This document shows, piece after piece, positions 1 to 64,000 of a DNA stretch of 64,000 nt (position 1 is its first letter; every line of letters starts with the position of its first letter). The notes beneath the pieces were generated by a model that made no database searches, was not told the DNA's origin, and saw only the letters and a program-made list of their open reading frames with translations. Both the position numbers and the translations under genes were made by a program. The DNA is from Amycolatopsis circi. GTDB taxonomy: Bacteria; Actinomycetota; Actinomycetes; Mycobacteriales; Pseudonocardiaceae. Location of the stretch: the NCBI RefSeq assembly GCF_003385235.1, contig NZ_PQIA01000014.1, positions 1 to 64,000 on the forward strand, in the 5' to 3' direction.

Positions 1-1206
1 CACCGTGCTGTTCGTGACGAACGAAACCAGCTGGCTCCACCCGGGGAAGGGCAGGACGAAGAAGCAGCCGACGACGAACGCGAGGATCAGGCTGACCCAC
101 GGCACGCCCGCGGAGTTCACCTTCGCGAGCCCGGACGGCTCGTTTCCGTTGCGCACCATGGCATACGAGATACGCGCGGTGACGCCGGTGTAGATCAGGC
201 CGGTGTCGCCGGGCGAGATGATCGCGTCGGCGTACAGCACCGCGGCGAGCCAGCCGATGCCGAGCACCCCGGCGATCGCGGCGAGCGGGCCGAACGTGGC
301 CAGCACGTCGCTGCCGGTGGTGAAGTTCGCGCCGACGTGCGCCCAGCCTTGTTTGGCGATCGCGTCCGACGGGACCGCGCCGATGAACGCGATCTGCAGC
401 AGCACGTACAGGATCCCGGTGAGCACGACCGAACCGATGAGCGTGAGCGGCACGTTGCGTTTCGGGTTGGCGGTCTCCCCCGCCAGCTCGACGCCTTGCC
501 GGAACCCGAAGAACGAGAACGCGATGCCGGCGCTCGCGACCGCGGAGAAGATCCCGTGCGTCCCGTACGGGGCGAACCCGCCGAAGCCGGTGAAATGGCC
601 GGTGTTGAAGGCGGTCACCAGGAACACCACGATCACCAGCGCGATGACGGCGAGCTTCCACCACACGAGCACGTTGTTGATCCGGGAGAACCAGCGCACG
701 CCGAAGAAGTTGACCAGCACGAAGAACGCCAGCAGCGCGACCGAGATGCCGGTGCCCGCCGGGGTGAGCACGGCGTTGCGGTCCGCGTCGAGCCTTTCCA
801 GCCAGGGCACGTAGTTCGTGGCGTACTGGACTACCGCGAGCACCTCGATCGGCGACACCGCGGCCGCCGCGATCCAGGTGACCCAGCCCATCGAGAAGCT
901 CGCGAACGACCCGAACGAATAGTGCGGGAACCGCGCGACGCCGCCCGAATGCGGGAACATCGTGCCCAATTCCGCGTAGGTCATCCCGATCAGGACGAAC
1001 ATGACCGCGCCGATCCCCCACGACACGATCGCCGCGGGCCCGGCGAGCTGCGCCGCCTTGAGCGCGCCGAAGAGCCAGCCTGACCCGATGATCGATCCCA
1101 CCGCGGTGAACAGCAGCCCGATCGGGCCGAAATGCTTCTTGAGCCGTTTGTCGTCCCCCGCGACGACCGCGGGGGACGGCTGTTCGGTCGTTCCGGCTGT
1201 GTCCAT
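1..1206 (-). CDS. APC-family amino acid permease (3' end outside window)
   Basis: Inner-membrane amino acid transporter of the APC superfamily, presumably a cation-coupled importer. The frame stays open from the ATG at 1206 to the window edge (402 codons), so the C-terminus is missing. The N-terminal part shows the family's opening glycine-rich helix (GLLFTAVGSIIGSGWLFG, about residues 26-43), followed by GxxxPHSGGVARF and many hydrophobic helices. SFFGFRQGVELAGE is the usual helix 6 signature. The start is supported by AGGAGG about 7 nt upstream. The substrate cannot be told from sequence alone. The gene stands apart from the dehydrogenase operon to its right. Confidence 0.88.
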   Translation of the reverse strand, partial: MDTAGTTEQPSPAVVAGDDKRLKKHFGPIGLLFTAVGSIIGSGWLFGALKAAQLAGPAAIVSWGIGAVMFVLIGMTYAELGTMFPHSGGVARFPHYSFGSFASFSMGWVTWIAAAAVSPIEVLAVVQYATNYVPWLERLDADRNAVLTPAGTGISVALLAFFVLVNFFGVRWFSRINNVLVWWKLAVIALVIVVFLVTAFNTGHFTGFGGFAPYGTHGIFSAVASAGIAFSFFGFRQGVELAGETANPKRNVPLTLIGSVVLTGILYVLLQIAFIGAVPSDAIAKQGWAHVGANFTTGSDVLATFGPLAAIAGVLGIGWLAAVLYADAIISPGDTGLIYTGVTARISYAMVRNGNEPSGLAKVNSAGVPWVSLILAFVVGCFFVLPFPGWSQLVSFVTNSTV

Positions 1207-1335
1207 GGCGCGGCCTCCTGCCGGGTCGGCGGTCCGCTTCCACTGTCCTCCCGCGGCGGCGCGCGCAGAATAAGCGGACATAAGATCGTTACCTTGTGCA
1301 CCATTCGGCGCCGAGCCGCGATCCTGCTCGGTCCG

Positions 1336-1352
1336 CCGTTGCCGCACAACGG
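1336..1352. terminator. Short hairpin, family D copy 1
   Basis: CCGTTG/CAACGG arms flank a 5-nt loop. It lies just past the 3' end of the leftward dehydrogenase operon. The same 17-mer recurs at 21008-21024 just past the monooxygenase gene. No long T-run is present, so a terminator role is inferred from position. Confidence 0.45.
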
Positions 1353-1394
1353 TATTCGCGAGTTATGTCCGACATTGCCGGTTCCCGCCCCGGA

Positions 1395-2570
1395 CTACCA
1401 GGTTGCGCGGAGTATCCCGGTCACGTCCGCCGCCGAGACCTCGCGCGGGGTGTTCGCCAGCACGCCGTCCGCCAGGGTGTCGGCCACCAGGTCCGGCAGA
1501 TCTCCTTCGCCGATGCCGAATTCGCGCAGCCGGCCGGACAGTTCGACGTCCGCGACCAGCCGTTCGATCGCCGCGATCGCCGCATCGGCGTTGTGCGCCA
1601 GCGATTCCCGGGCATCGGCGACGCCCAGCGGTTCCGCCAAGCGCGCCAAGCGTTCCTCCCGCACCGCGCGGTTGAACCGCAGGCATTCGCCGAGCACCAG
1701 AGCCAAAGCCTGGCCGTGCGGCAGGTCGAACCGGCCGCCCAGCGAGTGTCCGACGCCGTGCACCACGCCAAGTCCGGTAGTCCGCATCGCCAGGCCTGCC
1801 GTGTGTGCGGCGAGCATCAGGTTCGCTCGCGCCGTCAGGTCGCCGCCGTCGGAAACCGCGCGACGCAGATTCTCCGCGACCAAGCGGACTGCTTGCAGGT
1901 CCAGACCATCAGCCCAGGGATTCGGCCGCGCGGAGAGAAACGACTCCACCGCATGGGTCAAGCAGTCGATTCCGGCGGCGGCGGTCGCGCGAGGCGGCAG
2001 GCTCAACGTCAACGCCGGGTCGAGAAGTGCGTGCCGGGCAAGGCAAGCCGGGCCGCCCAGGTAGCACTTGCGCTGCTGCCGCGGATCGGTGATGACGCCG
2101 AGGTCGTTGCACTCCGACCCGGTGCCGGACGTGGTCGGGATCGCCACGATCGGCAACGCGGGCACGAGATCCGCTGATTCCTCGGTGCTCCAGCTCAATT
2201 CCGTGGCCGGACGTTCGTTGACGGCGGCGAGCGCGATCGCCTTCGCAGCGTCCAAAGCGGACCCGCCGCCCAGCGAAACCACCGCCTCAGCACCGGCGGC
2301 ACGCACGAACGCACCGCCCGCGTCGACGTCGTCGGTGGTCGGATTCGGGTGCACGTCGGAGAAAACCTCGACTGCCAACCCGTCCTGCCGCAGCAACTGG
2401 GATGTCTTCTCTGGCAACGGGGTCGCGACCAGCCCGCGGTCGCTGACCAGCACGACCTTACGCGCGCCGGTCGTCCGGACCAGTCGCGGCAGCTGTTCGA
2501 CCGCACCGGCGGCAAAAGTGGCGGCCGGATAGGGGCCGATCTCGATGGCCGGGATTTGCGTCTCTGTCAT
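1395..2570 (-). CDS. Iron-containing alcohol dehydrogenase / maleylacetate reductase family
   Basis: NAD(P)-dependent group III alcohol dehydrogenase of 391 aa, the usual length. Visible signatures are the nucleotide-binding GGGSALDAAKAIAL (about residue 95), PTTSGTGSECNDLGVI, and the metal-binding segment DCLTHAVESFLS with HGVGHSLGG and DLPHGQ supplying further His ligands. The ATG is preceded by GGAGGAA and overlaps the stop of the upstream enolase-superfamily gene in ATGA, so the two should be translationally coupled. The partner suggests a route that dehydrates or isomerises a hydroxy or sugar acid and then reduces or oxidises the carbonyl product. The exact substrate is unknown; lactaldehyde-type and maleylacetate-type enzymes are both possible. 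Confidence 0.87.
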   Translation of the reverse strand: MTETQIPAIEIGPYPAATFAAGAVEQLPRLVRTTGARKVVLVSDRGLVATPLPEKTSQLLRQDGLAVEVFSDVHPNPTTDDVDAGGAFVRAAGAEAVVSLGGGSALDAAKAIALAAVNERPATELSWSTEESADLVPALPIVAIPTTSGTGSECNDLGVITDPRQQRKCYLGGPACLARHALLDPALTLSLPPRATAAAGIDCLTHAVESFLSARPNPWADGLDLQAVRLVAENLRRAVSDGGDLTARANLMLAAHTAGLAMRTTGLGVVHGVGHSLGGRFDLPHGQALALVLGECLRFNRAVREERLARLAEPLGVADARESLAHNADAAIAAIERLVADVELSGRLREFGIGEGDLPDLVADTLADGVLANTPREVSAADVTGILRATW

Positions 2571-3667
2571 GGCTTCCTCCCGAACCGTTCCTCGTCGACA
2601 GCGACGCCCAGCCCCGGCACGGACGGCACGTGCAGCAGGCCGTCCGCATCGATGTCCAGCGGGGCGGAAAGCAGGAAATCGCGCCGCTCGGGCGTCCAAA
2701 CCGGTGGGTCGTAAGGGAATTCGAGGTACGGTCCCCCGCCGACGCCCGCGGTCACGTGCAGGTTCGCGAGCAGGCCGAGACCGTTCGACCAGGTGTGCGG
2801 CGTGAAGAGGCGATTGCGCGCCAGCACCAGCTCGGCGAGAGTCCGGGCGCGCAGCATTCCGGCGGCGAGCGCGACGTCGGGCTGATAGACGTCGAGGGCG
2901 TCGGACTCCACCAGGTCCAGCAGTTCGCGGAAGGTCCGGACCATTTCTCCCCCGGCGACGCGGATCCCGGTGTCCCGCACCGCGCGCAGGCCGGGCCGGT
3001 CGTCCAGCGGCAGCGGTTCTTCGAGCCAGAACACGTCCAGTTCGCGCAGCGCCTCCGCGAACCGCCGGACCGCCGCCGGGTCGAGCGAAGGCCGCACGTC
3101 GCCGGGCATGCGCCACGCCTGGTTCAGGTCGACCATGAGCGTCATCTCCGGCCCGACCGCGTCCCGGACCGCGCGCATAGTGCGGATTCCGCCAGCGAAA
3201 TCGTCGGCGGCCAGCCGGATCTTCGCCGCCTGGAACCCGCGCTCGCGGATCCCGGCCATGACCTCGGCCCGCTGCTCCGCGGGCAGGATCCGGCCGGTCG
3301 ACGCATACGCCGGGATCGCGTCCGCGGCACCGCCGAACAGCGTCGCGACCGGGACGTCGAGCACCTTCCCGATGACGTCCCACAGCGCGATCTCCAACGG
3401 CCAGTAGCGCCCGGCGTGGAACGCGATCGTCTCGAGCGCTCGCACGTGTCGACTGATGGCCATCGGATCCTGACCGAGGAACAGCTCCGCGTACGGCTCG
3501 AAACCGGCCATCATGTCGCCGGAGCCGTAGCCGACCACGCCTTCGTCGGTGACGACCTTGACCACCGTCGCGTCGAAGCGCGTGCGCGGAACCGGATCCC
3601 ACGCGGCGTCGAACGGCGGATCGAGCGGCAGCGTCCCGGGCAGCAGCTGGATGTCGGCGATCTTCAC
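2567..3667 (-). CDS. Mandelate racemase/muconate lactonizing enzyme family protein
   Basis: Enolase-superfamily enzyme of 366 aa that should abstract the alpha proton of a carboxylate, using Mg2+. The N-terminal capping domain (VKVVTDEGVVGYGSGD) is followed by the barrel motifs: AAKIRLAADDF with the K-x-R base segment, MVDLNQAW and WLEEPLPLDD as metal ligands, and TPHTWSNG, whose His resembles the second base of the mandelate racemase subgroup. I chose GTG 3667 because family proteins begin just before this VKIADIQ strand; the ribosome site is weak. It is first in a two-gene operon and divergent from an IclR regulator 58 bp away, the likely controller. Acid-sugar dehydratase is the main alternative function. 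Confidence 0.85.
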   Translation of the reverse strand: MKIADIQLLPGTLPLDPPFDAAWDPVPRTRFDATVVKVVTDEGVVGYGSGDMMAGFEPYAELFLGQDPMAISRHVRALETIAFHAGRYWPLEIALWDVIGKVLDVPVATLFGGAADAIPAYASTGRILPAEQRAEVMAGIRERGFQAAKIRLAADDFAGGIRTMRAVRDAVGPEMTLMVDLNQAWRMPGDVRPSLDPAAVRRFAEALRELDVFWLEEPLPLDDRPGLRAVRDTGIRVAGGEMVRTFRELLDLVESDALDVYQPDVALAAGMLRARTLAELVLARNRLFTPHTWSNGLGLLANLHVTAGVGGGPYLEFPYDPPVWTPERRDFLLSAPLDIDADGLLHVPSVPGLGVAVDEERFGRKP

Positions 3668-3725
3668 TCTTCGGACGGTAACCGCGGATTGACTGCTGCC
3701 CAATCGTTGTTGCACAGTCCTCAAC

Positions 3726-4526
3726 ATGGCGAACCAGCGCACGTACGGCTCGGGGCTGGTCCGCGACGTCGACCTGCTCGAAGTCCTCGCACTGCCGGAG
3801 GCACGGGACGGACTCGGCGTGTCCCGCGTCGCCGAACTGTCCGGCCGCGACAAGGCGCAGGTCTCGCGCGCCCTCGCGACGCTCGCCGACGCCGGTCTGG
3901 TCTCGCGCGACGAACACACCCGCGCGTACCGGCCGGGCTGGCGGTTGTTCGCGCTGGCCACGCACGCCACCGAAACGCATCTCGCGCACCTCGCCGCGCC
4001 ATTTCTGCGCACGATCGTGGCGCGGCTGAACGAAACGACGCATTTGTGCGTCCTGCGCGCCGGCCAGGTGTTCACCCTCCGGAGCGAACTCGCGTCCCAC
4101 GCTTTTCGCGGACTCGGCTGGGAAGGCGTCGGTGTCGACCCGTTCTCGACCTCACCCGGACGGGTGTTATTGAGCGAATGGGACGAGGAAACCGTCGGGC
4201 AATGGTGGCGGACCTTCGCCGGCGCCGCCGCGCATCCGCTCCCCGATCTCCCCGGCCCCGCCGAGGAGCCGCCGCCGCTCACGCTCGACCAGCTGGCCGC
4301 GAAGCTGGCGGGGATCCGGAAACGCGGCTACGAAACCGTTGACGAGGAGTTCGAGCCCGGGCTGGTCGGCGTGTCCGCGCCGGTGTACGGCTTCCGCGGC
4401 GACATCGTCGCGGCGGTCAACGTGTCCGCGCCGAAATCGCGCCTCGGCGGGCGGCTTCCCGCGGCGGGCCGATTCACCCGCACCGTGGCCGACCGGATTT
4501 CCGCCGCACTCGGCGCCCCTCGCTGA
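3726..4526 (+). CDS. IclR-family transcriptional regulator
   Basis: DNA-binding regulator of 266 aa. An N-terminal winged helix-turn-helix (about residues 10-65, with VSRVAELSGRDKAQVSRALA) is followed by the IclR effector domain, with SPGRVLLSEWDEE and the closing VSAPVYGFRGDIVAAVNVSAP typical of the family. It is divergent from the enolase/alcohol dehydrogenase operon with only 58 bp between starts, the standard arrangement for local control by a pathway metabolite. The ATG 3726 start gives a normal family N-terminus; no strong ribosome site is seen, so the message may be short-leadered. Confidence 0.88.
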   Translation: MANQRTYGSGLVRDVDLLEVLALPEARDGLGVSRVAELSGRDKAQVSRALATLADAGLVSRDEHTRAYRPGWRLFALATHATETHLAHLAAPFLRTIVARLNETTHLCVLRAGQVFTLRSELASHAFRGLGWEGVGVDPFSTSPGRVLLSEWDEETVGQWWRTFAGAAAHPLPDLPGPAEEPPPLTLDQLAAKLAGIRKRGYETVDEEFEPGLVGVSAPVYGFRGDIVAAVNVSAPKSRLGGRLPAAGRFTRTVADRISAALGAPR

Positions 4527-4599
4527 ACCGCGGTCTGCGCTGCCCCGCACCGTTCATTTATGCTTCGCCAAATCGTCGTTTCCCCGGCAGGTGGTCGCC

Positions 4600-5046
4600 A
4601 TGTACGAAATCCCGCCCACTGCGGCGATGCAACGCTGGTCGGTCTCGGTCGACGGGACCAGCGCGATCTTCGCCTGCGCGCCGTGGCTCGAGGACCACAC
4701 CGCGGACCGAGTGCTGCCGCGCGTGTGGCCAGGCCGCGGACTGGGCGTCAGCGACACCGACGCCGCCGGTTTCGCCGCTGCGATCGCCGAGACGATGAAG
4801 GCCCCGAGCTACTGGATCGCCAGCCACGCCGCCGCGCGCGCCTGGCAGGACCAGCCCTGGTCCCCCGCCCGCCGCGACCACGACGACGGGTTCGTCTACT
4901 TCGCCGGACCATGCGGGGACGCGGGTGTTGCGGTGGGCTACCGACCGGCTTATCACCTGCCGCTCGCTCTCCGCGACCTGCGCGGACTGCGGATCCGGCT
5001 CGCGGCCTACCTCCGCGGGGCACGGGTAAGAGCTCGTGAGTGCTGA
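4600..5046 (+). CDS. Conserved-looking small protein of unknown function
   Basis: A 148-aa soluble protein I do not recognise. It is rich in Trp and charged residues, with no signal peptide or membrane segment. The start has GGCAGGTGG upstream. Its last five codons (RAREC) and stop lie inside the inverted repeat at 5032-5079, so the repeat has become part of the coding end. G+C at third positions is high and codon use matches the neighbours, which supports a real gene. It is convergent with the acyl-CoA dehydrogenase operon. Confidence 0.6.
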   Translation: MYEIPPTAAMQRWSVSVDGTSAIFACAPWLEDHTADRVLPRVWPGRGLGVSDTDAAGFAAAIAETMKAPSYWIASHAAARAWQDQPWSPARRDHDDGFVYFAGPCGDAGVAVGYRPAYHLPLALRDLRGLRIRLAAYLRGARVRAREC

Positions 5047-5079
5047 TGCCGGTTAGAACCGGGACAGCCACTCACGAGC
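5032..5079. repeat. Inverted repeat family B, copy 1
   Basis: A 48-bp imperfect palindrome: outer arms GCTCGTGAGTG/CACTCACGAGC and inner CCGGTT/AACCGG. It lies between two convergent genes and covers the stop codon of the left one. Copies occur at 24950-24993 and 55695-55740. It is likely a bidirectional terminator. Confidence 0.8.
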
Positions 5080-5086
5080 CCCCCAC

Positions 5087-6205
5087 TCAAGCCGACAACC
5101 CGAACTCCTGCCGCGCGATCAACCCCCGCATCACCTCGGTAGTGCCGCCGCCGATCGTCTCCAGGATCGACTGCCGCCACAGAAACTCCGTATCCGTCCC
5201 CGCGACCACCGCCTCCGCCCCGCCGAACTCCATCCCGGCGCGGGCGATGTCCTGGGCCAGCACCGTGCCCGCCAGCTTGTGATACGCCGCCGGGACCGCG
5301 GCCGGTTCTCCCCGGATCACCTCGCCCAGCAGGGCCAGCGCAAGCGCATCGACCTCGGCTAGCCGGACAGACAGCTCACCCACGCGCCGCCGCACCACCG
5401 GATCTTCGGCGACTCCGGCCGAGTCCAGCGCAGCCATCAGGTCGTGCAAGTCCCGACGCAACCGTTTGGGCGGAAACTGCACGTGCCGCTCCACCGCGAG
5501 CGCCGACGCGACGACCTGCCAGCCCTCGTTCTCCGCACCCACCCGATCAGCGACCGGGACCCGCACGCCGTCGAACCGGACCTCGTTCAGCCGTCCGCCG
5601 TCCAGGGTCGGGATCGGCGACACGGTGATCCCGGGACTGTCCAGCGGAACGATCAGCACGCTCAGCCCGCGCGAACGGCTATCCGGCGCCCCGGTCCGGC
5701 ACAGCAGCCAAATGCGGTCCGACCAGTGCGCGTTAGACGTCCAGCACTTCGCCCCGTCGACCACGTAATGGTCGCCCACGCGCCGAGCCTTCGTGCGCAC
5801 CGCGGCGAGGTCCGAGCCCGCGTCCGGTTCGGAGTAGCCGAGGCAGAAGTTCAGCCGACCGCGTCGCAGGTCGGCGAGGTATCGCTCGCGCTGCTCGTCG
5901 GTGCCGTGCGTCATCAGGGCCTTGGCCACGAGACCCGGGCCCATCGGCGGGCGCGCTACCCGTGCGTAGGCCATCTCGTCCCAGAGGATGAACTCGTAAG
6001 CAGGCGACCGTCCGCCGCCGCCGAACTCGACCGGCCACGACAGCGACAGCCAGCCCCGGTCGCCCAGCGCGCGGTAGACCCGGCGGACGCCGTCGGCGGT
6101 GTTCTTGCCGCGGTGGAAGTACCCGTCGGTGTCCCGGTACTCCCAGAGGAACTCGAGAACCTCCGCCCGGAACGCCTCTTCCTCAGCGGTGAAGCCGAAA
6201 TCCAT
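5087..6205 (-). CDS. Acyl-CoA dehydrogenase family protein (long type)
   Basis: FAD-dependent alpha,beta-dehydrogenation of an acyl-CoA thioester; 372 aa. The N-terminal helical domain is followed by the beta-domain FCLGYSEPDAGSDLAAVRTKA (flavin contact) and YVVDGAKCWTSNAHWSDR. The C-terminal helical domain ends in ETIGGGTTEVMRGLIA, the cofactor-contacting end of the family. It is the last of five genes on the minus strand, with a 1-bp gap to the hydratase upstream. Steroid-type dehydrogenases often work as heterotetramers of unlike subunits, and the operon holds two long and two short paralogues, so mixed complexes are plausible. The substrate is unknown. Confidence 0.88.
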   Translation of the reverse strand: MDFGFTAEEEAFRAEVLEFLWEYRDTDGYFHRGKNTADGVRRVYRALGDRGWLSLSWPVEFGGGGRSPAYEFILWDEMAYARVARPPMGPGLVAKALMTHGTDEQRERYLADLRRGRLNFCLGYSEPDAGSDLAAVRTKARRVGDHYVVDGAKCWTSNAHWSDRIWLLCRTGAPDSRSRGLSVLIVPLDSPGITVSPIPTLDGGRLNEVRFDGVRVPVADRVGAENEGWQVVASALAVERHVQFPPKRLRRDLHDLMAALDSAGVAEDPVVRRRVGELSVRLAEVDALALALLGEVIRGEPAAVPAAYHKLAGTVLAQDIARAGMEFGGAEAVVAGTDTEFLWRQSILETIGGGTTEVMRGLIARQEFGLSA

Positions 6206-6206
6206 C

Positions 6207-7004
6207 TCATTGCTCCCCGGTTGTCCAGTTAGGCTCGCGGCCCTCGGCGAACGCGCGCGGACCTTCCTTCGCGTCCGGGTGGGCCCAGTGCATGCGCAGC
6301 AGCGACCAGCCGTACTCGCACGCCTGCCCGTATCCCATCTCCAGCGAATTCCAGACCGCCTGCTTCGACAGCGACACCGCCTGCGGCGAGTTCCGCGCGA
6401 TCAACTGGGCCATTTCCTCGGCGTCGGCCATCAGATCCTCCGAAGTGGACAGTTCGTCGACGAGCCCGAGCTGGTACGCGCGCTGAGCGGGCATCCGGTA
6501 GCTCTTGCCCATCAGCGTCATCCGGAGCGCCGAGCCGAGCGGAAGCCGTTTCGCCAGCCCGATGTTCTCCATCGCGCCGACGAGACCGACGTTCACGTGC
6601 GTGTCCATGAACGCCGCGTGATCGGCCGCGAGCACGATGTCCGCGTCGACCACGAAGTGCAGCCCGGCCCCGGCGACCAGCCCGTTGACCGCGCTGATCA
6701 CCGGTTTCCACACCCGGTTCTGCCGCGGCGACCAGAACACCTCGTCGGTCAGCGGCCCGTTCCCGGTGCTCATCCCGCCGCGCCCGGCGACCGCGTGCAC
6801 GTCGGCCCCGGTGCAGAAATGCCGCTCCCCCGCGCCGATCACGATCGCCGCGCGGATCCACGGGTCGTCGCGGACCTCGGCCCACATCTCGCGGATCACC
6901 GGCATCATCGACCCGGTCAGCGAGTTGCCCCGGTGCGGGCGGTTGAGCGTGAGGCAGGCGACGTGGTCGCGCTTTTCGAACAGCACCTCGGGCGCGTCGC
7001 TCAT
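6207..7004 (-). CDS. Enoyl-CoA hydratase/isomerase family protein
   Basis: Crotonase-fold protein of 265 aa that should hydrate or isomerise the enoyl-CoA made by the flanking dehydrogenases. LTLNRPHRGNSLTGSM, the oxyanion-hole segment GAGERHFCTGADV (about residue 62) and NGLVAGAGLHFVVDADI are clear. Where classical hydratases carry their first catalytic Glu, this one reads DTHVNVGLVGAMEN. By eye only the Glu of GAMEN remains, so it may be an isomerase, hydrolase or lyase variant rather than a hydratase. The start overlaps the stop of the upstream dehydrogenase by 4 bp (ATGA). Confidence 0.86.
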   Translation of the reverse strand: MSDAPEVLFEKRDHVACLTLNRPHRGNSLTGSMMPVIREMWAEVRDDPWIRAAIVIGAGERHFCTGADVHAVAGRGGMSTGNGPLTDEVFWSPRQNRVWKPVISAVNGLVAGAGLHFVVDADIVLAADHAAFMDTHVNVGLVGAMENIGLAKRLPLGSALRMTLMGKSYRMPAQRAYQLGLVDELSTSEDLMADAEEMAQLIARNSPQAVSLSKQAVWNSLEMGYGQACEYGWSLLRMHWAHPDAKEGPRAFAEGREPNWTTGEQ

Positions 7005-7933
7005 CGTTCCTGGCCTTTCCGGCGGTACTTCGCCGCTATCTTGTCCGCGCACCCCGGCCGCGATGCCTGGTGCCTGATCCGCTGCGAAAGCGGCCCGATC
7101 GGTCCCTCCACGGAATACCCGATCGCGCCGAGCGTCTGGTGCGCGACCTCCGCCGCCTCGACCGATGCCCGCCCTCCCGAACACCGCGCCGCGGCCGCCA
7201 GCGCGGTCCCGTCGGGATGTCCGTCGTCGAGCGCGAGCGCCGCCATCGTGGTGAGTTTCTCCGCCGCGGTAAGCGAAAGCCCGGCGTTCACGAGCGGATG
7301 TGCGACGGCCTGGAATGTCCCGATTGGACGTCCGAATTGGACTCTCGTACGCGCATGCTCGACAGCGAGGTCCAGCAACCGCCGTCCCGCACCGCTGAGA
7401 TAGGCGGCTGCCGCGATGTCCGAGAGCGCCGTCGCCGCCTCGACGCGTTCCAACGGCTGAATCCGGGTCAGCTCGACCCGGCCGCACTGCTCTCCGCCCA
7501 GCACCTCGACCGGTTCGACCGAACCAGCCTCGGCGAGCCAAGCCCCCGCGCCGCCGTCCGTTTCAACGAAAACACCCGCCACCGGAGCCCAAGGCAACAA
7601 AGGCGGCGCACCGACCGAGGCCACGCAATTCCCGTCCGCAACCTGAGCCGAAAGCTCTGGCGGCAGCGCATGGGTCGCGAACACCGTCGCCGCCACCGGA
7701 CCAGGCGCAGCAGCCCGGCCCAGCTCCGCGCAAGCAGCCGCGATGTCACCCGCCCCGCCGCCTTCGCCCGGCACCGCCAGCGAAAGCACTCCGAGCGAGG
7801 CCAGCCCGCGCCAGAACTCCGCCGGGAACGCACCGGAGCGCCACACCTCGTCCGGACAGTGCGTCCGGCAGAAACTCCGGACCACCTCGGCCAGCGCCCG
7901 CTGCTCTTCGGTGGGCGTCAACGCGACGCTCAT
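7001..7933 (-). CDS. Acyl-CoA dehydrogenase family protein (short type)
   Basis: A 310-aa acyl-CoA dehydrogenase-like subunit, about 70 aa shorter than the catalytic paralogues in this operon. The N-terminal helical domain (TPTEEQRALAEVVRSF) and C-terminal helical domain (ARTRVQFGRPIGTFQAVAH, then VAHQTLGAIGYSVEGPIG) are present. The middle flavin-contact strand motif YSEPDAGSDLA seen in the long type is absent. Known actinobacterial steroid dehydrogenases pair one active and one degenerate subunit; this looks like the degenerate partner. It overlaps both neighbours by 4 bp. Confidence 0.82.
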   Translation of the reverse strand: MSVALTPTEEQRALAEVVRSFCRTHCPDEVWRSGAFPAEFWRGLASLGVLSLAVPGEGGGAGDIAAACAELGRAAAPGPVAATVFATHALPPELSAQVADGNCVASVGAPPLLPWAPVAGVFVETDGGAGAWLAEAGSVEPVEVLGGEQCGRVELTRIQPLERVEAATALSDIAAAAYLSGAGRRLLDLAVEHARTRVQFGRPIGTFQAVAHPLVNAGLSLTAAEKLTTMAALALDDGHPDGTALAAAARCSGGRASVEAAEVAHQTLGAIGYSVEGPIGPLSQRIRHQASRPGCADKIAAKYRRKGQER

Positions 7934-8850
7934 GCCGTCGCCCAGCGTGCTTCGGCGGCGGCCCGGCTCGGCGTCCGCCAACTGCCCAGTTCCGCGCGCA
8001 GCACCTGCAACCGCAGCGTCCACAGGTGCAAGTCGTGTTCGGCGGTCAGCCCGATCGCGCCCATGATCTGGTGGGTTTCCCTGGTCACGCGGCCGAGCGC
8101 GGACATCGTGTGCGTCGCGGCGACCGCGGCGGCTTCGGCGGGCGCCCCGGCGAACGCGGCCTCGTAGACGAGCCAGCGCGCGCCTTCCACCAGCACGTTC
8201 ACCTCGGCCAGCCGGTGCTGCAGCGCCTGGAACGAGCCGAGCGAGCGGCGGAACACCTTGCGGTCCTTGGCGTAGGCGACCGCGATGCCGGCGGCTCGCC
8301 GCATCATGCCGACCGCCTCCGCGGACACGCCGACCCGCCACCAGTTCACCATTGTCTCCGCTGCCCCGGGAGCCAATTCCTCGCGACCAGCAGGAACCAC
8401 CCGGGCGAGCGGATAGCCGTAAGCCGACGGAACCCGTTCAGCCGCACCGGGATCGAGGTCAGCGGCGAAACACCGGTCGCCGTCGGCGAGCAGCATCCGC
8501 GTCGCCTCGCCGCCGTAGCGCACCGGACCCGGCTCGCCCGCCGCGAGCACCACCGGCCCGGCCGGGCGGTCGAGCCCCAGCGCAGGCAGCACCAGCAGGT
8601 GCGGCACCGCGCTCACCGCGCCGAGTTCCGCGGCGATCGCCTCTACCGCCAAGGTCGCGTCGAGCGGACCGGCGTCCTCCGCGGCGAACAGGTCGAGAAA
8701 ACCGTCGCGCCGCAACGCTTCTTCGAGGTTCCAGTCGTATTCGCCGCGAGCGGCCAGCTCACGGCTGCGTTCCGGTCCGGCGTGCCGGGCCAGCAGGGCG
8801 CCCAGCGCGTCGAGCACCGCGCGCTGGGTCGAGGTCGGTTCGAAATCCAC
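7930..8850 (-). CDS. Acyl-CoA dehydrogenase family protein (short type)
   Basis: A 306-aa paralogue of the preceding short subunit. DFEPTSTQRAVLDALGALLA forms the first helices, and DRKVFRRSLGSFQALQHRLAE with THQIMGAIGLTAEHDLHLW the C-terminal domain. As in its neighbour, the canonical middle-domain flavin motif is not visible. GTG 8850 starts 2 nt after the TAG of the long dehydrogenase upstream, which suggests paired expression and perhaps a heteromeric complex of the two. The stop overlaps the next start in ATGA. Confidence 0.82.
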   Translation of the reverse strand: MDFEPTSTQRAVLDALGALLARHAGPERSRELAARGEYDWNLEEALRRDGFLDLFAAEDAGPLDATLAVEAIAAELGAVSAVPHLLVLPALGLDRPAGPVVLAAGEPGPVRYGGEATRMLLADGDRCFAADLDPGAAERVPSAYGYPLARVVPAGREELAPGAAETMVNWWRVGVSAEAVGMMRRAAGIAVAYAKDRKVFRRSLGSFQALQHRLAEVNVLVEGARWLVYEAAFAGAPAEAAAVAATHTMSALGRVTRETHQIMGAIGLTAEHDLHLWTLRLQVLRAELGSWRTPSRAAAEARWATA

Positions 8851-8852
8851 GG

Positions 8853-9992
8853 CTAGTCCTTCGGCAGTTCGAGGATGAGACGGCTGATCAGGTTGAGCTG
8901 CACCTCGTAGCTGCCCGCGGCGATGCCCGCGCCGAGCGAGTTGCGGAACTGCGCATCGCCCAGCGCTCCTTCGACGAGTGCCTCGCTGCCCAGCACGTCC
9001 AGCGCGAGGTCGCCCACCGCGCGTTCGGCCTGCACCATCGCGGCGCGGGCCTGATACGCCATCGGCGAGGGCTCCTTCGCTTTCGCCCGCTCGTCGATCA
9101 CCCGGTACACCAGCACGCGCGCCGCCTCGCACGCTGCCCGCGCGCGGCCGAACTGCTCCTGGATCCCCGGGTCGGCCAGCCGTCCGACCGCGCCGACCTC
9201 GGCGGCCAGCCGGTCCAGCACCAGCGCCGCCCGGGCGTACCGGGGCGCGCCGACGCGTTCGTAGGCGAGCGTGCGCCGGACGATCTCCCATCCCTTGTTC
9301 TCCTCCCCGAGCAGGCAGTCCGCCGGAATCCGGGCGTCGGTCAGGAAGAGCTCGTTGAAGGAATGATCGCCCACGAACCCCGGGATGCGCCGGACCTCGG
9401 CTCCCGGGGTGTTCAACGGGAGCAGGAAGACCGAGATGCCGTCGCGGCCGTCGGCGGCCGACCCGGTGCGCGCGAGCAGGAAGCAGTAGTCGGCGACGTT
9501 GGCGTAGGACGTCCAGATCTTCTGTCCGTTGAGGACGTAGCTGTCGCCGTCGCGCACCGCCTTCGTCCGCAACGCGGCCAGGTCGGTGCCCGCCTCGGGT
9601 TCGGAGAAGCCCTGGCACCAGAAGACCTCGCCGCGCGCGATCGGCGGGAGCAGCTTGCGCCGCTGGTCCTCGGTGCCGTACTTGATGATCGCCGGCCCGA
9701 CCCAGTTGACGTTCATGTACTGCGGCCCGCGCGGCTCCCCGCGCCGCCACATCTCCTCGCCGAGCACGAAATGCTGCCACGCGCCCTGCCCGCCGCCGCC
9801 GTACTCTCGCGGCCAGTGCGGCGTGAGCCAGCCCTTTTCCGCCAGCCTGCCGACGAACCCGCGCGAAAAATCGCTGTAGACGGCGCTGCCGAGGCCGGTC
9901 TCGGACCGGTCCCATTCCGCCAGCTCGCGGTCGAGGAAGTCCCCCAGCTCGCGCCGGAACGCGACGTCGGCCTGATCCCACGCGAACTCCAT
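8853..9992 (-). CDS. Acyl-CoA dehydrogenase family protein (long type)
   Basis: First gene of the five-gene acyl-CoA operon; 379 aa, normal family length. FWCQGFSEPEAGTDLAALRT is the flavin/acyl contact motif, followed by YVLNGQKIWTSYANVADY. The C-terminal domain carries AYERVGAPRYARAALVLDRL and the closing AAGSYEVQLNLISR. The start has GGAGGG 7 nt upstream, and a leader of roughly 80 nt runs from the promoter at 10077-10104. The divergent transporter/amidase/ligase operon probably feeds the same pathway, but the compound cannot be named from sequence. Confidence 0.89.
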   Translation of the reverse strand: MEFAWDQADVAFRRELGDFLDRELAEWDRSETGLGSAVYSDFSRGFVGRLAEKGWLTPHWPREYGGGGQGAWQHFVLGEEMWRRGEPRGPQYMNVNWVGPAIIKYGTEDQRRKLLPPIARGEVFWCQGFSEPEAGTDLAALRTKAVRDGDSYVLNGQKIWTSYANVADYCFLLARTGSAADGRDGISVFLLPLNTPGAEVRRIPGFVGDHSFNELFLTDARIPADCLLGEENKGWEIVRRTLAYERVGAPRYARAALVLDRLAAEVGAVGRLADPGIQEQFGRARAACEAARVLVYRVIDERAKAKEPSPMAYQARAAMVQAERAVGDLALDVLGSEALVEGALGDAQFRNSLGAGIAAGSYEVQLNLISRLILELPKD

Positions 9993-10076
9993 CAGCGTCC
10001 CTCCGGCCCGCGGCGGCCCTGGCGCTCGTCCAGTCGGTGCACGTCGCCGACTCCTTCCACCTCGTTCGATGAATAA

Positions 10077-10104
10077 AGGATACTCAATTAGCCCTGCTAT
10101 GCAA
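10077..10104 (-). promoter_or_regulatory. Promoter of acyl-CoA dehydrogenase operon
   Basis: TTGCAT (10099-10104, read on the minus strand), a 16-bp spacer and TATCCT (10077-10082). It mirrors the promoter of the divergent operon almost exactly, so both may be read by the same sigma factor and controlled together. Confidence 0.55.
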
Positions 10105-10191
10105 CCAGGCACGGGCCACTTCGCTCTCCCATCGGCTCAAAATCGCCGGTCATAGCGGTGGTAACGGAATCGCATCCGGAACGTGCACCTC

Positions 10192-10219
10192 TTGCACTCC
10201 GTCCGCCTATCAGTATCCT
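10192..10219 (+). promoter_or_regulatory. Promoter of transporter-amidase-ligase operon
   Basis: TTGCAC (10192-10197), a 16-bp spacer and TATCCT (10214-10219), about 40 nt before the transporter start. The -10 and spacing are identical to those of the divergent promoter 90 bp away. Confidence 0.55.
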
Positions 10220-10257
10220 CAACTCGGTCGCTCATCGCCCCATCCCCGGAGGTCCCG

Positions 10258-11625
10258 ATGGTCTCGCCAGAACCGCAGCCGCCCGCCCCGCAGCAGCAGA
10301 ACGCCGCGTCCCCCGAACTGCGCAAGGTGACGATGTCCAGCCTGCTGGGCACCGTGATCGAGTACTACGACTTCCTGATCTACAGCTCGATCGCCGCGCT
10401 CGTGTTCGGCCCGCTGTTCTTCCCGTCGCTGGACGGCTCGACCTCCACCATCGCCGCGTTCGGCACGCTCGCCGCCGGCTACGTCGCGCGTCCGCTCGGC
10501 GGGCTCGTCTTCGGCCACTTCGGCGACCGGCTCGGCCGCAAGTCGATGCTGATGGTGACCATGACGCTGATGGGCGCGGCCAGTTTCCTCATCGGCGTGC
10601 TGCCGACCTACAGCTCGATCGGCGTCGCCGCGCCGCTGCTGCTCGTGTTCCTCCGCGTGGTGCAAGGGATCGCGGTCGGCGGCGAATGGGGCGGCGCGGC
10701 GCTGATGGTCGTCGAGCACGCGAGCGCGCGCCGGCGCGGCCTGTGGGCCGGCATCATGCAACTCGGGTCGCCCCTGGGGTCGTTCCTGGCGACGCTCGTG
10801 TTCGCGCTGGTGAGCCTGCTCCCGAAACCCGCGCTGTTCTCGTGGGGCTGGCGGCTGCCGTTCCTGCTGAGCGCGCTGCTGCTGATCATCGGCCTGTACG
10901 TGCGGCTGCGGGTCTCGGAGAGCCCGGTCTTCCGCGAGCAGGCGGCCAAGTCCGGCGACAAGAAGCCCGCCGTCCCGGTGCTGCAGGTGCTGCGCCGCCC
11001 GCGCGCGCTCATCCTCGCCTGCGCGGCCGGGATCGGGCCGTTCGCACTGACCGCGCTGGTCAGCTCGCACAGCATCGCCTACGCCAAAACCCTCGGCTAC
11101 GACGTGTCCGACGTGGCCCGCGCGCTCCTGTTCGTCGCGGGCGTCGGCATCATCTGCATCCCGACCTTCTCCGCGTGGTCGGACCGGGTCGGACGGCGGA
11201 CGGTGAGCCTGATCGGCGCCGTCGGCACGATCCTCTACGCGCTTCCGTTGTACGCCATGGTCACCAGCGGCTCGGTCCTGTGGCTGACGCTCGGTCTCAT
11301 GGGCGCGCAGGTGCTGCAAAACCTGATGTACGCGCCGCTCGCGCCGATGCTGTCGGAGATGTTCGGCACCGGCGTGCGCTACACCGGGGTTTCGCTGGGC
11401 TACCAGATGGCGAGCCTGATCGGCGCCGGGTTCACGCCGTTGATCGCGAGCAGCCTGGTCGCCGGGTTCGGCGGGTCGAGCCTGCCGCTGAGCGCCATCG
11501 CGGGCATCGGGGCGGTGATCACCATCGTGGCGATCTGGCGGATCTCGGAGACCCGCGGCAGCGACCTCACCGAATCGCCCGAGGCGGACTCCCCCGCCGC
11601 CGAACCGGCCGCGCGATGGTCCTGA
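10258..11625 (+). CDS. MFS transporter, metabolite:H+ symporter (MHS) type
   Basis: A 455-aa, 12-helix importer of the MHS family (relatives take up alpha-ketoglutarate, shikimate, proline/betaine). SSLLGTVIEYYDFLIYSSIA is the characteristic MHS first helix, GHFGDRLGRKS the loop 2-3 signature, and GGEWGGAALMVVEHA helix 5. ATG 10258 has GGAGGT at perfect spacing, so the longer upstream frame is not used. The gene overlaps the amidase by 10 bp. It likely imports the amide or acid processed by the enzymes downstream. Confidence 0.9.
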   Translation: MVSPEPQPPAPQQQNAASPELRKVTMSSLLGTVIEYYDFLIYSSIAALVFGPLFFPSLDGSTSTIAAFGTLAAGYVARPLGGLVFGHFGDRLGRKSMLMVTMTLMGAASFLIGVLPTYSSIGVAAPLLLVFLRVVQGIAVGGEWGGAALMVVEHASARRRGLWAGIMQLGSPLGSFLATLVFALVSLLPKPALFSWGWRLPFLLSALLLIIGLYVRLRVSESPVFREQAAKSGDKKPAVPVLQVLRRPRALILACAAGIGPFALTALVSSHSIAYAKTLGYDVSDVARALLFVAGVGIICIPTFSAWSDRVGRRTVSLIGAVGTILYALPLYAMVTSGSVLWLTLGLMGAQVLQNLMYAPLAPMLSEMFGTGVRYTGVSLGYQMASLIGAGFTPLIASSLVAGFGGSSLPLSAIAGIGAVITIVAIWRISETRGSDLTESPEADSPAAEPAARWS

Positions 11626-12971
11626 GCATCGCCGAAGCCGCGGTGGCCCTCCGAACTGGGAGGACCACCGCGGTGGCGTTGGCCGAGTCCGCCTTCGCCG
11701 CCGCCGACGAGCACGACGCCGCGCTGGGCATCTACCTCTCGCGGTTCGACGGACCGGCGCGCGCCGCCGCGGAACGAGCGGATGCCGAACTGGCTGCTGG
11801 CCTCGACCGCGGTCCGCTGCACGGGATTCCGTTGGCAGTCAAGGATCTCCTCGCTACCGACGAGGGCGAGACGACCGCGCAAAGCCAGGTGTTCGATCGC
11901 GCCTGGGGCCAGCAAGGCGACGGACCGGCGGTCGCCCGGCTACGCGCTGCCGGTGCGGTGCTCACCGGGAAGACGACCACGATGGAGTTCGGAATCGGTG
12001 CGCCGGATACGACGAAGGGGTTCCCGCTCCCGCGCAACCCGTGGCGTCCCACGCACTACACCGGCGGATCCAGCTCCGGCAGCGCGAGCGCGGTCGCCGC
12101 GGGACTGGTGTTCGGCAGTCTCGGCACCGACACCGCGGGCAGCGTCCGGTACCCCGCCGCGTTGTGCGGGGTCACCGGGCTCAAGCCGACGTACGGCCGG
12201 GTGCCGAAGAACGGCTGCGTCCCGCTCGCGCCCGGCTTCGACCACGTCGGCCCGCTCGCCCGCAGCGCCGAGGACTGCGCGATCCTGCTGACCGTGCTCG
12301 CCGGGGCCGACCCGGGCGATCCTTCCTCGGTCGACCGGCCTTTCGAGGACTACCGCAGCGGGCTCACCGGTTCACTGGCTGGGGTACGGATCGGAGTCGT
12401 TGCGGCACCAGACCCGGTCTTCAATCAGGCAGTGACTATTCTGCGCGACGCGGGCGCACACACGAGGCCGGTCGAACTGCCGTACTACACGGAACTGAAG
12501 ACGGTGACCAAATTCGGTCTCGCGGCGGAGGCTTTCGCTTGGCACCGAACGAATCTCCAACGCCGGTGGTCCGATTACGGTGCCTCCACGCGGATGGCGA
12601 TCGCGAAGGGCGCGCTCGTCTCCGCCGCTGATTACGTGCAGCTGCAACGAGTCCGGCGGGCCGGGCAACGGAAGCTCGCGCAACTGTTCACCGAGGTAGA
12701 TCTGGTGCTGATGCCAACCGCCACCTCCGGCGCGCCCGAGATCGCCGAGCTGAGCACGTCCGGAATGGCCGACACCGCACTCACCTCCTACTGGAACGCG
12801 GCGGGCAATCCGGCGCTGTCAGTTCCGATGGGTTTCACCGACGACGGGCTGCCGCTCGGCCTGCAGATCGCCGGACGCCCGTTCGACGAGGCCGCCGTAC
12901 TCGCCGCCGGACAAGCCTACCAGCAACGGACCAGCTGGCATCGGCAGACGCCGATGGAGAGCGTCCGATGA
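11616..12971 (+). CDS. Amidase signature family hydrolase
   Basis: Hydrolyses a C-N amide or urea-type bond; 451 aa. The Ser-cisSer-Lys triad is visible: Lys in GIPLAVKDLLATDEG (about residue 73), and the two serines in GGSSSGSASAVAAG and GTDTAGSVRYPAA. The start lies inside the transporter gene and the end overlaps the next small gene in ATGA. Because that small gene resembles AtzG, the pair may form an AtzE-AtzG-like two-subunit hydrolase related in layout to GatA-GatC, releasing an acid for the ligase downstream. Confidence 0.87.
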   Translation: MVLSIAEAAVALRTGRTTAVALAESAFAAADEHDAALGIYLSRFDGPARAAAERADAELAAGLDRGPLHGIPLAVKDLLATDEGETTAQSQVFDRAWGQQGDGPAVARLRAAGAVLTGKTTTMEFGIGAPDTTKGFPLPRNPWRPTHYTGGSSSGSASAVAAGLVFGSLGTDTAGSVRYPAALCGVTGLKPTYGRVPKNGCVPLAPGFDHVGPLARSAEDCAILLTVLAGADPGDPSSVDRPFEDYRSGLTGSLAGVRIGVVAAPDPVFNQAVTILRDAGAHTRPVELPYYTELKTVTKFGLAAEAFAWHRTNLQRRWSDYGASTRMAIAKGALVSAADYVQLQRVRRAGQRKLAQLFTEVDLVLMPTATSGAPEIAELSTSGMADTALTSYWNAAGNPALSVPMGFTDDGLPLGLQIAGRPFDEAAVLAAGQAYQQRTSWHRQTPMESVR

Positions 12972-13126
12972 CCGTCGCGGCTCTGCTCGCCGCGGCCGGA
13001 CTGTCCCCGGCTCCAGCCGAGATCGCCCGGCTAGAGGCGGACTACCCGGGCTGGGCGGCCGAACTCTCCGCACTGGACGAGGCACTATACGAGGAGCCCG
13101 CCCCGATCTTCCGGGCGGAGCTGTGA
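12968..13126 (+). CDS. AtzG-like small amidase partner (DUF4089-like)
   Basis: A 52-aa protein between amidase and ligase, sharing ATGA with the amidase stop and ending 13 bp before the ligase. Two predicted helices lead to the C-terminal EEPAPIFRAEL, which resembles the conserved acidic-APxFRP tail of AtzG/DUF4089 proteins. Those are GatC-like subunits that complete AtzE-type amidases. The tight overlap and context fit such a role. It is shorter than the 60-80 aa I recall for the family, so the assignment rests on tail and context. Confidence 0.62.
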   Translation: MTVAALLAAAGLSPAPAEIARLEADYPGWAAELSALDEALYEEPAPIFRAEL

Positions 13127-13139
13127 AGGAGGAACGACC

Positions 13140-14663
13140 GTGGGCAACGACCTGACGCTGCCGAGCTGGCTGCGGACGATCGGCGGGCAACCGCACGGCG
13201 CGCACCGGCGTGCCCTGGCCGACGAGCACGGCGAACTGACCTTCGCCGAACTGGTCGCCGCCATGGACGCGACCGCTGCCGCCTTGCGCGAGTCCGGGGC
13301 CAGGCCGGGCGACCGGATCGTCACCGCGATGGAGCCGTCGATCCCGCACACGGTCGCGATCCTCGGCGCGCTCGCCGCCGGAATGGTAGCCGCGCCGTTG
13401 AACATCCGGCTGACCGCGCCAGAAGCTCGCGCGTACCTCAGCGCGCTCGAACCCGCCGCGCTGGTCGCCGACCCCACCTACGCCGCGCTCGCCTGGGAAA
13501 CCGGATACCGCGTCATCGAACTTCCCTCGGCGAACCAGCCCGCACCGATCGCCGAACGGCTGGCCCCGCTGCACAAACCGCGCGGCGACCAGAACGACCC
13601 GGCCGAGGACGACTTCGCGATCATTTTCGGCACCGGCGGCACCACCGGCAGTCCGAAGGGCGCGGTGCACACTCACCGCAGCCTGTGGTTGTGGCTGAAC
13701 ACCTGCGCACACGGCAATCCGCGGGTCCAGTCGGACGTCGAACTGTTCTTCTCGCCGTTCTTCCACATCACGCTCGGCACGAACCTGCTGACACCGCTGT
13801 TCGCCGGCGGCGAGGTCTGGATCCACCGGCGCTTCGACCCCGCGGCCGCACTCGCCGCGATCGACCAGGGCGCCAGCAGGCTCATGGGCGCGCCGACGAT
13901 GTTCGCCGCCTTGCGCGCCCGGCCCGAATACGCGTCGACGCGCCGCGACAACGTCACCGCGATCCGGTTCGGCTCCGCCCCCTCCACTGGCGATTTCGTG
14001 CAGGACCTGCTGCACGACTTCCCGAACGCCCGCATCCGAGCCGGTTTCGGCGCGACCGAATTCGGCTCGGTGATGGGATTCGACCACGAGGACCTGCTGG
14101 CCGGGCGGTTCGCCGGGGTCGGAAGGCCGCTGCCGGGCGCGACCGTGCACATCCTCGACGCTGATGGCCGCGAAGCCGCTCCAGGTGTCGTCGGCGACCT
14201 GGTGGTTTCGTGCCCGTGGCAGACCCGCGGCTACTACGGCCTCGCCGACGAGACGGCCAGGACCTTCCAGGCCGACGGTGTCCACATTGGAGACCTCGCG
14301 TCGCGGAGCGAGGACGGCTGGGTGACCATCGCGGGCCGCCGCAAGGAAATGATCATCAGCGGCGGGGAGAACGTCTACCCGCGCGAAGTGGAGGAGGTCG
14401 TGCTCAGGCATCCGGATGTCGCCGACGCGATCGTGTACGGGATGCCCGACGAACACTGGGGAGAACGGGTCGAGGTGAGCGTCGTCGCGGTGGCGGGACG
14501 GACTGTGAAACCGGCGGCATTGCGGGAGTACTGCCGCGCGGAACTGGCGGGTTACAAGATCCCGAAGACGGTCCGGTTGATCGCCGCGGTGCCGCTCACC
14601 GCGAACAACAAACCGGACCGCCGCCAAGCCCGCGCCGACGCTCTCGCCGCCTCGCCGGATTGA
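13140..14663 (+). CDS. AMP-dependent acyl-CoA synthetase/ligase
   Basis: Class I adenylate-forming enzyme of 507 aa that should activate a carboxylic acid to its CoA thioester. The P-loop FGTGGTTGSPKGAVHTH (about residue 162), AGFGATEFGSVMGF, and the hinge segment GRRKEMIISGGENVYPREVE are clear. The last motif reads LTANNKPDRRQ instead of the usual T-x-x-GK, with NK supplying the probable catalytic lysine. GTG start with a strong AAGGAGG. It closes the transporter-amidase operon: import, hydrolyse, activate. Confidence 0.9.
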   Translation: MGNDLTLPSWLRTIGGQPHGAHRRALADEHGELTFAELVAAMDATAAALRESGARPGDRIVTAMEPSIPHTVAILGALAAGMVAAPLNIRLTAPEARAYLSALEPAALVADPTYAALAWETGYRVIELPSANQPAPIAERLAPLHKPRGDQNDPAEDDFAIIFGTGGTTGSPKGAVHTHRSLWLWLNTCAHGNPRVQSDVELFFSPFFHITLGTNLLTPLFAGGEVWIHRRFDPAAALAAIDQGASRLMGAPTMFAALRARPEYASTRRDNVTAIRFGSAPSTGDFVQDLLHDFPNARIRAGFGATEFGSVMGFDHEDLLAGRFAGVGRPLPGATVHILDADGREAAPGVVGDLVVSCPWQTRGYYGLADETARTFQADGVHIGDLASRSEDGWVTIAGRRKEMIISGGENVYPREVEEVVLRHPDVADAIVYGMPDEHWGERVEVSVVAVAGRTVKPAALREYCRAELAGYKIPKTVRLIAAVPLTANNKPDRRQARADALAASPD

Positions 14664-14705
14664 GGCTCGGCATTTCCGCCAGCTCTCCCGGCCTCGGCGC
14701 AACTT

Positions 14706-14756
14706 CCGTGAGGGGAACCCTCACGGACTCTGATTCCCTCAGGGTTCCCCTCACGG
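14706..14756. repeat. Inverted repeat family A, copy 1
   Basis: A 51-bp palindrome, CCGTGAGGGGAACC.../...GGTTCCCCTCACGG, between convergent ligase genes. The stop codon of the leftward ligase (14751-14753) lies inside the right arm. The left half also folds on itself (GTGAGGG/CCCTCAC). Probable bidirectional terminator. Confidence 0.85.
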
Positions 14757-16301
14757 ACCGCCCACCGCCCCGGCCGCCAGCTTGCGCAGCTCCGCCTTGC
14801 GAATCTTTCCCGTCGACGTCTTCGGCAACTCCGTGAACCGGATGTCCTTGGGTACCTTGAAATGCGCCAACCGTCCCCGCAGCCAACTGATCAAGTCCAC
14901 ATCGGACACCTCCGCCCCGTCGCGGAGCCGCACGAAGGCGACCGGCACCTCCCCCCACTTCGGATCCGCCTTCGCGACCACCGCGGCCTCCGCGACCGCC
15001 TCGTGGTCCAGCAGCGCGTTCTCGACCTCGATCGACGCGATGTTCTCCCCGCCGCTGATGATCACGTCCTTGAGCCGGTCGCGGACCTCGACGTACCCGT
15101 CCGGATGCCGTACCGCCACATCGCCGGTGTGCAGCCAGCCCCCAGCGAACGCCGCCTCGGTCGCGGCCGGATTGTCGAGATACCCCGCCATGACCGTGTT
15201 CGAGCGGATCACCAACTCACCCAGAGTCTCCCCGTCCGCGGGAACGTCCTCGAGCCCCGGAGTCACCACGCGCGCCGACTCGACGTTCACTGTCCGAACC
15301 CCTTGCCGGGCCATCATTTTCGCCCGCTTCTCCGGTGCAAGCTCCTGCCACTCCGGCCGAGGGACGCACATCAGCGAAGGCCCGTACGTCTCCGTCATCC
15401 CGTAGAGGTGCGTCACCTCGATACCGATCCCAGCCATCGCCGCGATCGCTGCGGGCGACGGCGGCGCTCCCCCGACCGCGAACTGCACCTGCTGCGCGAA
15501 CCGCGCGCCGCCGCTCGCCTGAACCAGCATGTCGAGCACAACCGGAGCGCCGCTGAGATGCGTCACCGCTTCCTGTTCAATTAGCTCGAACGCCCGCGTC
15601 GCATCCACTTTCCGCAGCGTGACGTGCCGCGCGCCCGCCGCGGTGACCGCCCAGGTGTAGCACCAGCCGTTGCAGTGGAACATCGGAAGCGTCCACAGGT
15701 AGCGCGAACTTGCTTGCAGGCCAGTGGAAACGACCTGGCCGAGCGCGTTGAGGTACGCACCGCGATGCGTGTAGACCACGCCTTTCGGGCCCGCCGTGGT
15801 GCCGGAGGTGAAGTTGACCGCCAACGGCTGACGTTCATCGCTCGGCAGCCGCAACGGCACCGGATCCGCCGTGCGCAACCAATCCTCGTAGTCCTCGCCG
15901 ATCACCACGACCGCACGCAGCTCAGGCGTTCGTTCGGCGATCTGGGCGGCCAGCGACTGGTCGACGATGAGCACCTTCGCGCCGGAAAGCCGCAGCAGCT
16001 GCGTGTATTCGTCCGGCGAGAGACGCGTATTCAACGCCACCAAAGCACACCCGGCCCCGGGCACGCCGTAATGCGCTTCCAGCAACGGCACACCGTTGGG
16101 CGCCAGCACCGCGACCCGGTCGCCCTCGCCGAGTCCCAGTTCCCGCAGCCGTCCGGCCAGCCGCTCCGCCCGGTCGGCCAGCCGCGCCCACGACACCCGT
16201 TCCCCGGCATCGGTGACCACGCCGATCCCGTCGCCGTCGAGATCGACTGTGCGCCGCAGGAAACTCAGCGGGCTGAGCGGCACGTCGTTGGCGAAATCCA
16301 T
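14751..16301 (-). CDS. Acyl-CoA synthetase (AMP-forming)
   Basis: A second adenylate-forming ligase, 516 aa. VNFTSGTTAGPKGVVYTHRG is the P-loop; WTLPMFHCNGWCYTWAVTAA and LYGMTETYGPSLMCV follow; the hinge reads DRLKDVIISGGENIASIEVE; and LPKTSTGKIRKAELR holds the catalytic Lys. The pattern is closest to methylthiopropionate- or medium-chain-type ligases (DmdB/FadD), but the substrate is uncertain. It is last in the SDR-cyclase-ligase operon, and its stop is embedded in a family A repeat. It faces a non-identical ligase, so this locus makes two different CoA ligases. Confidence 0.9.
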   Translation of the reverse strand: MDFANDVPLSPLSFLRRTVDLDGDGIGVVTDAGERVSWARLADRAERLAGRLRELGLGEGDRVAVLAPNGVPLLEAHYGVPGAGCALVALNTRLSPDEYTQLLRLSGAKVLIVDQSLAAQIAERTPELRAVVVIGEDYEDWLRTADPVPLRLPSDERQPLAVNFTSGTTAGPKGVVYTHRGAYLNALGQVVSTGLQASSRYLWTLPMFHCNGWCYTWAVTAAGARHVTLRKVDATRAFELIEQEAVTHLSGAPVVLDMLVQASGGARFAQQVQFAVGGAPPSPAAIAAMAGIGIEVTHLYGMTETYGPSLMCVPRPEWQELAPEKRAKMMARQGVRTVNVESARVVTPGLEDVPADGETLGELVIRSNTVMAGYLDNPAATEAAFAGGWLHTGDVAVRHPDGYVEVRDRLKDVIISGGENIASIEVENALLDHEAVAEAAVVAKADPKWGEVPVAFVRLRDGAEVSDVDLISWLRGRLAHFKVPKDIRFTELPKTSTGKIRKAELRKLAAGAVGGP

Positions 16302-16312
16302 TCCGGTTCCCT

Positions 16313-17185
16313 TCAGACAACAGCGATCGGGCGCAGCGGCGAACCGGTCCCGCCCCGCAGGGTCAACGGCAGCGCGACGAAGAGGAACGTGACGACGCCG
16401 TCCGCCGCCAGGTCCTCGCAGTTCACCCACTCCATGATGTGGATCCCGTGCTGCTGCAGCAAAAGCACGTGCACCGGCAGCGGATTGCCCGGCACCGGCG
16501 ACGGCCGGACCTCGAACGACATGGTGTCCGCGCCGACGTACCGCACGCCCTTCGACACCAGCCACCGCGCCCCGTCCACGCCGACGCCGCTGCCGCCGCT
16601 CTCCTCGGCGATCCGCGCGGTGTCCGGCCAGAACTTCATCTGCCCGGTCCGCACGAGCACGATGTCCGACCCGGTGATCGTGACGCCGCCCGCCTCGGCC
16701 GCCTGCCGGAGATGGTCTTCCCCGACCGCGAAATGCGGCGGCAGGACGTCGAGGCCGAGCAGTTTCGGGATGTCGAGCAGCACGCCGCGGCCGATGATCG
16801 GACCCAACTCGGACGCGTCGCCGCGCAGCGCACCGTAGTCGCCGAGCCCGTTGTTCGCCGACGTCCCGCCGTGCCACTCGTCCTCGCTGCCGCACGTGAC
16901 GTGGCACAGCGCGTCGATGTGCGTTCCGGTGTGCAGGCTGCCGGAGACCAGTTCGGACACATACCCGAACTCGACGTCGTTCGTGCCCGGCGAGTCGAAC
17001 GGGAACCGGCCTTCGGCGCGTTGCCCCTGCGGGGAGTTGTACGTGACGACTTCCAGCTGCGGGTTGCCCGCGAACGTCGGCATGTGCCGCCACCAGCCGG
17101 TCGACAGGTCGTACACGGAGCCCGTCGCGGGCAGGCCGAGGCTGCGCACGAGGTCGGCATCGGGCGGGGTGCTTCGGGAACTCAT
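16313..17185 (-). CDS. Cyclase family protein (kynurenine formamidase-like hydrolase)
   Basis: A 290-aa metal-dependent hydrolase/cyclase. HTGTHIDALCH (about residues 91-101) matches the HxGTHxDxxxH metal motif of the family, and GVRYVGADTMSFE and LLQQHGIHIMEWVNC are typical later motifs. Members hydrolyse formamides, lactones or amides. ATG 17185 was chosen over the GTG two codons upstream because AAGGAAG is spaced correctly for it. It sits between an SDR and a ligase, so it probably opens a ring or hydrolyses an ester or lactone before CoA activation. Confidence 0.85.
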   Translation of the reverse strand: MSSRSTPPDADLVRSLGLPATGSVYDLSTGWWRHMPTFAGNPQLEVVTYNSPQGQRAEGRFPFDSPGTNDVEFGYVSELVSGSLHTGTHIDALCHVTCGSEDEWHGGTSANNGLGDYGALRGDASELGPIIGRGVLLDIPKLLGLDVLPPHFAVGEDHLRQAAEAGGVTITGSDIVLVRTGQMKFWPDTARIAEESGGSGVGVDGARWLVSKGVRYVGADTMSFEVRPSPVPGNPLPVHVLLLQQHGIHIMEWVNCEDLAADGVVTFLFVALPLTLRGGTGSPLRPIAVV

Positions 17186-17230
17186 CAACACTTCCTTGTG
17201 GTCAGAGGGCTTGGGTCGGAGGGGCTGGGG

Positions 17231-17959
17231 TCAGACCGTGACGGACAGCCCGGCGTCCACCGGGACGACCGCGCCGGTGATTCCCGCGGCCGACGGGGAG
17301 GCCAGGAACAACACCGCCGCGGCGACCTCGGCGGGCTGCACGGCTCGCCCGCGCGGCGTGCGGCCCACCATGCGCCTGCCTGTCTCCGAGGGCAAGAACT
17401 CCTTCATCCGCGGCGTTTCCACCAGGCCGGGCGCGATCGCGTTCACCCGCACGCCGAACGGCGCCTCCGCGGCGAGGTACCTGGTGTAGCCGAGCACGCC
17501 CGCCTTCGCCGCGGAGTACCAGCTCACGCCGCCGCCGATCACCGTGCCCGCGATCGACGCGACGTTCACGACGGATTCCGCCCGCTCCCGCACCCGGTCG
17601 AGCCAGGAGGTCGTGACCAGTTCGACGAGCCCGAGGACGCCGACCACTCCGTCCGCGAACGGCCGCGGCCGCTGGCTCGACGGACCGGCGTTGTTGACCA
17701 GCATCCCCGGCGTACGCCAGGCCAGCGTGCGGTCCAGCGCCGCGGCGACCGAGACCGGGTCGGCGGCGTCCGCCTCGACCGGCAGCACTTCGCCGCCCGC
17801 CTCCTCGGCGAGGCTGGTCACCGCCGCGAGGTCGAGGTCCCACGCGGCCACCGCGAGCCCCAGTTCGGCCGCGCCGAGCGCGATCGCGCGGCCGATCCCG
17901 CTGCCCGCGCCGGTGACCAGGACACAGCTTCCGGTTTCAAAACCCATGGTGGTCAGCAT
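17231..17959 (-). CDS. SDR family oxidoreductase
   Basis: Classical short-chain dehydrogenase of about 242 aa. TGAGSGIG is the cofactor loop, NNAG follows, then VASIAG with catalytic Ser and WYSAAKAG with Tyr and Lys. APGLVETPRM and the C-terminal GAVVPVDAGLSV are normal. ATG 17959 lies 7 nt after a TATACT -10 box, giving a leaderless message; ATG 17947 is the alternative. It probably interconverts an alcohol and ketone in the pathway with the cyclase and ligase downstream. The GntR regulator lies upstream on the same strand. Confidence 0.87.
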   Translation of the reverse strand: MLTTMGFETGSCVLVTGAGSGIGRAIALGAAELGLAVAAWDLDLAAVTSLAEEAGGEVLPVEADAADPVSVAAALDRTLAWRTPGMLVNNAGPSSQRPRPFADGVVGVLGLVELVTTSWLDRVRERAESVVNVASIAGTVIGGGVSWYSAAKAGVLGYTRYLAAEAPFGVRVNAIAPGLVETPRMKEFLPSETGRRMVGRTPRGRAVQPAEVAAAVLFLASPSAAGITGAVVPVDAGLSVTV

Positions 17960-17995
17960 CAATACAGTATACTCTTTTATGGAACCTGAAGCCAG
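17959..17995 (-). promoter_or_regulatory. Leaderless promoter of SDR-cyclase-ligase operon
   Basis: TATACT (17966-17971 on the minus strand) is followed by 6 nt and then the ATG at 17959, so transcription should start at the initiation codon. The -10 overlaps the palindrome AGTATACT, a possible operator for the neighbouring GntR protein. The -35 is weak. Confidence 0.45.
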
Positions 17996-18047
17996 AATCC
18001 GGACGTGGTGCCAGGAGGAGGTGAAAGAGTGCACTCTGCGGGGAGGG

Positions 18048-18788
18048 TCAGGCGTCCGGCCGCAGCAACGCGGCGATGGCCTGCAGGTGCCGGCGCATCC
18101 GGTGCTGGCCCAGCGGAGCGTCCCCGGCGACGATGGCCGCCACGATCGCTTCGTGCGCCTCGTGCGATTCACGGGCGGCGTCCGAGTGTTCGCCGCCGGA
18201 GTCTTCCGCGTCCCATTCTCGCTGCACGATGTCCTGATCGAGTTGCGCGAGAACTTCCACGAACAATGTGATCGCCGGGTTTCCGGCGAGTTCGGCGATA
18301 ACGCGGTGCAGATTGCGCGCGTGCCCCCGGGTGAATCCCTGCTCGAGGAGTTCGCGTTCGGATTCGAGCGCCTCTTTCAGCCGGACGATTCCCGATTCCG
18401 TGAGGTTCTCCGCGGCCAGCGCGATGCCCGCGACCTCGAGGGCGGTCCGCGCCTCCATCAGCTGCCGCCGGCTCACCTCGGCGTGCCGCAGGTACACCCG
18501 CGCCGCGTTGCGCACGACGCCCGGATCCGGTTCTGTCACCACGAGTCCGCCACCGGGACCGCGGCGCATCGACGCCATCTGCTGGTGCTCGACCAGCCGT
18601 ACCGCCTCGCGGAACACTGCCCGGCTGACCCCGTACCGCTCGATCAGCTCCGTTTCCGAGCCGAGCACCGATCCGACGCGCCAGCCGTCGTCGATGATGT
18701 CTTTTTCGATCCGCTCCGACACCTTTTCCGCCAGCCGCCGATTGCCGCCCTTTTCCCCGGCCGGTGCGGCGTTCTTCTTGCTGGTCAT
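18048..18788 (-). CDS. GntR-family transcriptional regulator (FadR/FCD type)
   Basis: A 246-aa regulator. The N-terminal winged helix (VLGSETELIERYGVSRAVFREAVRLV, about residues 41-66 in parts) is followed by an all-helical FCD ligand domain with ARTALEVAGIALAAE and the His-rich metal positions typical of the family (ARNLHRVI, RESHEAHEAIVAAI, QHRMRRHLQ). These domains usually bind a carboxylate. It lies upstream of and codirectional with the SDR operon, so it is the likely controller. The N-terminal basic tail (TSKKNAAPAGEKGG) is unusual but plausible. Confidence 0.88.
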   Translation of the reverse strand: MTSKKNAAPAGEKGGNRRLAEKVSERIEKDIIDDGWRVGSVLGSETELIERYGVSRAVFREAVRLVEHQQMASMRRGPGGGLVVTEPDPGVVRNAARVYLRHAEVSRRQLMEARTALEVAGIALAAENLTESGIVRLKEALESERELLEQGFTRGHARNLHRVIAELAGNPAITLFVEVLAQLDQDIVQREWDAEDSGGEHSDAARESHEAHEAIVAAIVAGDAPLGQHRMRRHLQAIAALLRPDA

Positions 18789-18916
18789 CGGTCGACCCCT
18801 GTCGGTGCGCGTGCGGCGAATCGGTAATCACGTGGGCCGCGCCAGTCTATACCACCGCGGATTTCCGGCGGGGACGCGGCGAACCGCATTTCCGGTATCT
18901 CTCCGCCCGGTATCGC

Positions 18917-19558
18917 TCAGCGGAGATACGGCGCCAGCATCGCCCCGGTCATCCGGCGCGCGGTCGCCGCCGCGTGCGCGGAATCGCCTTCCACCAGGCC
19001 GAGAAGCGGATCCAGCCCCTCGACGTGCGGGGCGAGCGCCAGATGCGGCAGGACCAGCAGCAGCAACGACAACACGATCTCGACATCGGTGTCCGCGCGC
19101 AGCTGGCCCGCTGCCACCGCGCGTTCGACCAGCGGCCGCAGCACTGCCAGATAATGACTGTTGACCGCCTCGCGGACCGGCGTGCGGGCGACCGGATCGG
19201 GTTCGAGGTTGGCCGCCGCGGTCATCGCGCGCTCGAGCGGATGGTCGTAGAAATACCGCACCCACGCGTCTAGCAGCTGGTCGAGCGAGCCGGCGAAGTC
19301 CTTGTCCCACGGGAGCTTCGCGATCTCGGCCTCCATGGCCGCGCGGATCCGCACGCTCGCCAGCTCCGCGAGGTGGACGTACATGTCGGCCTTGTCGGTG
19401 AAGTACTGGAAAAGGCTGCCTTTCGACACCCCGGCCTCGCGGCAGATCGTGTTGAGGCTGCCGCCGCTGAAACCGCGCGCCGCGAACTCCGCCTCGGCCG
19501 CCGCCAGCACGGCCGCCCGCCGCTTCTCCGGCAGCCGCTCCCACGTCCCCGTCGGCAC
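18917..19558 (-). CDS. TetR-family transcriptional regulator
   Basis: A 213-aa repressor. The HTH spans about residues 30-60 (GGSLNTICREAGVSKGSLFQYF), followed by a helical ligand domain with YFYDHPLERAMTAA. The GTG start has GGGAGG 6 nt upstream. It is divergent from the monooxygenase chimera, and two adjacent 13-bp palindromes at 19607-19634 in the shared promoter region are the obvious operators, so it should repress the monooxygenase and probably itself. Confidence 0.88.
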   Translation of the reverse strand: MPTGTWERLPEKRRAAVLAAAEAEFAARGFSGGSLNTICREAGVSKGSLFQYFTDKADMYVHLAELASVRIRAAMEAEIAKLPWDKDFAGSLDQLLDAWVRYFYDHPLERAMTAAANLEPDPVARTPVREAVNSHYLAVLRPLVERAVAAGQLRADTDVEIVLSLLLLVLPHLALAPHVEGLDPLLGLVEGDSAHAAATARRMTGAMLAPYLR

Positions 19559-19606
19559 CGCCGACCTCCCCTCTCCTTGACTCGCCCCGCTCTCGATCGT
19601 ACTCTA

Positions 19607-19634
19607 TGACCGCCGGTCATATGACCACCGGTCA
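19607..19634. promoter_or_regulatory. Tandem TetR operator
   Basis: Two near-identical palindromes, TGACCGCCGGTCA (19607-19619) and TGACCACCGGTCA (19622-19634), with centres 15 bp apart. They lie between the TetR start and the monooxygenase start, 14 bp before the latter. Confidence 0.7.
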
Positions 19635-19647
19635 CAAGGAGGAGCAC

Positions 19648-21003
19648 ATGTCCGCGAACAGCTTCCGGGTCTGCGTCGTCGGCGCGGGCTCGGCCGGGAT
19701 CGCTGCCGTCAAGGTGCTCGCCGAGCGCGGCATCGACGTGGACTGCTGCGAACTGTCCGACCGGGTCGGCGGCAACTGGGTGTGGGGCAACCGCAACGGG
19801 GTCTCCGCCGCCTACCGGTCCCTGCACATCAACACCTCGCGGCAGCGGATGGAGTTCAACGACTTCCCGATGCCCCGGAACCTGCCCGACTTCGCCCGGC
19901 ACGACCAGATCGCCGACTATTTCGCGGCGTATACAAAGCATTTCGGCTTCGGCGACCGCATCCGGTTCGGCACCGGCGTGACGCACGTCGAGCCGAAGCC
20001 GGACGGCAGCTTCGCCGTGACACTGTCCACAGGGGACACCGAACGCTACGACGCGGTTCTCGTCGCGAACGGCCACCATTGGGATCCGCGAATGCCGGAG
20101 CCGATGTTCCCCGGTGTCGAAGGATTCCGCGGCGAGATCATGCATTCACATTCCTACACCGAGGAAGCGCAACTGGCCGGGCGGCGCGTCGTCGTGGTCG
20201 GCATGGGCAATTCCGCGATGGACATCGCCGTGGACGCGTCGTACCACGCCGCGGAGACCTACCTGTCCGCGCGGCGCGGGGTGCATGTGATCCCGAAGTA
20301 CGTGTGGGGCAAGCCTTATGACCAGATCGCGGGCAAGGAATGGCTGCCTTCGGCGCTGCGTTGGCCGGTCGCGCGCCGGTTGATGGCTGCTGCAACCGGA
20401 CCGATGACGCGGTACGGGCTGCCGGAACCGGACCACAAATTCGCGCAGGCTCACCCGACGATGTCCAGCCGCATCCTCGACCGGCTCGCACACGGGGCGA
20501 TCACCCCGGTCGAGGAGCGGACCGGCAGCCGGGTGCGGACGTTTCCCGTTCGCGGGCGGTCCAAGTCGGCTTTTCTGGTTTCCGGCACCGAAGTGCTTTT
20601 CCTGCCGGAGAACTTCCCGTCGCTCGACAAGATCACTGTCTACAATGGATGGTTCCCGGCACTGAGCCGGGTGATGCCCGCGGTTTCCGCACTGGCCGCG
20701 ATCGCCGGGCCGGTGGTGCAGGCGGCGAGCGGGTTGATGAAGGGGCCGCCCGGAGGACCGGACGCGGCGGAGCGGGCGAAAACCGGCGCGGAGGTCGTCG
20801 CGGTCGCCGATTCCCGCGTCGAGGTGCGGCTTGAGGGGCCGAATGCGTACACGCTCACGGGGGAACTGCTTGCCTGGGCGGCGATTCGGTTGAGTGTCGA
20901 GGGACCGGTGAAGCCTGGGGTGGTGGGTCCGGTGGACGCCTTCGGACTGGAGCCGCTTCGGGACGGGTGCGCGGAGCTTGGGCTGGTGCGGCAGGAGTCG
21001 TGA
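19648..21003 (+). CDS. Chimeric protein: flavin monooxygenase N-part, saccharopine dehydrogenase-like C-part
   Basis: 451 aa. Residues about 1-287 are flavin-containing monooxygenase: VVGAGSAGIAAVKVLAERG (FAD), LHINTSRQRMEFNDFPMP, and VVVVGMGNSAMDIAVDAS (NADPH), ending at AHPTMSSRILDRLAHGAITP. From there the sequence no longer follows that family. Instead VYNGWFPALSRVMPAVSAL, GGPDAAERAKTGAEVVAVA and LEGPNAYTLTGELLAWAA resemble the C-terminal domain of saccharopine dehydrogenase-like (trans enoyl reductase) proteins. I infer an in-frame deletion joining two neighbouring genes. It may be inactive. ATG 19648 has AAGGAGGA; the upstream in-frame ATGs lie inside the operator. Confidence 0.75.
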   Translation: MSANSFRVCVVGAGSAGIAAVKVLAERGIDVDCCELSDRVGGNWVWGNRNGVSAAYRSLHINTSRQRMEFNDFPMPRNLPDFARHDQIADYFAAYTKHFGFGDRIRFGTGVTHVEPKPDGSFAVTLSTGDTERYDAVLVANGHHWDPRMPEPMFPGVEGFRGEIMHSHSYTEEAQLAGRRVVVVGMGNSAMDIAVDASYHAAETYLSARRGVHVIPKYVWGKPYDQIAGKEWLPSALRWPVARRLMAAATGPMTRYGLPEPDHKFAQAHPTMSSRILDRLAHGAITPVEERTGSRVRTFPVRGRSKSAFLVSGTEVLFLPENFPSLDKITVYNGWFPALSRVMPAVSALAAIAGPVVQAASGLMKGPPGGPDAAERAKTGAEVVAVADSRVEVRLEGPNAYTLTGELLAWAAIRLSVEGPVKPGVVGPVDAFGLEPLRDGCAELGLVRQES

Positions 21004-21006
21004 GGG

Positions 21007-21025
21007 ACCGTTGCCGCACAACGGT
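21007..21025. terminator. Short hairpin, family D copy 2
   Basis: ACCGTTG/CAACGGT arms with a 5-nt loop, then TTTCGTT. It lies 4 bp after the monooxygenase stop and is a twin of 1336-1352. Confidence 0.5.
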
Positions 21026-21049
21026 TTCGTTCGAGGTGCCCGCGGTGGT

Positions 21050-21100
21050 CCGTGAGGGGAACCCTGAGGGACTCAGAGTCCCTCAGGGTTCCCCTCACGG
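21050..21100. repeat. Inverted repeat family A, copy 2
   Basis: A 51-bp near-perfect palindrome with arms CCGTGAGGGGAACCCTGAGG and its complement. It lies in the 330-bp gene-free gap between the convergent monooxygenase and ABC permease genes, which also holds 21208-21239 and 21264-21313. Confidence 0.87.
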
Positions 21101-21207
21101 ACGCGCGGAAGCGGCTAAGTGGGCATAGGTCGAGCATTTCGGCGGAAATGAAGTCCTTTGTGGACAGTTGGTGGGCTGAGGCCTCGCCGCTGAAGTCCCC
21201 TGGCATT

Positions 21208-21239
21208 GGACTCAGAGTCCGTGAAGGTTCCCCTCACGG
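21208..21239. repeat. Half copy of family A repeat
   Basis: Centre and right arm only (GGACTCAGAGTCC, then GTGAAGGTTCCCCTCACGG). The left arm is missing. The same right-arm variant occurs in the copy at 45618-45667. Confidence 0.7.
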
Positions 21240-21263
21240 ACCGCCACCAGCCACCCACGAAAG

Positions 21264-21313
21264 CCGTGGAGGGCTCCTCGAAGGAATCCCATCCCTCAAG
21301 AAGCCCTCCACGG
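21264..21313. repeat. Diverged family A-like inverted repeat (C)
   Basis: A 50-bp imperfect palindrome with arms CCGTGGAGGGCTCCTCGAAG and CTTGAGGGAT-type complement. Same size and plan as family A with a different arm sequence. It lies just past the 3' end of the ABC permease gene. Confidence 0.65.
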
Positions 21314-21333
21314 ACTGCCCCGCACCCCCGGGT

Positions 21334-23631
21334 CTACTCCGAGCGCAACGTGTCCAGCCGCGTCACCTGGCGCAGCAGCGGCAGCGTCAACGCCGTCACC
21401 AGCAGCACCGCGCCCACCGCGGCGCCGGCCAGTCCGGCCAGGACTGCGCCGTCCACCATCATCGGCATTTTCGCCAGCCGCAGGATCGGCGCGGTCAAGC
21501 CCAGCCCCGCCCCGACGGCCAGCACCACCCCGACGACCACCGGAACCGCCGTCTGCCACAGCGATCCTCGGGCCAGCACGCCGATCGGCACGCCGGACGC
21601 GGACAGCGCCGCGAGCGGACGCCGTCGTTCGCTGATTTGCTCGATCGACAGCATCAACAGGCTCATCGCGGCCACCGCCAGCACGAAGAGCGACGCGGTC
21701 AGCAGCACCGCGCGGAAGCTCGCGAGCATCCGGTCGTCGCGGCCGCCGAAGTCGGACATGAAGTCCGTCTTCCCGACCTCGGCCTTCCACGCCAGCGGGC
21801 GCACGGCGGTCGCGACCCGGTCGATCAGCGCGTCGGCGCCGCCGGGGCCCGCGACCAGCAGTTGCAGGCGTTCCCCCGGCGCCTGGACGCCGCCGAGCGC
21901 GCCGGGCGTGACCAGCAGGTCGCTGGCCACGGCCTTCGCGTCGTTGCTGGCGGGCACCACCCGGATGTTGCCCGGAGCCGTCCACTTCGGACCGTCGACC
22001 TCGGTGCTCTTGCGGTAGTCGGTCATCTGCAACTCGCCCTGGGGAACGGGCTGGGCCGACGAGCCCGCGACATAGAAGACGTCGCCGTCCGCGCAGTTGC
22101 CGATGTTCGCCTGCGTCTTCAGCGCCACACAGTCCCCGAGGGTGCCGAAGACGTGCTGCTCACCGGACTTGAACTGCAGGGATTTGGCGCTGTGCACGCC
22201 AGTCACCCCCGCCACCCCGGACAGCCGCTGCCGGACCTCGGCCTCGTGCGCGGTCGTCGTGTCCACCCGCACCGGCGCGGCCGCGACGCCGTCCGGCGCC
22301 TGGTACGACCTCGAGGTGCGGTTGCTCATCGACGTGAGCACGCCCTGGATCAGGATCGTCCCGGCCAGCACGACGACCAGCCCGGACACCACCCGGCTGG
22401 CGGTGCCGCTGTCGAGTTGCAGCCGGCGCACCGCGAGCTGCCACGACGGCGGGCCGCCCTGCAGCCGTTCCACGATCCGTTCCACCAGCCACGGCAGCAG
22501 CGCCGCGACGCCGATCAGCAGGAACACGCTGCCCACCGCGAGCGCCGTCGCCGCGACCTGGTCTCCCGACCCCGGCGAGACGACGAGCGTTCCGAGCAGG
22601 AACACCACGCCGATCCCGGTGATCGTCCAGCGCCACCACATCCGCCGCCGCACCGGTTTGCCCTGGCGGACCACGCCGAGCGGTTCGACGATCGTCCGGC
22701 GCAGGCCGAACAGCGCCGAGCCGACCGCGAGGCCGGGCACGAGCAGCACGATCACCAGCAACGAAATCCACGACGGCGTGAAATCGTCCGCGAACACGCG
22801 GAGGCCGAACGGGAGCCAGTCCCCCATGAACGGACGCAGCGCGTAGAACAGCGCACCGCCCGCCACGAGCCCGATCACCGCGCCGACCAACGATTCCGCC
22901 GCCGCGACCCGTTTGATCTGCCGGGCGTCCACCCCGATCAGCCGCAGCGCGGCGAGCCGCCGTTCGCGTTGCGCCGCGCCCATCCGCGACGCGGTGGTCA
23001 CGAAGATCAGCAACGGCAGCAGCAGCACCGCGGCGATCGGCGCGACGACCATCCACATGATCGCCGAGAGCGCGAGCCCTTCGGCGGGCTTGCCGTAGGA
23101 GTAAACGCTGCTGGCGTTTTCGCCCTCGGCCTTGATTTCCGCCGCGGTCGACCCGTAGTACGCCGTCAGGTCGGCGGCGTCGCTGACGCCCGGCTCGGCG
23201 ATCTGGCCGACCACGTTCCCGGGCAGCCGCGCCTTGATCGACGCGCCCTCGGCCGAGTTCAGCCTCTCCGCCAGCGCCGGCGACACGATCACCTCGCCCG
23301 GTGCGGGCAGCCGGTCGAGCCCCGGCGGCACCGGGGAGTTCGGCCCGGTCGGCGCCACCGCGGTCAGCTGGAGGAAGTCCGCGCCGACCGACGGATACCA
23401 GCGGTAGGTCGCCAGCGGCGCGATCCCCTCGCGCGGCGCGGTGTCCTGTTTGATCGCCGCCGCGCGGTCCGCCCGCGCGTTCACCAGGTGGCTCACCGAG
23501 GCGGCGGGCAGGAGCACGGCGACCGCGAGCGCGATCCCGAACGCGGTCATCGCGAGCCGCAGGAGCGCCGATCCGGACATCCGGCCGCCCCCGACGGCCA
23601 GCCGGAGTCCCAGCAGCAGGTCCCGCGTCAT
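21334..23631 (-). CDS. FtsX-type ABC transporter permease
   Basis: A 765-aa membrane protein with the double-FtsX layout: a first helix (about residues 25-45), a large extracytoplasmic domain, helices around 200-320, central helices, a second extracytoplasmic domain around 460-610 and a closing block of helices. The FtsX loop appears twice (AQRERRLAALRLIGVDARQI and QISERRRPLAALSASGVPIG). Such permeases move lipids, lipoproteins or peptides rather than nutrients. It overlaps the ATPase gene by 4 bp and is controlled by the PadR gene that starts the operon. A drug or cell-envelope stress exporter is likely. Confidence 0.87.
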   Translation of the reverse strand: MTRDLLLGLRLAVGGGRMSGSALLRLAMTAFGIALAVAVLLPAASVSHLVNARADRAAAIKQDTAPREGIAPLATYRWYPSVGADFLQLTAVAPTGPNSPVPPGLDRLPAPGEVIVSPALAERLNSAEGASIKARLPGNVVGQIAEPGVSDAADLTAYYGSTAAEIKAEGENASSVYSYGKPAEGLALSAIMWMVVAPIAAVLLLPLLIFVTTASRMGAAQRERRLAALRLIGVDARQIKRVAAAESLVGAVIGLVAGGALFYALRPFMGDWLPFGLRVFADDFTPSWISLLVIVLLVPGLAVGSALFGLRRTIVEPLGVVRQGKPVRRRMWWRWTITGIGVVFLLGTLVVSPGSGDQVAATALAVGSVFLLIGVAALLPWLVERIVERLQGGPPSWQLAVRRLQLDSGTASRVVSGLVVVLAGTILIQGVLTSMSNRTSRSYQAPDGVAAAPVRVDTTTAHEAEVRQRLSGVAGVTGVHSAKSLQFKSGEQHVFGTLGDCVALKTQANIGNCADGDVFYVAGSSAQPVPQGELQMTDYRKSTEVDGPKWTAPGNIRVVPASNDAKAVASDLLVTPGALGGVQAPGERLQLLVAGPGGADALIDRVATAVRPLAWKAEVGKTDFMSDFGGRDDRMLASFRAVLLTASLFVLAVAAMSLLMLSIEQISERRRPLAALSASGVPIGVLARGSLWQTAVPVVVGVVLAVGAGLGLTAPILRLAKMPMMVDGAVLAGLAGAAVGAVLLVTALTLPLLRQVTRLDTLRSE

Positions 23632-24317
23632 GCGACCAGCTCCCGGTCGACCGTGCGCCCGTCCCGCACCACGATCTCGCGGTCGGAGTACGCCGCGACC
23701 CGCGGTTCGTGGGTCACCAGCACGACCGCGGCGTGCGTTTCCCGCGCCGCCTGGGTGAGCATCTGCATGACCTTCTCGCCGTTGAGCGAGTCGAGCGCGC
23801 CGGTCGGCTCGTCGGCGAAGACGACCTTCGGCCCGGTCACCAACGCCCGCGCCACCGCGACCCGCTGCGCCTGCCCGCCGGACACGTCGCCGGGACGGCG
23901 CTTCGCCAGGTTGTCGACCTCCAGCCGGGCGAGCCATTCCTTCGCCTTGGCCTCCGCGGGCCTCCGCTTCGCCCCCGTCAGCCGGAGCGGCAGCGCCACG
24001 TTCTCCAGGCAGGTCAGCTCCGGAACGAGCTGGCCGAACTGGAACACGAAGCCGAATTCGGTGCGCCGCAACGCACTCCGGCCCTTGTCGTCCATCGCGA
24101 CCAGGTCCTGGCCGCCGTATTGGATGACGCCCGAGTCCGGCCGGACGATCCCGGCGAGACAGTGCAGCAGCGTCGACTTCCCCGAACCGGACGCGCCCAT
24201 GATCGCGAGCACTTCCCCCGCCGAGACGCCCAGCGCCGCCCCGTCGAGCGCCCGCGTCTGGCCGAACGATTTGTGCAGCCCGTTGCCCACGAGCAACGGA
24301 GTTCCCGGCCTGGTCAT
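23628..24317 (-). CDS. ABC transporter ATP-binding protein (LolD/MacB type)
   Basis: A 229-aa ATPase powering the FtsX-type permease. Walker A MGASGSGKST (about residue 39), Q-loop, signature DVSGGQAQRVAVARAL, Walker B KVVFADEPTGALDS and switch His VTHEPR are all intact. EPTGALDS is the hallmark of the LolD/MacB/FtsE group. The start shares one base with the PadR stop (TGATG) and the stop overlaps the permease start, so all three genes are coupled. Confidence 0.92.
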   Translation of the reverse strand: MTRPGTPLLVGNGLHKSFGQTRALDGAALGVSAGEVLAIMGASGSGKSTLLHCLAGIVRPDSGVIQYGGQDLVAMDDKGRSALRRTEFGFVFQFGQLVPELTCLENVALPLRLTGAKRRPAEAKAKEWLARLEVDNLAKRRPGDVSGGQAQRVAVARALVTGPKVVFADEPTGALDSLNGEKVMQMLTQAARETHAAVVLVTHEPRVAAYSDREIVVRDGRTVDRELVA

Positions 24318-24838
24318 CAGCGCACCGCCTTCTCGAGTTCGCCGAGCCGGGCCGCGGTGAGCTCGAGCCACCGCAGGTCCGCCTCGAGGTGGAAGAGCGC
24401 GTGGTCGCAGATCAGCTGATCGGCGAGGTCGCCCTCGTACTTCCGCTTCGTGAGCGAGCGCATCACCTTGAGGTGCTCGCCGCGCTGGACGTCGAGCACG
24501 TCGGTGGCGTCCCGGCCGGACAGCAGCGCGAGGACCACCTTCGTGTACAGCGTGTTCTGCAGGTACGGCTCCGGGTTTTCCGGAGTGCCCAGCCACGTCA
24601 CGACGTCGGTGACCCCGGCGTCAGTGATCGTGTAGCGCTTGCGCTCCGGCCCTTCGCCGCTCTCGACCCCCGCGACCTCGACCATGCCGTTGCGCAGCAG
24701 GCGCGACAGCGTCGAGTAGACCTGGCCGTACGCGAGCGGCCGGTCGTGCCCAAACTGCTCGTCGTACGCCCGTTTCAGGTCGTACCCGTGTCTCGGACCC
24801 GACTCGAGCAACCCGAGCAAGGTATGTGAAACCGACAT
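24317..24838 (-). CDS. PadR-family transcriptional regulator
   Basis: A 173-aa repressor. The winged helix (SHTLLGLLESGPRHGYDLKRAY, PLAYGQVYSTLSRLLRNGMV) is followed by a C-terminal helical dimer domain (PEPYLQNTLYTKVVLALLSG). GGAGGAA precedes the ATG. It is the first gene of a PadR-ATPase-permease operon, the classic autoregulated layout for drug-sensing exporters. Two overlapping palindromes 47-78 bp upstream are its likely operator. Confidence 0.9.
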   Translation of the reverse strand: MSVSHTLLGLLESGPRHGYDLKRAYDEQFGHDRPLAYGQVYSTLSRLLRNGMVEVAGVESGEGPERKRYTITDAGVTDVVTWLGTPENPEPYLQNTLYTKVVLALLSGRDATDVLDVQRGEHLKVMRSLTKRKYEGDLADQLICDHALFHLEADLRWLELTAARLGELEKAVR

Positions 24839-24884
24839 TCCCCTGTTCCTCCCTTGACCCCGGAATCCCGGGGGTGAAGATCAC

Positions 24885-24916
24885 TATACCGCAGAGGTAT
24901 ACGCGGCGTGTATACC
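24885..24916. promoter_or_regulatory. PadR operator candidate
   Basis: Two overlapping palindromes share the centre GGTATAC: TATACC-N5-GGTATA (24885-24901) and GGTATAC-N7-GTATACC (24896-24916), both with perfect arms. They sit over the presumed promoter of the PadR-ABC operon. Confidence 0.62.
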
Positions 24917-24949
24917 ACCATAGAATAGTCTGTTTGCGCAGGTCAGGGG

Positions 24950-24993
24950 TCGTGAGCGGCAATCCCGGTTCTAACCGGGATTGCCGCTCACGA
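24950..24993. repeat. Inverted repeat family B, copy 2
   Basis: A 44-bp palindrome with perfect 21-bp arms (TCGTGAGCGGCAATCCCGGT...) around a 2-nt loop. It lies downstream of the racemase-family gene and upstream of the PadR operon, both leftward, so it should terminate the racemase transcript. The 24994-25128 stretch holds no convincing gene. Confidence 0.82.
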
Positions 24994-25128
24994 GGAGCTG
25001 CCCCCGGCTCGCGATGGTGTGCGCGAGGCAGCGGCTGCGCCGCCTCCTCGACCGCCTCCGGTGCGAGCTGCCGCTGCGCCGGTGCCGAGGCACCGAGGTC
25101 ACCTACGGATCGACCGAGCGTCCAGTGG

Positions 25129-25791
25129 TCAGAGCCAAGCTCGGGTAAGCCGCCGAAGCTGGTCGAGCGCGTCCCACACCGGCAGTCCGGTCGCGGCCCG
25201 CAAAGCGGCGCTGTAGGGCGGCAGGTTGGCGCACTCGGCAACCAGCCCGCCAACCTCCGGGCTCATGGCCGCCCGCACGCACTCGCAGATCTCCCGTTCC
25301 GCGAGCCGGGCGTCGAGGGCGCGGCCGTCCCGCAGAGCCGGGACGAAGTGCCGTGTCCCAGAAAGGTCCAGCACCTCGACGCACTCCGGAGCGATGCCCG
25401 CCGCGGCAAGCCGGGCAGGGGTCAGGAGGTCGGCGATCGCCGTGACGACCCCGATCTTCCGGGGCGCGACCACCTTCAGCAGCGACGGCACCCGCAGCAG
25501 CGGAGACACCGCCACCGGCACGTCGAACCGGGCTGCCAGGTCGCGCTGGAGTGCGGTCAGCAGGCCGCAGGTGGTGGTGAGCACCGTCGCGCCTCGCTCG
25601 ACCAGCGTCTGCCCGGCGCGGAGCAGCGACGGCAGCATGTCCCGTTCGCGGCCGTCGAAGATCTGTCGCATCGACGTGCCCGCCGCGGTCTCGAAAGCGA
25701 CCGGCTCCGAGTAGGTTTCCGGGCAGCCGACATCGCCGCGGATCCGCGAGCGGTCGCCGCCGATCACGATCACGCCGATCACGGGCCGCAC
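25129..25791 (-). CDS. Aspartate/glutamate racemase-superfamily protein
   Basis: A 220-aa cofactor-independent enzyme of the Asp/Glu racemase fold (racemases, maleate isomerase, arylmalonate decarboxylase). The two catalytic Cys positions are visible: ATVLTTTCGLLTALQ (first, about residue 75) and GLVAECANLPPYS (second, about 188). GTG 25791 is chosen because the frame upstream is poor in family-like sequence. It is last in the leftward catabolic operon with the monooxygenase and LLM oxidoreductase. A maleate-isomerase-like step after ring cleavage would fit, but this is inference. Confidence 0.78.
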   Translation of the reverse strand: MRPVIGVIVIGGDRSRIRGDVGCPETYSEPVAFETAAGTSMRQIFDGRERDMLPSLLRAGQTLVERGATVLTTTCGLLTALQRDLAARFDVPVAVSPLLRVPSLLKVVAPRKIGVVTAIADLLTPARLAAAGIAPECVEVLDLSGTRHFVPALRDGRALDARLAEREICECVRAAMSPEVGGLVAECANLPPYSAALRAATGLPVWDALDQLRRLTRAWL

Positions 25792-25861
25792 AAAAGCTGC
25801 TGAGCCCCGGGCGCACCGCCTGCGCAGCCGGTACCAGGAAGCCGCGTGCGGCCGCCGTCGC

Positions 25862-25990
25862 TCACGAGCCGAACTCCGGCTGCCGCATCGGCACCGCCTC
25901 CCAGCCCGGCAACACCACCGCAGCAAGCACATCCGGCCCCGTCGGCCGGCCGAACGGCACCTGCCGCACCCCCGCCCGCGACGCCGAAGC
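25862..25990 (-). pseudogene. Degenerate copy of an LLM oxidoreductase 3' tail
   Basis: The last 35 or so codons (VRQVPFGRPTGPDVLAAVVL to MRQPEFGS and stop) closely match the end of the intact LLM gene just upstream (ARHVSFGPPMGPDALDAVAL to LRSEFGG and stop). Sequence further upstream does not continue the match. This is a leftover of a tandem paralogue whose body has been deleted. It fills the 228-bp gap before the racemase gene. Confidence 0.72.
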
Positions 25991-26019
25991 CGTCCGGATC
26001 CATGCCCAGCGGCCGCCGG

Positions 26020-27042
26020 TCACCCGCCGAACTCCGACCGCAGCACCGGCAAAACCTCCTTGCCCAGCAACGCCACCGCATCGAGGGCATCCGGCCCCAT
26101 CGGCGGACCGAACGACACATGCCGAGCCCCCGCCTCGACCAGGAGCCCGCACTGCTCGACCACCTCACCGACCCCGCCCGCGATACCGAGGCCGAGCATG
26201 GTCGAAGACGCCAGCACAGTTTCGATCGCGGCGTCCTCGTCGCCGTCGAGCACCAGTTGCTGGGTCCGCGCGAATTCCTCCGGATCGAAGCCGTTCGCGA
26301 TCAGTGCGTCGGTGCTCAGCGATCCGCTGTAGTGCGCGATGTGCCGGGCGAGCAACCGTCGCGCCGCGGCCGCGTCGGTGTCGATCGAGCACCACAGGCA
26401 CGCGGCGACATCGAGATCGGCCACCGACCGTCCTGCTTTCGCGGCACCAGTGCTGATCTGCTCCATCGCGCGGTAAACCTGGCGCGGCGGCAGGCAGAGC
26501 GGCAGCGCGCCATCGGCGTACCGGCCGGTCATTTCCAGCATCTTCGGCCCCATCGCGCCGACGTAGATCGGCACCGGACGCGGCTGCTGGATTCGCGCTT
26601 GCCCGGACCAGAAGTCCCCGGCCCCGGGCACGCCCGCGGGGCTGCGGCCGCGGGTCAGCTCGCGGATCGCGACGATCGCCTCCCGCGTGCGCACCACCGG
26701 TTTCGCCGGCTTCAGCCCGCCCCAGCTCAGGAACAGGTCCGAACCCGCGCCGAGCCCGAGCAGGAACCGGTCGCCGGACATTTCCTGGAAACCGCTCGCC
26801 AGCTGCGCGATCTGCGCGGGGTGGATCGACACCGGGTCGAGCACGCCGGCGCCGACCGAGATCCGGCTGGTCCCCAGCAGCATCGAAGCGAGCCCGGCGA
26901 TGCCCGGCGGGCCGAAGATGTCGTTGCCCGCCCAGACCTGGTCGAATCCGGCCTCCTCGGCGTTGACCGCCGCCGCGGTCAGGCCGCGCGTGCCGTGGCC
27001 CGCCGCGCCGACCCGCACGCTCAATACGAGGTTGCGTTCCAT
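26020..27042 (-). CDS. LLM-class (luciferase-like) flavin/F420-dependent oxidoreductase
   Basis: A 340-aa TIM-barrel protein of the luciferase-like monooxygenase class; in actinobacteria most use F420. AEEAGFDQVWAGNDIFG, SRISVGAGVLDPVSIHPAQI, GDRFLLGLGAGSD and VPIYVGAMGPKMLEMTGRYA are family motifs. The start has AAAGGA 8 nt upstream and lies 2 bp after the stop of the small gene before it. It is cotranscribed with the flavin monooxygenase and two TIGR04076-like proteins, pointing to a shared catabolic route. The substrate and the choice between FMN and F420 are not determinable here. Confidence 0.87.
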   Translation of the reverse strand: MERNLVLSVRVGAAGHGTRGLTAAAVNAEEAGFDQVWAGNDIFGPPGIAGLASMLLGTSRISVGAGVLDPVSIHPAQIAQLASGFQEMSGDRFLLGLGAGSDLFLSWGGLKPAKPVVRTREAIVAIRELTRGRSPAGVPGAGDFWSGQARIQQPRPVPIYVGAMGPKMLEMTGRYADGALPLCLPPRQVYRAMEQISTGAAKAGRSVADLDVAACLWCSIDTDAAAARRLLARHIAHYSGSLSTDALIANGFDPEEFARTQQLVLDGDEDAAIETVLASSTMLGLGIAGGVGEVVEQCGLLVEAGARHVSFGPPMGPDALDAVALLGKEVLPVLRSEFGG

Positions 27043-27044
27043 GT

Positions 27045-27323
27045 TCACGGTCCTTTCTCCGGCAGTGCCCGCACCCGCATGACCAAGTTCTCCGGCGGAT
27101 CGGGGCAGGCGACGAGCGGTTCGCGGGCCAGCCACGCCGACAGGGGTTCCGCCCCGTCCCGCCCGGCGAGCGCGGACGCGACCGCGGTGATCGCGAACAT
27201 GCAGAACCCGCGCCCCTCCGGCAGTTCGACGCCGCGGTCGCCGAGGTCGAAGCTGTCCCCGACGGCCAGTTCGCAGGCCGAGTAGTTCATCGATTCGACC
27301 GTGCACCGCAGGCGCGCGGTCAC
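27045..27323 (-). CDS. TIGR04076-like small protein
   Basis: A 92-aa soluble protein. VGDSFDLGDRGVELPEGRGF, then FAITAVASALAG and ACPDPPENLVMRV, match the pattern of the TIGR04076 family (a cysteine-bearing small protein of unknown function). GTG 27323 overlaps the stop of its paralogue upstream in GTGA. Two unlike copies in a row between a flavin monooxygenase and an LLM oxidoreductase suggest a heterodimer or two accessory factors of the pathway. Confidence 0.72.
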   Translation of the reverse strand: MTARLRCTVESMNYSACELAVGDSFDLGDRGVELPEGRGFCMFAITAVASALAGRDGAEPLSAWLAREPLVACPDPPENLVMRVRALPEKGP

Positions 27324-27586
27324 GGCCCGACCCGTCCGAGCCGCAGCAGGACGTCGTCGTCCGGGTCGGGGCAGCACACGAACGGCTTGCGCTCCAGCCA
27401 ATCCTCCGGCGGCCTGGTGTCCATTTTGGACGTTACGAGCGGGACCGCGGCCAGCATCGCCTGAAGACAGAACGGCTTGCCGGAAGGAATCCGCAACACC
27501 GGGCCGGTCACCTCGAACGCATCGCCCGTCGCGAGACCGCATCGCGGCGAAGCACCCTCCTCGACCACCACGCGCACGGTCGTCAC
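27320..27586 (-). CDS. TIGR04076-like small protein
   Basis: An 88-aa paralogue of the next gene: ATGDAFEVTGPVLRIPSGKP, FCLQAMLAAVPLV and FVCCPDPDDDVLLRL line up with GDSFDL, FCMFAITAVAS and VACPDPPENLVMRV. Both keep the FC and CPDP cysteines, which could bind a metal or cofactor. GTG 27586 overlaps the monooxygenase stop by 4 bp. The function of the family is unknown. Confidence 0.72.
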   Translation of the reverse strand: MTTVRVVVEEGASPRCGLATGDAFEVTGPVLRIPSGKPFCLQAMLAAVPLVTSKMDTRPPEDWLERKPFVCCPDPDDDVLLRLGRVGP

Positions 27587-28773
27587 GAAGCCGCTCCCAG
27601 CAGTTCTTCGGCGTACCCAGCCCAATGGAACTTCTTCGCGCCGAAGTGCGCGAGCGCGCCCCACGCGTCACGGATAACCCGTTCCAGCGGATCGGACTGG
27701 TAGATGTAGCGCGAACCGTAGAGATCGACGCACAGGTCCAGGACTCGCCGCAGGGTCTCGCCCGCTTGGCTGTTGGCGACCCGCAGCCGCGCTTCCTCGA
27801 CCGGGTCCAGCACGCGGCCCGGCGTGAAGATCGCTTCATCGGCGCGGCGAGCGACTTCCTCGATGCCGCGGTACACCAAGTCCGTCTCGCTGGCCGCCTG
27901 CCCGAGCTGCTGCTTCGTCGCGGTGTCCAGTTTGGACACTTCGCCGCGGCAGCGCGTGCGGACGGCGTCCAGCGTCAGTGCGACTACGTGCTGAGCCAGC
28001 CCGAGGCACACCCCGGTGAGCGGGAAGAACAACAGGCCGACGTGCTTGTTGAGCGGATCCGCGTCCGGGTCCGGCGGCGCCTCCCGGTCGAAAACATGCG
28101 TCTCCGGAACGAAAACCGGCTCGGCGATCTCGTACGATCCGCTGCCGGAGCCCCGGATTCCCAGCGCCTGCCAGTTCCCGGTGTGCCGGACCGCGGCGCG
28201 CGGAAGCCAGACGCCCAGCAGGATCTGCCGTCCGTCGGCGCGCCGCACCGGTTCGCCGTCGCGGTAGACGAGGCAGCCGCCAACGACGTGCTCGGCCGTC
28301 GGGGTGCCGCTCCCCCAGTCCCAGCGGCCGCTCACCAGATAGCCGCCGTCGACGATCTCCGCGCGGCCGGGCGGGTGGAACGAGCCGCCGGTCGGCAGGT
28401 CTCGCGTCGGGTACAGCTCGTCGTACGCGGCCTGCCCCAGCCGTCCGGCGTAGTAGCCCGACGCGTTGAGCACCGCGACATTCCAGCCGGCGCCCGCGTC
28501 GTGGCACGCGATCTCCGTGACGACCGCGAGCTGGTCCGCGAGCGGCATTTCGAGGCCGCCGCGGCTCGCCGGGAACCCCATCTGGAACAGGCCCGCGTCG
28601 CGGAACGCGCGCATCAGAGTGCCGGAAAGCCGGGCTTCGGACTCGCATCGGTCAGCTTCGGCGCGAACCAGCGGGCCCAGCGCGACGGCGTTGGCCCGCA
28701 CCGCCGCGCTCGACAACGGGGCCTGCCATTCGTTCCCCCGGACCTCGCCGGGCGTTGCGTAGGTCGACGTCAT
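27583..28773 (-). CDS. Acyl-CoA dehydrogenase-fold flavin monooxygenase (group D, oxygenase component)
   Basis: A 396-aa protein with the acyl-CoA dehydrogenase fold, but with features of two-component hydroxylases such as HsaA and DszC rather than thioester dehydrogenases: LVSGRWDWGSGTPTAEHVVG, GIRGSGSGSYEI and a C-terminal DLYGSRYIYQSDPLERVIRD. It should use reduced flavin from the separate reductase at 29659-30210 to hydroxylate an aromatic or heterocyclic substrate. It heads an operon that runs on to the TIGR04076 pair and the LLM gene, and is divergent from a PaaX-type regulator. A TTGACA -35-like box lies at 28805-28810. Confidence 0.84.
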   Translation of the reverse strand: MTSTYATPGEVRGNEWQAPLSSAAVRANAVALGPLVRAEADRCESEARLSGTLMRAFRDAGLFQMGFPASRGGLEMPLADQLAVVTEIACHDAGAGWNVAVLNASGYYAGRLGQAAYDELYPTRDLPTGGSFHPPGRAEIVDGGYLVSGRWDWGSGTPTAEHVVGGCLVYRDGEPVRRADGRQILLGVWLPRAAVRHTGNWQALGIRGSGSGSYEIAEPVFVPETHVFDREAPPDPDADPLNKHVGLLFFPLTGVCLGLAQHVVALTLDAVRTRCRGEVSKLDTATKQQLGQAASETDLVYRGIEEVARRADEAIFTPGRVLDPVEEARLRVANSQAGETLRRVLDLCVDLYGSRYIYQSDPLERVIRDAWGALAHFGAKKFHWAGYAEELLGAAS

Positions 28774-28846
28774 AGCCGGTATTCTTCATCGCACCGGAGA
28801 GAGCTGTCAACTATCTGAGGCCGGTCAGCCGCCGCGCCGGCTGGGC

Positions 28847-28861
28847 TATGCTGGCGGCTTG
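28847..28861 (+). promoter_or_regulatory. Leaderless promoter of paaX-like gene
   Basis: TATGCT (28847-28852) and 6 nt lead to the TTG initiation codon at 28859, so transcription probably begins on the start codon. Confidence 0.45.
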
Positions 28862-29701
28862 CGCACCTCGACCGACGATCCGCTGTTCGACCCGAAACCG
28901 CAGGGCCTGCTCTTCAGCATGTTCGGCGCCTACCTGCACCCGAGGACGGCGCCCATGTGGTCCGGCGGGCTCGTCGTGCTGCTCGAGAAGTTCGGCGTCA
29001 CCACCGCCACCGGCCGGATCACGCTCAACCGGATGGTCCACCGCGGGCTCGCCGAACGACACCGCCGCGGCCGCGCGATCTCTTACACGCTCAGCCCGCG
29101 CGCGCTGCATCTGCTCGAGGACGGCGACAACCGGCTCGCCACGCTCGCCGCGGTCGACGACACGCCCAAGACCTGGACCGTGGTGTGGCACAACCTCGGC
29201 GACAGCCGCAAGGCCGACCGGTCGAATTTCGTCAAGCAGCTGCGGTTCCACGGGTTCGGGCAGCTGCAGGAAGCCGTGTGGGCCTCGCCGAAGGACTACC
29301 TGCGCGAGGTGAAGGACTACGCGAAACTGCTCGGCATCTCCGACGAGGTCGCGATTTTCCAGTGCCGGCTGGACGAGGAGACCGTGCCCGCCGCGCTGCT
29401 GAGCCATCTCTGGCAGCTCGACGACCTCGCCGGGCACTACGAGCGGTTCGCCCGGCGGTACGCCGCGCTCGCGACCGAACCGGAATCAGCGCCGGAGGAC
29501 GCGTTCCTCGCGTGCACCACGATGCTGCAGACGTTCCGCTCCTTCGCGAACCTCGACCCGGAGCTTCCTCCATTGTGGACACCGCACGCCGGAGCGCGGG
29601 CAAGGGCGCTCGCGGTGTACCACGAGATCCTCGACGCGCTCCGGCCACGCGCGGCCGCCTACTTCGCCGAGGCTGTCGACCCCGCCTCCGCGACTCCCTG
29701 A
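28859..29701 (+). CDS. PaaX-family transcriptional regulator
   Basis: A 280-aa regulator with the PaaX three-part layout. The N-terminal winged helix (QGLLFSMFGAYLHPRTAPMW, TTATGRITLNRMVHRGLAER) is followed by a central region (KTWTVVWHNLGDSRKADRSN, LRFHGFGQLQEAVWASPKDY) and a C-terminal helical domain. PaaX proteins usually repress ring-degradation genes and respond to an aryl-CoA or related intermediate. The TTG start fits the -10 box 6 nt upstream. It lies between the monooxygenase operon and the reductase/transporter operon, so it could control both sides. The 3' end overlaps the reductase gene by 43 bp, tail to tail. Confidence 0.86.
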   Translation: MRTSTDDPLFDPKPQGLLFSMFGAYLHPRTAPMWSGGLVVLLEKFGVTTATGRITLNRMVHRGLAERHRRGRAISYTLSPRALHLLEDGDNRLATLAAVDDTPKTWTVVWHNLGDSRKADRSNFVKQLRFHGFGQLQEAVWASPKDYLREVKDYAKLLGISDEVAIFQCRLDEETVPAALLSHLWQLDDLAGHYERFARRYAALATEPESAPEDAFLACTTMLQTFRSFANLDPELPPLWTPHAGARARALAVYHEILDALRPRAAAYFAEAVDPASATP

Positions 29702-30210
29702 CCGGGCAGCACCCGGTACTGTCCGTTGTAGAACAACAGCGGGTCCCGCTCCGCCAGCTTCGTCGCGACCACGCAACCGATCACGATCACGTGGTCGCCC
29801 TTCGCCAACATCGAGTCCACCCGGCACAGCAACCCCGCCGGAGCGTCTCGGATCACCGGAAGGCCGTGCGCGAATTCGAAAGCTTCATCGTCCACAGTGG
29901 GCTGAGAACGGGCGAGCCGCTCGGAATGCCGCTGGTGAGCGTCGGCCAGCACGCAGACGCTGAAGAATCCTCGCCGCTCGATCGCGGCGCAGGTCCGCGA
30001 ACCGACCTTCAAGCACACCAGGACCAATGGCGGGGCAAGGGAAACCGAGGTGAAGGAGTTCACCACCGCGGCGAACGTCCGGTCGTCGTCCGCGGTGGCC
30101 ACGACAGTCACTCCGGTCGCGAATCCGCGCATCACCGCGCGCAGGCTGCCCGGGTCCACCGGGTCGGTCTCGTGCGCCACCACGCTGGAGCCCAGCCGGT
30201 TGACCGTCAT
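29659..30210 (-). CDS. Flavin reductase (reductase component of two-component monooxygenase)
   Basis: A 183-aa flavin:NAD(P)H reductase of the HpaC/HsaB type. VMRGFATGVTVVATADDD, AAVVNSFTSVSLAPPLVLVC and the closing DPLLFYNGQYRVL are characteristic. It supplies reduced FMN or FAD to the oxygenase across the PaaX gene. ATG 30210 overlaps the transporter stop in ATGA. The 3' end runs into the PaaX gene on the other strand. Confidence 0.9.
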   Translation of the reverse strand: MTVNRLGSSVVAHETDPVDPGSLRAVMRGFATGVTVVATADDDRTFAAVVNSFTSVSLAPPLVLVCLKVGSRTCAAIERRGFFSVCVLADAHQRHSERLARSQPTVDDEAFEFAHGLPVIRDAPAGLLCRVDSMLAKGDHVIVIGCVVATKLAERDPLLFYNGQYRVLPGQGVAEAGSTASAK

Positions 30211-31541
30211 CGCCGCTCCCCTTCCGTCTCGAATTCCCGCGCGCTGCCTCGCAACAGCAGCGTGCAGGCCGCGAGGATTCCGGCCAGCAGCACGCCGAAC
30301 AACGGCACCGACCACGCCGCCTGCCCGGAGACGTCGAAGAGGAAGACCGCCGCCGCGGGTGCGAACCCGCTGATGGCCGCACCGGTCTGGTAGGCGAGCG
30401 AAACGCCGCTGTAGCGGACCTTCGTCGGGAAAAGGCTCGCGAAATAGACCGGTGTCGGCCCGGTGATCAGGGCGTTGATCACCCCCGCGACGGCGAACGC
30501 CGCGAAGAACGCGACCTGGCTGTGTCCCGCGATCACGCCGAAGAGGACGAAGTTGAACACCGCGGTCAGCACCGCGCCGAGCACCACCGCTTTGTGCGCG
30601 CCGATCCGGTCGGCGAGCGCACCCGCGAAGAGCACCGCCGCCGCGACCGCCGCGACCAGCACGACCTGCCCGGCAAGCGCCTGCGAGCCGGACCACCCGT
30701 TGTCTTTGCTGTAGGTGATCGCGAAGGTGAGCAGGATGTAGATGAGACCGTTCGTGCCGACGCTCAGGCCGGTCGCCAGCAGGAGCGCACGCGGATGTTC
30801 ACGGAACAGCACCCGCAACGGCGTCCGGTCGGCCTTCCCGGCGCCGACCTCGGAGACGAAGTCCTTGGTGTCGCGGGTGCGCGCCAAGGCCAGGATGCCG
30901 ATCAGCGTGACGATCCCGCCCGCCAGGAACGGGACGCGCCAGCCCCAGGCGAGCAGCGTGCTTTCCGGCATCGTCGCCGAAACGGCCGTGAACGCGCCGA
31001 TCGCGAGCAGCGCGCCGAAACTCTGGCCCATGCCGGAGTAACTGCCGAACACGCCGCGTTTGCCCGCCGGCGCGTTCTCGACACCGTAGACGATCGCGCC
31101 GCCGCTCTCGCCTCCGGTCGCCAGTCCCTGCACCAGCCGCAGCACCACCAGGAGAACCGGAGCCCACCAGCCGATCTGGCGGTACCCGGGCAGCAAGCCG
31201 ACGAGCGTCGTCGCCGTGCCCATCGCGACCAGCGAAGCGAGCAGCACGGGACGGCGGCCGTAGCGGTCGCCGAAATGCCCGGACAGGATCCCGCCGAGCG
31301 GACGCGCGACGAAGCCGACGCCGAAGCTCGCGAGCGCGAGCAGGGTGGCGGTCAGCGGGTTGGCCACCGGAAAGAACACCGGGCCGAACATGATCGACGC
31401 GGCGATGCCGAACAGCATGAAATCGTAGTACTCGAGGGCCGTCGCGCCCGCCGCCACGAGGAACGCGGAGTTTCCCCTCGCGTGTTCGGTCGCCGGGTTC
31501 TTCCGTGGGTCGATGGTGATTTCGCGAGAGTTGTCCGCCAC
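30207..31541 (-). CDS. MFS transporter, metabolite:H+ symporter (MHS) type
   Basis: A 444-aa, 12-helix importer. ATALEYYDFMLFGIAASI is the MHS first helix, GHFGDRYGRRPVLL the loop 2-3 motif and GGESGGAIVYGVENA helix 5. It is cotranscribed with the flavin reductase through a 4-bp overlap, so it probably imports the aromatic or carboxylic substrate of the two-component monooxygenase. It resembles the transporter at 10258 in family but is clearly a different protein. Confidence 0.9.
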   Translation of the reverse strand: MADNSREITIDPRKNPATEHARGNSAFLVAAGATALEYYDFMLFGIAASIMFGPVFFPVANPLTATLLALASFGVGFVARPLGGILSGHFGDRYGRRPVLLASLVAMGTATTLVGLLPGYRQIGWWAPVLLVVLRLVQGLATGGESGGAIVYGVENAPAGKRGVFGSYSGMGQSFGALLAIGAFTAVSATMPESTLLAWGWRVPFLAGGIVTLIGILALARTRDTKDFVSEVGAGKADRTPLRVLFREHPRALLLATGLSVGTNGLIYILLTFAITYSKDNGWSGSQALAGQVVLVAAVAAAVLFAGALADRIGAHKAVVLGAVLTAVFNFVLFGVIAGHSQVAFFAAFAVAGVINALITGPTPVYFASLFPTKVRYSGVSLAYQTGAAISGFAPAAAVFLFDVSGQAAWSVPLFGVLLAGILAACTLLLRGSAREFETEGERR

Positions 31542-31677
31542 CCCGCACCTCCTGTGCGCCCGGTCGTCTTCGCTGACGTGGTGTGGTGGGCGGCGGCCGA
31601 GGCCGCACTGCCCGGGTAGCGCGGTAATCTACATGACAGCCTACTGCAATGTCTATTAACCGCGTACGGTACCGGGC

Positions 31678-32031
31678 ATGGCAGACGATCCCGCGTCCCG
31701 TTTCTTCGCCGAACGGTTCCGGCCCACCGGAGTCCGGCTGGGTTTGCTCGTGTTGTCCGAATGCGACATTGCCGTCGAGGAAGCCGCTGCGGAAGTGCTG
31801 TCCGCACACGGGCTGCGGCCGGCTCGGCGGCTTGCGAAACTCCGGCCGCGGCTTGGGTTTCCGGCGGTGACTGCGAGGGAGATGGTCGGGTTCCTGGAGC
31901 GGTACGGGCATGAGTACTGCGCGGCCTGGCTTCCGGTCGCGACTGCGGATCGACAGGCACTCGACCAGGCCGCGATCGAGCAAGCCGGACGCGCGTGCGG
32001 TTGCGCCATCGGGTGGTACCGGCGCTCTTGA
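31678..32031 (+). CDS. Hypothetical protein
   Basis: A 117-aa soluble protein that I do not recognise. RFFAERFRPTGVRLGLLVLS and EEAAAEVLSAHGLRPARRL suggest an alpha/beta fold, and two Cys lie near the end (ACGCAIGWY). No signal peptide. It sits 30 bp before the truncated AraC gene on the same strand. The 136-bp divergent gap to the transporter holds its promoter. Confidence 0.55.
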   Translation: MADDPASRFFAERFRPTGVRLGLLVLSECDIAVEEAAAEVLSAHGLRPARRLAKLRPRLGFPAVTAREMVGFLERYGHEYCAAWLPVATADRQALDQAAIEQAGRACGCAIGWYRRS

Positions 32032-32061
32032 CCACAGCCGCGGCCGACGTACGCTCCTCCG

Positions 32062-32877
32062 ATGAGCCGTGTCGCCGGGATCGCCGAGCTTGTGCGGATG
32101 CGCGGGGAACGGATGGTGGGCGCGGCCGACGACGTGGACGAGGTCGTCGGTGCGTGCAGTTCCGCCCTGCGCCCGCACACGCTGCGGGTCCGCGGGCGCC
32201 GGCTGTCCGCGCGGCTCGACCACCTCGCCGCCGGTTCGGTCTCGCTCAACCGGCTGCGGTACGGCGCGGCCGTGAGCATCTCGGAACTGGCTCCCGAGCA
32301 GGACGAGTTCCTGCTTTCGCTGCCAGTCGGCGGCCGGGCGCCGTTCGCCTACGGCGCGACGAACGCGGTGCTGCGGCCGGGCGCGGCGTCGGTGGTGAGC
32401 CCGTACCGCGCCTTCCAGCTCGACCTCGACGGCGAGTTCGACCAGGTCGTGCTGCGCCTCGACCGGCCGCTGGTCGAGCGGACCGCCGCGCTGCTCGCCG
32501 GGGTGCCCGGCACGATCGCGGTGCAGTTCGATCTCCGGGCGAACGCCGTCTCGCCTGGCGTACTGGCGTTGGTCGAGGCCGCGATCCATCTGTCCGGCGG
32601 AGGCGCGCGGCCCGGGCACCTCGAAGCGTTGCTGGCCGAGACGTTGTTGCTCGGACACCCGAACACCCTCAGCGAAACCCTTGCCGCCGAAGCGAAACCG
32701 CCGTCGTCAGCCCGGGTCCGCCGCGCGATGGACTACCTGCTGGCACACCTGCCGCGGTTAGGGCGAGGGAGGCCCGCTCCCCCAGACAGGAGCGGGCCCG
32801 CCAAAGCCGGATGCGCGGCGGATCCGTGCAGCGACAGGGCGACAGCCGGGCAGTCGCTGATGGCTGCCCCGGCCTGA
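32062..32877 (+). pseudogene. AraC-family regulator lacking its DNA-binding domain
   Basis: The N-terminal 220 residues are a normal AraC-type sensing domain (cupin-like, AraC_binding_2): LRPHTLRVRGRRLSARLDHL, YGAAVSISELAPEQDEFLLS, VVSPYRAFQLDLDGEFDQVV, ALVEAAIHLSGGG. The DNA-binding domain should begin at ARVRRAMDYLLAHL, but right there the sequence turns into a low-similarity Pro/Ala tail and stops at 271 aa. A 10-bp perfect hairpin at 32771-32798 marks the break. The frame stays open, but the protein cannot bind DNA as an AraC regulator does. Confidence 0.72.
32771..32798. terminator. Strong hairpin at AraC truncation point
   Basis: GGCCCGCTCC/GGAGCGGGCC, perfect 10-bp arms with an 8-nt loop. 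It follows the point where AraC homology ends and probably belonged to sequence that replaced the lost domain. Confidence 0.5.
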
Positions 32878-32894
32878 CCTTCTGCTTCGCTGCT

Positions 32895-33090
32895 TCGCGG
32901 CTTGCCACGTCGTGCAGGACCGCAGCCAGCAGCAGTTCGTCGTCGGTGCCAGCGGAGGCGGCGAACCAGCCCGTTTGCGGGGCGCGCGTCCGCCGGTCCA
33001 CCACTTCCCCGCCGTACGGCAGGCTTGCCAGGTCGCCTACCAGCCTGGCTAGTTCACAGCGTCCTTCCGCCCGATGCCGCCGCGCGAACG
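32895..33090 (-). pseudogene. Fragment of an HD-domain protein (PhnZ/phosphonate-associated type)
   Basis: On the minus strand the 337-bp gap reads CELARLVGDLASLPYGGEVV, then GWFAASAGTDDELLLAAVLHDVA. This resembles the start of HD-domain phosphohydrolase/oxygenase proteins up to the HD pair. The rest of the domain is absent and the upstream part has no clear start. It is a remnant abutting the truncated AraC gene from the other side. Confidence 0.45.
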
Positions 33091-33214
33091 CCGTGGTCAA
33101 GCCGCGTGGAACACGAAAAATCACTTGCTTACACCTGATCGGACTACACCGAGGTTTCGCGCCCGGCGCCGCGAGGTACCGCTCCGGGCGACGCTGTCGG
33201 CAAGAGGAGGAACC

Positions 33215-33484
33215 ATGCACGCACAGCGCGGAGATTGGCTGGTCGTCAAGGGAATCCACGTGGACGTGCCGGAGCACCGGGGCCGCATCGTGGGCGTGGG
33301 TTCGCCGGACGGGAGCCCGCCGTTCACCGTCCGCTGGCTCGGCGCGGACCACGAGTCGACGGTCTTCCCGGGCCCGGACGCGATCGTGGTGACCGACGCC
33401 GAGCTGGCCGCTCAGGACGCACACGACCGGGAGCGGATGGAGGGGCTGGGGGCGTTGCAGCAGCATCTCCCGAGCGACGCCTGA
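33215..33484 (+). CDS. DUF1918 domain protein
   Basis: An 89-aa soluble protein. MHAQRGDWLVVKGIHVDVPE, RRGRIVGV-like GRIVGVGSPDGSPPFTVRWL and STVFPGPDAIVV follow the DUF1918 pattern, a small beta-barrel module widespread in actinobacteria, often near stress or two-component genes. The function is unknown. AGAGGAGG precedes the ATG. It is convergent with the P-type ATPase gene across a family A repeat. Confidence 0.82.
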   Translation: MHAQRGDWLVVKGIHVDVPEHRGRIVGVGSPDGSPPFTVRWLGADHESTVFPGPDAIVVTDAELAAQDAHDRERMEGLGALQQHLPSDA

Positions 33485-33514
33485 CGCACGGCACCACGCA
33501 CGCCCGCAAGAAGT

Positions 33515-33565
33515 CCGTGAGGGGAACCCTGAGGGAATCAGAGTCCCTCAGGGTTCCCCTCACGG
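33515..33565. repeat. Inverted repeat family A, copy 3
   Basis: A 51-bp palindrome (CCGTGAGGGGAACCCTGAGG and complement, centre GAATCAGAGTC) filling the gap between the convergent DUF1918 and P-type ATPase genes. Confidence 0.87.
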
Positions 33566-33569
33566 ACCG

Positions 33570-35942
33570 TCATTTCCCGATCCGGTTCCCGATCCACCGC
33601 CCGATCTCGATGAGCACCACTCCCGCCGCCGCACAGCACACTGCGGTCAGCGTGTATCCGGTGTTGCTCGGGTCGAGCTGGAAGATGTCCCGAGTCCACG
33701 GCAGCAAGAACATCAGCGCCGAAACAACCGCCATCGTCGCGACCAGTGCGGCCTTCCACCAGGTGTAGGGCCGCGCGACGACCGCCAGGACCCACAGCGC
33801 CAGTGCCATCAGCGTCATCAGCGCCGTCGTGCTCGCCTGGATTTGCGCGATGTCAGTGGTCGCCTTGCCGGGATGCACCAGGATGTACGAGACGAACGAC
33901 GCGGCCCCGATCACCACCCCGGCCGGGACCGCCATGCGCAGCACTCGGCCGACGAATCCGCTGCGCGCGCGGTCGTTGTTGGGGGCCAGCGAAAGCACGA
34001 ACGCGGGCAGGCCGATGGTGAACCAGCCGACGATCGTCACGTGCCGGGGCAGGAACGGGTACGGCATCGCGTCCAGGCCGATCAGCCCGGGCACGCCGAC
34101 GATCAGCGCCAGCAGCACCGAGTACACGGTCTTGGTGAGGAACAGGTTCGCGACGCGTTCGATGTTGCCGATCACCCGGCGGCCCTCGCCGACGACGTAC
34201 GGCAGGGTCGCGAAAGCGTTGTCCAGCAAGACGATCTGCGCGACCGACCGGGTCGCCGGGCTGCCCGCGCCCATCGCGACGCCGACGTCGGAGTCCTTCA
34301 ACGCGAGGACGTCGTTGACGCCGTCGCCGGTCATCGCGACGGTGTGCCCGCGAGCCTGCAGCGCCGCGACCATCGCCCGTTTCTGCGCGGGCGTCGCGCG
34401 GCCGAACACCGCAGTGCTTTCCAGTTCCTCGGCCAGTTTGCCGGGATCCTCGGACAGCGTCCGCGCGTCGACCGGGGCCTCGCCGCCGGGCAGGGCCAGC
34501 GCGCGGGCTACGCCGCCGACCGACACCGCGTTGTCGCCTGAAATCAGTTTCACCGCAACGCCTTGGGCGGCGAAGTAGTCCAGCGTCTCGCGGGCGTCGC
34601 CGCGGATCTTCTGCTCCAGCACGGCCAGTGCGACCGGCGTGACCTTGCCCGGTCCGTCCGGCGCATCGACCGCGTTCGCTGCTCGGCCGAGCAGCAGCAC
34701 CCGCAGGCCCTGCGCGCCGATCCGTTCCGCTTCCGCGCGTTCCTCCGATTCGGCGGGCAGCAGCACGTCCGGGGCGCCGAGCACCCAGTCGCCGTGTTCG
34801 CCGAATGCCGCGCCGCTCCACTTCCGCGCCGACGAGAACGGCACCACCGCGGTCGCCGTCCAGTCCGGCGCGGCCGGGCAGCCCTCGGCGATCGCGACCA
34901 GGCTGGCGTTGGGGCGCGGGTCGGCGGCGGCGAGGGCGGCCAGCACCGTCTCCGGTGCCTCGCCTGCTTCGTGCAGCCGCCGCAGCTCGGCCAAGCGCAT
35001 CGTGTTTTCGGTGAGCGTGCCGGTCTTGTCCGCGCAGACGACGTCCACGCGGGCCAGGCCCTCGATCGCGGGCAGCTCGTTGACCAGGCACTGCCGCCGG
35101 CCCAGCCGGATCACGCCGACCGCGAACGCGACCGACGTCAGCAGGATCAGGCCCTCGGGCACCATCGGGACGAGCGCCGCGACCATCCCGCGCAGCGCGT
35201 CGGGCAGCTGCTGCGAACCGGAAAGCTGGTTGTAGATCGACAGCGCGCCGGCGGGAACGAGCAGGTACGTGATGACCTTGAGGATCTTGTTGATCCCGTT
35301 CCGCAGCTCCGAATCGACCAGCGTGAACCGGCCCGCTTCCTCGGCCAGCTTCGCCGCGTACGCCTCCGAGCCGACCTTCGTCGCCCGGTACGCGCCGTTC
35401 CCGGCCACCACGAAGCTGCCGGACATGATCGGGTCGCCCGCGCGCTTCACCACCGGGTCCGATTCGCCGGTGAGCAGCGATTCGTCGACCTCGAGCGCGT
35501 CCGCGGACAGCACCTCGCCGTCGACCACCACCTGGTCGCCCGCGCCGATCTCGATCACGTCGTCGGCCACGACCTCTTCCGGCGCCAGCTCGCTGCTCGT
35601 CCCGTCGCGGCGCACGCGCGGGCGCACCTGGCCGACGATCGCGAGCCGGTCCAGCGTCCGCTTGGCGCGCAGCTCCTGCACGATGCCGACCGCGCTGTTC
35701 GCCACGATCACCCCGGCGAACAGCCCGTCCAGCAGGTAGCCGGTGGAGAAGATGACGACCGCGAGCACCGCGAAGATCGCGTTGATCCGGGTGAAGACAT
35801 TGGACCGGACGATCTCCCACGCGCTGCGGCTCGTGCGCGAGGGCACGTCGTTGGTCCGTCCCGCGGCGACCCGCTCGGCCACCTCGGCCGCGGTGAGCCC
35901 GCGCGTGCTGTCCTGCGTGAGCAGGCCGTCGTCCCCTGGCAT
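33570..35942 (-). CDS. ctpE: Cation-transporting P-type ATPase, CtpE-like
   Basis: A 790-aa ATP-driven cation pump of the inner membrane. Actuator loop [14 protein letters not shown], membrane motif [16 protein letters not shown], phosphorylation site [13 protein letters not shown] (Asp about residue 302), nucleotide domain [13 protein letters not shown], and hinge [20 protein letters not shown]. The PEGL motif and length fit the group of M. tuberculosis CtpE, reported as a calcium uptake pump. The metal specificity here is inferred from that resemblance only. It is a single-gene unit, closed by a family A repeat. Confidence 0.88.
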
Positions 35943-36026
35943 GGACTCGACCTTACGCAGTTTTCGGGCAAACCCGTCGCGCCGCCGCCCCGGGCGGGTC
36001 CGCCCGTTCGGGTGACCCGGCGCAGG

Positions 36027-36500
36027 TCACCGGCCCAGGCGGGACGCGCGGACCTCCCTCGTTCCGATCAGATCGAGGTGCACCTCACGGCGCGCGAACC
36101 GCCATGCGCCGCCCGTCTTCGCGTAGCGGTCGAGGTAGCGCAGATGCCACACCGCGTCGGCGAATCGTCCGTCGCGCGGGGTGACGTGGTGGGCGACGCA
36201 GGCGATCCGTCCGCGCGCGGTCGCGAGATCGTCGCCGGGGTCGAAGACCGCGCCGGTGATGCCGTGCGCGGTCAGCGGCACGTCGTCCAGCACGGACAAG
36301 GCCGCTTCGACGCCTTCGGGGCCACGATGTTCCCGGACCGGGCCGAACTCGCGAGGCGGATTCGGCAGCGCGAGCACCCCGTCGTCGCCGAACAGCCGCG
36401 CAACGCCGGCGAAGTCGCGCTCGTCGACGCGGGCGGCGTAACGGTGCACGAGATCGTGCAGCGCGGCCCACTCCTCGACGGGGATCACCAGTCCTGCCAC
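36027..36500 (-). CDS. SnoaL-like/NTF2-fold protein
   Basis: A 157-aa protein with the NTF2 cone fold: EWAALHDLVHRYAARVDERD, FAGVARLFGDDGVLALP, AHGITGAVFDPGDD and HLRYLDRYAKTGGAWRFARR are the typical helix and strand landmarks. Members include ring-closing cyclases, dehydratases and ketosteroid-isomerase-like enzymes, and many have no known activity. The ATG 36500 start overlaps the upstream frameshifted gene by 16 bp; GTG 36488 is an alternative. Both genes probably formed one operon. Confidence 0.78.
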   Translation of the reverse strand: MAGLVIPVEEWAALHDLVHRYAARVDERDFAGVARLFGDDGVLALPNPPREFGPVREHRGPEGVEAALSVLDDVPLTAHGITGAVFDPGDDLATARGRIACVAHHVTPRDGRFADAVWHLRYLDRYAKTGGAWRFARREVHLDLIGTREVRASRLGR

Positions 36501-36937
36501 GGGACGATCGTGCGGACCGGTCCGGACAGCAGCACTCGCTCGGCCTCGGGACGCGGCGCGGGCTCCCAGTGGCGTTCCCGCTCGGCGACCTCGACCGGAT
36601 CCTCGTCCAGATACAGCAGCCGGACCCGCGGCGCGGCATAGCCGAGTACCGGCGCGAAGAACCCCAGCAACGGCCGCCGCAAGCCCGGGATCTGCGGCCC
36701 CACTGGAACGAGTCCTCGCCGAGCTTGCGCCACTCGGCCACGCTCTGCTCGTACGGCAGGCGGAACCAGTACATCGCGACGTAGTCGACGCCGGTCAGGT
36801 CCAGACTCGCGGTGCCGTCGCCGGGGCGGCGCAGGTTTCTCCGGCCGGTGGTCGAGCTGATGCCAGTCGTCGTACTCGCGTTTCCGCGAAGGACCGGCCA
36901 GTGCGACGAAGGAGAAGAACGCTCGTTCGGAGAACAC
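36485..36937 (-). pseudogene. Frameshifted gene of unknown function
   Basis: The start MFSERAFFSFVALAGPSRKR and EYDDWHQLDHRPE reads well, then the natural continuation (NLRRPGD, LTGVDYVAMYWFRLPYEQSV, AEWRKLGEDSFQWG) is in the next frame. After about 50 codons the good frame is again the first one (PLLGFFAPVLGYAAPRVRLL to the stop). An extra A in the AAA near 36836-36838 and a missing base near 36690 explain this. The frame has no stop, so a protein with a scrambled middle could still be made. A sequencing error cannot be excluded. Confidence 0.65.
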
Positions 36938-37000
36938 CGGGCCGAGCTTACGAACGTCGACGCCACGGCAGCAGCGGTCGTCTCGCCGACCGGGACGGGT

Positions 37001-37201
37001 TCAGCTCAGCCATTGCTTCGGCGGCGGGTACACATACCGCGCGATGGTGGTGCTCACCCAGCCGATGCAGAAGCCGCCGAACACCGGCAGCACGAGCTGC
37101 ACCCCGTGTGCGCCGCGGAGCAAGCCGGTGAGCAGGAAGACCAGTGCCCACGCGACGAGCAGCCCGATGCTGTATGTCCAATAGTTCCGGTACCTGCGCA
37201 T
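37001..37201 (-). CDS. Small two-helix membrane protein
   Basis: A 66-aa protein with two hydrophobic segments (YSIGLLVAWALVFLLTGLL, about residues 10-28, and VQLVLPVFGGFCIGWVS, about 34-50) and a basic N-terminus, so both ends are probably cytoplasmic. GGGAGG lies 5 nt before ATG 37201. Function unknown. It stands alone between the frameshifted gene and the divergent lipoprotein gene. Confidence 0.72.
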   Translation of the reverse strand: MRRYRNYWTYSIGLLVAWALVFLLTGLLRGAHGVQLVLPVFGGFCIGWVSTTIARYVYPPPKQWLS

Positions 37202-37343
37202 GGCAACCTCCCGACGTTCTCCTTCCCGAGTGTTCCTCGCGGAGATCTCGTTTGCAGGCTCATTCAGCGATTTCGGTATTCGGCCGCCCAAAACGGTCTT
37301 TCGCTGCCTTTCGACTGGAAACCGAGAGCGCCGAAAGGCGGCT

Positions 37344-37928
37344 ATGCTCAATTCCGTGGCGCCGGACAAAATTGTGCCTCCGCACGGCAGTCGTCGCGCG
37401 GGCCTGCTGCTCGCGTTCCTTCTCGGCGTCGCAGGCTGCTCGTCCGCGCCGCCGCCTCCGCCGCGCCTGTCGCCGCCGCTCCCCGACGCCCCGCTCGATC
37501 TCACGCAGTTCACGACCAAACCCTGCGACCTGATGACCCGCCAGCAGCTGGTCACTTTCTTCGTCACCAGCCAGGGAACGGCCTCGTCAGCGACCGGGAA
37601 AACCGCCTGCACTTGGATCCCCCACGACACGAAGGCGTTGACCTACATCGCCTCCGTCGACACCACCTCCGGCGGCCTGGAAGCGCTGTACCACCATCGA
37701 GCCGCGGTTCCGGGCTTCGCGCCGGTCTTCGTCCACAGCTATCCCGGCGTCCACCGGGACGACCACGACGGCCACTGCACCGTCGAAACCGGCGTCGCCG
37801 AGGACACGCTTCTCAACGTCACCGTCACGGCGACCGATCCCAAGCTAGACGCCTACAGCGACCCTTGTTACGAGGCCGACCGTTTCGCCGGAATCATGGT
37901 CGCTTATCAGGCCAACCGAGCACCGTAA
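37344..37928 (+). CDS. DUF3558-type lipoprotein
   Basis: A 194-aa exported lipoprotein. The N-terminus has basic residues (HGSRRAG), a hydrophobic core (LLLAFLLG) and lipobox VAGC with Cys near residue 32. The mature part starts with a Pro-rich linker and holds KPCDLMTRQQLVTFF, CTWIPHD and DPCYEADRFAGIMV, the Cys-bearing pattern of DUF3558 proteins of actinobacteria. A TATGCT -10 at 37343-37348 overlaps the ATG, so GTG 37356 (leaderless, 190 aa) may be the true start. Function unknown. It is convergent with the FhuF-like gene, 4 bp apart. Confidence 0.77.
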   Translation: MLNSVAPDKIVPPHGSRRAGLLLAFLLGVAGCSSAPPPPPRLSPPLPDAPLDLTQFTTKPCDLMTRQQLVTFFVTSQGTASSATGKTACTWIPHDTKALTYIASVDTTSGGLEALYHHRAAVPGFAPVFVHSYPGVHRDDHDGHCTVETGVAEDTLLNVTVTATDPKLDAYSDPCYEADRFAGIMVAYQANRAP

Positions 37929-37932
37929 CCGG

Positions 37933-38598
37933 TCAGACCAGCACGCAGTCGCCGCATTTCGGACCGTCGCGGTCCGGCGTCGCCCGATAGAACAAGCAGC
38001 AGCTTCGGCGACGGAACCGGCCGTTCTCCCGCGTCGCGGTACCGGCCAGCTCCGGCAGTTCCTCCAGCGCGGCAACGATTCGAGCGACCCTGCCAGTCCA
38101 CTCTGGACGCTCGGACCGCAACACCGTCACCGCCCCGTTCAGCGCCGACGCCACATTCCCCCGCCGGACATTCTCCGCCAGCGAGAACTGGGCCATCGCC
38201 TTGTCCAACCGCGCCAGCGGACCGCGCAGCACCCGTTCCGCGAAGCCAGTGACCACATCGGACTCGACCGGCGGATTTTCCTTCAAGGACAACGGAAACG
38301 CACCGCCGAGCTTCGGCTGCCACCAGGCGCTCGAGTAATCAGGGACTGCTCCCGCACCGACAGCTAGCCCCAACGCGGGCGAGATGATCCGCGCCGCCAG
38401 CCCGAGATGCGCGATCGACGCCGCGACCCGCACTTCCACGAAATCCCCGCCGAGCACGGCCCGGTTCTGCGCGATTCGTTCGCGCAGCACCGGGCCGTCG
38501 TCGAGGACCTCGGACAGCGGACGCCAAGGCTCGGCCGGTTCCTCGGCCGAATGCGTGTCGACGGCGAAGAACGGTCCCAGTCCGGTCAGCGGGTTCAC
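37933..38598 (-). CDS. FhuF-like (2Fe-2S) ferric-siderophore reductase
   Basis: A 221-aa protein with the FhuF C-terminal cysteine cluster RRRSCCLFYR-N9-CGDCVL (CC-x10-14-CxxC), which binds a 2Fe-2S centre. The body is helical with GPLARLDKAMAQFSLAENVR and ALNGAVTVLRSERPEW. FhuF proteins reduce iron in siderophores in the cytoplasm. Here the gene is coupled by GTGA overlap to cbtA under a cobalamin riboswitch, so a role in cobalt or corrinoid reduction is worth considering. That is inference from position. Confidence 0.8.
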   Translation of the reverse strand: MNPLTGLGPFFAVDTHSAEEPAEPWRPLSEVLDDGPVLRERIAQNRAVLGGDFVEVRVAASIAHLGLAARIISPALGLAVGAGAVPDYSSAWWQPKLGGAFPLSLKENPPVESDVVTGFAERVLRGPLARLDKAMAQFSLAENVRRGNVASALNGAVTVLRSERPEWTGRVARIVAALEELPELAGTATRENGRFRRRSCCLFYRATPDRDGPKCGDCVLV

Positions 38599-39434
38599 GC
38601 CTCGACGGTAACCGCGCGCCCGCGGTCCAGCACGCGTTCGGCGAGCGGGCCGAACACGAGCGCGATGGTCGCCCAGAGGATGACCTGCGCCAGCACCGAG
38701 TAAAGCCGGAACCCGACGAGCGTGTCGGCGGGGAAGCCGGGGTACACGATCCGGCCGTCCGGGCCCTTGAGCGGCAGCGGGGTTTCGCTGGTCTGCGGGC
38801 CGTACTCGGCGACGTTGCTGGCCAGCGACCCGAGCGACGGCAGCAAGGCCATCAGGAGCGCGGACAGCACGACGAACCCGGCACCCGCGACGAGCGTCGC
38901 GTTCCAGTTGCCCAGCCGCGGCGCGAGCCGTTTGCCCACGACGACGGCCGCGACCAGGAAGAGCACCGACGCGACGACCATCGTCAGGTACAGCCCGGTG
39001 CGCGCGCCGATCGTGGCCTCGTGCCCGACCGCCGGCGGGTTGGCCGGGTATTTCAGGAACGGCACGAGGTACAGCGACAGGAATCCGGCCCCGGCCACGA
39101 GCACCGCCAGCACCCGCGCGCGGAGCCGGCCGACGCGGCCCAGCAGCACGGTATAGGTCACCGCGAACAGCAGGCCCATCGCGACCCCGAAGAGGATCAT
39201 GCCGAGCCCGATGCCGAGGTTGCCTTGCACGGCGCGGCTGAAAATCTCGTGGCCTTCGTGTTCGCTCGGCATCCCGGCGGCCTTGTCGAGCGCCATCTGC
39301 GCCTCGTCGCGGCCGGATTCGTAGTCGACGGCCGCCTGGGTCAGCGGTTCGGCGAAGATCCGCGCGAAGACGAACGCCAGCAATCCGCCCAGCGCTCCGG
39401 CGAGGAGGCCGCGCAGAATCAGCTTGTTCTGCAT
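38595..39434 (-). CDS. cbtA: CbtA-family cobalt transporter subunit
   Basis: A 279-aa inner-membrane protein with about six hydrophobic segments. The N-terminal LILRGLLAGALGGLLAFVFA with FAEPLTQAAVDYESGRDEAQ and HEIFSRAVQGNLGIGLGMIL matches the CbtA family, predicted from riboswitch context to take up cobalt. The gene lies 25 bp after cbtB, and both follow a cobalamin riboswitch, so the pair should be made when cobalamin is scarce. The stop overlaps the FhuF-like gene. Confidence 0.86.
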   Translation of the reverse strand: MQNKLILRGLLAGALGGLLAFVFARIFAEPLTQAAVDYESGRDEAQMALDKAAGMPSEHEGHEIFSRAVQGNLGIGLGMILFGVAMGLLFAVTYTVLLGRVGRLRARVLAVLVAGAGFLSLYLVPFLKYPANPPAVGHEATIGARTGLYLTMVVASVLFLVAAVVVGKRLAPRLGNWNATLVAGAGFVVLSALLMALLPSLGSLASNVAEYGPQTSETPLPLKGPDGRIVYPGFPADTLVGFRLYSVLAQVILWATIALVFGPLAERVLDRGRAVTVEA

Positions 39435-39459
39435 TGTTCGGTTGTCCGTTCCGGGCGCG

Positions 39460-39669
39460 TCAGTGGCAGGGGAAGCCGAGGAAGTGCCGCGCGTCGTGGA
39501 CGAACTCGTGCACGTGCGTGTCGCTGCCGAAGATCGAGACCGCGCCCTGGTCGACGCCGATGAAGTAGTACAGCAGCAGCGCGCCGACGATCGTCGCGCC
39601 GAGCAGCAAAGCGGCTTTCGACACGGGCAAGACGACCTGGGTGGACCGGTCGGCCGGAATGGTGGCCAT
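39460..39669 (-). CDS. cbtB: CbtB-family cobalt transporter subunit
   Basis: A 69-aa protein with one membrane helix (AALLLGATIVGALLLYYFIG) and a C-terminal His-rich tail THVHEFVHDARHFLGFPCH, the hallmark of CbtB, likely the metal-capturing part of the transporter. AAGGAG lies 5 nt before the ATG. It is first in cbtB-cbtA-fhuF order, directly downstream of the riboswitch. Confidence 0.9.
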   Translation of the reverse strand: MATIPADRSTQVVLPVSKAALLLGATIVGALLLYYFIGVDQGAVSIFGSDTHVHEFVHDARHFLGFPCH

Positions 39670-39714
39670 GGCTCTCCTTCGGGATGACGCGTCCCTTGCG
39701 GGTGGACCTGACGA

Positions 39715-39845
39715 CGGCTCCTCGACCTGACTCGCCCGCCCCGTCCGGGATGGGCACACAGTGGCGCGACCGTGCCGGAATCTCACCGGCTTCGGGAAGC
39801 CGTCGCGCGAGCAGCACCGTACGGCGGGGTCCGGCCGGTCGTCAA
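39715..39845 (-). promoter_or_regulatory. Cobalamin riboswitch
   Basis: Read on the minus strand, the leader of cbtB contains GAAGCCGGTGAGATTCCGGC followed by ACGGTCGCGCCACTGTG, which is the conserved core of cobalamin riboswitches (GCCGGTGAGAATCCGGC...CGCCACTGT). A GAGTCAGG element closes the core at 39726-39733. The boundaries are approximate. It should switch off the cobalt transporter operon when cobalamin is plentiful. Confidence 0.85.
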
Positions 39846-40112
39846 TCGCCCGAGGGTCCCGGATGTCCGTTATCGGCCGGTTCGCGCGGGCGGTGTGCGC
39901 GGAGTCGCACCGAATAGCGCAAGGACGCTCACGCGGGGTTGCGATAGAAGGCCAGGTGTTCCGGCCGATTCCGCCGCAGCCGATCGACGACCAAGGCGCA
40001 GTCCTCCCCTGCCGCGCCGGGCATTCGGCTCCCATGTCGGCAGCCATGGACAAGTCAATCAGGTTCGCGCACCAGGCGTTGCGCGGCGAGCGGGAAAGCT
40101 ATACCGTGCCTG

Positions 40113-40132
40113 AACTAGAACAGGTTATAGTT
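40113..40132. promoter_or_regulatory. KstR-like operator upstream of GMC oxidoreductase
   Basis: AACTAGAACAGGTTATAGTT, a 20-bp palindrome whose core TAGAACAGGTTATA fits TnnAACnnGTTnnA, the published KstR motif of mycobacterial cholesterol genes. It lies 28 bp before the GMC start. The rest of the 490-bp region 39670-40160 holds the riboswitch and no visible gene. Confidence 0.6.
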
Positions 40133-40160
40133 TCGGTGGTGCGCGGGACGAGGAGCGGAC

Positions 40161-41789
40161 ATGGCAGCCAGGGTGGCCCGGAGCAACGAAGCCGACTACG
40201 TGGTCGTCGGGTCGGGCAGCTCGGGAGCTGCCGTCGCGGGACGGCTCGCGGAGTCCGGGGCCAGCGTGATCGTGCTCGAAGCGGGCAAGAGCGACGAGCA
40301 GTTGCTGCTGCGCAAGCCGGGGCTGGTCGCCCCGCTGCACGCGGTGCCCCAGTTGAAGAAAATGAGCGACTGGGGGTTCTACTCGGTCCCGCAGAAACAT
40401 GTTCTCGATCGGCGCATGCCGGTGCCGCGCGGGAAGGTGCTCGGCGGCTCCAGTTCGGTCAACGGGATGGTCTACGTCCGCGGCAACCGGGCGAACTTCG
40501 ACTCCTGGGCGGCCGAGGGCAACACCGGCTGGGACGCCGACGGCGTCAACGCCGCGTACAAGCGCATGGAGGACTTCGAGGACGGCGAGAACGCCTTCCG
40601 CGGCGCGGGCGGGCCGATCAAGATCACCCGCAACAAGATCCCGCAGGAAGGCACGCTGCAGTTCCTCGACGCGACGGCCGACGCGATCGGCTGCGACATC
40701 ATCGACGACTACAACGGCGAATCGCAGGAAGGCGTCAGCCGGATGCAGCAGAACGCTGCCGACGGCCTCCGCTACAGCGCCTCGCGCGGCTACCTGCACC
40801 ACCTCGCGCCCCGGACGCTCGAGATCCAGTCCCGCGTGTTCGTGCGGAAAGTGGTGATCGAGAACGGCCGCGCGACCGGCGTCGAGGTGACCGACGCCAA
40901 CGGCAAGCACCGCACGATCCGCGCGGGCAAGGAGGTCATCCTCGCCGCCGGGTTCGTCGGGTCGCCGCAGCTGCTGATGCTGTCCGGGATCGGGCACGCC
41001 GAGCACCTCAAGGAGCACGGCATCGACGTGCTCGCCGATCTGCCGGTCGGCGACAACTTGCACGACCACATGTTCCACGCGCTGACGTTCCAGGTGTCGT
41101 CGTGCAAGAACAAGGGCACCGCACCGTATTTCGCCCGCGGGATGGCTCGCGAGCTGCTCAAGCCGGGTTCGACGTTCCTGGCGAACTCGGTGTTCGAGGC
41201 GCTCGCGTTCCTCAAGACGTCACAGGCCGACAAGGTCCCGGACCTGCAGCTGCACCTGCTGCCGTGGGCGTACGTGTCGCCGAACCAGGACGCGCCGATC
41301 CGGCATCCGGTCGACAAGCGGCCGGCGCTCACCGTCCTCACCACGCTGATCTACCCGAAGAGCCGCGGCACGATCCGGCTCTCCTCGGCGGATCCGGCCG
41401 CGACGCCGCTCATCGACCCCCAGTACCTTTCCGATCCGGCCGACCTCGAAGTGCTTGGCGAGGGCTCGGAGATGGTGCGCGAGATCTTCGCGTCGAAGGC
41501 GTTCAAGGGCTCGATCAACGAGGAGATCCACCCGGGCAAGCAGCTGCGCGGCCAGGAACTGCGCGACGCGATCCTCAACCGCGCGACGTCGGTGTACCAC
41601 GGCGTCGGGACCTGCCGGATGGGCGTGGACGACCTGGCTGTCGTCGGGCCGGACCTCAAGGTGCGCGGCGTGGACGGGCTGCGGGTCTGCGACGCCTCGA
41701 TCATGCCGTCGATCACCGGCGGCAACACCAACGCGCCGTGCATCATGATCGGCGAAATGGGCGCTCAGCTGGTCCTTTCCGGCAACTGA
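40161..41789 (+). CDS. GMC-family FAD-dependent alcohol oxidoreductase
   Basis: A 542-aa glucose-methanol-choline oxidoreductase that oxidises a primary alcohol to the aldehyde. ADYVVVGSGSSGAAVAGRLA (FAD, about residue 11), VPRGKVLGGSSSVNGMVYVR (GMC signature 1), GSPQLLMLSGIG (signature 2), and the catalytic His region SVYHGVGTCRMG are intact. The ATG follows a weak ribosome site. The aldehyde dehydrogenase starts 16 bp downstream, so the pair should run alcohol to acid, with the acyl-CoA ligase at 44115 taking the acid further. A KstR-like operator suggests sterol- or lipid-responsive control. Confidence 0.9.
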   Translation: MAARVARSNEADYVVVGSGSSGAAVAGRLAESGASVIVLEAGKSDEQLLLRKPGLVAPLHAVPQLKKMSDWGFYSVPQKHVLDRRMPVPRGKVLGGSSSVNGMVYVRGNRANFDSWAAEGNTGWDADGVNAAYKRMEDFEDGENAFRGAGGPIKITRNKIPQEGTLQFLDATADAIGCDIIDDYNGESQEGVSRMQQNAADGLRYSASRGYLHHLAPRTLEIQSRVFVRKVVIENGRATGVEVTDANGKHRTIRAGKEVILAAGFVGSPQLLMLSGIGHAEHLKEHGIDVLADLPVGDNLHDHMFHALTFQVSSCKNKGTAPYFARGMARELLKPGSTFLANSVFEALAFLKTSQADKVPDLQLHLLPWAYVSPNQDAPIRHPVDKRPALTVLTTLIYPKSRGTIRLSSADPAATPLIDPQYLSDPADLEVLGEGSEMVREIFASKAFKGSINEEIHPGKQLRGQELRDAILNRATSVYHGVGTCRMGVDDLAVVGPDLKVRGVDGLRVCDASIMPSITGGNTNAPCIMIGEMGAQLVLSGN

Positions 41790-41805
41790 GAAGGAGCGGA
41801 AGACC

Positions 41806-43380
41806 ATGACCCTCACCCCGGTACGGCCCACGCGCCCGGCCTCGGCGACCGACGAGTTCCTCCGGCAGCTCGTCGCCCGCGTGCCGGGCTCGGGCGGCGC
41901 GGTGTGGCCGCTCACCGAGGTCTACACCGGCGACGTCCTGGCGGACCTTCCGCAGTCGACGCCGTCCGACATCGAGCAGGCGTTCGCGACCGCGCGGGCG
42001 GCGCAGGCGAACTGGGCCGCGACGCCGCTCAAGCAGCGGCTCGCGGTATTCCGGCGGGCGCATTCGCTGTTCATCGACCGCGCGCGCACGATCGCCGACC
42101 TGATCCAGGTCGAAAGCGGCAAGAACCGGCGGATGGCGATCGAGGAAACGTGCGATCCGCCGATGATCATGAGCCATTACCTGCGTCGGGCACCGAAACT
42201 GCTGGCTCCGAAACGGCGCGGCGGGCCGGTGCCAGTGGTGTCGTCGTCGACCGAGATCCGGGTGCCCAAAGGCGTGATCGGGATCATCGCGCCGTGGAAT
42301 TTCCCCTTCGCCACCGGTATTTCCGACGCCATTCCGGCGCTGATGGCGGGCAACGCGGTGGTGTTGAAGCCGGACAACAAGACCGCGCTTTCACCGCTGT
42401 ACGGCGTGCAACTGCTCGAAGAAGCCGGGTTGCCGAAGGGCCTGTTCCAGGTCGTGTGCGGCGAAGGCCCGGACGTCGGCCCGACGCTGATCGACCAGGC
42501 CAACTACGTGATGTTCACCGGCTCCACCGCCACCGGGAAGGTGATCGGCGAACAGGCGGGCCGGAACCTGATCGGCTGCTGTCTCGAACTCGGCGGCAAG
42601 AACCCGATGATCGTACTGCCGGACGCCGATCTCGCCGACGCGGTGCCGGGCGCGGTGTTCGGCGCGTTCGGCAACACCGGGCAGATCTGCATGCACATCG
42701 AGCGGATTTACCTGCCGGAGTCGCGTTACGAGGAGTTCAAGGAAGCCTTTGTCGCCAAGGCTTCTTCGCTGGACGTGCGGGCGGCGTACGACTTCGGGCC
42801 GGAAATGGGCTCGCTGGTTTCGGTGGACCACATGAACCGGGTCAAGTCCCATGTGGACGATGCGGTCGCCAAGGGCGCCACCGTCTTGTGCGGCGGGCGG
42901 CCTCGGCCGGATCTGGGCCCGGCGTTCTTCGAGCCGACCATTCTGGAAGGCGTCACGAAGGACATGCTGTGCGGGGTCACCGAAACCTTCGGGCCGGTAG
43001 TGGCGTTGCATCGTTACCGGACAGTGGACGAGGCCGTCGAGCTGGCGAACGACACCGATTACGGGCTGAACGCTTCGGTGTGGGGCAAGGACATTCGCGC
43101 GGCTTCCGCGGTGGCTGCCCGGTTGGAGACGGGCAACGTCAACGTGAACGACAGCCTGGCGACCGCTTATGCCGCCAAGGGGACGCCTTCCGGCGGGGTG
43201 AAGACGTCCGGAGTCGGTGCCCGGCACGGCGACCAGGGGTTGTTGAAGTACACGGATGTGCAGAACCTGGCAGTGTTGAAGAAGCCGGTGATGAGCCCTC
43301 GGCCGGGACAGAAGTACGAGAAGTACGTGGAAGGAATGCTGTCCGGCTTGAAAATGATGCGGCGGCTCAGGATCCGGTAA
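41806..43380 (+). CDS. Aldehyde dehydrogenase (succinate-semialdehyde dehydrogenase-like)
   Basis: A 524-aa NAD(P)+-dependent enzyme. GVIGIIAPWNFPFATG (about residue 154), FTGSTATGK, the general base LELGGKNPMIVL, and the nucleophile GQICMHIERIYLPE are clear. A C-terminal extension of about 25 aa (GQKYEKYVEGMLSGLKMMRR) is longer than usual. It should oxidise the aldehyde made by the GMC enzyme encoded just upstream. The 3' end overlaps the convergent TetR gene by 14 bp. Confidence 0.9.
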   Translation: MTLTPVRPTRPASATDEFLRQLVARVPGSGGAVWPLTEVYTGDVLADLPQSTPSDIEQAFATARAAQANWAATPLKQRLAVFRRAHSLFIDRARTIADLIQVESGKNRRMAIEETCDPPMIMSHYLRRAPKLLAPKRRGGPVPVVSSSTEIRVPKGVIGIIAPWNFPFATGISDAIPALMAGNAVVLKPDNKTALSPLYGVQLLEEAGLPKGLFQVVCGEGPDVGPTLIDQANYVMFTGSTATGKVIGEQAGRNLIGCCLELGGKNPMIVLPDADLADAVPGAVFGAFGNTGQICMHIERIYLPESRYEEFKEAFVAKASSLDVRAAYDFGPEMGSLVSVDHMNRVKSHVDDAVAKGATVLCGGRPRPDLGPAFFEPTILEGVTKDMLCGVTETFGPVVALHRYRTVDEAVELANDTDYGLNASVWGKDIRAASAVAARLETGNVNVNDSLATAYAAKGTPSGGVKTSGVGARHGDQGLLKYTDVQNLAVLKKPVMSPRPGQKYEKYVEGMLSGLKMMRRLRIR

Positions 43381-44029
43381 TGTCCGCAATGGACTGACGT
43401 ACCGCCTGAGCTACCTTTCCGTCCACTTCGGTCAGTCCGCTGAGCCGGGTGCGGCGCGTCAGCAGTCCACCTAGGACCAAGTCGACCAGCTGCGCGCCCA
43501 CCTGCTCGGCGGACACCGGGCCTTCCGGGTCGAACCACGTCCACGCCCATTGCGCCGAGCCGAAGATCAGCAGGCTTTGCACCTCGACGTCACACGAGCG
43601 GAACTCCCCCGACGCGATCCCTTCGAACAACGTGGCCCGCACCAGGTCGAGGTATTCCGCGCGCATCCGGCGGCCCTGCGCCATCGTTTCGTGGTCGGCG
43701 AGCCGGACGACCTCGCGCTGGAACGCGACGGTCGCCTCCCGGTCCACCACCTGGTACAGCACAAACGCGTACAGCAGCCCGGCCAGTTGCCGGGTCGGCG
43801 TCGCGAGGCGTTCGCGGATCAGCGCGGCCTCGGCGAGCCTGCGGCGCATGTACGACTCGTGCAGTGCGGCGAGCAGCCGGTCCTTCGTGCCGAAGTGGTG
43901 CACGATGGTGCCCTTCGACATCCCCAGCTCGCCCGCGATGTCGGAGAAGTTGGTGGCGTCGTACCCGCGTTCGGCGACGCAGCGGGTGAACGTCGCCAGA
44001 ATGTCCCCGGCGCGGCCTTTGGGTGGCAT
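43367..44029 (-). CDS. TetR-family transcriptional regulator
   Basis: A 220-aa repressor. The HTH (TNFSDIAGELGMSKGTIVHH, about residues 26-45) and the next helix FGTKDRLLAALHESY resemble lipid- and acyl-CoA-responsive TetR proteins. The ligand domain carries LLYAFVLYQVVDREATVAFQ and a Trp pair QWAWTWFDPEGP. It is divergent from the acyl-CoA ligase with the palindrome at 44061-44074 between them, so it likely represses the ligase and itself, and possibly the GMC operon whose operator is of a different type. Confidence 0.87.
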   Translation of the reverse strand: MPPKGRAGDILATFTRCVAERGYDATNFSDIAGELGMSKGTIVHHFGTKDRLLAALHESYMRRRLAEAALIRERLATPTRQLAGLLYAFVLYQVVDREATVAFQREVVRLADHETMAQGRRMRAEYLDLVRATLFEGIASGEFRSCDVEVQSLLIFGSAQWAWTWFDPEGPVSAEQVGAQLVDLVLGGLLTRRTRLSGLTEVDGKVAQAVRQSIADITGS

Positions 44030-44060
44030 CGGGCCACTGTAACCGAAAGTTTGACCACTG

Positions 44061-44074
44061 ACCGTCCGTACGGT
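44061..44074. promoter_or_regulatory. TetR operator between regulator and ligase
   Basis: ACCGTCCGTACGGT, a 14-bp palindrome (ACCGTnCGnACGGT) in the 85-bp divergent promoter region. Confidence 0.62.
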
Positions 44075-44114
44075 TACCTTCGTCGTGGTCCCCCGGCGAC
44101 GAAGGAGTCTCGGC

Positions 44115-45614
44115 ATGGCAGCGAGCTTGGCGCAGTGGATTGCCCGGCGCAGCACCGTCACCCCCGAGTCGGTCGCGCTCGTGGCCGCGGAGACCGGCGA
44201 ACGGATCACCTACGCCGACCTCGAACGCCGGGTCGCGCGACGGGCGGCGGCACTGCGCGACCTGGGCGTGCGCAAGGGCGACCGGGTGGCGTTGCTGGGC
44301 TTGAATTCCACCGGCTACCTCGAAACTCTTTTCGCGGTAGCCTGGCTCGGCGCGATCACGCTGCCGATCAATTTCCGGCTCGCGGCGGCCGAAGTCGAGT
44401 ACCTCCTCGACGACGCCCGGCCGGTTCTCGTAGTGCACGACGACGCCTTTGCCGCGCTCGCCAAGGAAGCTTCCGGCGCTCGGACGCTGGTCGACAACAG
44501 AGAACTCGGCACGACCGAGGATCGCGTCGAACTCGAACCGACCGGGCCGGACGAGGTCGCGGTGCTGATGTACACCTCCGGCACCACCGGGCGGCCCAAG
44601 GGCGCCATGCTCACCCACGGCAATTTGGAGGCGAACGCGATCAACGTGCTCACCTCCGGAGAAGGCCTGCTCCCCTCCGACATCACGCTGACGGTCGCCC
44701 CGCTTTTCCACATCGGCGGGTTGGCGCTGTTCACCCTGCCTTTGCTGTATGCGGGCGGCACTGTGGTGGTCGCGGGCAAGTTCGATCCACAAGAGACACT
44801 CGCGCTGATCCAGCGGGAGAAGGTCACCGTCCACTTCATGGTGCCCGCGATGTGGGCGGCGATGACGCAGGTCCCGGACTTCGATTCCTACGACCTGTCG
44901 CGGCTGCGGTACCTGCTGTGCGGCGGGGCGCCGTGTCCGCTGCCGGTGATCGAGTTCTACGAGGGCAAGGGACTGACCTTTGTGGAGGGTTTCGGGATGA
45001 CCGAACTCTCCCCCGCCGCGCTGGTGCTGGAATCGGCGTTCGTGCGCTCGCACGCCGGGTCCGTCGGACGGCCCTTCCTGCACGTCGAGGCGCGGATCGT
45101 GGACGAACGCGACGATGACGTCCCCACCGGAGCGGTCGGCGAACTGGTGCTGCGCGGCCCGAGCGTCTTCGCCGGCTACTGGGGATTGCCCGAAGCCAGC
45201 GCGGAATCCATGCGCGGCGGCTGGTTCCATTCCGGCGACCTCGCCCGCTGCGACGCGGACGGCTTCGTGACTTTGGTGGACCGCAAGAAAGACATGATCA
45301 TTTCCGGCGGCGAGAACGTCTATCCGATCGAGGTCGAGCAGGTGCTGCACCGGCATCCGGACATCGCCGACGTCGCGGTGATCGGTGCGCCGGATCCGCA
45401 GTGGGGCGAAACAGTGATCGCGGTGGTCGTACCGGTCGGCGAATCGCTCGACGGGGACGCGGTGATCGCCTATTGCCGGGAAAGGATCGCCGCTTTCAAA
45501 TGTCCCCGCCGAGTCGAGGTGGTCGCCGAGCTTCCTCGCAATGCCACGGGGAAGCTGCTCAAACGCGAACTCCGGGCTCGCTACACCGGCTCTGCCGACG
45601 CGGTCTCCCGGTAA
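44115..45614 (+). CDS. Long-chain fatty acid-CoA ligase-like protein (FadD family)
   Basis: A 499-aa adenylate-forming ligase. MYTSGTTGRPKGAMLTHGN (P-loop, about residue 152), VEGFGMTELSPAALVLE, GWFHSGDLARCDADGF, DRKKDMIISGGENVYPIEVE, and LPRNATGKLLKRELR with the catalytic Lys are all present. GAAGGAG precedes the ATG. It is controlled by the divergent TetR. Together with the GMC and aldehyde dehydrogenase genes it could activate an alcohol-derived acid for beta-oxidation. Confidence 0.92.
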   Translation: MAASLAQWIARRSTVTPESVALVAAETGERITYADLERRVARRAAALRDLGVRKGDRVALLGLNSTGYLETLFAVAWLGAITLPINFRLAAAEVEYLLDDARPVLVVHDDAFAALAKEASGARTLVDNRELGTTEDRVELEPTGPDEVAVLMYTSGTTGRPKGAMLTHGNLEANAINVLTSGEGLLPSDITLTVAPLFHIGGLALFTLPLLYAGGTVVVAGKFDPQETLALIQREKVTVHFMVPAMWAAMTQVPDFDSYDLSRLRYLLCGGAPCPLPVIEFYEGKGLTFVEGFGMTELSPAALVLESAFVRSHAGSVGRPFLHVEARIVDERDDDVPTGAVGELVLRGPSVFAGYWGLPEASAESMRGGWFHSGDLARCDADGFVTLVDRKKDMIISGGENVYPIEVEQVLHRHPDIADVAVIGAPDPQWGETVIAVVVPVGESLDGDAVIAYCRERIAAFKCPRRVEVVAELPRNATGKLLKRELRARYTGSADAVSR

Positions 45615-45617
45615 GGA

Positions 45618-45667
45618 CGTGAGGGGAACCCTGAGAGACTCAGAGTCCGTGAAGGTTCCCCTCACGG
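45618..45667. repeat. Inverted repeat family A, copy 4
   Basis: Arms CGTGAGGGGAACC/GGTTCCCCTCACG around a GACTCAGAGTC centre, with the variant GTGAAGG right arm shared with 21208-21239. It lies 4 bp after the ligase stop and 14 bp from the end of the convergent lectin-enzyme gene. Confidence 0.85.
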
Positions 45668-45680
45668 CACGTCGCCGGGC

Positions 45681-48248
45681 TCAGATGAACCTCCACAAAT
45701 GGTCCGGCGTTCCGTTGTCGTCCCACTGCGTCACCTGCGCACCGTCCGCAGTGGACTGCTGATCGACGGCCATCACCTTTCCACTGTGGACGTTCACCAG
45801 CTTCCACCAGCCGCCGCCCGCGTCCACAATCCGCCACAGGTGATCCGGCGTGCCGTTGGCCTGGAACTGCTGCACGTGTGCACCGTTGTCCAGGCTCTGG
45901 TCGTGCACCGCCAGCACCTTGCCGCTGTTGCGGTTCATGATCCGGACGGTCCCGTCGCCGCTGTCCACGACTGTCCACACGTGATCGACCGTGCCGTTGT
46001 CCTGCCATTGCGTCACGTCAGCAATGTCCGAAAGCGACATGTCCTGCACCGCGAGCAGTTTCCCGGACCGCTGGTTCTGGATCCGCCGCCACGACGTCGT
46101 CGAAGCGGCCGGGCGCGGCAGCAAGGCCAAGTACCCGGAGGCGACCGGGCGCGCCTGGAAGCCGGATTGCCGGGCGTCGGCGACGAAGTACCAGTCTGAG
46201 AACGGAACCCTCGAGCCGGTGGTGTTGGCGAAGCTGTAGACGCCTTCGATGAGCGTCGTGCGGATGTCGGTGTGGTCGGTCAGCCAGGCGGCCGTCCACA
46301 GCTCCCAGTCGGCCTTCGTGTAGTCGTGGCGGAGGTCCAGCGGGACACCGTGCGCACCTCGTTTGGACTGGTACCAGGCGGCTTCCCGCGCGGCGGTGCC
46401 GAGCGGGACCAGATCAAGGCCCAGCAACCGGTCCGCGAAACCGTTGTATTTCAGGCTCCAGGTGCCCGGCTGGTCATACGCCATCCGGAGGTGCGAACCG
46501 TCATTGGCCAAAGTGGTCCATTGGCTGATGTACGAACGGGAAATCGACCGGTACCGCAACGCATCGGCGGAGTTTCCGTTGACATCGGCGAGAATGGCCA
46601 TCGCACCGACACCGATGATGCCCTTCAACGCGAGGTTGGCGCTGTGCGCGATCCAGCCGGTGAAGTCGTCGGTCTGGTTCTGGTTGCCCGGGTCGAGAGT
46701 ATTGCCCACGAGGTATTCGGCCCATTGCCGCAGGATTCCGTAGTGCGCACTGGCGAATGACTTCGCCGCCGCGGAATCCAGGCGCTGCACGACCGCAGCG
46801 GACATTATGAGCATGTTGGCCGATTCCTCGACCGGCATGCTCTCCTCGTTGCCGTCGTTGTGCCCGGCCGCGTTCGGATAGGACGCGCCGATGTCGTGTT
46901 CCGAGAACGTCATCGGCCAGCCGCCGTGTTCGGCGTAATCGAGCACCGGTTCCAGCAGCAGCCGCACGAATTCCGGCGAGAGATGCAGATAGCCGGGCAA
47001 CGCTGGATAGATTACGTCCACTGTGGACACATTGCCGCTGGACGAGATCTCCTTCAGGAACGCCCACGGCGAGCCGTTCCTCTCGACCAGTTCGGTCCCG
47101 CCGAATGCTTGGCGCAGCGCGAGCGCGCAAATCGCCGCGTAATGGTCGCCGGTACTGCCACCGCCAGCAGCGGCAGAAGCTTCGTTGTCGATCCGCTCGT
47201 CCAGCGCGAGGCCCGCGGCGAGCGCGGCCGGGTAGTCGGCGTGGAACCAAGAGACCATGTCCTGCCACGACGACCAGTAGTGCGTCCACCAAGGCGCCAG
47301 CTGCGCGCCGAGGTAGCTGACCGCGGGCGTGCGGACGTGCCCGATCACCACCACCAGCGGATCGGCCGCCGCGCCCGGCTGGATCGTGCCCAGGTCTTTG
47401 GCGAACGCGAGGACTGGCCAACGGTCGCTGATCGCCCGCGGCTGGTCCGGATCGCTGGTCCCGGGCAGCGCTCCCCCGTTCGCCGAGTTCGCGCGCACGA
47501 CCGTGTCCTGCCCGATCTGCCAGGTCACGCCGGACGAAGGCGCCGCGACCACGAGCGAACCCCAGCGCGGCTGGTCGTGCCCGTCCTCGGCGAGCACCGC
47601 CGGCGAAGCGGCCTGGACGCTCAGCGACGTGATGCCGCCGGACTCCTGCCGCTGCCAGCCGACCGGCGTGCCCGAATCCCATTGCAACCACTCGGCCGAC
47701 GTGTCGAAATGCAGCGAGACGGTGTGCGCCCGGCCGTCGGCGCTCGCCGCGGCGACGGTGACGTAGCCGAACGGCACGCACTGCCGCTGGAGATTGCCGG
47801 GGTCGACCGGGGAGAAGAAGGTGACGGTGAGGGTCACGCCGCCGCCGGCGAGTTCGTAAATCGAGCGGGTTGCCGTGACCTGCAAGGAGTTCTGCGTCAT
47901 CGGCGTCAGGCTCGGGCCGGACGGCAGTTGCGGTGCCCCGGCGAACACGTACGCGGCGCCGTCGATCCGGGCGATTCCGCACAGCGCGGTGACGTGCCCG
48001 GTCCAGAACGTGGACCAGGCGCCGGGCAGGTTGTCCGCGGCCTGCCAGGTCGAGAGGTACGGCGAACGCACGATGAGCGGCGTCGCGGGCGGGCGCAGCG
48101 GGTTCAGCGTGCCCGCCGGCGCTGCCGAGGCGGTGGACTGGACCAGCTCCGGCGCGCACCAGAGCGCGGCGGCCGCGGCCGCGCCGGTGCCCGCCCAGCG
48201 CAGAGCGTCGCGGCGGCTGAGTATGCGGGGACGTTGGGAGGAGGACAT
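45681..48248 (-). CDS. Tat-exported glutaminase A-like protein with C-terminal ricin lectin domain
   Basis: An 855-aa secreted protein. A twin-arginine signal (LSRRDALRWAGTGAAAAAAL, about residues 9-28) is followed by the DUF5127/DUF4965/DUF1793 glutaminase A arrangement: PLIVRSPYLSTWQAADNLPG, HYAAICALALRQAFGGTELV, YPALPGYLHLSPEFVRLLLE, NDGNEESMPVEESANMLIMS. From about residue 725 a ricin-type beta-trefoil has three repeats, each with a QW-like end (VTQWQDNGTVDHVW, VQQFQANGTPDHLW, VTQWDDNGTPDHLW). It probably acts on a polysaccharide or glycosylated substrate. The true activity of bacterial members is unsettled. Confidence 0.85.
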   Translation of the reverse strand: MSSSQRPRILSRRDALRWAGTGAAAAAALWCAPELVQSTASAAPAGTLNPLRPPATPLIVRSPYLSTWQAADNLPGAWSTFWTGHVTALCGIARIDGAAYVFAGAPQLPSGPSLTPMTQNSLQVTATRSIYELAGGGVTLTVTFFSPVDPGNLQRQCVPFGYVTVAAASADGRAHTVSLHFDTSAEWLQWDSGTPVGWQRQESGGITSLSVQAASPAVLAEDGHDQPRWGSLVVAAPSSGVTWQIGQDTVVRANSANGGALPGTSDPDQPRAISDRWPVLAFAKDLGTIQPGAAADPLVVVIGHVRTPAVSYLGAQLAPWWTHYWSSWQDMVSWFHADYPAALAAGLALDERIDNEASAAAGGGSTGDHYAAICALALRQAFGGTELVERNGSPWAFLKEISSSGNVSTVDVIYPALPGYLHLSPEFVRLLLEPVLDYAEHGGWPMTFSEHDIGASYPNAAGHNDGNEESMPVEESANMLIMSAAVVQRLDSAAAKSFASAHYGILRQWAEYLVGNTLDPGNQNQTDDFTGWIAHSANLALKGIIGVGAMAILADVNGNSADALRYRSISRSYISQWTTLANDGSHLRMAYDQPGTWSLKYNGFADRLLGLDLVPLGTAAREAAWYQSKRGAHGVPLDLRHDYTKADWELWTAAWLTDHTDIRTTLIEGVYSFANTTGSRVPFSDWYFVADARQSGFQARPVASGYLALLPRPAASTTSWRRIQNQRSGKLLAVQDMSLSDIADVTQWQDNGTVDHVWTVVDSGDGTVRIMNRNSGKVLAVHDQSLDNGAHVQQFQANGTPDHLWRIVDAGGGWWKLVNVHSGKVMAVDQQSTADGAQVTQWDDNGTPDHLWRFI

Positions 48249-48320
48249 CGACAGCTTCTTTCGGTCAGATGCCGGACACGGGAAAGAAGAAACCGAGCGA
48301 CCTCAGTGTCACCCCGCGAT

Positions 48321-48330
48321 ACAACGTTGT
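48321..48330. promoter_or_regulatory. LacI-type palindrome upstream of the lectin-enzyme gene
   Basis: ACAACGTTGT, a perfect palindrome inside GATACAACGTTGTAAATC, 72 bp before the start. The CG-centred form is typical of LacI-family sugar repressor sites. No LacI gene is in the window. Confidence 0.45.
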
Positions 48331-48513
48331 AAATCTGCCGAAAGGGGGCAGTCGGAGCCTGGTCCCGCTGCCGAGCCCACACCACCGGGTATCTCGGAGA
48401 AGGCGAACGCGCGTCGTTCACCGCTGAGCACCGCGGCCGAAATCGTGCTCATGGGATTGCCCGGGGCCGCCGACGTCGCCGAGCAGCCGCCGGAGGGCTG
48501 AGCGCCCTGCCCC

Positions 48514-48709
48514 GCCCGGCGGCATACCCTCGCGCCCAGGCGAAATCGCCGCCGCCGAAAACACCCCGGTCTCGGGATTCTTGGCCACCGCGGACAGCCG
48601 TCCTTCCGACCAACGGCTCCCCGACCGTCACGGCACGGCCCCACTCCTCCAGCGCCGCAATGACCTCCGCACCGATCCGCGACTCCACCATCACGCTGCC
48701 TGCCGCCAG
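48514..48709 (-). pseudogene. Degenerate copy of the gamma-glutamyltransferase 3' tail
   Basis: AAGSVMVESRIGAEVIAALE and VTVGEP, then after frameshifts GYAAGR, repeat the last 65 codons of the intact gene at 48731 (AAGSVTVESRIGAEVIAALE, VTVGEP, GYAAGR). The stop codon is mutated. It directly follows the intact gene's end in the same orientation. The remaining 48249-48513 stretch holds the lectin-enzyme leader and no gene I can support. Confidence 0.72.
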
Positions 48710-48730
48710 GACCGCGCTTGTCAATCCCGA

Positions 48731-50515
48731 TCACCGCCCAGCGGCATACCCTTGCGCGCCACGTGAATTCGCCGCCGCCGAAAGCACCCCAGTCTCAGGA
48801 TCCTTCGCCACCGCGCACATCCGCCCCTCCGACCACGGCTCCCCCACCGTCACGTCATGACCCCGCGCCTCCAACGCCGCAATGACCTCCGCACCGATCC
48901 GCGACTCCACCGTCACACTGCCCGCCGCCATGCCGCGCGGGTAGAACGAACTCGGGAAACTGTCCGTGTGCCAGTTCGGCGCGTCGATCGCACCTTGCAG
49001 GTCGAGCCCGCCACGGACCTTCTCTCGCAACGCCGTGCCGAGGAAGAAGTGGAAGTTCCACTGGTCCTGCTGGTCGCCGCCGGGGGTGCCGAAGGCCATC
49101 ACCGGCACGCCGTCGCGCAGCGCGAGCGACGGCGAGAGCGTCGTGCGCGGCCGCTTGCCCGGCGCGAGCGAGTTGGGCAGGCCCGGGTCGAGCCACGCCA
49201 TTTGCAGCCGGGTGCCCAGCGGGAAGCCCAGCTCCGGCACCACCGGGTTGGACTGCAGCCAGCCGCCGCTCGGCGTCGCGGCGATCATGTTGCCCCACCG
49301 GTCGACGACGTCGAGGTGGCAGGTGTCGCCCCGGGTCAGGCCGTCCTTCGCGACGGTCGGCTCCCCCGCCCCGATCGCCGACGCGGTGACCCCGCCGCCC
49401 ACGACGTAGTGCGCGTGCCGACTCAACTGAGGCGTGCGACCCTCCGGGCTGCCCGGACGCAGGTCGAAGGACGCGCGCTCACCGATCAGCTTGCGCCGGG
49501 CCTCGTTGTACTCCGGGGAAAGCAGCGCCTCGATGGACACGTCCGTGCTGTCGCCGTACCAGGCTTCACGGTCGGCCATCGCGAGCTTCGTGCCCTCGAT
49601 GAGCCGGTGGTAATAGTCCGGCGTCGCGTACTCCAGCTCGCCCGGCAGGAGCGCGACCTGCTGCAAAAAAGCCGGACCTTGGCTCCACAGGCCGACTTTC
49701 GCGACGGTCCAGCCGTTCCAGGTGTGGGTGACCGGGTCCTCGTAGGCCGGGCGGAACGCGGCGAGGTCGTCGGCGGTGAGCGTGCCCGCGTGCCGTTCGC
49801 CGGAAGAATCCATCGCCGGTTTCGCGGCGAAGGCGGCGAGTGCTTCGGCGACGAACCCCTCGCGCCACGCCTTCCGCGCCGCCTCGATCTGCGCTTCCCG
49901 GTCGCTTCCGGCGGCCTCAGCTTCCGCGATCAGCCGGCGCCAGGTCTCGGCGAGCGCGGGATTCTTCAGCAGCCCACCGGGTTTCGGTGCGACGCCGCCG
50001 GGCAAGTACAGCTCGGCCGACGTGGTCCATTCGTTTTCGAACAGCTCGCGGACGGTCTCCACCGTCGCGCCGACGCGCTCCACCGCCGGGTGGCCGTCCG
50101 CGGCGTAGTGAATGGCGTACTTGAGGACCTCGCGCAGCGACTTCGTGCCGTGGTCGTGCAGCAGGAGCAGCCACGCCTCGACCGCGCCGGGCACCGCGGC
50201 GGCGAGCGGACCGGTGCCGGGGACGAGGTCCAGGCCAAGCGACGTGTAGTGCTCGATCGTCGCGCCGGCAGGCGCGGGGCCCTGCCCGCACAGCACCTTC
50301 GGCGCACCGCCCGCCGGGGCGAGGATCATCGGCACCTCGCCGCCCGGACCGTTGAGGTGCGGCTCGACGACATGCAGCACGAACGCGCCCGCGACCGCGG
50401 CGTCGTAGGCGTTGCCGCCGTCCTCGAGGACCGCCATCGCGGCCGCCGAGGCGAGCCAGTGGGTGGACGACACCATGCCGAAGGTGCCCTGCAACGTCGG
50501 GCGCGTCTGGACCAT
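48731..50515 (-). CDS. Gamma-glutamyltransferase family protein
   Basis: A 594-aa Ntn-hydrolase of the GGT family that cleaves gamma-glutamyl bonds, for example in glutathione-like compounds. The N-terminal GMVSSTHWLASAAAMAVLED and GGNAYDAAVAGAFVLHVVEP are standard. The autoprocessing site lies in GLTRGDTCHLDVVDRWGNM (Thr about residue 393), where most members have D-T-T/S-H. GGWLQSNPVV and AFGTPGGDQQDQW complete the active site. No signal peptide is seen, so it is probably cytoplasmic. It is divergent from a LysR gene, and a decayed duplicate of its tail follows it. Confidence 0.88.
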   Translation of the reverse strand: MVQTRPTLQGTFGMVSSTHWLASAAAMAVLEDGGNAYDAAVAGAFVLHVVEPHLNGPGGEVPMILAPAGGAPKVLCGQGPAPAGATIEHYTSLGLDLVPGTGPLAAAVPGAVEAWLLLLHDHGTKSLREVLKYAIHYAADGHPAVERVGATVETVRELFENEWTTSAELYLPGGVAPKPGGLLKNPALAETWRRLIAEAEAAGSDREAQIEAARKAWREGFVAEALAAFAAKPAMDSSGERHAGTLTADDLAAFRPAYEDPVTHTWNGWTVAKVGLWSQGPAFLQQVALLPGELEYATPDYYHRLIEGTKLAMADREAWYGDSTDVSIEALLSPEYNEARRKLIGERASFDLRPGSPEGRTPQLSRHAHYVVGGGVTASAIGAGEPTVAKDGLTRGDTCHLDVVDRWGNMIAATPSGGWLQSNPVVPELGFPLGTRLQMAWLDPGLPNSLAPGKRPRTTLSPSLALRDGVPVMAFGTPGGDQQDQWNFHFFLGTALREKVRGGLDLQGAIDAPNWHTDSFPSSFYPRGMAAGSVTVESRIGAEVIAALEARGHDVTVGEPWSEGRMCAVAKDPETGVLSAAANSRGAQGYAAGR

Positions 50516-50574
50516 GGGTCTTATCGTCGCGTGTGAGCTGGCGGTACGTCAAAGACATCTGAGACACCAGTCCG

Positions 50575-50589
50575 ATAGCGTATCGCTAT
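50575..50589. promoter_or_regulatory. LysR operator candidate
   Basis: ATAGCG-TAT-CGCTAT, perfect 6-bp arms, overlapping the LysR initiation codon in the 72-bp divergent region. Likely an autoregulatory site. Confidence 0.5.
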
Positions 50590-51487
50590 GGAACGCCGTC
50601 AGCTGGAGTACTTCGTCGCGATCGCCGAGCACGGCGGGTTCACGCACGCGGCGCGGGCTTTGCGGGTGGCGCAGCCGTCGTTGTCGCGGGCGATTTCGAA
50701 GCTGGAACAGGACCTGGGCGTCGAACTGTTCCACCGGGTCGGGCGTAACGCGGTGCTGTCGAACGCGGGCGAACTGCTGGCCGGACGCGCCCGTCTCGTG
50801 CTGCGCGACCTCGACGCCCTGCGCGCCGCCGCACGGCTGGCGGGCGACGGACCGGCCGGGCGGATCGACGTCGCGGCCACGTCGTCGTCCGCGCTGGAGC
50901 CGGTGCTCAGCATCATCGCCGAGATGCGCACGCGGTATCCGGGCGTTTTGGTGAGCACGTCGGCGGCGTTGTCGGCGGCCGAGGTGGTCGCGATGGTGGT
51001 GCAGGGCCGGTGCGAGGCCGGGGTGTGCGGGAGCGCCGAACGCCCGGTCGGGCCGGGGCTGGTCGCGCATCACCTGCGGGACGAGGAAGTGCTGCTGGTC
51101 GCCCCGCCCGGCACGGAAATCGGCTCGGGCGGGGTCGTGGAGCGGTCCGAACTCAGCGGCAGGCAGTTCGTCGTCACCACGTCGCCGACGGCCGTCCGCG
51201 GATTCTTCGACCGGCTCGCGGCGAGCGTGCCTGGCCTGTCGATCGCGGCCGAGGCAGGCGACCGGAGCGTCGTGCTGCCGATGGTGCTGCGCGGGATCGG
51301 CGCGAGCCTGATGCCGGACGGCTGGGCGGACCTGGCCCGCCGCGCCGGTGCCGAGGTGTTCCGGTTCTCGCCGCCGGAGACGCTCCCGCAGTGGTTGATA
51401 TATCGGTCGGGTCCGATTGCCGCGGCAACTCAGGCGTTCGTGGACATCACCCTCGCCACCGGCGGAACCGACAGCATCGGCGCGTAA
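50588..51487 (+). CDS. LysR-family transcriptional regulator
   Basis: A 299-aa regulator. The N-terminal winged HTH (LEYFVAIAEHGGFTHAARAL, VAQPSLSRAISKLEQDLGVE) is followed by a periplasmic-binding-fold effector domain (AAGRIDVAA-like GRIDVAATSSSALEPVLSII, VLPMVLRGIGASLMPDGWAD). It is divergent from gamma-glutamyltransferase, its likely target. The last 58 bp overlap, on the other strand, the end of the frameshifted lasso B2 gene. Confidence 0.9.
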   Translation: MERRQLEYFVAIAEHGGFTHAARALRVAQPSLSRAISKLEQDLGVELFHRVGRNAVLSNAGELLAGRARLVLRDLDALRAAARLAGDGPAGRIDVAATSSSALEPVLSIIAEMRTRYPGVLVSTSAALSAAEVVAMVVQGRCEAGVCGSAERPVGPGLVAHHLRDEEVLLVAPPGTEIGSGGVVERSELSGRQFVVTTSPTAVRGFFDRLAASVPGLSIAAEAGDRSVVLPMVLRGIGASLMPDGWADLARRAGAEVFRFSPPETLPQWLIYRSGPIAAATQAFVDITLATGGTDSIGA

Positions 51488-51866
51488 TGGCCGTCCGGAT
51501 ACGGCTCCCCGATCGCGCGACCGTCCGCCTCGATCCACGCATGCGCGGCGAACGGGCTCGTCCGCACGCCGGTGCACCAGGTCGGCCAGGAGCCCCTGAG
51601 CCGACACAGGAGCGCGGCGGCGATCGAGCGTTGGAGCAGCCTTGTCCGGCACAGCGGAGGCTGACGGATACGACGTCCGATCGGGCAGCGGATGCCTCAT
51701 CGGTGGTCGCTGCGCGGGCACCGCGGCGTGCGAATTCCAAGACTCGGCGCAGCTTCGCCGGACGCAGCCGGGCGAGCGGGCGGGCCAAAACTACGGCAAG
51801 CAGCGGCACCGGGCGGCGATGCAGCGGGAGGCGGGTGCGCGTGGCGAGCGCGACCGGGGCGGTCAT
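51430..51866 (-). pseudogene. Lasso peptide leader peptidase B2, frameshifted
   Basis: A transglutaminase-like peptidase that would cut a lasso precursor from its leader. VPLLAVVLARPLARLRPAKL, ARSDVVSVSLRCAGQGC reads in the first frame. A one-base loss near 51636-51643 then shifts to LQRSIAAALLCRLRGSWPTW, CTGVRTSPFAAHAWIEADGR, GEPYPDGHYAPM. Together these give the full 145-aa family length with the catalytic Cys (TWC), His (AHAW) and Asp (EADG). The start overlaps the stop of a B1 remnant (ATGA), as in intact lasso operons. Confidence 0.78.
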
Positions 51867-51916
51867 GCCGTCAGCAACCCGGCGGACCGCAGGTGGTCGA
51901 GCACTGCGGTCACGTC
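51863..51916 (-). pseudogene. C-terminal tail of a PqqD-like lasso B1 protein
   Basis: Only the last 17 codons survive (DVTAVLDHLRSAGLLTA and stop), which is the usual ending of PqqD-like leader-recognition proteins. The stop overlaps the B2 start. Upstream it runs directly into the asparagine synthetase fragment, marking a deletion joint near 51916. Confidence 0.62.
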
Positions 51917-52405
51917 CTTCCGCGTCGTCGTTGCCCGCCTCCGCCTCGAGCCCAGCGGACGGTTAGCAACTCCGGATTCTCCCGAGCGGCAAGGAAACAC
52001 AGCGACGTCGAATCCATGCCGCCGGACAGGTCAGCGGACCCGCGTCCAGAGTGGACCGCCTCGGCGAGCGCGGTCCGCGGGCAAGCGACTCGCGAGCGAC
52101 CGGCGGACGCCACCACGGCTTCACCCGCACTCGGCCGTCTGTCCACAACAGACAGACACTCGGCGGCACTGCGGAAACCTTGACGCACAACGGTCGTTCG
52201 TTCAACGGCGGCGGAAGTTGCAGCCCGCATGACACCCGCGCGGCGAGCACCCCACAAGAAACTCGGCGAGCAGATCTGCCCGATCAGCGGCGACCGGCAC
52301 TCCGTCGACCCGGCAGTGAAACACCCGCCGCAATCCGGTTGCCGTGCCTTGAATCCGCACCGCACCGTCCACAGTGGCCACCAGGTGAAAGAACCGGTCG
52401 GAGCG
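51917..52405 (-). pseudogene. Lasso-type asparagine synthetase (macrolactam cyclase) remnant
   Basis: A broken cyclase gene in three frames. FFHLVATVDGAVRIQGTATG and FHCRVDGVPVAADRADLLAE come from the N-terminal domain, CGLQLPPPLNERPLCVKVSA and LLWTDGRVRVKPWWRPP from the linker, and SADLSGGMDSTSLCFLAARE is the ATP-binding SGGxDS motif. The remaining two-thirds of the synthetase domain is missing and the start is lost at the boundary with the DUF1479 gene. No precursor peptide gene is visible. Confidence 0.75.
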
Positions 52406-52447
52406 CGGACCCGCCCCGCCCGCTGGCCCGAATGGACTAGACCACTG

Positions 52448-53719
52448 TCATCCGATGCCGAGCCCGCGCCGCCCGGTCTCGTTCAACTGCCCGGGAGCGA
52501 ATCGGTCCGGCCAGGTTCGCTCGTAATGCTCGGCCGGGAAGTCCGACGGACTGGACCCGGACTCGAACGCTTCGCGCACCGACCCCGCGTACGCCGCGTT
52601 CCGCGGGCACCACGGTGCGGCCGGGATGTACATGACGTTGCCCCAGCCCTGCTGGTTCTCCACCGGAGCGACGCTGTGGATCAGATCGCAGTGCCACCAC
52701 ACGGAATCGCCCGCCCGCACGTCCGGGATGCCGCTGGAAGCCCGCAGCAGCAACGAATGCCATTTCTCGCTGGCCGGGAACACCTGGTTCACCGTTACGC
52801 CGCACATGTCGTCCTCCGGGACGTCGGCCAGCAGCGGCCGCAGCATCAGGTAGCCCATCGCCTCCGGGATCGGCACCGTGTGCAGCACGCCCTGGTCGTG
52901 TTTCATGTCGGACAGCGCGGTCCAGCCCTGGAAGGTGCGGAACACCGAGCACATCGTCGAACCCTCGAACTGCGGACCGGCCGTGCGGTGCGCGGCGTCC
53001 CACGGGTCGTAGGACTCGACGGTGCCGTCGAACAGTTGCCGGAAAGCCCGCTGGTACGCCTCGGTCATCCAGAGGTCCAGGGTGCCCGGGTCGAGATGGG
53101 AGCCGAGACCGCCGGAATCCGCGCCCGGCGGGCGACGGCGGATGCGGTCCGGGTACAGCGAATCCCGGCCGGGATCGAACCACCGGACACCGTCGGACTC
53201 GGACTTCCACTGCGCGTTGAGGAACGCCTGCACGTGCGCCATCCGGTCGCTTTGCCGTGCTTCCATTTGCGCTGGTGACCAGTAGATCGGATAGATCTCC
53301 GGCCTCGAGCCGACGGTGCCGAAGAAGTCGTCGCCGGGGCCGCGGTAGTTCTCGAAGAACCGGTTGCCGTCGACGTAGTCGACGATCCCCGCATCCCACT
53401 CAAGCGCCTGCTCGCGCGGGAAGTGACCGCGCACCACGAGACAGCCGCGCCGCCCGAGCCGGGCGAGTTCTTCTTCGGAGACTCGGCCCGCCTCGATGTC
53501 GGCGTAGTCCAGCTCCGGCCAGATCGCTTCGCCGCGCGCTTTCGCCGCCTCGATCTCCTCGACCGCGGCGGTGACACGCGCCTCGACCACCGCGAACACC
53601 TCGTCCACGGTGCGCCCGGACGCCTCGATCCGCGCCCGCAGCGCGGCTTTGACCTCGCGAATCGCCGCCGGAAGGTCGTCCGGCGTCGTCTCCCAGTGCG
53701 GCAACGGGGGCAGCTGCAT
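52448..53719 (-). CDS. DUF1479 family (YbiU-like) Fe(II)/2-oxoglutarate-type dioxygenase
   Basis: A 423-aa soluble protein. LPAAIREVKAALRARIEASG and RRGCLVVRGHFPREQALEWD begin the domain; GLGSHLDPGTLDLWMTEAYQ provides the H-x-D metal pair and WWHCDLIHSVAPVENQQGWG the distal His. This is the DUF1479 pattern (E. coli YbiU), a cupin-fold family thought to hydroxylate small molecules; the substrate is unknown. GGAG lies about 7 nt before ATG 53719. It is divergent from a ROK regulator with two related operator-like palindromes between them. Confidence 0.84.
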   Translation of the reverse strand: MQLPPLPHWETTPDDLPAAIREVKAALRARIEASGRTVDEVFAVVEARVTAAVEEIEAAKARGEAIWPELDYADIEAGRVSEEELARLGRRGCLVVRGHFPREQALEWDAGIVDYVDGNRFFENYRGPGDDFFGTVGSRPEIYPIYWSPAQMEARQSDRMAHVQAFLNAQWKSESDGVRWFDPGRDSLYPDRIRRRPPGADSGGLGSHLDPGTLDLWMTEAYQRAFRQLFDGTVESYDPWDAAHRTAGPQFEGSTMCSVFRTFQGWTALSDMKHDQGVLHTVPIPEAMGYLMLRPLLADVPEDDMCGVTVNQVFPASEKWHSLLLRASSGIPDVRAGDSVWWHCDLIHSVAPVENQQGWGNVMYIPAAPWCPRNAAYAGSVREAFESGSSPSDFPAEHYERTWPDRFAPGQLNETGRRGLGIG

Positions 53720-53732
53720 AGCGCTCGCTCCA

Positions 53733-53804
53733 TTCAGGAAGGGCTCCTTACTGAATCGACGGTAAGGCGCCCGCACCGATTCAGGCAACACTCCTGACTA
53801 AATC
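53733..53804. promoter_or_regulatory. Pair of ROK-type operator palindromes
   Basis: TTCAGGAAGG-N3-CCTTACTGAA (53733-53755) and GATTCAGGCAA-N4-CCTGACTAAATC (53778-53804) share the half-site TTCAG/TTTAGT. They occupy the divergent promoter of the DUF1479 and ROK genes. Confidence 0.6.
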
Positions 53805-53820
53805 GGCTACACTCGCGCCG

Positions 53821-54915
53821 ATGATGCCGGCCAAGCCCTCCCTCGACCTGCTCCGGTCGCTGACCGACGAGCACGTCCTGCGGGCGCTGCTCGCCGAACG
53901 CCGGCTCACGCGCGCGCAAATCGCCGCCCGCACCGGCATTTCCAAGCCCGCGGTCGGCGACAGCGTCGCGCGGCTCGCGGAGGCCGGGCTGCTGCGCGAC
54001 ACCGGCGAACGCACCACCGGCCGCGGCCGCGTCGGCACCTACTACGCGCTGGCCGACGACCTCGGCACGGCCCTGGTCGTGAGCATCTCCCACGACGGCG
54101 CGATCGCCGAAGCCGTCGACGTTTTCGGCGAGGTGCTAGCCCGGCACGTCGAAGACCTCGGCCGCCCGGTGCGTCCGCGGAAGGTCGCTCATGCTCTGCG
54201 CAAGGCCGCCGCGCAGGTCGCCGACGACGCCGGGACGCTCCGGCTCGCCGTCGTCAGCGCCGCGGATCCGGTCGACCGCGCCACCGGGAAACTGGTCCAC
54301 CTGCCCGATTCCCCGTTCCTGCTCGGGGAACTCTCCCCCGCCGACGTCCTCGCACCGCTGGTCGCCGGACCGGTCACGGTGGACAACGACGTGAACTGGG
54401 CCGCCCGCACCGAACAGGCCGCCGATGACTTCGCCTACCTCTTCCTCGGCGAAGGACTCGGCTGCGCTGTCGTCGCCGACGGCGAAGTGCGGCGCGGGCA
54501 TGCCGGTTTCGCCGGGGAAATCGCGCACGTCCTCACGCGCGGCGCGGACGGCCAGGCGCTCGCCTTCATCGACGTCTTCGCCGATCTCGGTGTCCGCCAG
54601 CCGGATTCGACCACGATCGACGTCGACGCCCTGCGGACCGCGATCAAATCCGACGACGTCCTCGACACCCTCGCCGAAGCGATCTGCGGCGTGCTCCTGG
54701 CTTTGGTGACCGTGGCCGACCCGGAACTCATCATCCTGGGCGGCCCGTGGGGCCCCGCCGTGCTCGACGCCGTGTCGGCCCGTTTCGCGCGACTGCCGCG
54801 CAACGTCCCGCTCCGCGCCCCGCACGCCATGGACTCCCCCGCCCTGACCGGCGCACGCGACGAAGCTGTGCGTGCCCTGCGGAGCGCCGTTCTCAGCCCT
54901 TCATGGTCTTCTTGA
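53821..54915 (+). CDS. ROK-family transcriptional regulator
   Basis: A 364-aa protein with a MarR/XylR-type winged helix (RRLTRAQIAARTGISKPAVG, about residues 27-46) and a ROK sugar-kinase-like domain (LGEGLGCAVVADGEVRRGHA, GFAGEIAHV, ADPELIILGGPWG). The cysteine zinc motif CxCGxxGC that normally follows GEIGH is replaced by TRGADGQALAFIDVFADLG, so this ROK domain should not bind zinc in the usual way. The divergent dioxygenase is the likely target, with a sugar-like effector. Confidence 0.87.
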   Translation: MMPAKPSLDLLRSLTDEHVLRALLAERRLTRAQIAARTGISKPAVGDSVARLAEAGLLRDTGERTTGRGRVGTYYALADDLGTALVVSISHDGAIAEAVDVFGEVLARHVEDLGRPVRPRKVAHALRKAAAQVADDAGTLRLAVVSAADPVDRATGKLVHLPDSPFLLGELSPADVLAPLVAGPVTVDNDVNWAARTEQAADDFAYLFLGEGLGCAVVADGEVRRGHAGFAGEIAHVLTRGADGQALAFIDVFADLGVRQPDSTTIDVDALRTAIKSDDVLDTLAEAICGVLLALVTVADPELIILGGPWGPAVLDAVSARFARLPRNVPLRAPHAMDSPALTGARDEAVRALRSAVLSPSWSS

Positions 54916-55627
54916 TCCACTCCAGCTGGCCGAACACGTCCCCGTCGGCCGCGACGCTGCTGCGGTCGGATTTGCTGGTGACTCCCACGATCGTGTCGCG
55001 ATCAGCGGTGGACATGACCGGACCGCCGGAGTCGCCGCCCGCCGTGACGCCGGTCGTGCTCAGCGCGCAGAAATCGGTGCCGCCGGAGATGGTCATGCCC
55101 TCGCAGCGCTGGTCGTCGGGGTCGATGACCTTCGCGTCCACCTGCTTGAGCACGTCGGACTGGCAACTGTTCTCGTCGCCGGTGCAGGTCGCACCCCAGC
55201 CGAACCCGCGAACCGTCTCGCCTGGCCGCACCGGTCCCCCGGTCGGCAGCTTCGCCGGAGTGATGTTCATCGGGGTGACCTTGATCAGCATGAGGTCGGC
55301 CAGCGCGTGGTTGTTGCGGCTGCCCGGCACCGGCCGGACGACGGTGCCGAGCCGCTGGTCGAGATTGCCGACGCGGAACTCGATCCGGGAGTCCGCGATG
55401 GGTTCGGCGGCCTCGTTGAAGCAGTGGTCGGCGCTGATGATCCATTCGCGACTGATCGCGGTGCCGGTGCATTCGGGTTTGCCGTCGACCAGCATCCGCA
55501 CCGCCCACGGGCCGTAGCTGGAGACCGAACCGCCGATCACGGCCGACGCCGGGGTCGCCAGGGTGACGGCGACCAGGGCGGCAACCGGAGCTAGGACGGC
55601 CAGTTGGCGGAATGAGCGGCGGAGCAT
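54893..55627 (-). CDS. Secreted trypsin-like serine protease (S1 family)
   Basis: A 244-aa exported protein with a Sec signal peptide (LAVLAPVAALVAVTLATPAS) cut before AVIGGS, which leaves the IGG-type mature N-terminus. The triad is complete: His in WIISADHCFN, Asp in ALADLMLIKV, Ser in GVTAGGDSGGPVMS. Cysteine pairs (CTGT...DHC, CTGDENSC, C...FCALS) fit the S1 fold. The 3' end overlaps the convergent ROK gene by 23 bp. The substrate is not predictable. Confidence 0.88.
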   Translation of the reverse strand: MLRRSFRQLAVLAPVAALVAVTLATPASAVIGGSVSSYGPWAVRMLVDGKPECTGTAISREWIISADHCFNEAAEPIADSRIEFRVGNLDQRLGTVVRPVPGSRNNHALADLMLIKVTPMNITPAKLPTGGPVRPGETVRGFGWGATCTGDENSCQSDVLKQVDAKVIDPDDQRCEGMTISGGTDFCALSTTGVTAGGDSGGPVMSTADRDTIVGVTSKSDRSSVAADGDVFGQLEWIKKTMKG

Positions 55628-55694
55628 GGTGCAGGCGTCCCTTCGGCGGCTGGCGTTACAACATCAAGACGCGGCAGCTGGAGGGGGGTTGCGC

Positions 55695-55740
55695 CTCGTG
55701 AGTGTTAATCCCGGTTAGAACCGGCATAGGCACTCACGAG
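55695..55740. repeat. Inverted repeat family B, copy 3
   Basis: CTCGTGAGTG/CACTCACGAG outer arms, CCGGTT/AACCGG inner arms; 46 bp. It overlaps the stop codon (55715-55717) of the small leftward gene to its right and would terminate that transcript before the protease promoter. Confidence 0.8.
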
Positions 55741-56008
55741 TCAAGACTTGTCCGCCCGGCGAGCGGCCGCCTGGACCTGGCTGCCCGGCGTCGACGCCGA
55801 CGACCGCGGCCGCGCGCGCCTTCATGTCGTTCACCTTGTCCTTCGCCGCGGCCTCGAGAATGCCGGTGTCGATGAACGCCCGCCGCTGCTCCGGCGTCTC
55901 GCAGGAGTACGCCGCGATCCACCTCTCGGAATTGGGCGCTGCGAAGCGAACCAAGATGTCCCGCACGAAATCTTCGTCCGCCCACCCCGCGGCCAACCCC
56001 GTGTCCAT
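55715..56008 (-). CDS. Hypothetical small protein
   Basis: A 97-aa reading frame I do not recognise. AGWADEDFVRDILVRFAAPN, SERWIAAYSCETPEQRRAFI and DTGILEAAAKDKVNDMKARA look like real helical protein, while the last 25 residues are low-complexity and run into repeat B. It may be the C-terminal remnant of a larger gene, since the ribosome site before ATG 56008 is poor. It lies 53 bp downstream of the methyltransferase gene on the same strand. Confidence 0.45.
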   Translation of the reverse strand: MDTGLAAGWADEDFVRDILVRFAAPNSERWIAAYSCETPEQRRAFIDTGILEAAAKDKVNDMKARAAAVVGVDAGQPGPGGRSPGGQVLTRECLCRF

Positions 56009-56061
56009 GCCCACGACGGGGTCCTGCCGCGGCTGGCGAAGCTGGACCTCGGCTAAATCCC

Positions 56062-56703
56062 TCAGCCCGGCCGGCGAGCGTAGACCACCGCTTGCGGCAC
56101 CTCGCTGTCCAGCTCCTCCACCCACTCCGCCTCGACGGTGAATCCGGCTTCGCGCAACCATTCCGACACCTGCGCGGGACGGCGGCGATGGACGTACAGC
56201 TGCATCGGATGTCCGCCGTAACCCTGCGTCTTCAACCGGGCGACGTCGCCGACGTGGAAGCCGATCGCGACCGGTGCCCCGGGCTGCAGCACCCGGTGGA
56301 ACTCCGCCAGCGCCGTGGGCACTTCCTCGTCCGGGACGTGGATCAGCGACCACCACGACAGCAGCCCGGCGGCCGAAGCGTCGGGCAGCGGAAGCGCGGT
56401 CATCGAGCCGACCGCGAATCGCAGCCCCGGGTGGTCCCGCCGGGCCACCTCGATCATGCCGGGTGAGAGGTCGAGGCCGAACGCGTCCAGGCCCAGGCTG
56501 TTCAGATGCGCGGTCACGTGCCCGGTGCCGCAGCCGACGTCGGCGACCGGGCCGTTCCCGCGCACCAGCGAGGCGAACAAGGCCAAAGTCATTCGCAGCG
56601 AAGGGCTTTTGGCGATCGAGTCGCGCAATCGGTCGGCGTAGCTGTCGGCGACGGTGTCGTACGAGGTCCGGGTGTCGGTCAGCCAGGTCTGCACGACGGC
56701 CAC
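56062..56703 (-). CDS. Class I SAM-dependent methyltransferase
   Basis: A 213-aa enzyme. Motif I VADVGCGTGHVTAHL (about residue 54), acidic loop FGLDLSPGMIEVARRDHPGL, motif IV LSWWSLIHVPDEEVP and the strand VLQPGAPVAIGFHVGD fit the UbiE/Methyltransf_11 group. The C-terminal strand VEAEWVEELDSEVPQAVVYA is normal. GTG 56703 lies 1 bp after the monooxygenase stop, so the two are cotranscribed; an O-methylation after hydroxylation is plausible. Confidence 0.86.
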   Translation of the reverse strand: MAVVQTWLTDTRTSYDTVADSYADRLRDSIAKSPSLRMTLALFASLVRGNGPVADVGCGTGHVTAHLNSLGLDAFGLDLSPGMIEVARRDHPGLRFAVGSMTALPLPDASAAGLLSWWSLIHVPDEEVPTALAEFHRVLQPGAPVAIGFHVGDVARLKTQGYGGHPMQLYVHRRRPAQVSEWLREAGFTVEAEWVEELDSEVPQAVVYARRPG

Positions 56704-56704
56704 G

Positions 56705-58102
56705 CTAGCTCACCGGCGCGCCGAACCACTGGCGAAGCGCGGGCTCCAGCCAGTCCGGATCACCGGCCCACGCCACATATCCGTCCGGCCGGACCAGCTT
56801 CGCCTCGGCACCCGTCTCAACGCGGTTCACCCGATCCGCCCACCGAGTCGCGAGGTCGCCGAACTGTCCTCCGGGATCCACGAGAACACCGCGTCCTGCC
56901 CGCAGTTCCGGACCGAGATCGTGCGCGGGAAGCCCGACCAGCGGATGGTCCTCGCTGCCCGGAACGGCGTAGCGGAAACCCATGCCGGACAACATGTCGT
57001 CCAGCAGGTACTGGACTTCGGGCAAGTGCACCAATTCCGTGAACAACGACCGGGCCGCAGCCGAATCCGGGCTGTCGTCGAGGAGCAGAGTCTGCGCCTG
57101 GACGTTGCGCAGCACCGCCGCGCCGACCGGATGCCGTTCCGCGTGGTAGCTGTCGAGCAGCCCCGCGGGCGCGGTGCCGCGAACCGCAGCGCCGAGCTTC
57201 CAGCCGAGATTCATCGCGTCCTGGATTCCGGCGTTCATGCCTTGCGCGCCAAAGGGAAGATGTACGTGCGCGGCATCGCCGGCCAGGAACACGCGGCCGT
57301 GCCGATACTGTGCGGCCTGCAGCGCGGCGTTCGTGATCCGGCGTGCGTAACGGAGTTCGACCAGTTCCACCCGATCGCCGAAGACCGTCTTCAGCCCGGT
57401 GCGGATCTCGTCCTCAGTGACCGGGACGTCCCGTTCCAGCGACCAGCCGGGTCCGCCGAACGTCAGCCGGCGCAGCGGGCGGCCTTCGGCGTCGACGCCG
57501 AGCGGGAACACCTGCGCGCGATAGCCCTCCGGGGTGATCGTGGTCATCGGGACCTCGGCGCTCAGCCGCACGTCGGCGGCCACCATGGTCGCGGTCCCGG
57601 GACGGCCGGAGAACTCCGCGCCCAGCAGCTTCCGGACCGTGCTGCGCCCGCCGTCGGCGGCGACCAGGTACCGGGAGCGGATCGTGGCGCCGTCGGCGAA
57701 CGTCGCGGTGACGCCGTCCGCGTCCTGCTCCAGCCCGGCCAGTTCGTGGTTCCGGCGGACGTGGATTCCTTCCGCGGCAAGGTGTTTCTCCAGGAAGCCC
57801 TCGATCCCGACCTGCGGAACCGACCGCCACGGGAACCGGTGCCGTCCGCGCACCAGCGGCAGCAGATTCCCGGCGAAATGCGCGGTGGTGACCGGATAGT
57901 CGCCGGTGGCCAGCAGCGGTTCGAGCAGGCCGCGCTGGTCGAACGCCTCCTGGGTGCGGGACTGCAGCCCGCCGGCCTTGGACAGTTCGCTGGCCTTCGG
58001 CAATCGGTCCACCAGCACGCAGGAAACTCCGGCGAGCCGCAGTTCGTTCGCCGCCGTCATCCCGGTCGGCCCGGCGCCGACGACGAGCACCTCGGCAGTC
58101 AT
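56705..58102 (-). CDS. FAD-dependent aromatic-type monooxygenase (PHBH/UbiH family)
   Basis: A 465-aa class A flavoprotein monooxygenase that should hydroxylate a phenolic or polyketide substrate using NAD(P)H. LVVGAGPTGMTAANELRLAG (FAD, about residue 5), the DG motif YLVAADGGRSTVRKLLG and RVFLAGDAAHVHLPFGAQGM with NAGIQDAMNLGWKL are intact. A thioredoxin-like C-terminal tail of about 90 aa (DHPLVGLPAHDLGPELRAGR) resembles resistance or tailoring enzymes. It is divergent from an Lrp-type regulator and leads a two-gene operon with the methyltransferase. Confidence 0.89.
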   Translation of the reverse strand: MTAEVLVVGAGPTGMTAANELRLAGVSCVLVDRLPKASELSKAGGLQSRTQEAFDQRGLLEPLLATGDYPVTTAHFAGNLLPLVRGRHRFPWRSVPQVGIEGFLEKHLAAEGIHVRRNHELAGLEQDADGVTATFADGATIRSRYLVAADGGRSTVRKLLGAEFSGRPGTATMVAADVRLSAEVPMTTITPEGYRAQVFPLGVDAEGRPLRRLTFGGPGWSLERDVPVTEDEIRTGLKTVFGDRVELVELRYARRITNAALQAAQYRHGRVFLAGDAAHVHLPFGAQGMNAGIQDAMNLGWKLGAAVRGTAPAGLLDSYHAERHPVGAAVLRNVQAQTLLLDDSPDSAAARSLFTELVHLPEVQYLLDDMLSGMGFRYAVPGSEDHPLVGLPAHDLGPELRAGRGVLVDPGGQFGDLATRWADRVNRVETGAEAKLVRPDGYVAWAGDPDWLEPALRQWFGAPVS

Positions 58103-58198
58103 GATCTCTCCCCTCGTGGGTCGGTGTGTTCGGAACCGACTCTCTGCCCGCCGACAGCTCGCGAGCCAGAAAGCGGCCCGATTGCGGCGGATTCCGAC

Positions 58199-59182
58199 AT
58201 GAGTACTCTCGAGCCGGTGGATTCCGACTACGACGACCTCGACCGCCAGCTCGTGCACGCCCTGCAGATCGACCCGAGGGCACCGTTCAGCACGATCGCC
58301 GAAGCCCTCGGCGTGTCGGATCGCACCGTCGCACGCCGCTACGCCCGGCTCCGGTCGACCGGAGCGCTCCGGGTCGTCGGCGGCGTCAACGAGGCGGCTT
58401 CCGGTGCGGTGCAATGGTTCCTGCGCATCCGGTGCGCACCGAACGCGTCCGGCGCGGTCGCCGAGGCGCTCGCGCGGCGACCGGACACCGCTTGGGTGAG
58501 CCTGACGTCCGGCGGCACCGAAATCGCCTGCACTGTCCGCATCGAGAACGAGGCCGACAGCGAAGCGTTGCTGCTGGCCAAACTCCCCCGCACGCCTCGG
58601 GTCGAAGGCGTCACCGCGCATTCGGTGCTGCACGCGTTCTACGGCGGCCCCGACAACCTGGTCGCCAAACTAGGCGTACTGGACGAAGCCACCGTCACCC
58701 GGTTACGCCCGCCGCCGCTTCCCCTCCGGCCCGGCCCGGCGACGCTCGACGACGGCGACCGCGAGCTCCTCGCCGCGCTGGCCGCAGACGGCCGCGCCGG
58801 GTTCGAACAACTCGCCGCCGAGACCGGCTGGTCGCCGACCACCGTCCGCCGCCGCATGGCGGAACTGCGCGAACGGGACGTGCTGTACTTCGACCTTGAC
58901 CTCGATTGGCGATTGCACGGCAAGGGAATCCGGACTTTGCTGTGGCTTTCGGTCGCCCCGGCCGCTCTCGCGGAGGCCGGGGCCGCGCTGGCCGAGCACC
59001 CGGAAGTCGCGTTCGCCGCCGCGACCACCGGCCCGACCAACCTGTACGCGACAGCGGTGTGCGCCAGCCAGCGCGAGCTGTACCGCTATCTCACCACCAG
59101 CGTCGCCGCGCTCCCCGCGGTCGCCCACGTGGAAACCGCACCGGTGATCAAGACGGTGAAACGGGTAGCGAACCGGCTGTGA
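58199..59182 (+). CDS. Lrp/AsnC-family regulator with two tandem modules
   Basis: 327 aa, about twice the length of a standard Lrp. Two HTH-plus-RAM modules follow each other: PFSTIAEALGVSDRTVARRY (about residues 30-49) with WFLRIRCAPNASGAVAEALA, then FEQLAAETGWSPTTVRRRMA with LLWLSVAPAALAEAGAALAE. Duplicated Lrp regulators of this kind are common in actinomycetes beside oxidoreductases. It is divergent from the FAD monooxygenase, its likely target. Confidence 0.88.
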   Translation: MSTLEPVDSDYDDLDRQLVHALQIDPRAPFSTIAEALGVSDRTVARRYARLRSTGALRVVGGVNEAASGAVQWFLRIRCAPNASGAVAEALARRPDTAWVSLTSGGTEIACTVRIENEADSEALLLAKLPRTPRVEGVTAHSVLHAFYGGPDNLVAKLGVLDEATVTRLRPPPLPLRPGPATLDDGDRELLAALAADGRAGFEQLAAETGWSPTTVRRRMAELRERDVLYFDLDLDWRLHGKGIRTLLWLSVAPAALAEAGAALAEHPEVAFAAATTGPTNLYATAVCASQRELYRYLTTSVAALPAVAHVETAPVIKTVKRVANRL

Positions 59183-59215
59183 CGCAGTACGAACGGGCGC
59201 CCTCCCGGTCAGCGG

Positions 59216-59245
59216 TTGACAGCGCGCGGAGGATCCGTCGATGAT
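59216..59245 (+). promoter_or_regulatory. Promoter candidate for phospholipase C gene
   Basis: TTGACA (59216-59221), an 18-bp spacer and GATGAT (59240-59245). A small palindrome GGGAAATTCCC lies about 25 bp further down. The -10 is imperfect. Confidence 0.4.
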
Positions 59246-59318
59246 TCGTTCGGCTTTTCCCGGTGGGAAATTCCCGAACGCGTCCGCGAACTGTCCCCGA
59301 CTTTTCGAGGAGACATCG

Positions 59319-61382
59319 ATGTCATCGGTCAGCCGTCGCCGATTCATGCAACTCGCCGCGGCCACCGCCGCCGGCACGGCGTTGCCCGCGAGCATCGCGC
59401 GGGCGGCTTCGGTGCCGGCCGCCGTGCGCACCGGCACGCTCGCGGACGTCGAGCACGTCGTCGTGCTGATGCAGGAAAACCGGTCGTTCGACCACTATTT
59501 CGGGACCCTCAACGGCGTCCGCGGCTTCGGCGACCCGCGCCCGGTCTCGCTGCCGAGCGGGAAACCCGTGTGGCACCAGGCCGACGCGAGCGGCGCCGAA
59601 ACCCTGCCGTTCCGCCCCGCCGAGGACAATCTCGGCCTCACCTTCATCGAGGACCTCAACCACGACTGGAACGGCACGCACACCGCCTGGAGCACCGGCC
59701 GGTGGGACAAGTGGATCCCGGCGAAAACCCGCACCACCATGGCGTATCTGACGCGCAAGGACATCCCGTTCCACTACGCGCTCGCCGACGCGTTCACCAT
59801 CTGCGACGGCTACCACTGCTCGATGCTGTCCTCCACCGACCCGAACCGGTACTACATGTACACCGGCTGGACCGGAAATGACGGTTCCGGCAACGGACCG
59901 GTGCTGGGCAATGAAGAATCCGGCTACGGCTGGACCAGTTTCCCGGAAATCCTGGAAAAGGCCGGGGTTTCGTGGAAGATCTACCAGGACATCGGCGACG
60001 GTCTCGACAAGGACCACGGCTGGGGCTGGACGAAAGACGCCTACATCGGCAACTACGGCGACAACTCGCTGCTTTACCTGACCCAGTACCAAAACGCCAC
60101 CCAAGGCAGCCCGCTTTACGACAACGCGCGCACCGGCACGCGCGCCACCGCGGGCGACGGATTCTTCGACCGCCTCACCGCGGATGTCAAAGCGAACCGC
60201 CTGCCGCAGGTTTCCTGGATCGTGGCCCCGGAAGCGTACTGTGAACATCCGGCGTGGCCTGCCAATTACGGTGCCTGGTATGTCTCCGGAGTACTCGACG
60301 CACTCACCTCGAATCCGGACGTGTGGAGCAAAACCGTCCTGCTCATCACTTACGACGAGAACGACGGTTTCTTCGACCACGCCGTCCCGCCGTATCCGCC
60401 GCGCGACGCGAACTGGGGCCAGTCGACGGTGAGCGTCGCCGGAGAATGGTACGAAGGCGGTGCGGCCGCGTCGTATCTGACTGGAATGCCTTACGGACTC
60501 GGCCCGCGCGTGCCGCTGCTGGCCGTCTCGCCGTGGAGCACCGGCGGCTGGGTCTGCTCGCAGACTTTCGACCACACGTCGCTGATCCAATTCGTGGAAA
60601 AGCGCTTCGGCGTGCACAATCCGAACATTTCGCCGTGGCGCCGTGCGGTCTGCGGGGATCTCACGTCGGCGTTCGACTTCACCGGCGCCAACAGCGGCGT
60701 CCCGTCCCTGCCCGGCACCGGCGACTACCAACCGCCCGCCGACCACAGCACTCCGCCGACCTATCACCCGGTGCCGCCGTCGAACGGCTCGCTCCCGAAA
60801 CAGGAACCCGGCGCCCGCAAAGCACGCGCGCTGCCGTACGACCTGGCAGCGGACACGCAGGCCCGCGACGGCCGGATGTACTTCACCTTCACCAACCTCG
60901 GCGACGCCGGAGCCGGATTCCACGTGACGTCCCGGATGCGTTCCGACGGGCCGTGGCCCTACACCGTGGAGGGCCACAAGTCGGTCACCGACAGCTGGCA
61001 TTTGCCCAGCGGCGCGGGAGATTGGTACCAGTACTCGGTTTTCGGCCCGAACGGCTGGCTCCGCGAACAGGCCGGAACCATCGGCGGCTTGGGCCCCGAG
61101 GTCACCGCCCGGCACGACGCTGGCTACGTGACGGTGACGTTCACGAACCCGAGCAACCGGACGGTCACCTTCACCGGGATCGACGCTTACGCGCCTACCG
61201 AGGCTTACCAGTACACGCTCGCCCCTGGTACGTCACGGGCGGTGCCGAAGTGGGGCGTGGCCAACGGTTGGTACGACATCACGGTCAAAGCCGATCACGA
61301 CGGGCAGTACGTGCGCCGTTTCGCGGGCCACGCGGAAACCGGCCAAGCCTCGACCAGCGACCCGGCTATCGCTACTAGCTGA
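59319..61382 (+). CDS. Phosphocholine-type phospholipase C, Tat-exported
   Basis: A 687-aa secreted phosphoesterase (PF04185 type). A twin-arginine signal (SVSRRRFMQLAAATAAGTAL) ends near ARA. The catalytic domain opens with EHVVVLMQENRSFDHYFGTL and continues with DLNHDWNGTHTAWSTGRWDK, LITYDENDGFFDHAVPPYPP and FDHTSLIQFVEKRFG, all standard metal and nucleophile regions. Two C-terminal immunoglobulin-like DUF756 domains follow (YFTFTNLGDAGAGFHVTSRM; YVTVTFTNPSNRTVTFTGID). Length is typical. GAGGAG precedes ATG 59319. It should release phosphocholine from phospholipids or sphingomyelin outside the cell, perhaps for phosphate supply. Confidence 0.9.
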   Translation: MSSVSRRRFMQLAAATAAGTALPASIARAASVPAAVRTGTLADVEHVVVLMQENRSFDHYFGTLNGVRGFGDPRPVSLPSGKPVWHQADASGAETLPFRPAEDNLGLTFIEDLNHDWNGTHTAWSTGRWDKWIPAKTRTTMAYLTRKDIPFHYALADAFTICDGYHCSMLSSTDPNRYYMYTGWTGNDGSGNGPVLGNEESGYGWTSFPEILEKAGVSWKIYQDIGDGLDKDHGWGWTKDAYIGNYGDNSLLYLTQYQNATQGSPLYDNARTGTRATAGDGFFDRLTADVKANRLPQVSWIVAPEAYCEHPAWPANYGAWYVSGVLDALTSNPDVWSKTVLLITYDENDGFFDHAVPPYPPRDANWGQSTVSVAGEWYEGGAAASYLTGMPYGLGPRVPLLAVSPWSTGGWVCSQTFDHTSLIQFVEKRFGVHNPNISPWRRAVCGDLTSAFDFTGANSGVPSLPGTGDYQPPADHSTPPTYHPVPPSNGSLPKQEPGARKARALPYDLAADTQARDGRMYFTFTNLGDAGAGFHVTSRMRSDGPWPYTVEGHKSVTDSWHLPSGAGDWYQYSVFGPNGWLREQAGTIGGLGPEVTARHDAGYVTVTFTNPSNRTVTFTGIDAYAPTEAYQYTLAPGTSRAVPKWGVANGWYDITVKADHDGQYVRRFAGHAETGQASTSDPAIATS

Positions 61383-61387
61383 CCGGT

Positions 61388-61438
61388 CCGTGAAGGGAAC
61401 CCTGAGGGACTCTGATTCCCTGAGGGTTCCCCTCACGG
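61388..61438. repeat. Inverted repeat family A, copy 5
   Basis: A 51-bp palindrome with arms CCGTGAAGGGAACCCTGAGG and complement, between the convergent phospholipase and MFS genes. The MFS stop codon (61433-61435) lies inside the right arm, as in copy 1. Confidence 0.86.
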
Positions 61439-62578
61439 CTTTCCGGAGCCAGCACGAGCCACGAGCAAGCCGACCGCCGCCAGCACCACGGCGAGCCCGC
61501 CGAACCCGACACCCAGCGTCGCCGCCGACGCGATCGCACCGACCAGCAACGGCCCGCCCGCGTCGCCCAGCTCGCGGCCGACCTCAGCCGCTCCCATCGT
61601 CTGCCCGAGCCGTTCCTTCGGTGCGGCACCAGCCAAATGTGCGAACCCGATCGGCGTGGCCACTCCAACCCCGACGCCGATCGCGACCGCCGCAACCACC
61701 ACTCCCGCGACACCCGGCACGAACGCGCCCAGCGCCAGCCCGGCAGCGGTCAGCAGCAACCCGCCAGCCATCCCCAGTCCGTCGGGAATCCGCCCAGCGT
61801 CCCGCAGCCGCCCGGCCCACGGCTGCACCAACGCCGAACACAACGCCAGCACCGACACCACCGCACCGGTCGCGACTGTGCCGAGCCCGCTCGCTGCCCC
61901 GGTCACCGGCAGGAATCCGATCCCGACCGCAAGCGCAGCAGTCGTTCCGGCCAGCACCGCAGTCGGCCGCACGAACCCAGGCTCAGCGAGCCGACGGGCG
62001 AGGTCGAGAACGGTCTGTCGCTGGCGCGGCAACGGCTCCGGCGCAGGCACCGCCAACGCGGCCCACCCGGCGACGACGAACGCCAGCACCGCAAGAGTGC
62101 CGAACAGCAAGGAAAACCCGCCCAGCATGATCAGCACGCCGCCGAGCAACGGGCCGAGCGTGTAGCCGACGCTCTTCCAAGCGCCGTAACCACCGAACGC
62201 CCGCCCCTGCCGTTTCTCCGGCGACAACCGAGCGACCAACGCGCCCGCCGCCGGCGAGAAGGCCGCCGCAGCCGCACCCTGACCGAACCGGGCCAAGCCC
62301 ACCGCAGCCGGATTTCCCGCGAGCACAAAGGCCGCCGACGCGAGCGCGAACGCCAGCAGGCCGCCGAGCAGCACCGGCCGCGGCCCGATCCGGTCGGCCA
62401 GCGACCCGAACACCGGCTTGAGCACGACCTCGGCCCCGTCGTATACCGCGAGCAGCAATCCCAAGGTCAGCAAGGAATCACCGTGCGTGTACGCGCCCAG
62501 GCTGGCGGCGATGCTGTGCGCGCCGAACGCGGTGACGAACCCGGCGGCGTACAGCGGACGCAGCTCAGCAGAACTCAT
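61433..62578 (-). CDS. MFS transporter
   Basis: A 381-aa, roughly 12-helix major facilitator, short for the class. GSLADRIGPRPVLLGGLLAF is the loop 2-3 motif, and LSPEKRQGRAFGGYGAWKSV with GYTLGPLLGGVL the helix 5 antiporter motif, so drug or metal-complex efflux is likely. It follows a ChrB-like gene by 96 bp. ChrA would be the usual partner in chromate resistance, but this is not a ChrA. Its final codons lie in a family A repeat. Confidence 0.87.
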   Translation of the reverse strand: MSSAELRPLYAAGFVTAFGAHSIAASLGAYTHGDSLLTLGLLLAVYDGAEVVLKPVFGSLADRIGPRPVLLGGLLAFALASAAFVLAGNPAAVGLARFGQGAAAAAFSPAAGALVARLSPEKRQGRAFGGYGAWKSVGYTLGPLLGGVLIMLGGFSLLFGTLAVLAFVVAGWAALAVPAPEPLPRQRQTVLDLARRLAEPGFVRPTAVLAGTTAALAVGIGFLPVTGAASGLGTVATGAVVSVLALCSALVQPWAGRLRDAGRIPDGLGMAGGLLLTAAGLALGAFVPGVAGVVVAAVAIGVGVGVATPIGFAHLAGAAPKERLGQTMGAAEVGRELGDAGGPLLVGAIASAATLGVGFGGLAVVLAAVGLLVARAGSGKP

Positions 62579-62674
62579 GCGAAACCCTCACCTCTGCGGC
62601 AGGGCTTGAAAAACCCGCCTGACGTCGTCTGCGAACCGCCCCGTCCCCGCCGAGCCTGGAGCCCACGCCACCCT

Positions 62675-63205
62675 TCACATCTGATGTAGGGCTTCGAAAA
62701 CCAGCTCGGTGTACTCAGCAAGCCGCTCCGTGCAGTGTTTCAACCGCTGGTCAGCCACGCCCGCCGAAGGCGCCCCGAACACGTCTCGGGCCTTCAGATC
62801 CCGATACCAGCGCCGCAACCGCTCGAGGCTCTGCTCTTCCTCTTCCAGTTCGGCCATCGTGAACTTGGCGATCCGGATTTCCTTGTCGATCTCGGCATCG
62901 AACTTGCCGCAGTCGGCCAGGAACTCCGTCCACTCCTCTTCCCGTTCGGCAGTGAACAGCTCCACCAGCCGCGAACCGTCCCGTTCCGCGGCGTCGAGCG
63001 TGATCACCTCGCCGTCGCCGCGTTCGGCCAGCTCCGCGACCCGCGCGACGCCGCCGGCGAACCCGGGCACGTCCGGCACCGCCCAGGCGCCCTGCCCGAG
63101 CGACAACGCACCTACCCGCCGCAGCTCACGCCACACGGCGACCCGATGCCGCGACGGTCCGGACGGCACCCGCACCACAAGTACCAGCCACTTGCCCTCT
63201 GCCAC
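62675..63205 (-). CDS. ChrB-like protein (N-terminal domain type)
   Basis: A 176-aa soluble protein. WLVLVVRVPSGPSRHRVAVW, RRVGALSLGQGAWAVPDVPG and the coiled FLADCGKFDAEIDKEIRIAK match the N-terminal domain of ChrB chromate-resistance proteins, with FTMAELEEEEQSLERLRRWY as the helical end. ChrB acts as a chromate-sensing regulator in known systems. The C-terminal ChrB domain is absent. GTG 63205 appears leaderless behind TACATT, 7 nt away. Confidence 0.82.
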   Translation of the reverse strand: MAEGKWLVLVVRVPSGPSRHRVAVWRELRRVGALSLGQGAWAVPDVPGFAGGVARVAELAERGDGEVITLDAAERDGSRLVELFTAEREEEWTEFLADCGKFDAEIDKEIRIAKFTMAELEEEEQSLERLRRWYRDLKARDVFGAPSAGVADQRLKHCTERLAEYTELVFEALHQM

Positions 63206-63214
63206 AGCGCTGAA

Positions 63215-63230
63215 TGTATCACGTGTTACA
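63215..63230. promoter_or_regulatory. Operator-like palindrome before chrB-like gene
   Basis: TGTATCACGTGTTACA, TGTAnCACGTGnTACA with only one mismatched pair. It overlaps the -10 region of the ChrB-like gene and the stop codon of the TetR gene. Confidence 0.55.
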
Positions 63231-63747
63231 TCGACTCAGGTAGCGCCTTCAGGAAGGCACCGACCGTCCGATCCGCCAGCGCCTGACGGTCCGCCAACGG
63301 CAGCGACAGACACTGCAGCGTCACCCCGTCGATCATCGCGAACACCTGCGCCGCCACCTCCTCGGACAGCCCGGCGTCGACATACCACTGCCGCAGCTCG
63401 CGATCGAGCTTGGCATTTTCCTTCTGCAGCACCGGATCCACGACGGCCGCCGCCGCGTAGGCGAGCCATACGCGGGCCCGCCGCGTGCGTGGTTCGTCCA
63501 GCGGCAGCCACAGCTCGACATAACCGGCGATCGATTTCGGTTGCGCCGCCTCGATTTCCGCTAGGAACTGCTCCCCCGCGTACTCGAAACCGGCACGCAC
63601 GAGGTCGTTCTTCGTCCGGTAGTAATACTGCACCTGAGCCGGAGAAACGCCCGCCGCCGCGGCGACCGTCCGCACGCTCAGCGCGCCGATTCCCTGCTCT
63701 GCCAGCACCTCCAGCACGGCATCGAGCACATGGGCAGCCCGCTTCAC
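63226..63747 (-). CDS. TetR-family transcriptional regulator
   Basis: A 173-aa repressor. The HTH (ALSVRTVAAAAGVSPAQVQY, about residues 24-43) leads into YYRTKNDLVRAGFEYAGEQF. The ligand domain has RRARVWLAYAAAAVVDPVLQ and ends MIDGVTLQCLSLPLADRQ. GTG 63747 is chosen because it overlaps the stop of the small membrane gene in GTGA; a GTG 10 codons upstream is possible. It probably controls its own operon through the repeats at 63952-63974. Confidence 0.85.
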   Translation of the reverse strand: MKRAAHVLDAVLEVLAEQGIGALSVRTVAAAAGVSPAQVQYYYRTKNDLVRAGFEYAGEQFLAEIEAAQPKSIAGYVELWLPLDEPRTRRARVWLAYAAAAVVDPVLQKENAKLDRELRQWYVDAGLSEEVAAQVFAMIDGVTLQCLSLPLADRQALADRTVGAFLKALPESM

Positions 63748-63938
63748 CGGCGAGTCGCCCCCGCGCGCGCTCGCCACGCGACGGCGATCAACTCCAGGAT
63801 CCCGAGCACTCCCACCACCACGCCGACCTGCCGCAGCCCGACCACCGGCGTCTCGACGTCGCGGAACACGAAGTACAGCACCGCGCCGACGACCACCATC
63901 AGCACGCCAACCGCGACGTGCCCCCATTTGCCGTTCAT
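63744..63938 (-). CDS. Small two-helix membrane protein
   Basis: A 64-aa protein with two hydrophobic segments (VAVGVLMVVVGAVLYFVF, about residues 8-25, and LRQVGVVVGVLGILELIAVA, about 35-54) and a basic C-terminus (WRARAGATRR). GGAGGG precedes ATG 63938. It is first of the four-gene leftward operon membrane protein, TetR, ChrB-like, MFS. Function unknown. Confidence 0.75.
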   Translation of the reverse strand: MNGKWGHVAVGVLMVVVGAVLYFVFRDVETPVVGLRQVGVVVGVLGILELIAVAWRARAGATRR

Positions 63939-63951
63939 CCGAACCCTCCTA

Positions 63952-63974
63952 TACGAACGTACAATACGACCGTA
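63952..63974. promoter_or_regulatory. TetR operator candidate
   Basis: TACGAACGTA (63952-63961) and TACGACCGTA (63965-63974), two TACG-N2-CGTA palindromes 13 bp apart, 14 bp before the operon's first gene. Confidence 0.55.
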
Positions 63975-64000
63975 CAGGACTAAGCGGCCTTCCGTGCGGC

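Follow-up and report, generated by a model that had tools for sequence, protein, structure and literature searches.

Remains of a lasso-peptide operon between a LysR-family gene and a Gig2-like gene in Amycolatopsis circi

The minus strand at 51430-52391 of the window, the whole stretch of 64,000 nucleotides from Amycolatopsis circi that we analyzed, carries what is left of three lasso genes, encoding a cyclase, a PqqD-like B1 protein and a B2 peptidase, with the operon order kept. Judged by its sequence, the locus is a real, broken lasso-peptide operon, a pseudogene cluster of known kind. None of its reading frames is uninterrupted. The reading frame changes at least four times, deletions have left two joints, and the locus is predicted to make no product. 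It is flanked by a LysR-family regulator on the plus strand (50588-51487; PF00126, 2.2e-22; PF03466, 8.7e-27) and by an intact Gig2-like gene on the minus strand (52448-53791; PF07350, 4.8e-134), which a first-pass annotation of the letters alone had called DUF1479. Among the papers listed on lasso peptides and pseudogenes and on Amycolatopsis clusters, mostly titles and the first parts of abstracts, none gives an account of this locus. As far as those sources show, it is new as a locus and ordinary as a kind.

Remains of the B2, B1 and cyclase genes

The B2 gene is full length, but it is split over two frames. The C-terminal half, including the stop codon, lies at 51430-51636 on the minus strand and matches NF033537 (lasso_biosyn_B2) at 6.5e-21 (75.1 bits; cut-off 33), as well as PF13471 (1.4e-18). 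The N-terminal half, a minus-strand frame of 77 codons at 51636-51866, covers positions 4-73 of NF033537 (1.2e-5); its 25.7 bits are under the cut-off alone, and it adjoins the C-terminal half on the profile. Alignment to three intact B2 proteins places the halves end to end. Since the first half covers 51866-51636 and the second begins at 51636, with one base in common, the break is a net loss of one base. Identity to the three intact proteins is 53-65% in the N-terminal half, while the C-terminal half reaches 74.6% with the B2 of another Amycolatopsis operon (G063) and 87% with that of the chaxapeptin cluster. Recognizable B2 homology stops at 51455-51458. The last codons of the frame (about 51454-51433), which had been taken as B2-derived, are antisense LysR sequence instead.

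No second B2 was found in this genome: PF13471 gives one match, and NF033537 only the two pieces described. A search of a plasmid collection returned three records, all annotated as lasso B2 and all from Streptomyces. Among solved structures, a thiamine-monophosphate kinase came up for the C-terminal half (0.081), a chance match only.

The sequence ahead of B2 is the probable end of the B1 (PqqD-like RRE) gene, with some 17 codons and a stop left (51863-51922, minus strand). Its protein matches are weak when taken alone: 0.039 to PqqD, under the cut-off, and 42.9% over 21 residues to the G063 B1 (0.006). The tail is assigned to B1 because of its position, because its stop overlaps the B2 start as ATGA (51863-51866, minus strand; TCAT on the forward strand), and because DNA of the L081 locus matches it from B1 into B2 without a break (51917-51455, 69.7%).

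The asparagine-synthetase-like cyclase is present as a homologous fragment only, and no intact cyclase is found at the lasso locus. A remnant with the SGGMDS motif occupies 51920-52250 on the minus strand and shifts frame twice, around 52101-52125 and around 51947. An N-terminal, glutaminase-like remnant follows in a third frame (52262-52391, minus strand), with DNA matches from 52391. The aligned pieces run from 52387 to 52262 (about residues 98-139), from 52250 to 52101 (about residues 149-198), and from 52125 to 51943 (SGGMDS); the DNA match extends past 51943, through a further change of frame, as far as about 51922. The remnant occupies three frames and changes frame three times or more. 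Identity of the three pieces to three reference lasso cyclases is 35-67%, and with three intact cyclases the N-terminal piece taken separately shows 66.7%, 59.5% and 56.1%. The SGGMDS piece matches NF033561 (1.3e-6) and PF00733 (9e-4), both under the cut-offs.

A deletion joint connects the cyclase to the B1 tail at 51917-51922. The cyclase DNA match stops at 51920-51925 in all 11 intact operons compared, and the L081 match picks up again at 51917, in the B1 tail, after skipping 1220 bases of its operon. About 1.2 kb of cyclase and B1 sequence was removed at this joint. A second joint zone lies on the Gig2 side (52392-52416). Here the cyclase match starts near 52391, and the flank in common with Amycolatopsis dendrobii starts at 52416, so that the precursor gene and about 95 codons from the start of the cyclase have been lost. 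A search of the whole window with three intact precursors gave a best value of 0.12, and not at the lasso site; the same three reach E <= 2.5e-5 in seven of seven control loci.

Most of the first-pass annotation stands. Its canonical order of processing-gene pieces on the minus strand is confirmed by family profiles, including a scan of 51400-52450 in three minus frames, and by alignments to intact references. Its B1 tail of 17 codons, ATGA overlap, one-base loss in B2, single joint for the loss of most of the cyclase and B1, and missing precursor agree with the results above. The joint had been placed at 51916 rather than 51917-51922. The SGGMDS fragment was correctly identified as cyclase, although its extent was underestimated, the remnant beginning near 52391 with at least three frame changes. 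That annotation had also missed the extra cyclase part with its frame changes, the way in which the B2 tail overlaps the 3' end of LysR, and the repeated loss in relatives.

The LysR site in related Amycolatopsis genomes

The LysR gene has an orthologue (E <= 1e-80) in 16 of 80 Amycolatopsis genomes, the sample comprising this genome (G000) and 79 relatives. Eight of them have the surroundings of the site in common: A. circi, G071, G015 (A. dendrobii DR6-1), G048, G032, G045 (A. rubida DSM 44637), G035 and G017. The other eight (G009, G020, G046, G055, G059, G068, G010 and G058) have GGT next to LysR and no adjoining Gig2-like gene; in G009, LysR and a methyltransferase gene are adjacent.

Shorter B2 tails occur in four of the seven site-sharing relatives. 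Alignments to the window run beyond the LysR stop (51487) to 51591 in A. rubida, 51523 in G071, 51511 in G048 and 51492 in G032. They end at 51465 in G035, 51463 in G017 and 51459 in A. dendrobii, which have no tail. They resume at 52416-52447, except in A. rubida, where they do so mainly within and beyond ROK. The tail is recovered by tblastn above 28 bits in G071, G048 and A. rubida, where it is without about 10 internal residues, and not in G032, whose tail of only about 30 bases rests on the alignment and the LysR ending. Unrelated sequence at the site in relatives, or a lack of family-profile matches in the window, would have spoken against the first-pass reading; the window does have such matches, and four of the seven relatives carry a shortened piece of this B2.

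No intact operon lies between LysR and the Gig2-like (DUF1479) gene in any of the 80 genomes, where the first-pass annotation had suggested looking for one. A scan of genome contigs gave at least 61 loci; among the matches listed, none is an intact operon at the LysR/Gig2 site, and one (A. rubida) has LysR/GGT neighbors. NF033537 has a match in 37 of the 80 genomes, over the cut-off in 36. Of the seven relatives with this site, three (G071, G015 and G048) carry such a match in another part of the genome, and G045, G032, G035 and G017 have none. An apparently broken B2 with an internal stop is seen at G055:C1:3152413-3152598 (partial NF033537 match, positions 22-90).

The surroundings of the site vary as well. 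The A. rubida locus (L046, 6549-10626) has lost the Gig2-like gene and most of ROK by deletion, and its glutaminase-A-like gene adjoining GGT matches in scattered pieces only. At 48536-48708 of the window, part of the 3' end of the gamma-glutamyltranspeptidase gene is repeated in tandem in a decayed form; 96 bases are 90% identical and 77 bases 84% identical, at a spacing of 222-223. The gap between the neighboring genes is about 145 bases in G071 and G032, compared with 482 in the window. Gig2-like genes are also present in genomes without this LysR/lasso site. Two of them (G003:C1:4591537-4592832 and G053:C1:7038202-7039500) are 79-80% identical, in genomes with no LysR orthologue at E <= 1e-80. 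The Gig2-ROK-trypsin block may have arrived together with the lasso operon, and the block next to the fossil may have come from genes like those of G003 and G053.

A probable single gain, repeated loss and the end of LysR

The eight site-sharing species form a clade (support 100/100), within which A. circi and G071 group together (99/99). The remaining order is poorly resolved in the flank tree, and the tail-bearing species do not form one clade. Because the order is left open, any number of losses is a minimum. G071 lost its own copy after its split from the line of the window, so at least two losses were separate. All seven pairs of endpoints differ, which suggests more than two. One gain followed by repeated loss would be the simplest history.

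We consider it very probable that a former lasso operon stood at the LysR/Gig2 site in the ancestor of the eight species, that it is now non-functional, and that it was lost further in relatives. Precursor, cyclase, B1 and B2 genes would once have stood between LysR and the Gig2-like gene, and we infer that this ancestral operon was complete and active. It would have been gained once, probably by horizontal transfer. In the line leading to this genome, the precursor, the start of the cyclase, most of its end and most of B1 would have been deleted, leaving frameshifted remains of the cyclase and B2; in the relatives, the same operon would have been eroded further, with other deletion endpoints. 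Selection presumably does not maintain the remains. The compared sequences directly show the homologies, the gene order, the joints, the changes of frame and the reduced remnants of the relatives. Several points count against this reading: the B1 and cyclase pieces fall under curated cut-offs when taken alone, single-base frame changes could partly be assembly errors, the G032 tail is very short, and the tail-bearing species are not a clade on the poorly resolved tree.

That none of the genomes searched has an intact operon here would also fit an ancestral empty site, into which fragments only, and never a whole operon, were inserted species by species. This is very improbable, however, as five species have the same LysR/B2 junction with graded tails, which fits one gain and later loss, and the three-gene pieces keep operon order and the B1-B2 overlap. 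It is less probable still that the C-terminal B2 frame (88 codons) still yields a small protein that has taken on another function, whether by itself or in antisense to LysR. This frame is open and well conserved, with residues of the catalytic region present, but the tails of relatives are short, that of A. rubida has its internal gap, and the partner genes are gone. Least probable of all is an operon that is intact in the organism and broken only by sequencing or assembly errors: the draft has 305 contigs and 3.2% contamination, one-base changes are a common error type in GC-rich sequence, and single-base frame changes could partly be such errors, but large deletions are less easily so explained, about 1.2 kb of cyclase and B1, the cyclase start and the precursor are absent while the flanks are normal, at least four frame changes fall within less than 1 kb next to open LysR and Gig2-like frames, and relatives are broken at the same site too.

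Part of the fossil now lies within another gene. LysR homology with species without the site stops at codon 290-292 in most of them, about 51460, and B2 homology ends at 51455-51458; thus LysR codons 292-299 (51461-51484) read the B2 tail from the opposite strand. LysR ends in GGTDSIGA in this genome. Four relatives have similar endings: GGTDSIGA again in G071, GGTDSIGAW in A. rubida, GGADRSGA in G048 and, in G032, GGTASIGASWPERP. The endings of the remaining species listed are different. Relatives with a tail retain at least the portion read by LysR. There is a slim chance that this last scrap has been kept in five species since antisense B2-derived DNA gives LysR its C-terminal end, even as the operon itself disappeared on several occasions. 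If selection does keep the overlap, it would be a small case of a new protein end arising from antisense sequence.

The site provides a picture of a small natural-product operon dying, with remnants from about 950 bases down to none at one shared position in an eight-species group. It offers a way of counting losses of a lasso operon, and it warns genome miners that short B2 matches may be fossils. Knowledge of lasso peptides themselves is unchanged by this locus.

Comparison with known lasso systems

Intact Streptomyces operons (L060-L063 and L067-L069) have the same three-gene order as the window, with identities of 64-80% for the B2 halves and 47-85% for the cyclase pieces. In intact L067, about 1.4 kb separates SGGMDS from B2, as against about 80 bases in the window. 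Other Amycolatopsis lasso operons (G063, G004, the second locus of G071, and A. dendrobii) have the same gene set, but they lie elsewhere in the genome and score below the Streptomyces loci overall. In 12 of the 14 intact operons scanned, a candidate precursor carries DTLG ahead of the core, and L081 and L080 gave none by this pattern. The stretch GEFSEDTLGFG is exact in seven of these precursors and identical to that of the published Lp3/chaxapeptin precursor. Precursors of chaxapeptin-like type are the usual kind in intact relatives at other sites.

The chaxapeptin cluster (Lp3), on the linear plasmid pSLE2 of Streptomyces leeuwenhoekii C34, shows the same order of precursor, cyclase, B1 and B2, and its annotated B1 and B2 likewise overlap by 4 bases. 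Its B2 has the highest identity seen to the C-terminal half in the window (87% over 60 residues), and the SGGMDS cyclase piece reaches 79%. The N-terminal half of B2 is only 56% identical, and the N-terminal cyclase piece 48%. These low values leave six other Streptomyces loci of chromosomal type slightly closer by bits summed over five pieces (L067, 371; L062, 367; L063, 366; L068, 366; L069, 361; L060, 359), compared with 355 for the chaxapeptin cluster. According to PMC6856326, Lp3 sits on pSLE2 and is potentially transferable by conjugation. The ancestral operon would have resembled chaxapeptin clusters, and from these comparisons the fossil operon likely made a chaxapeptin-like peptide and arrived by transfer. 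Unlike the fossil in the window, however, the chaxapeptin cluster is intact, plasmid-borne and found in Streptomyces.
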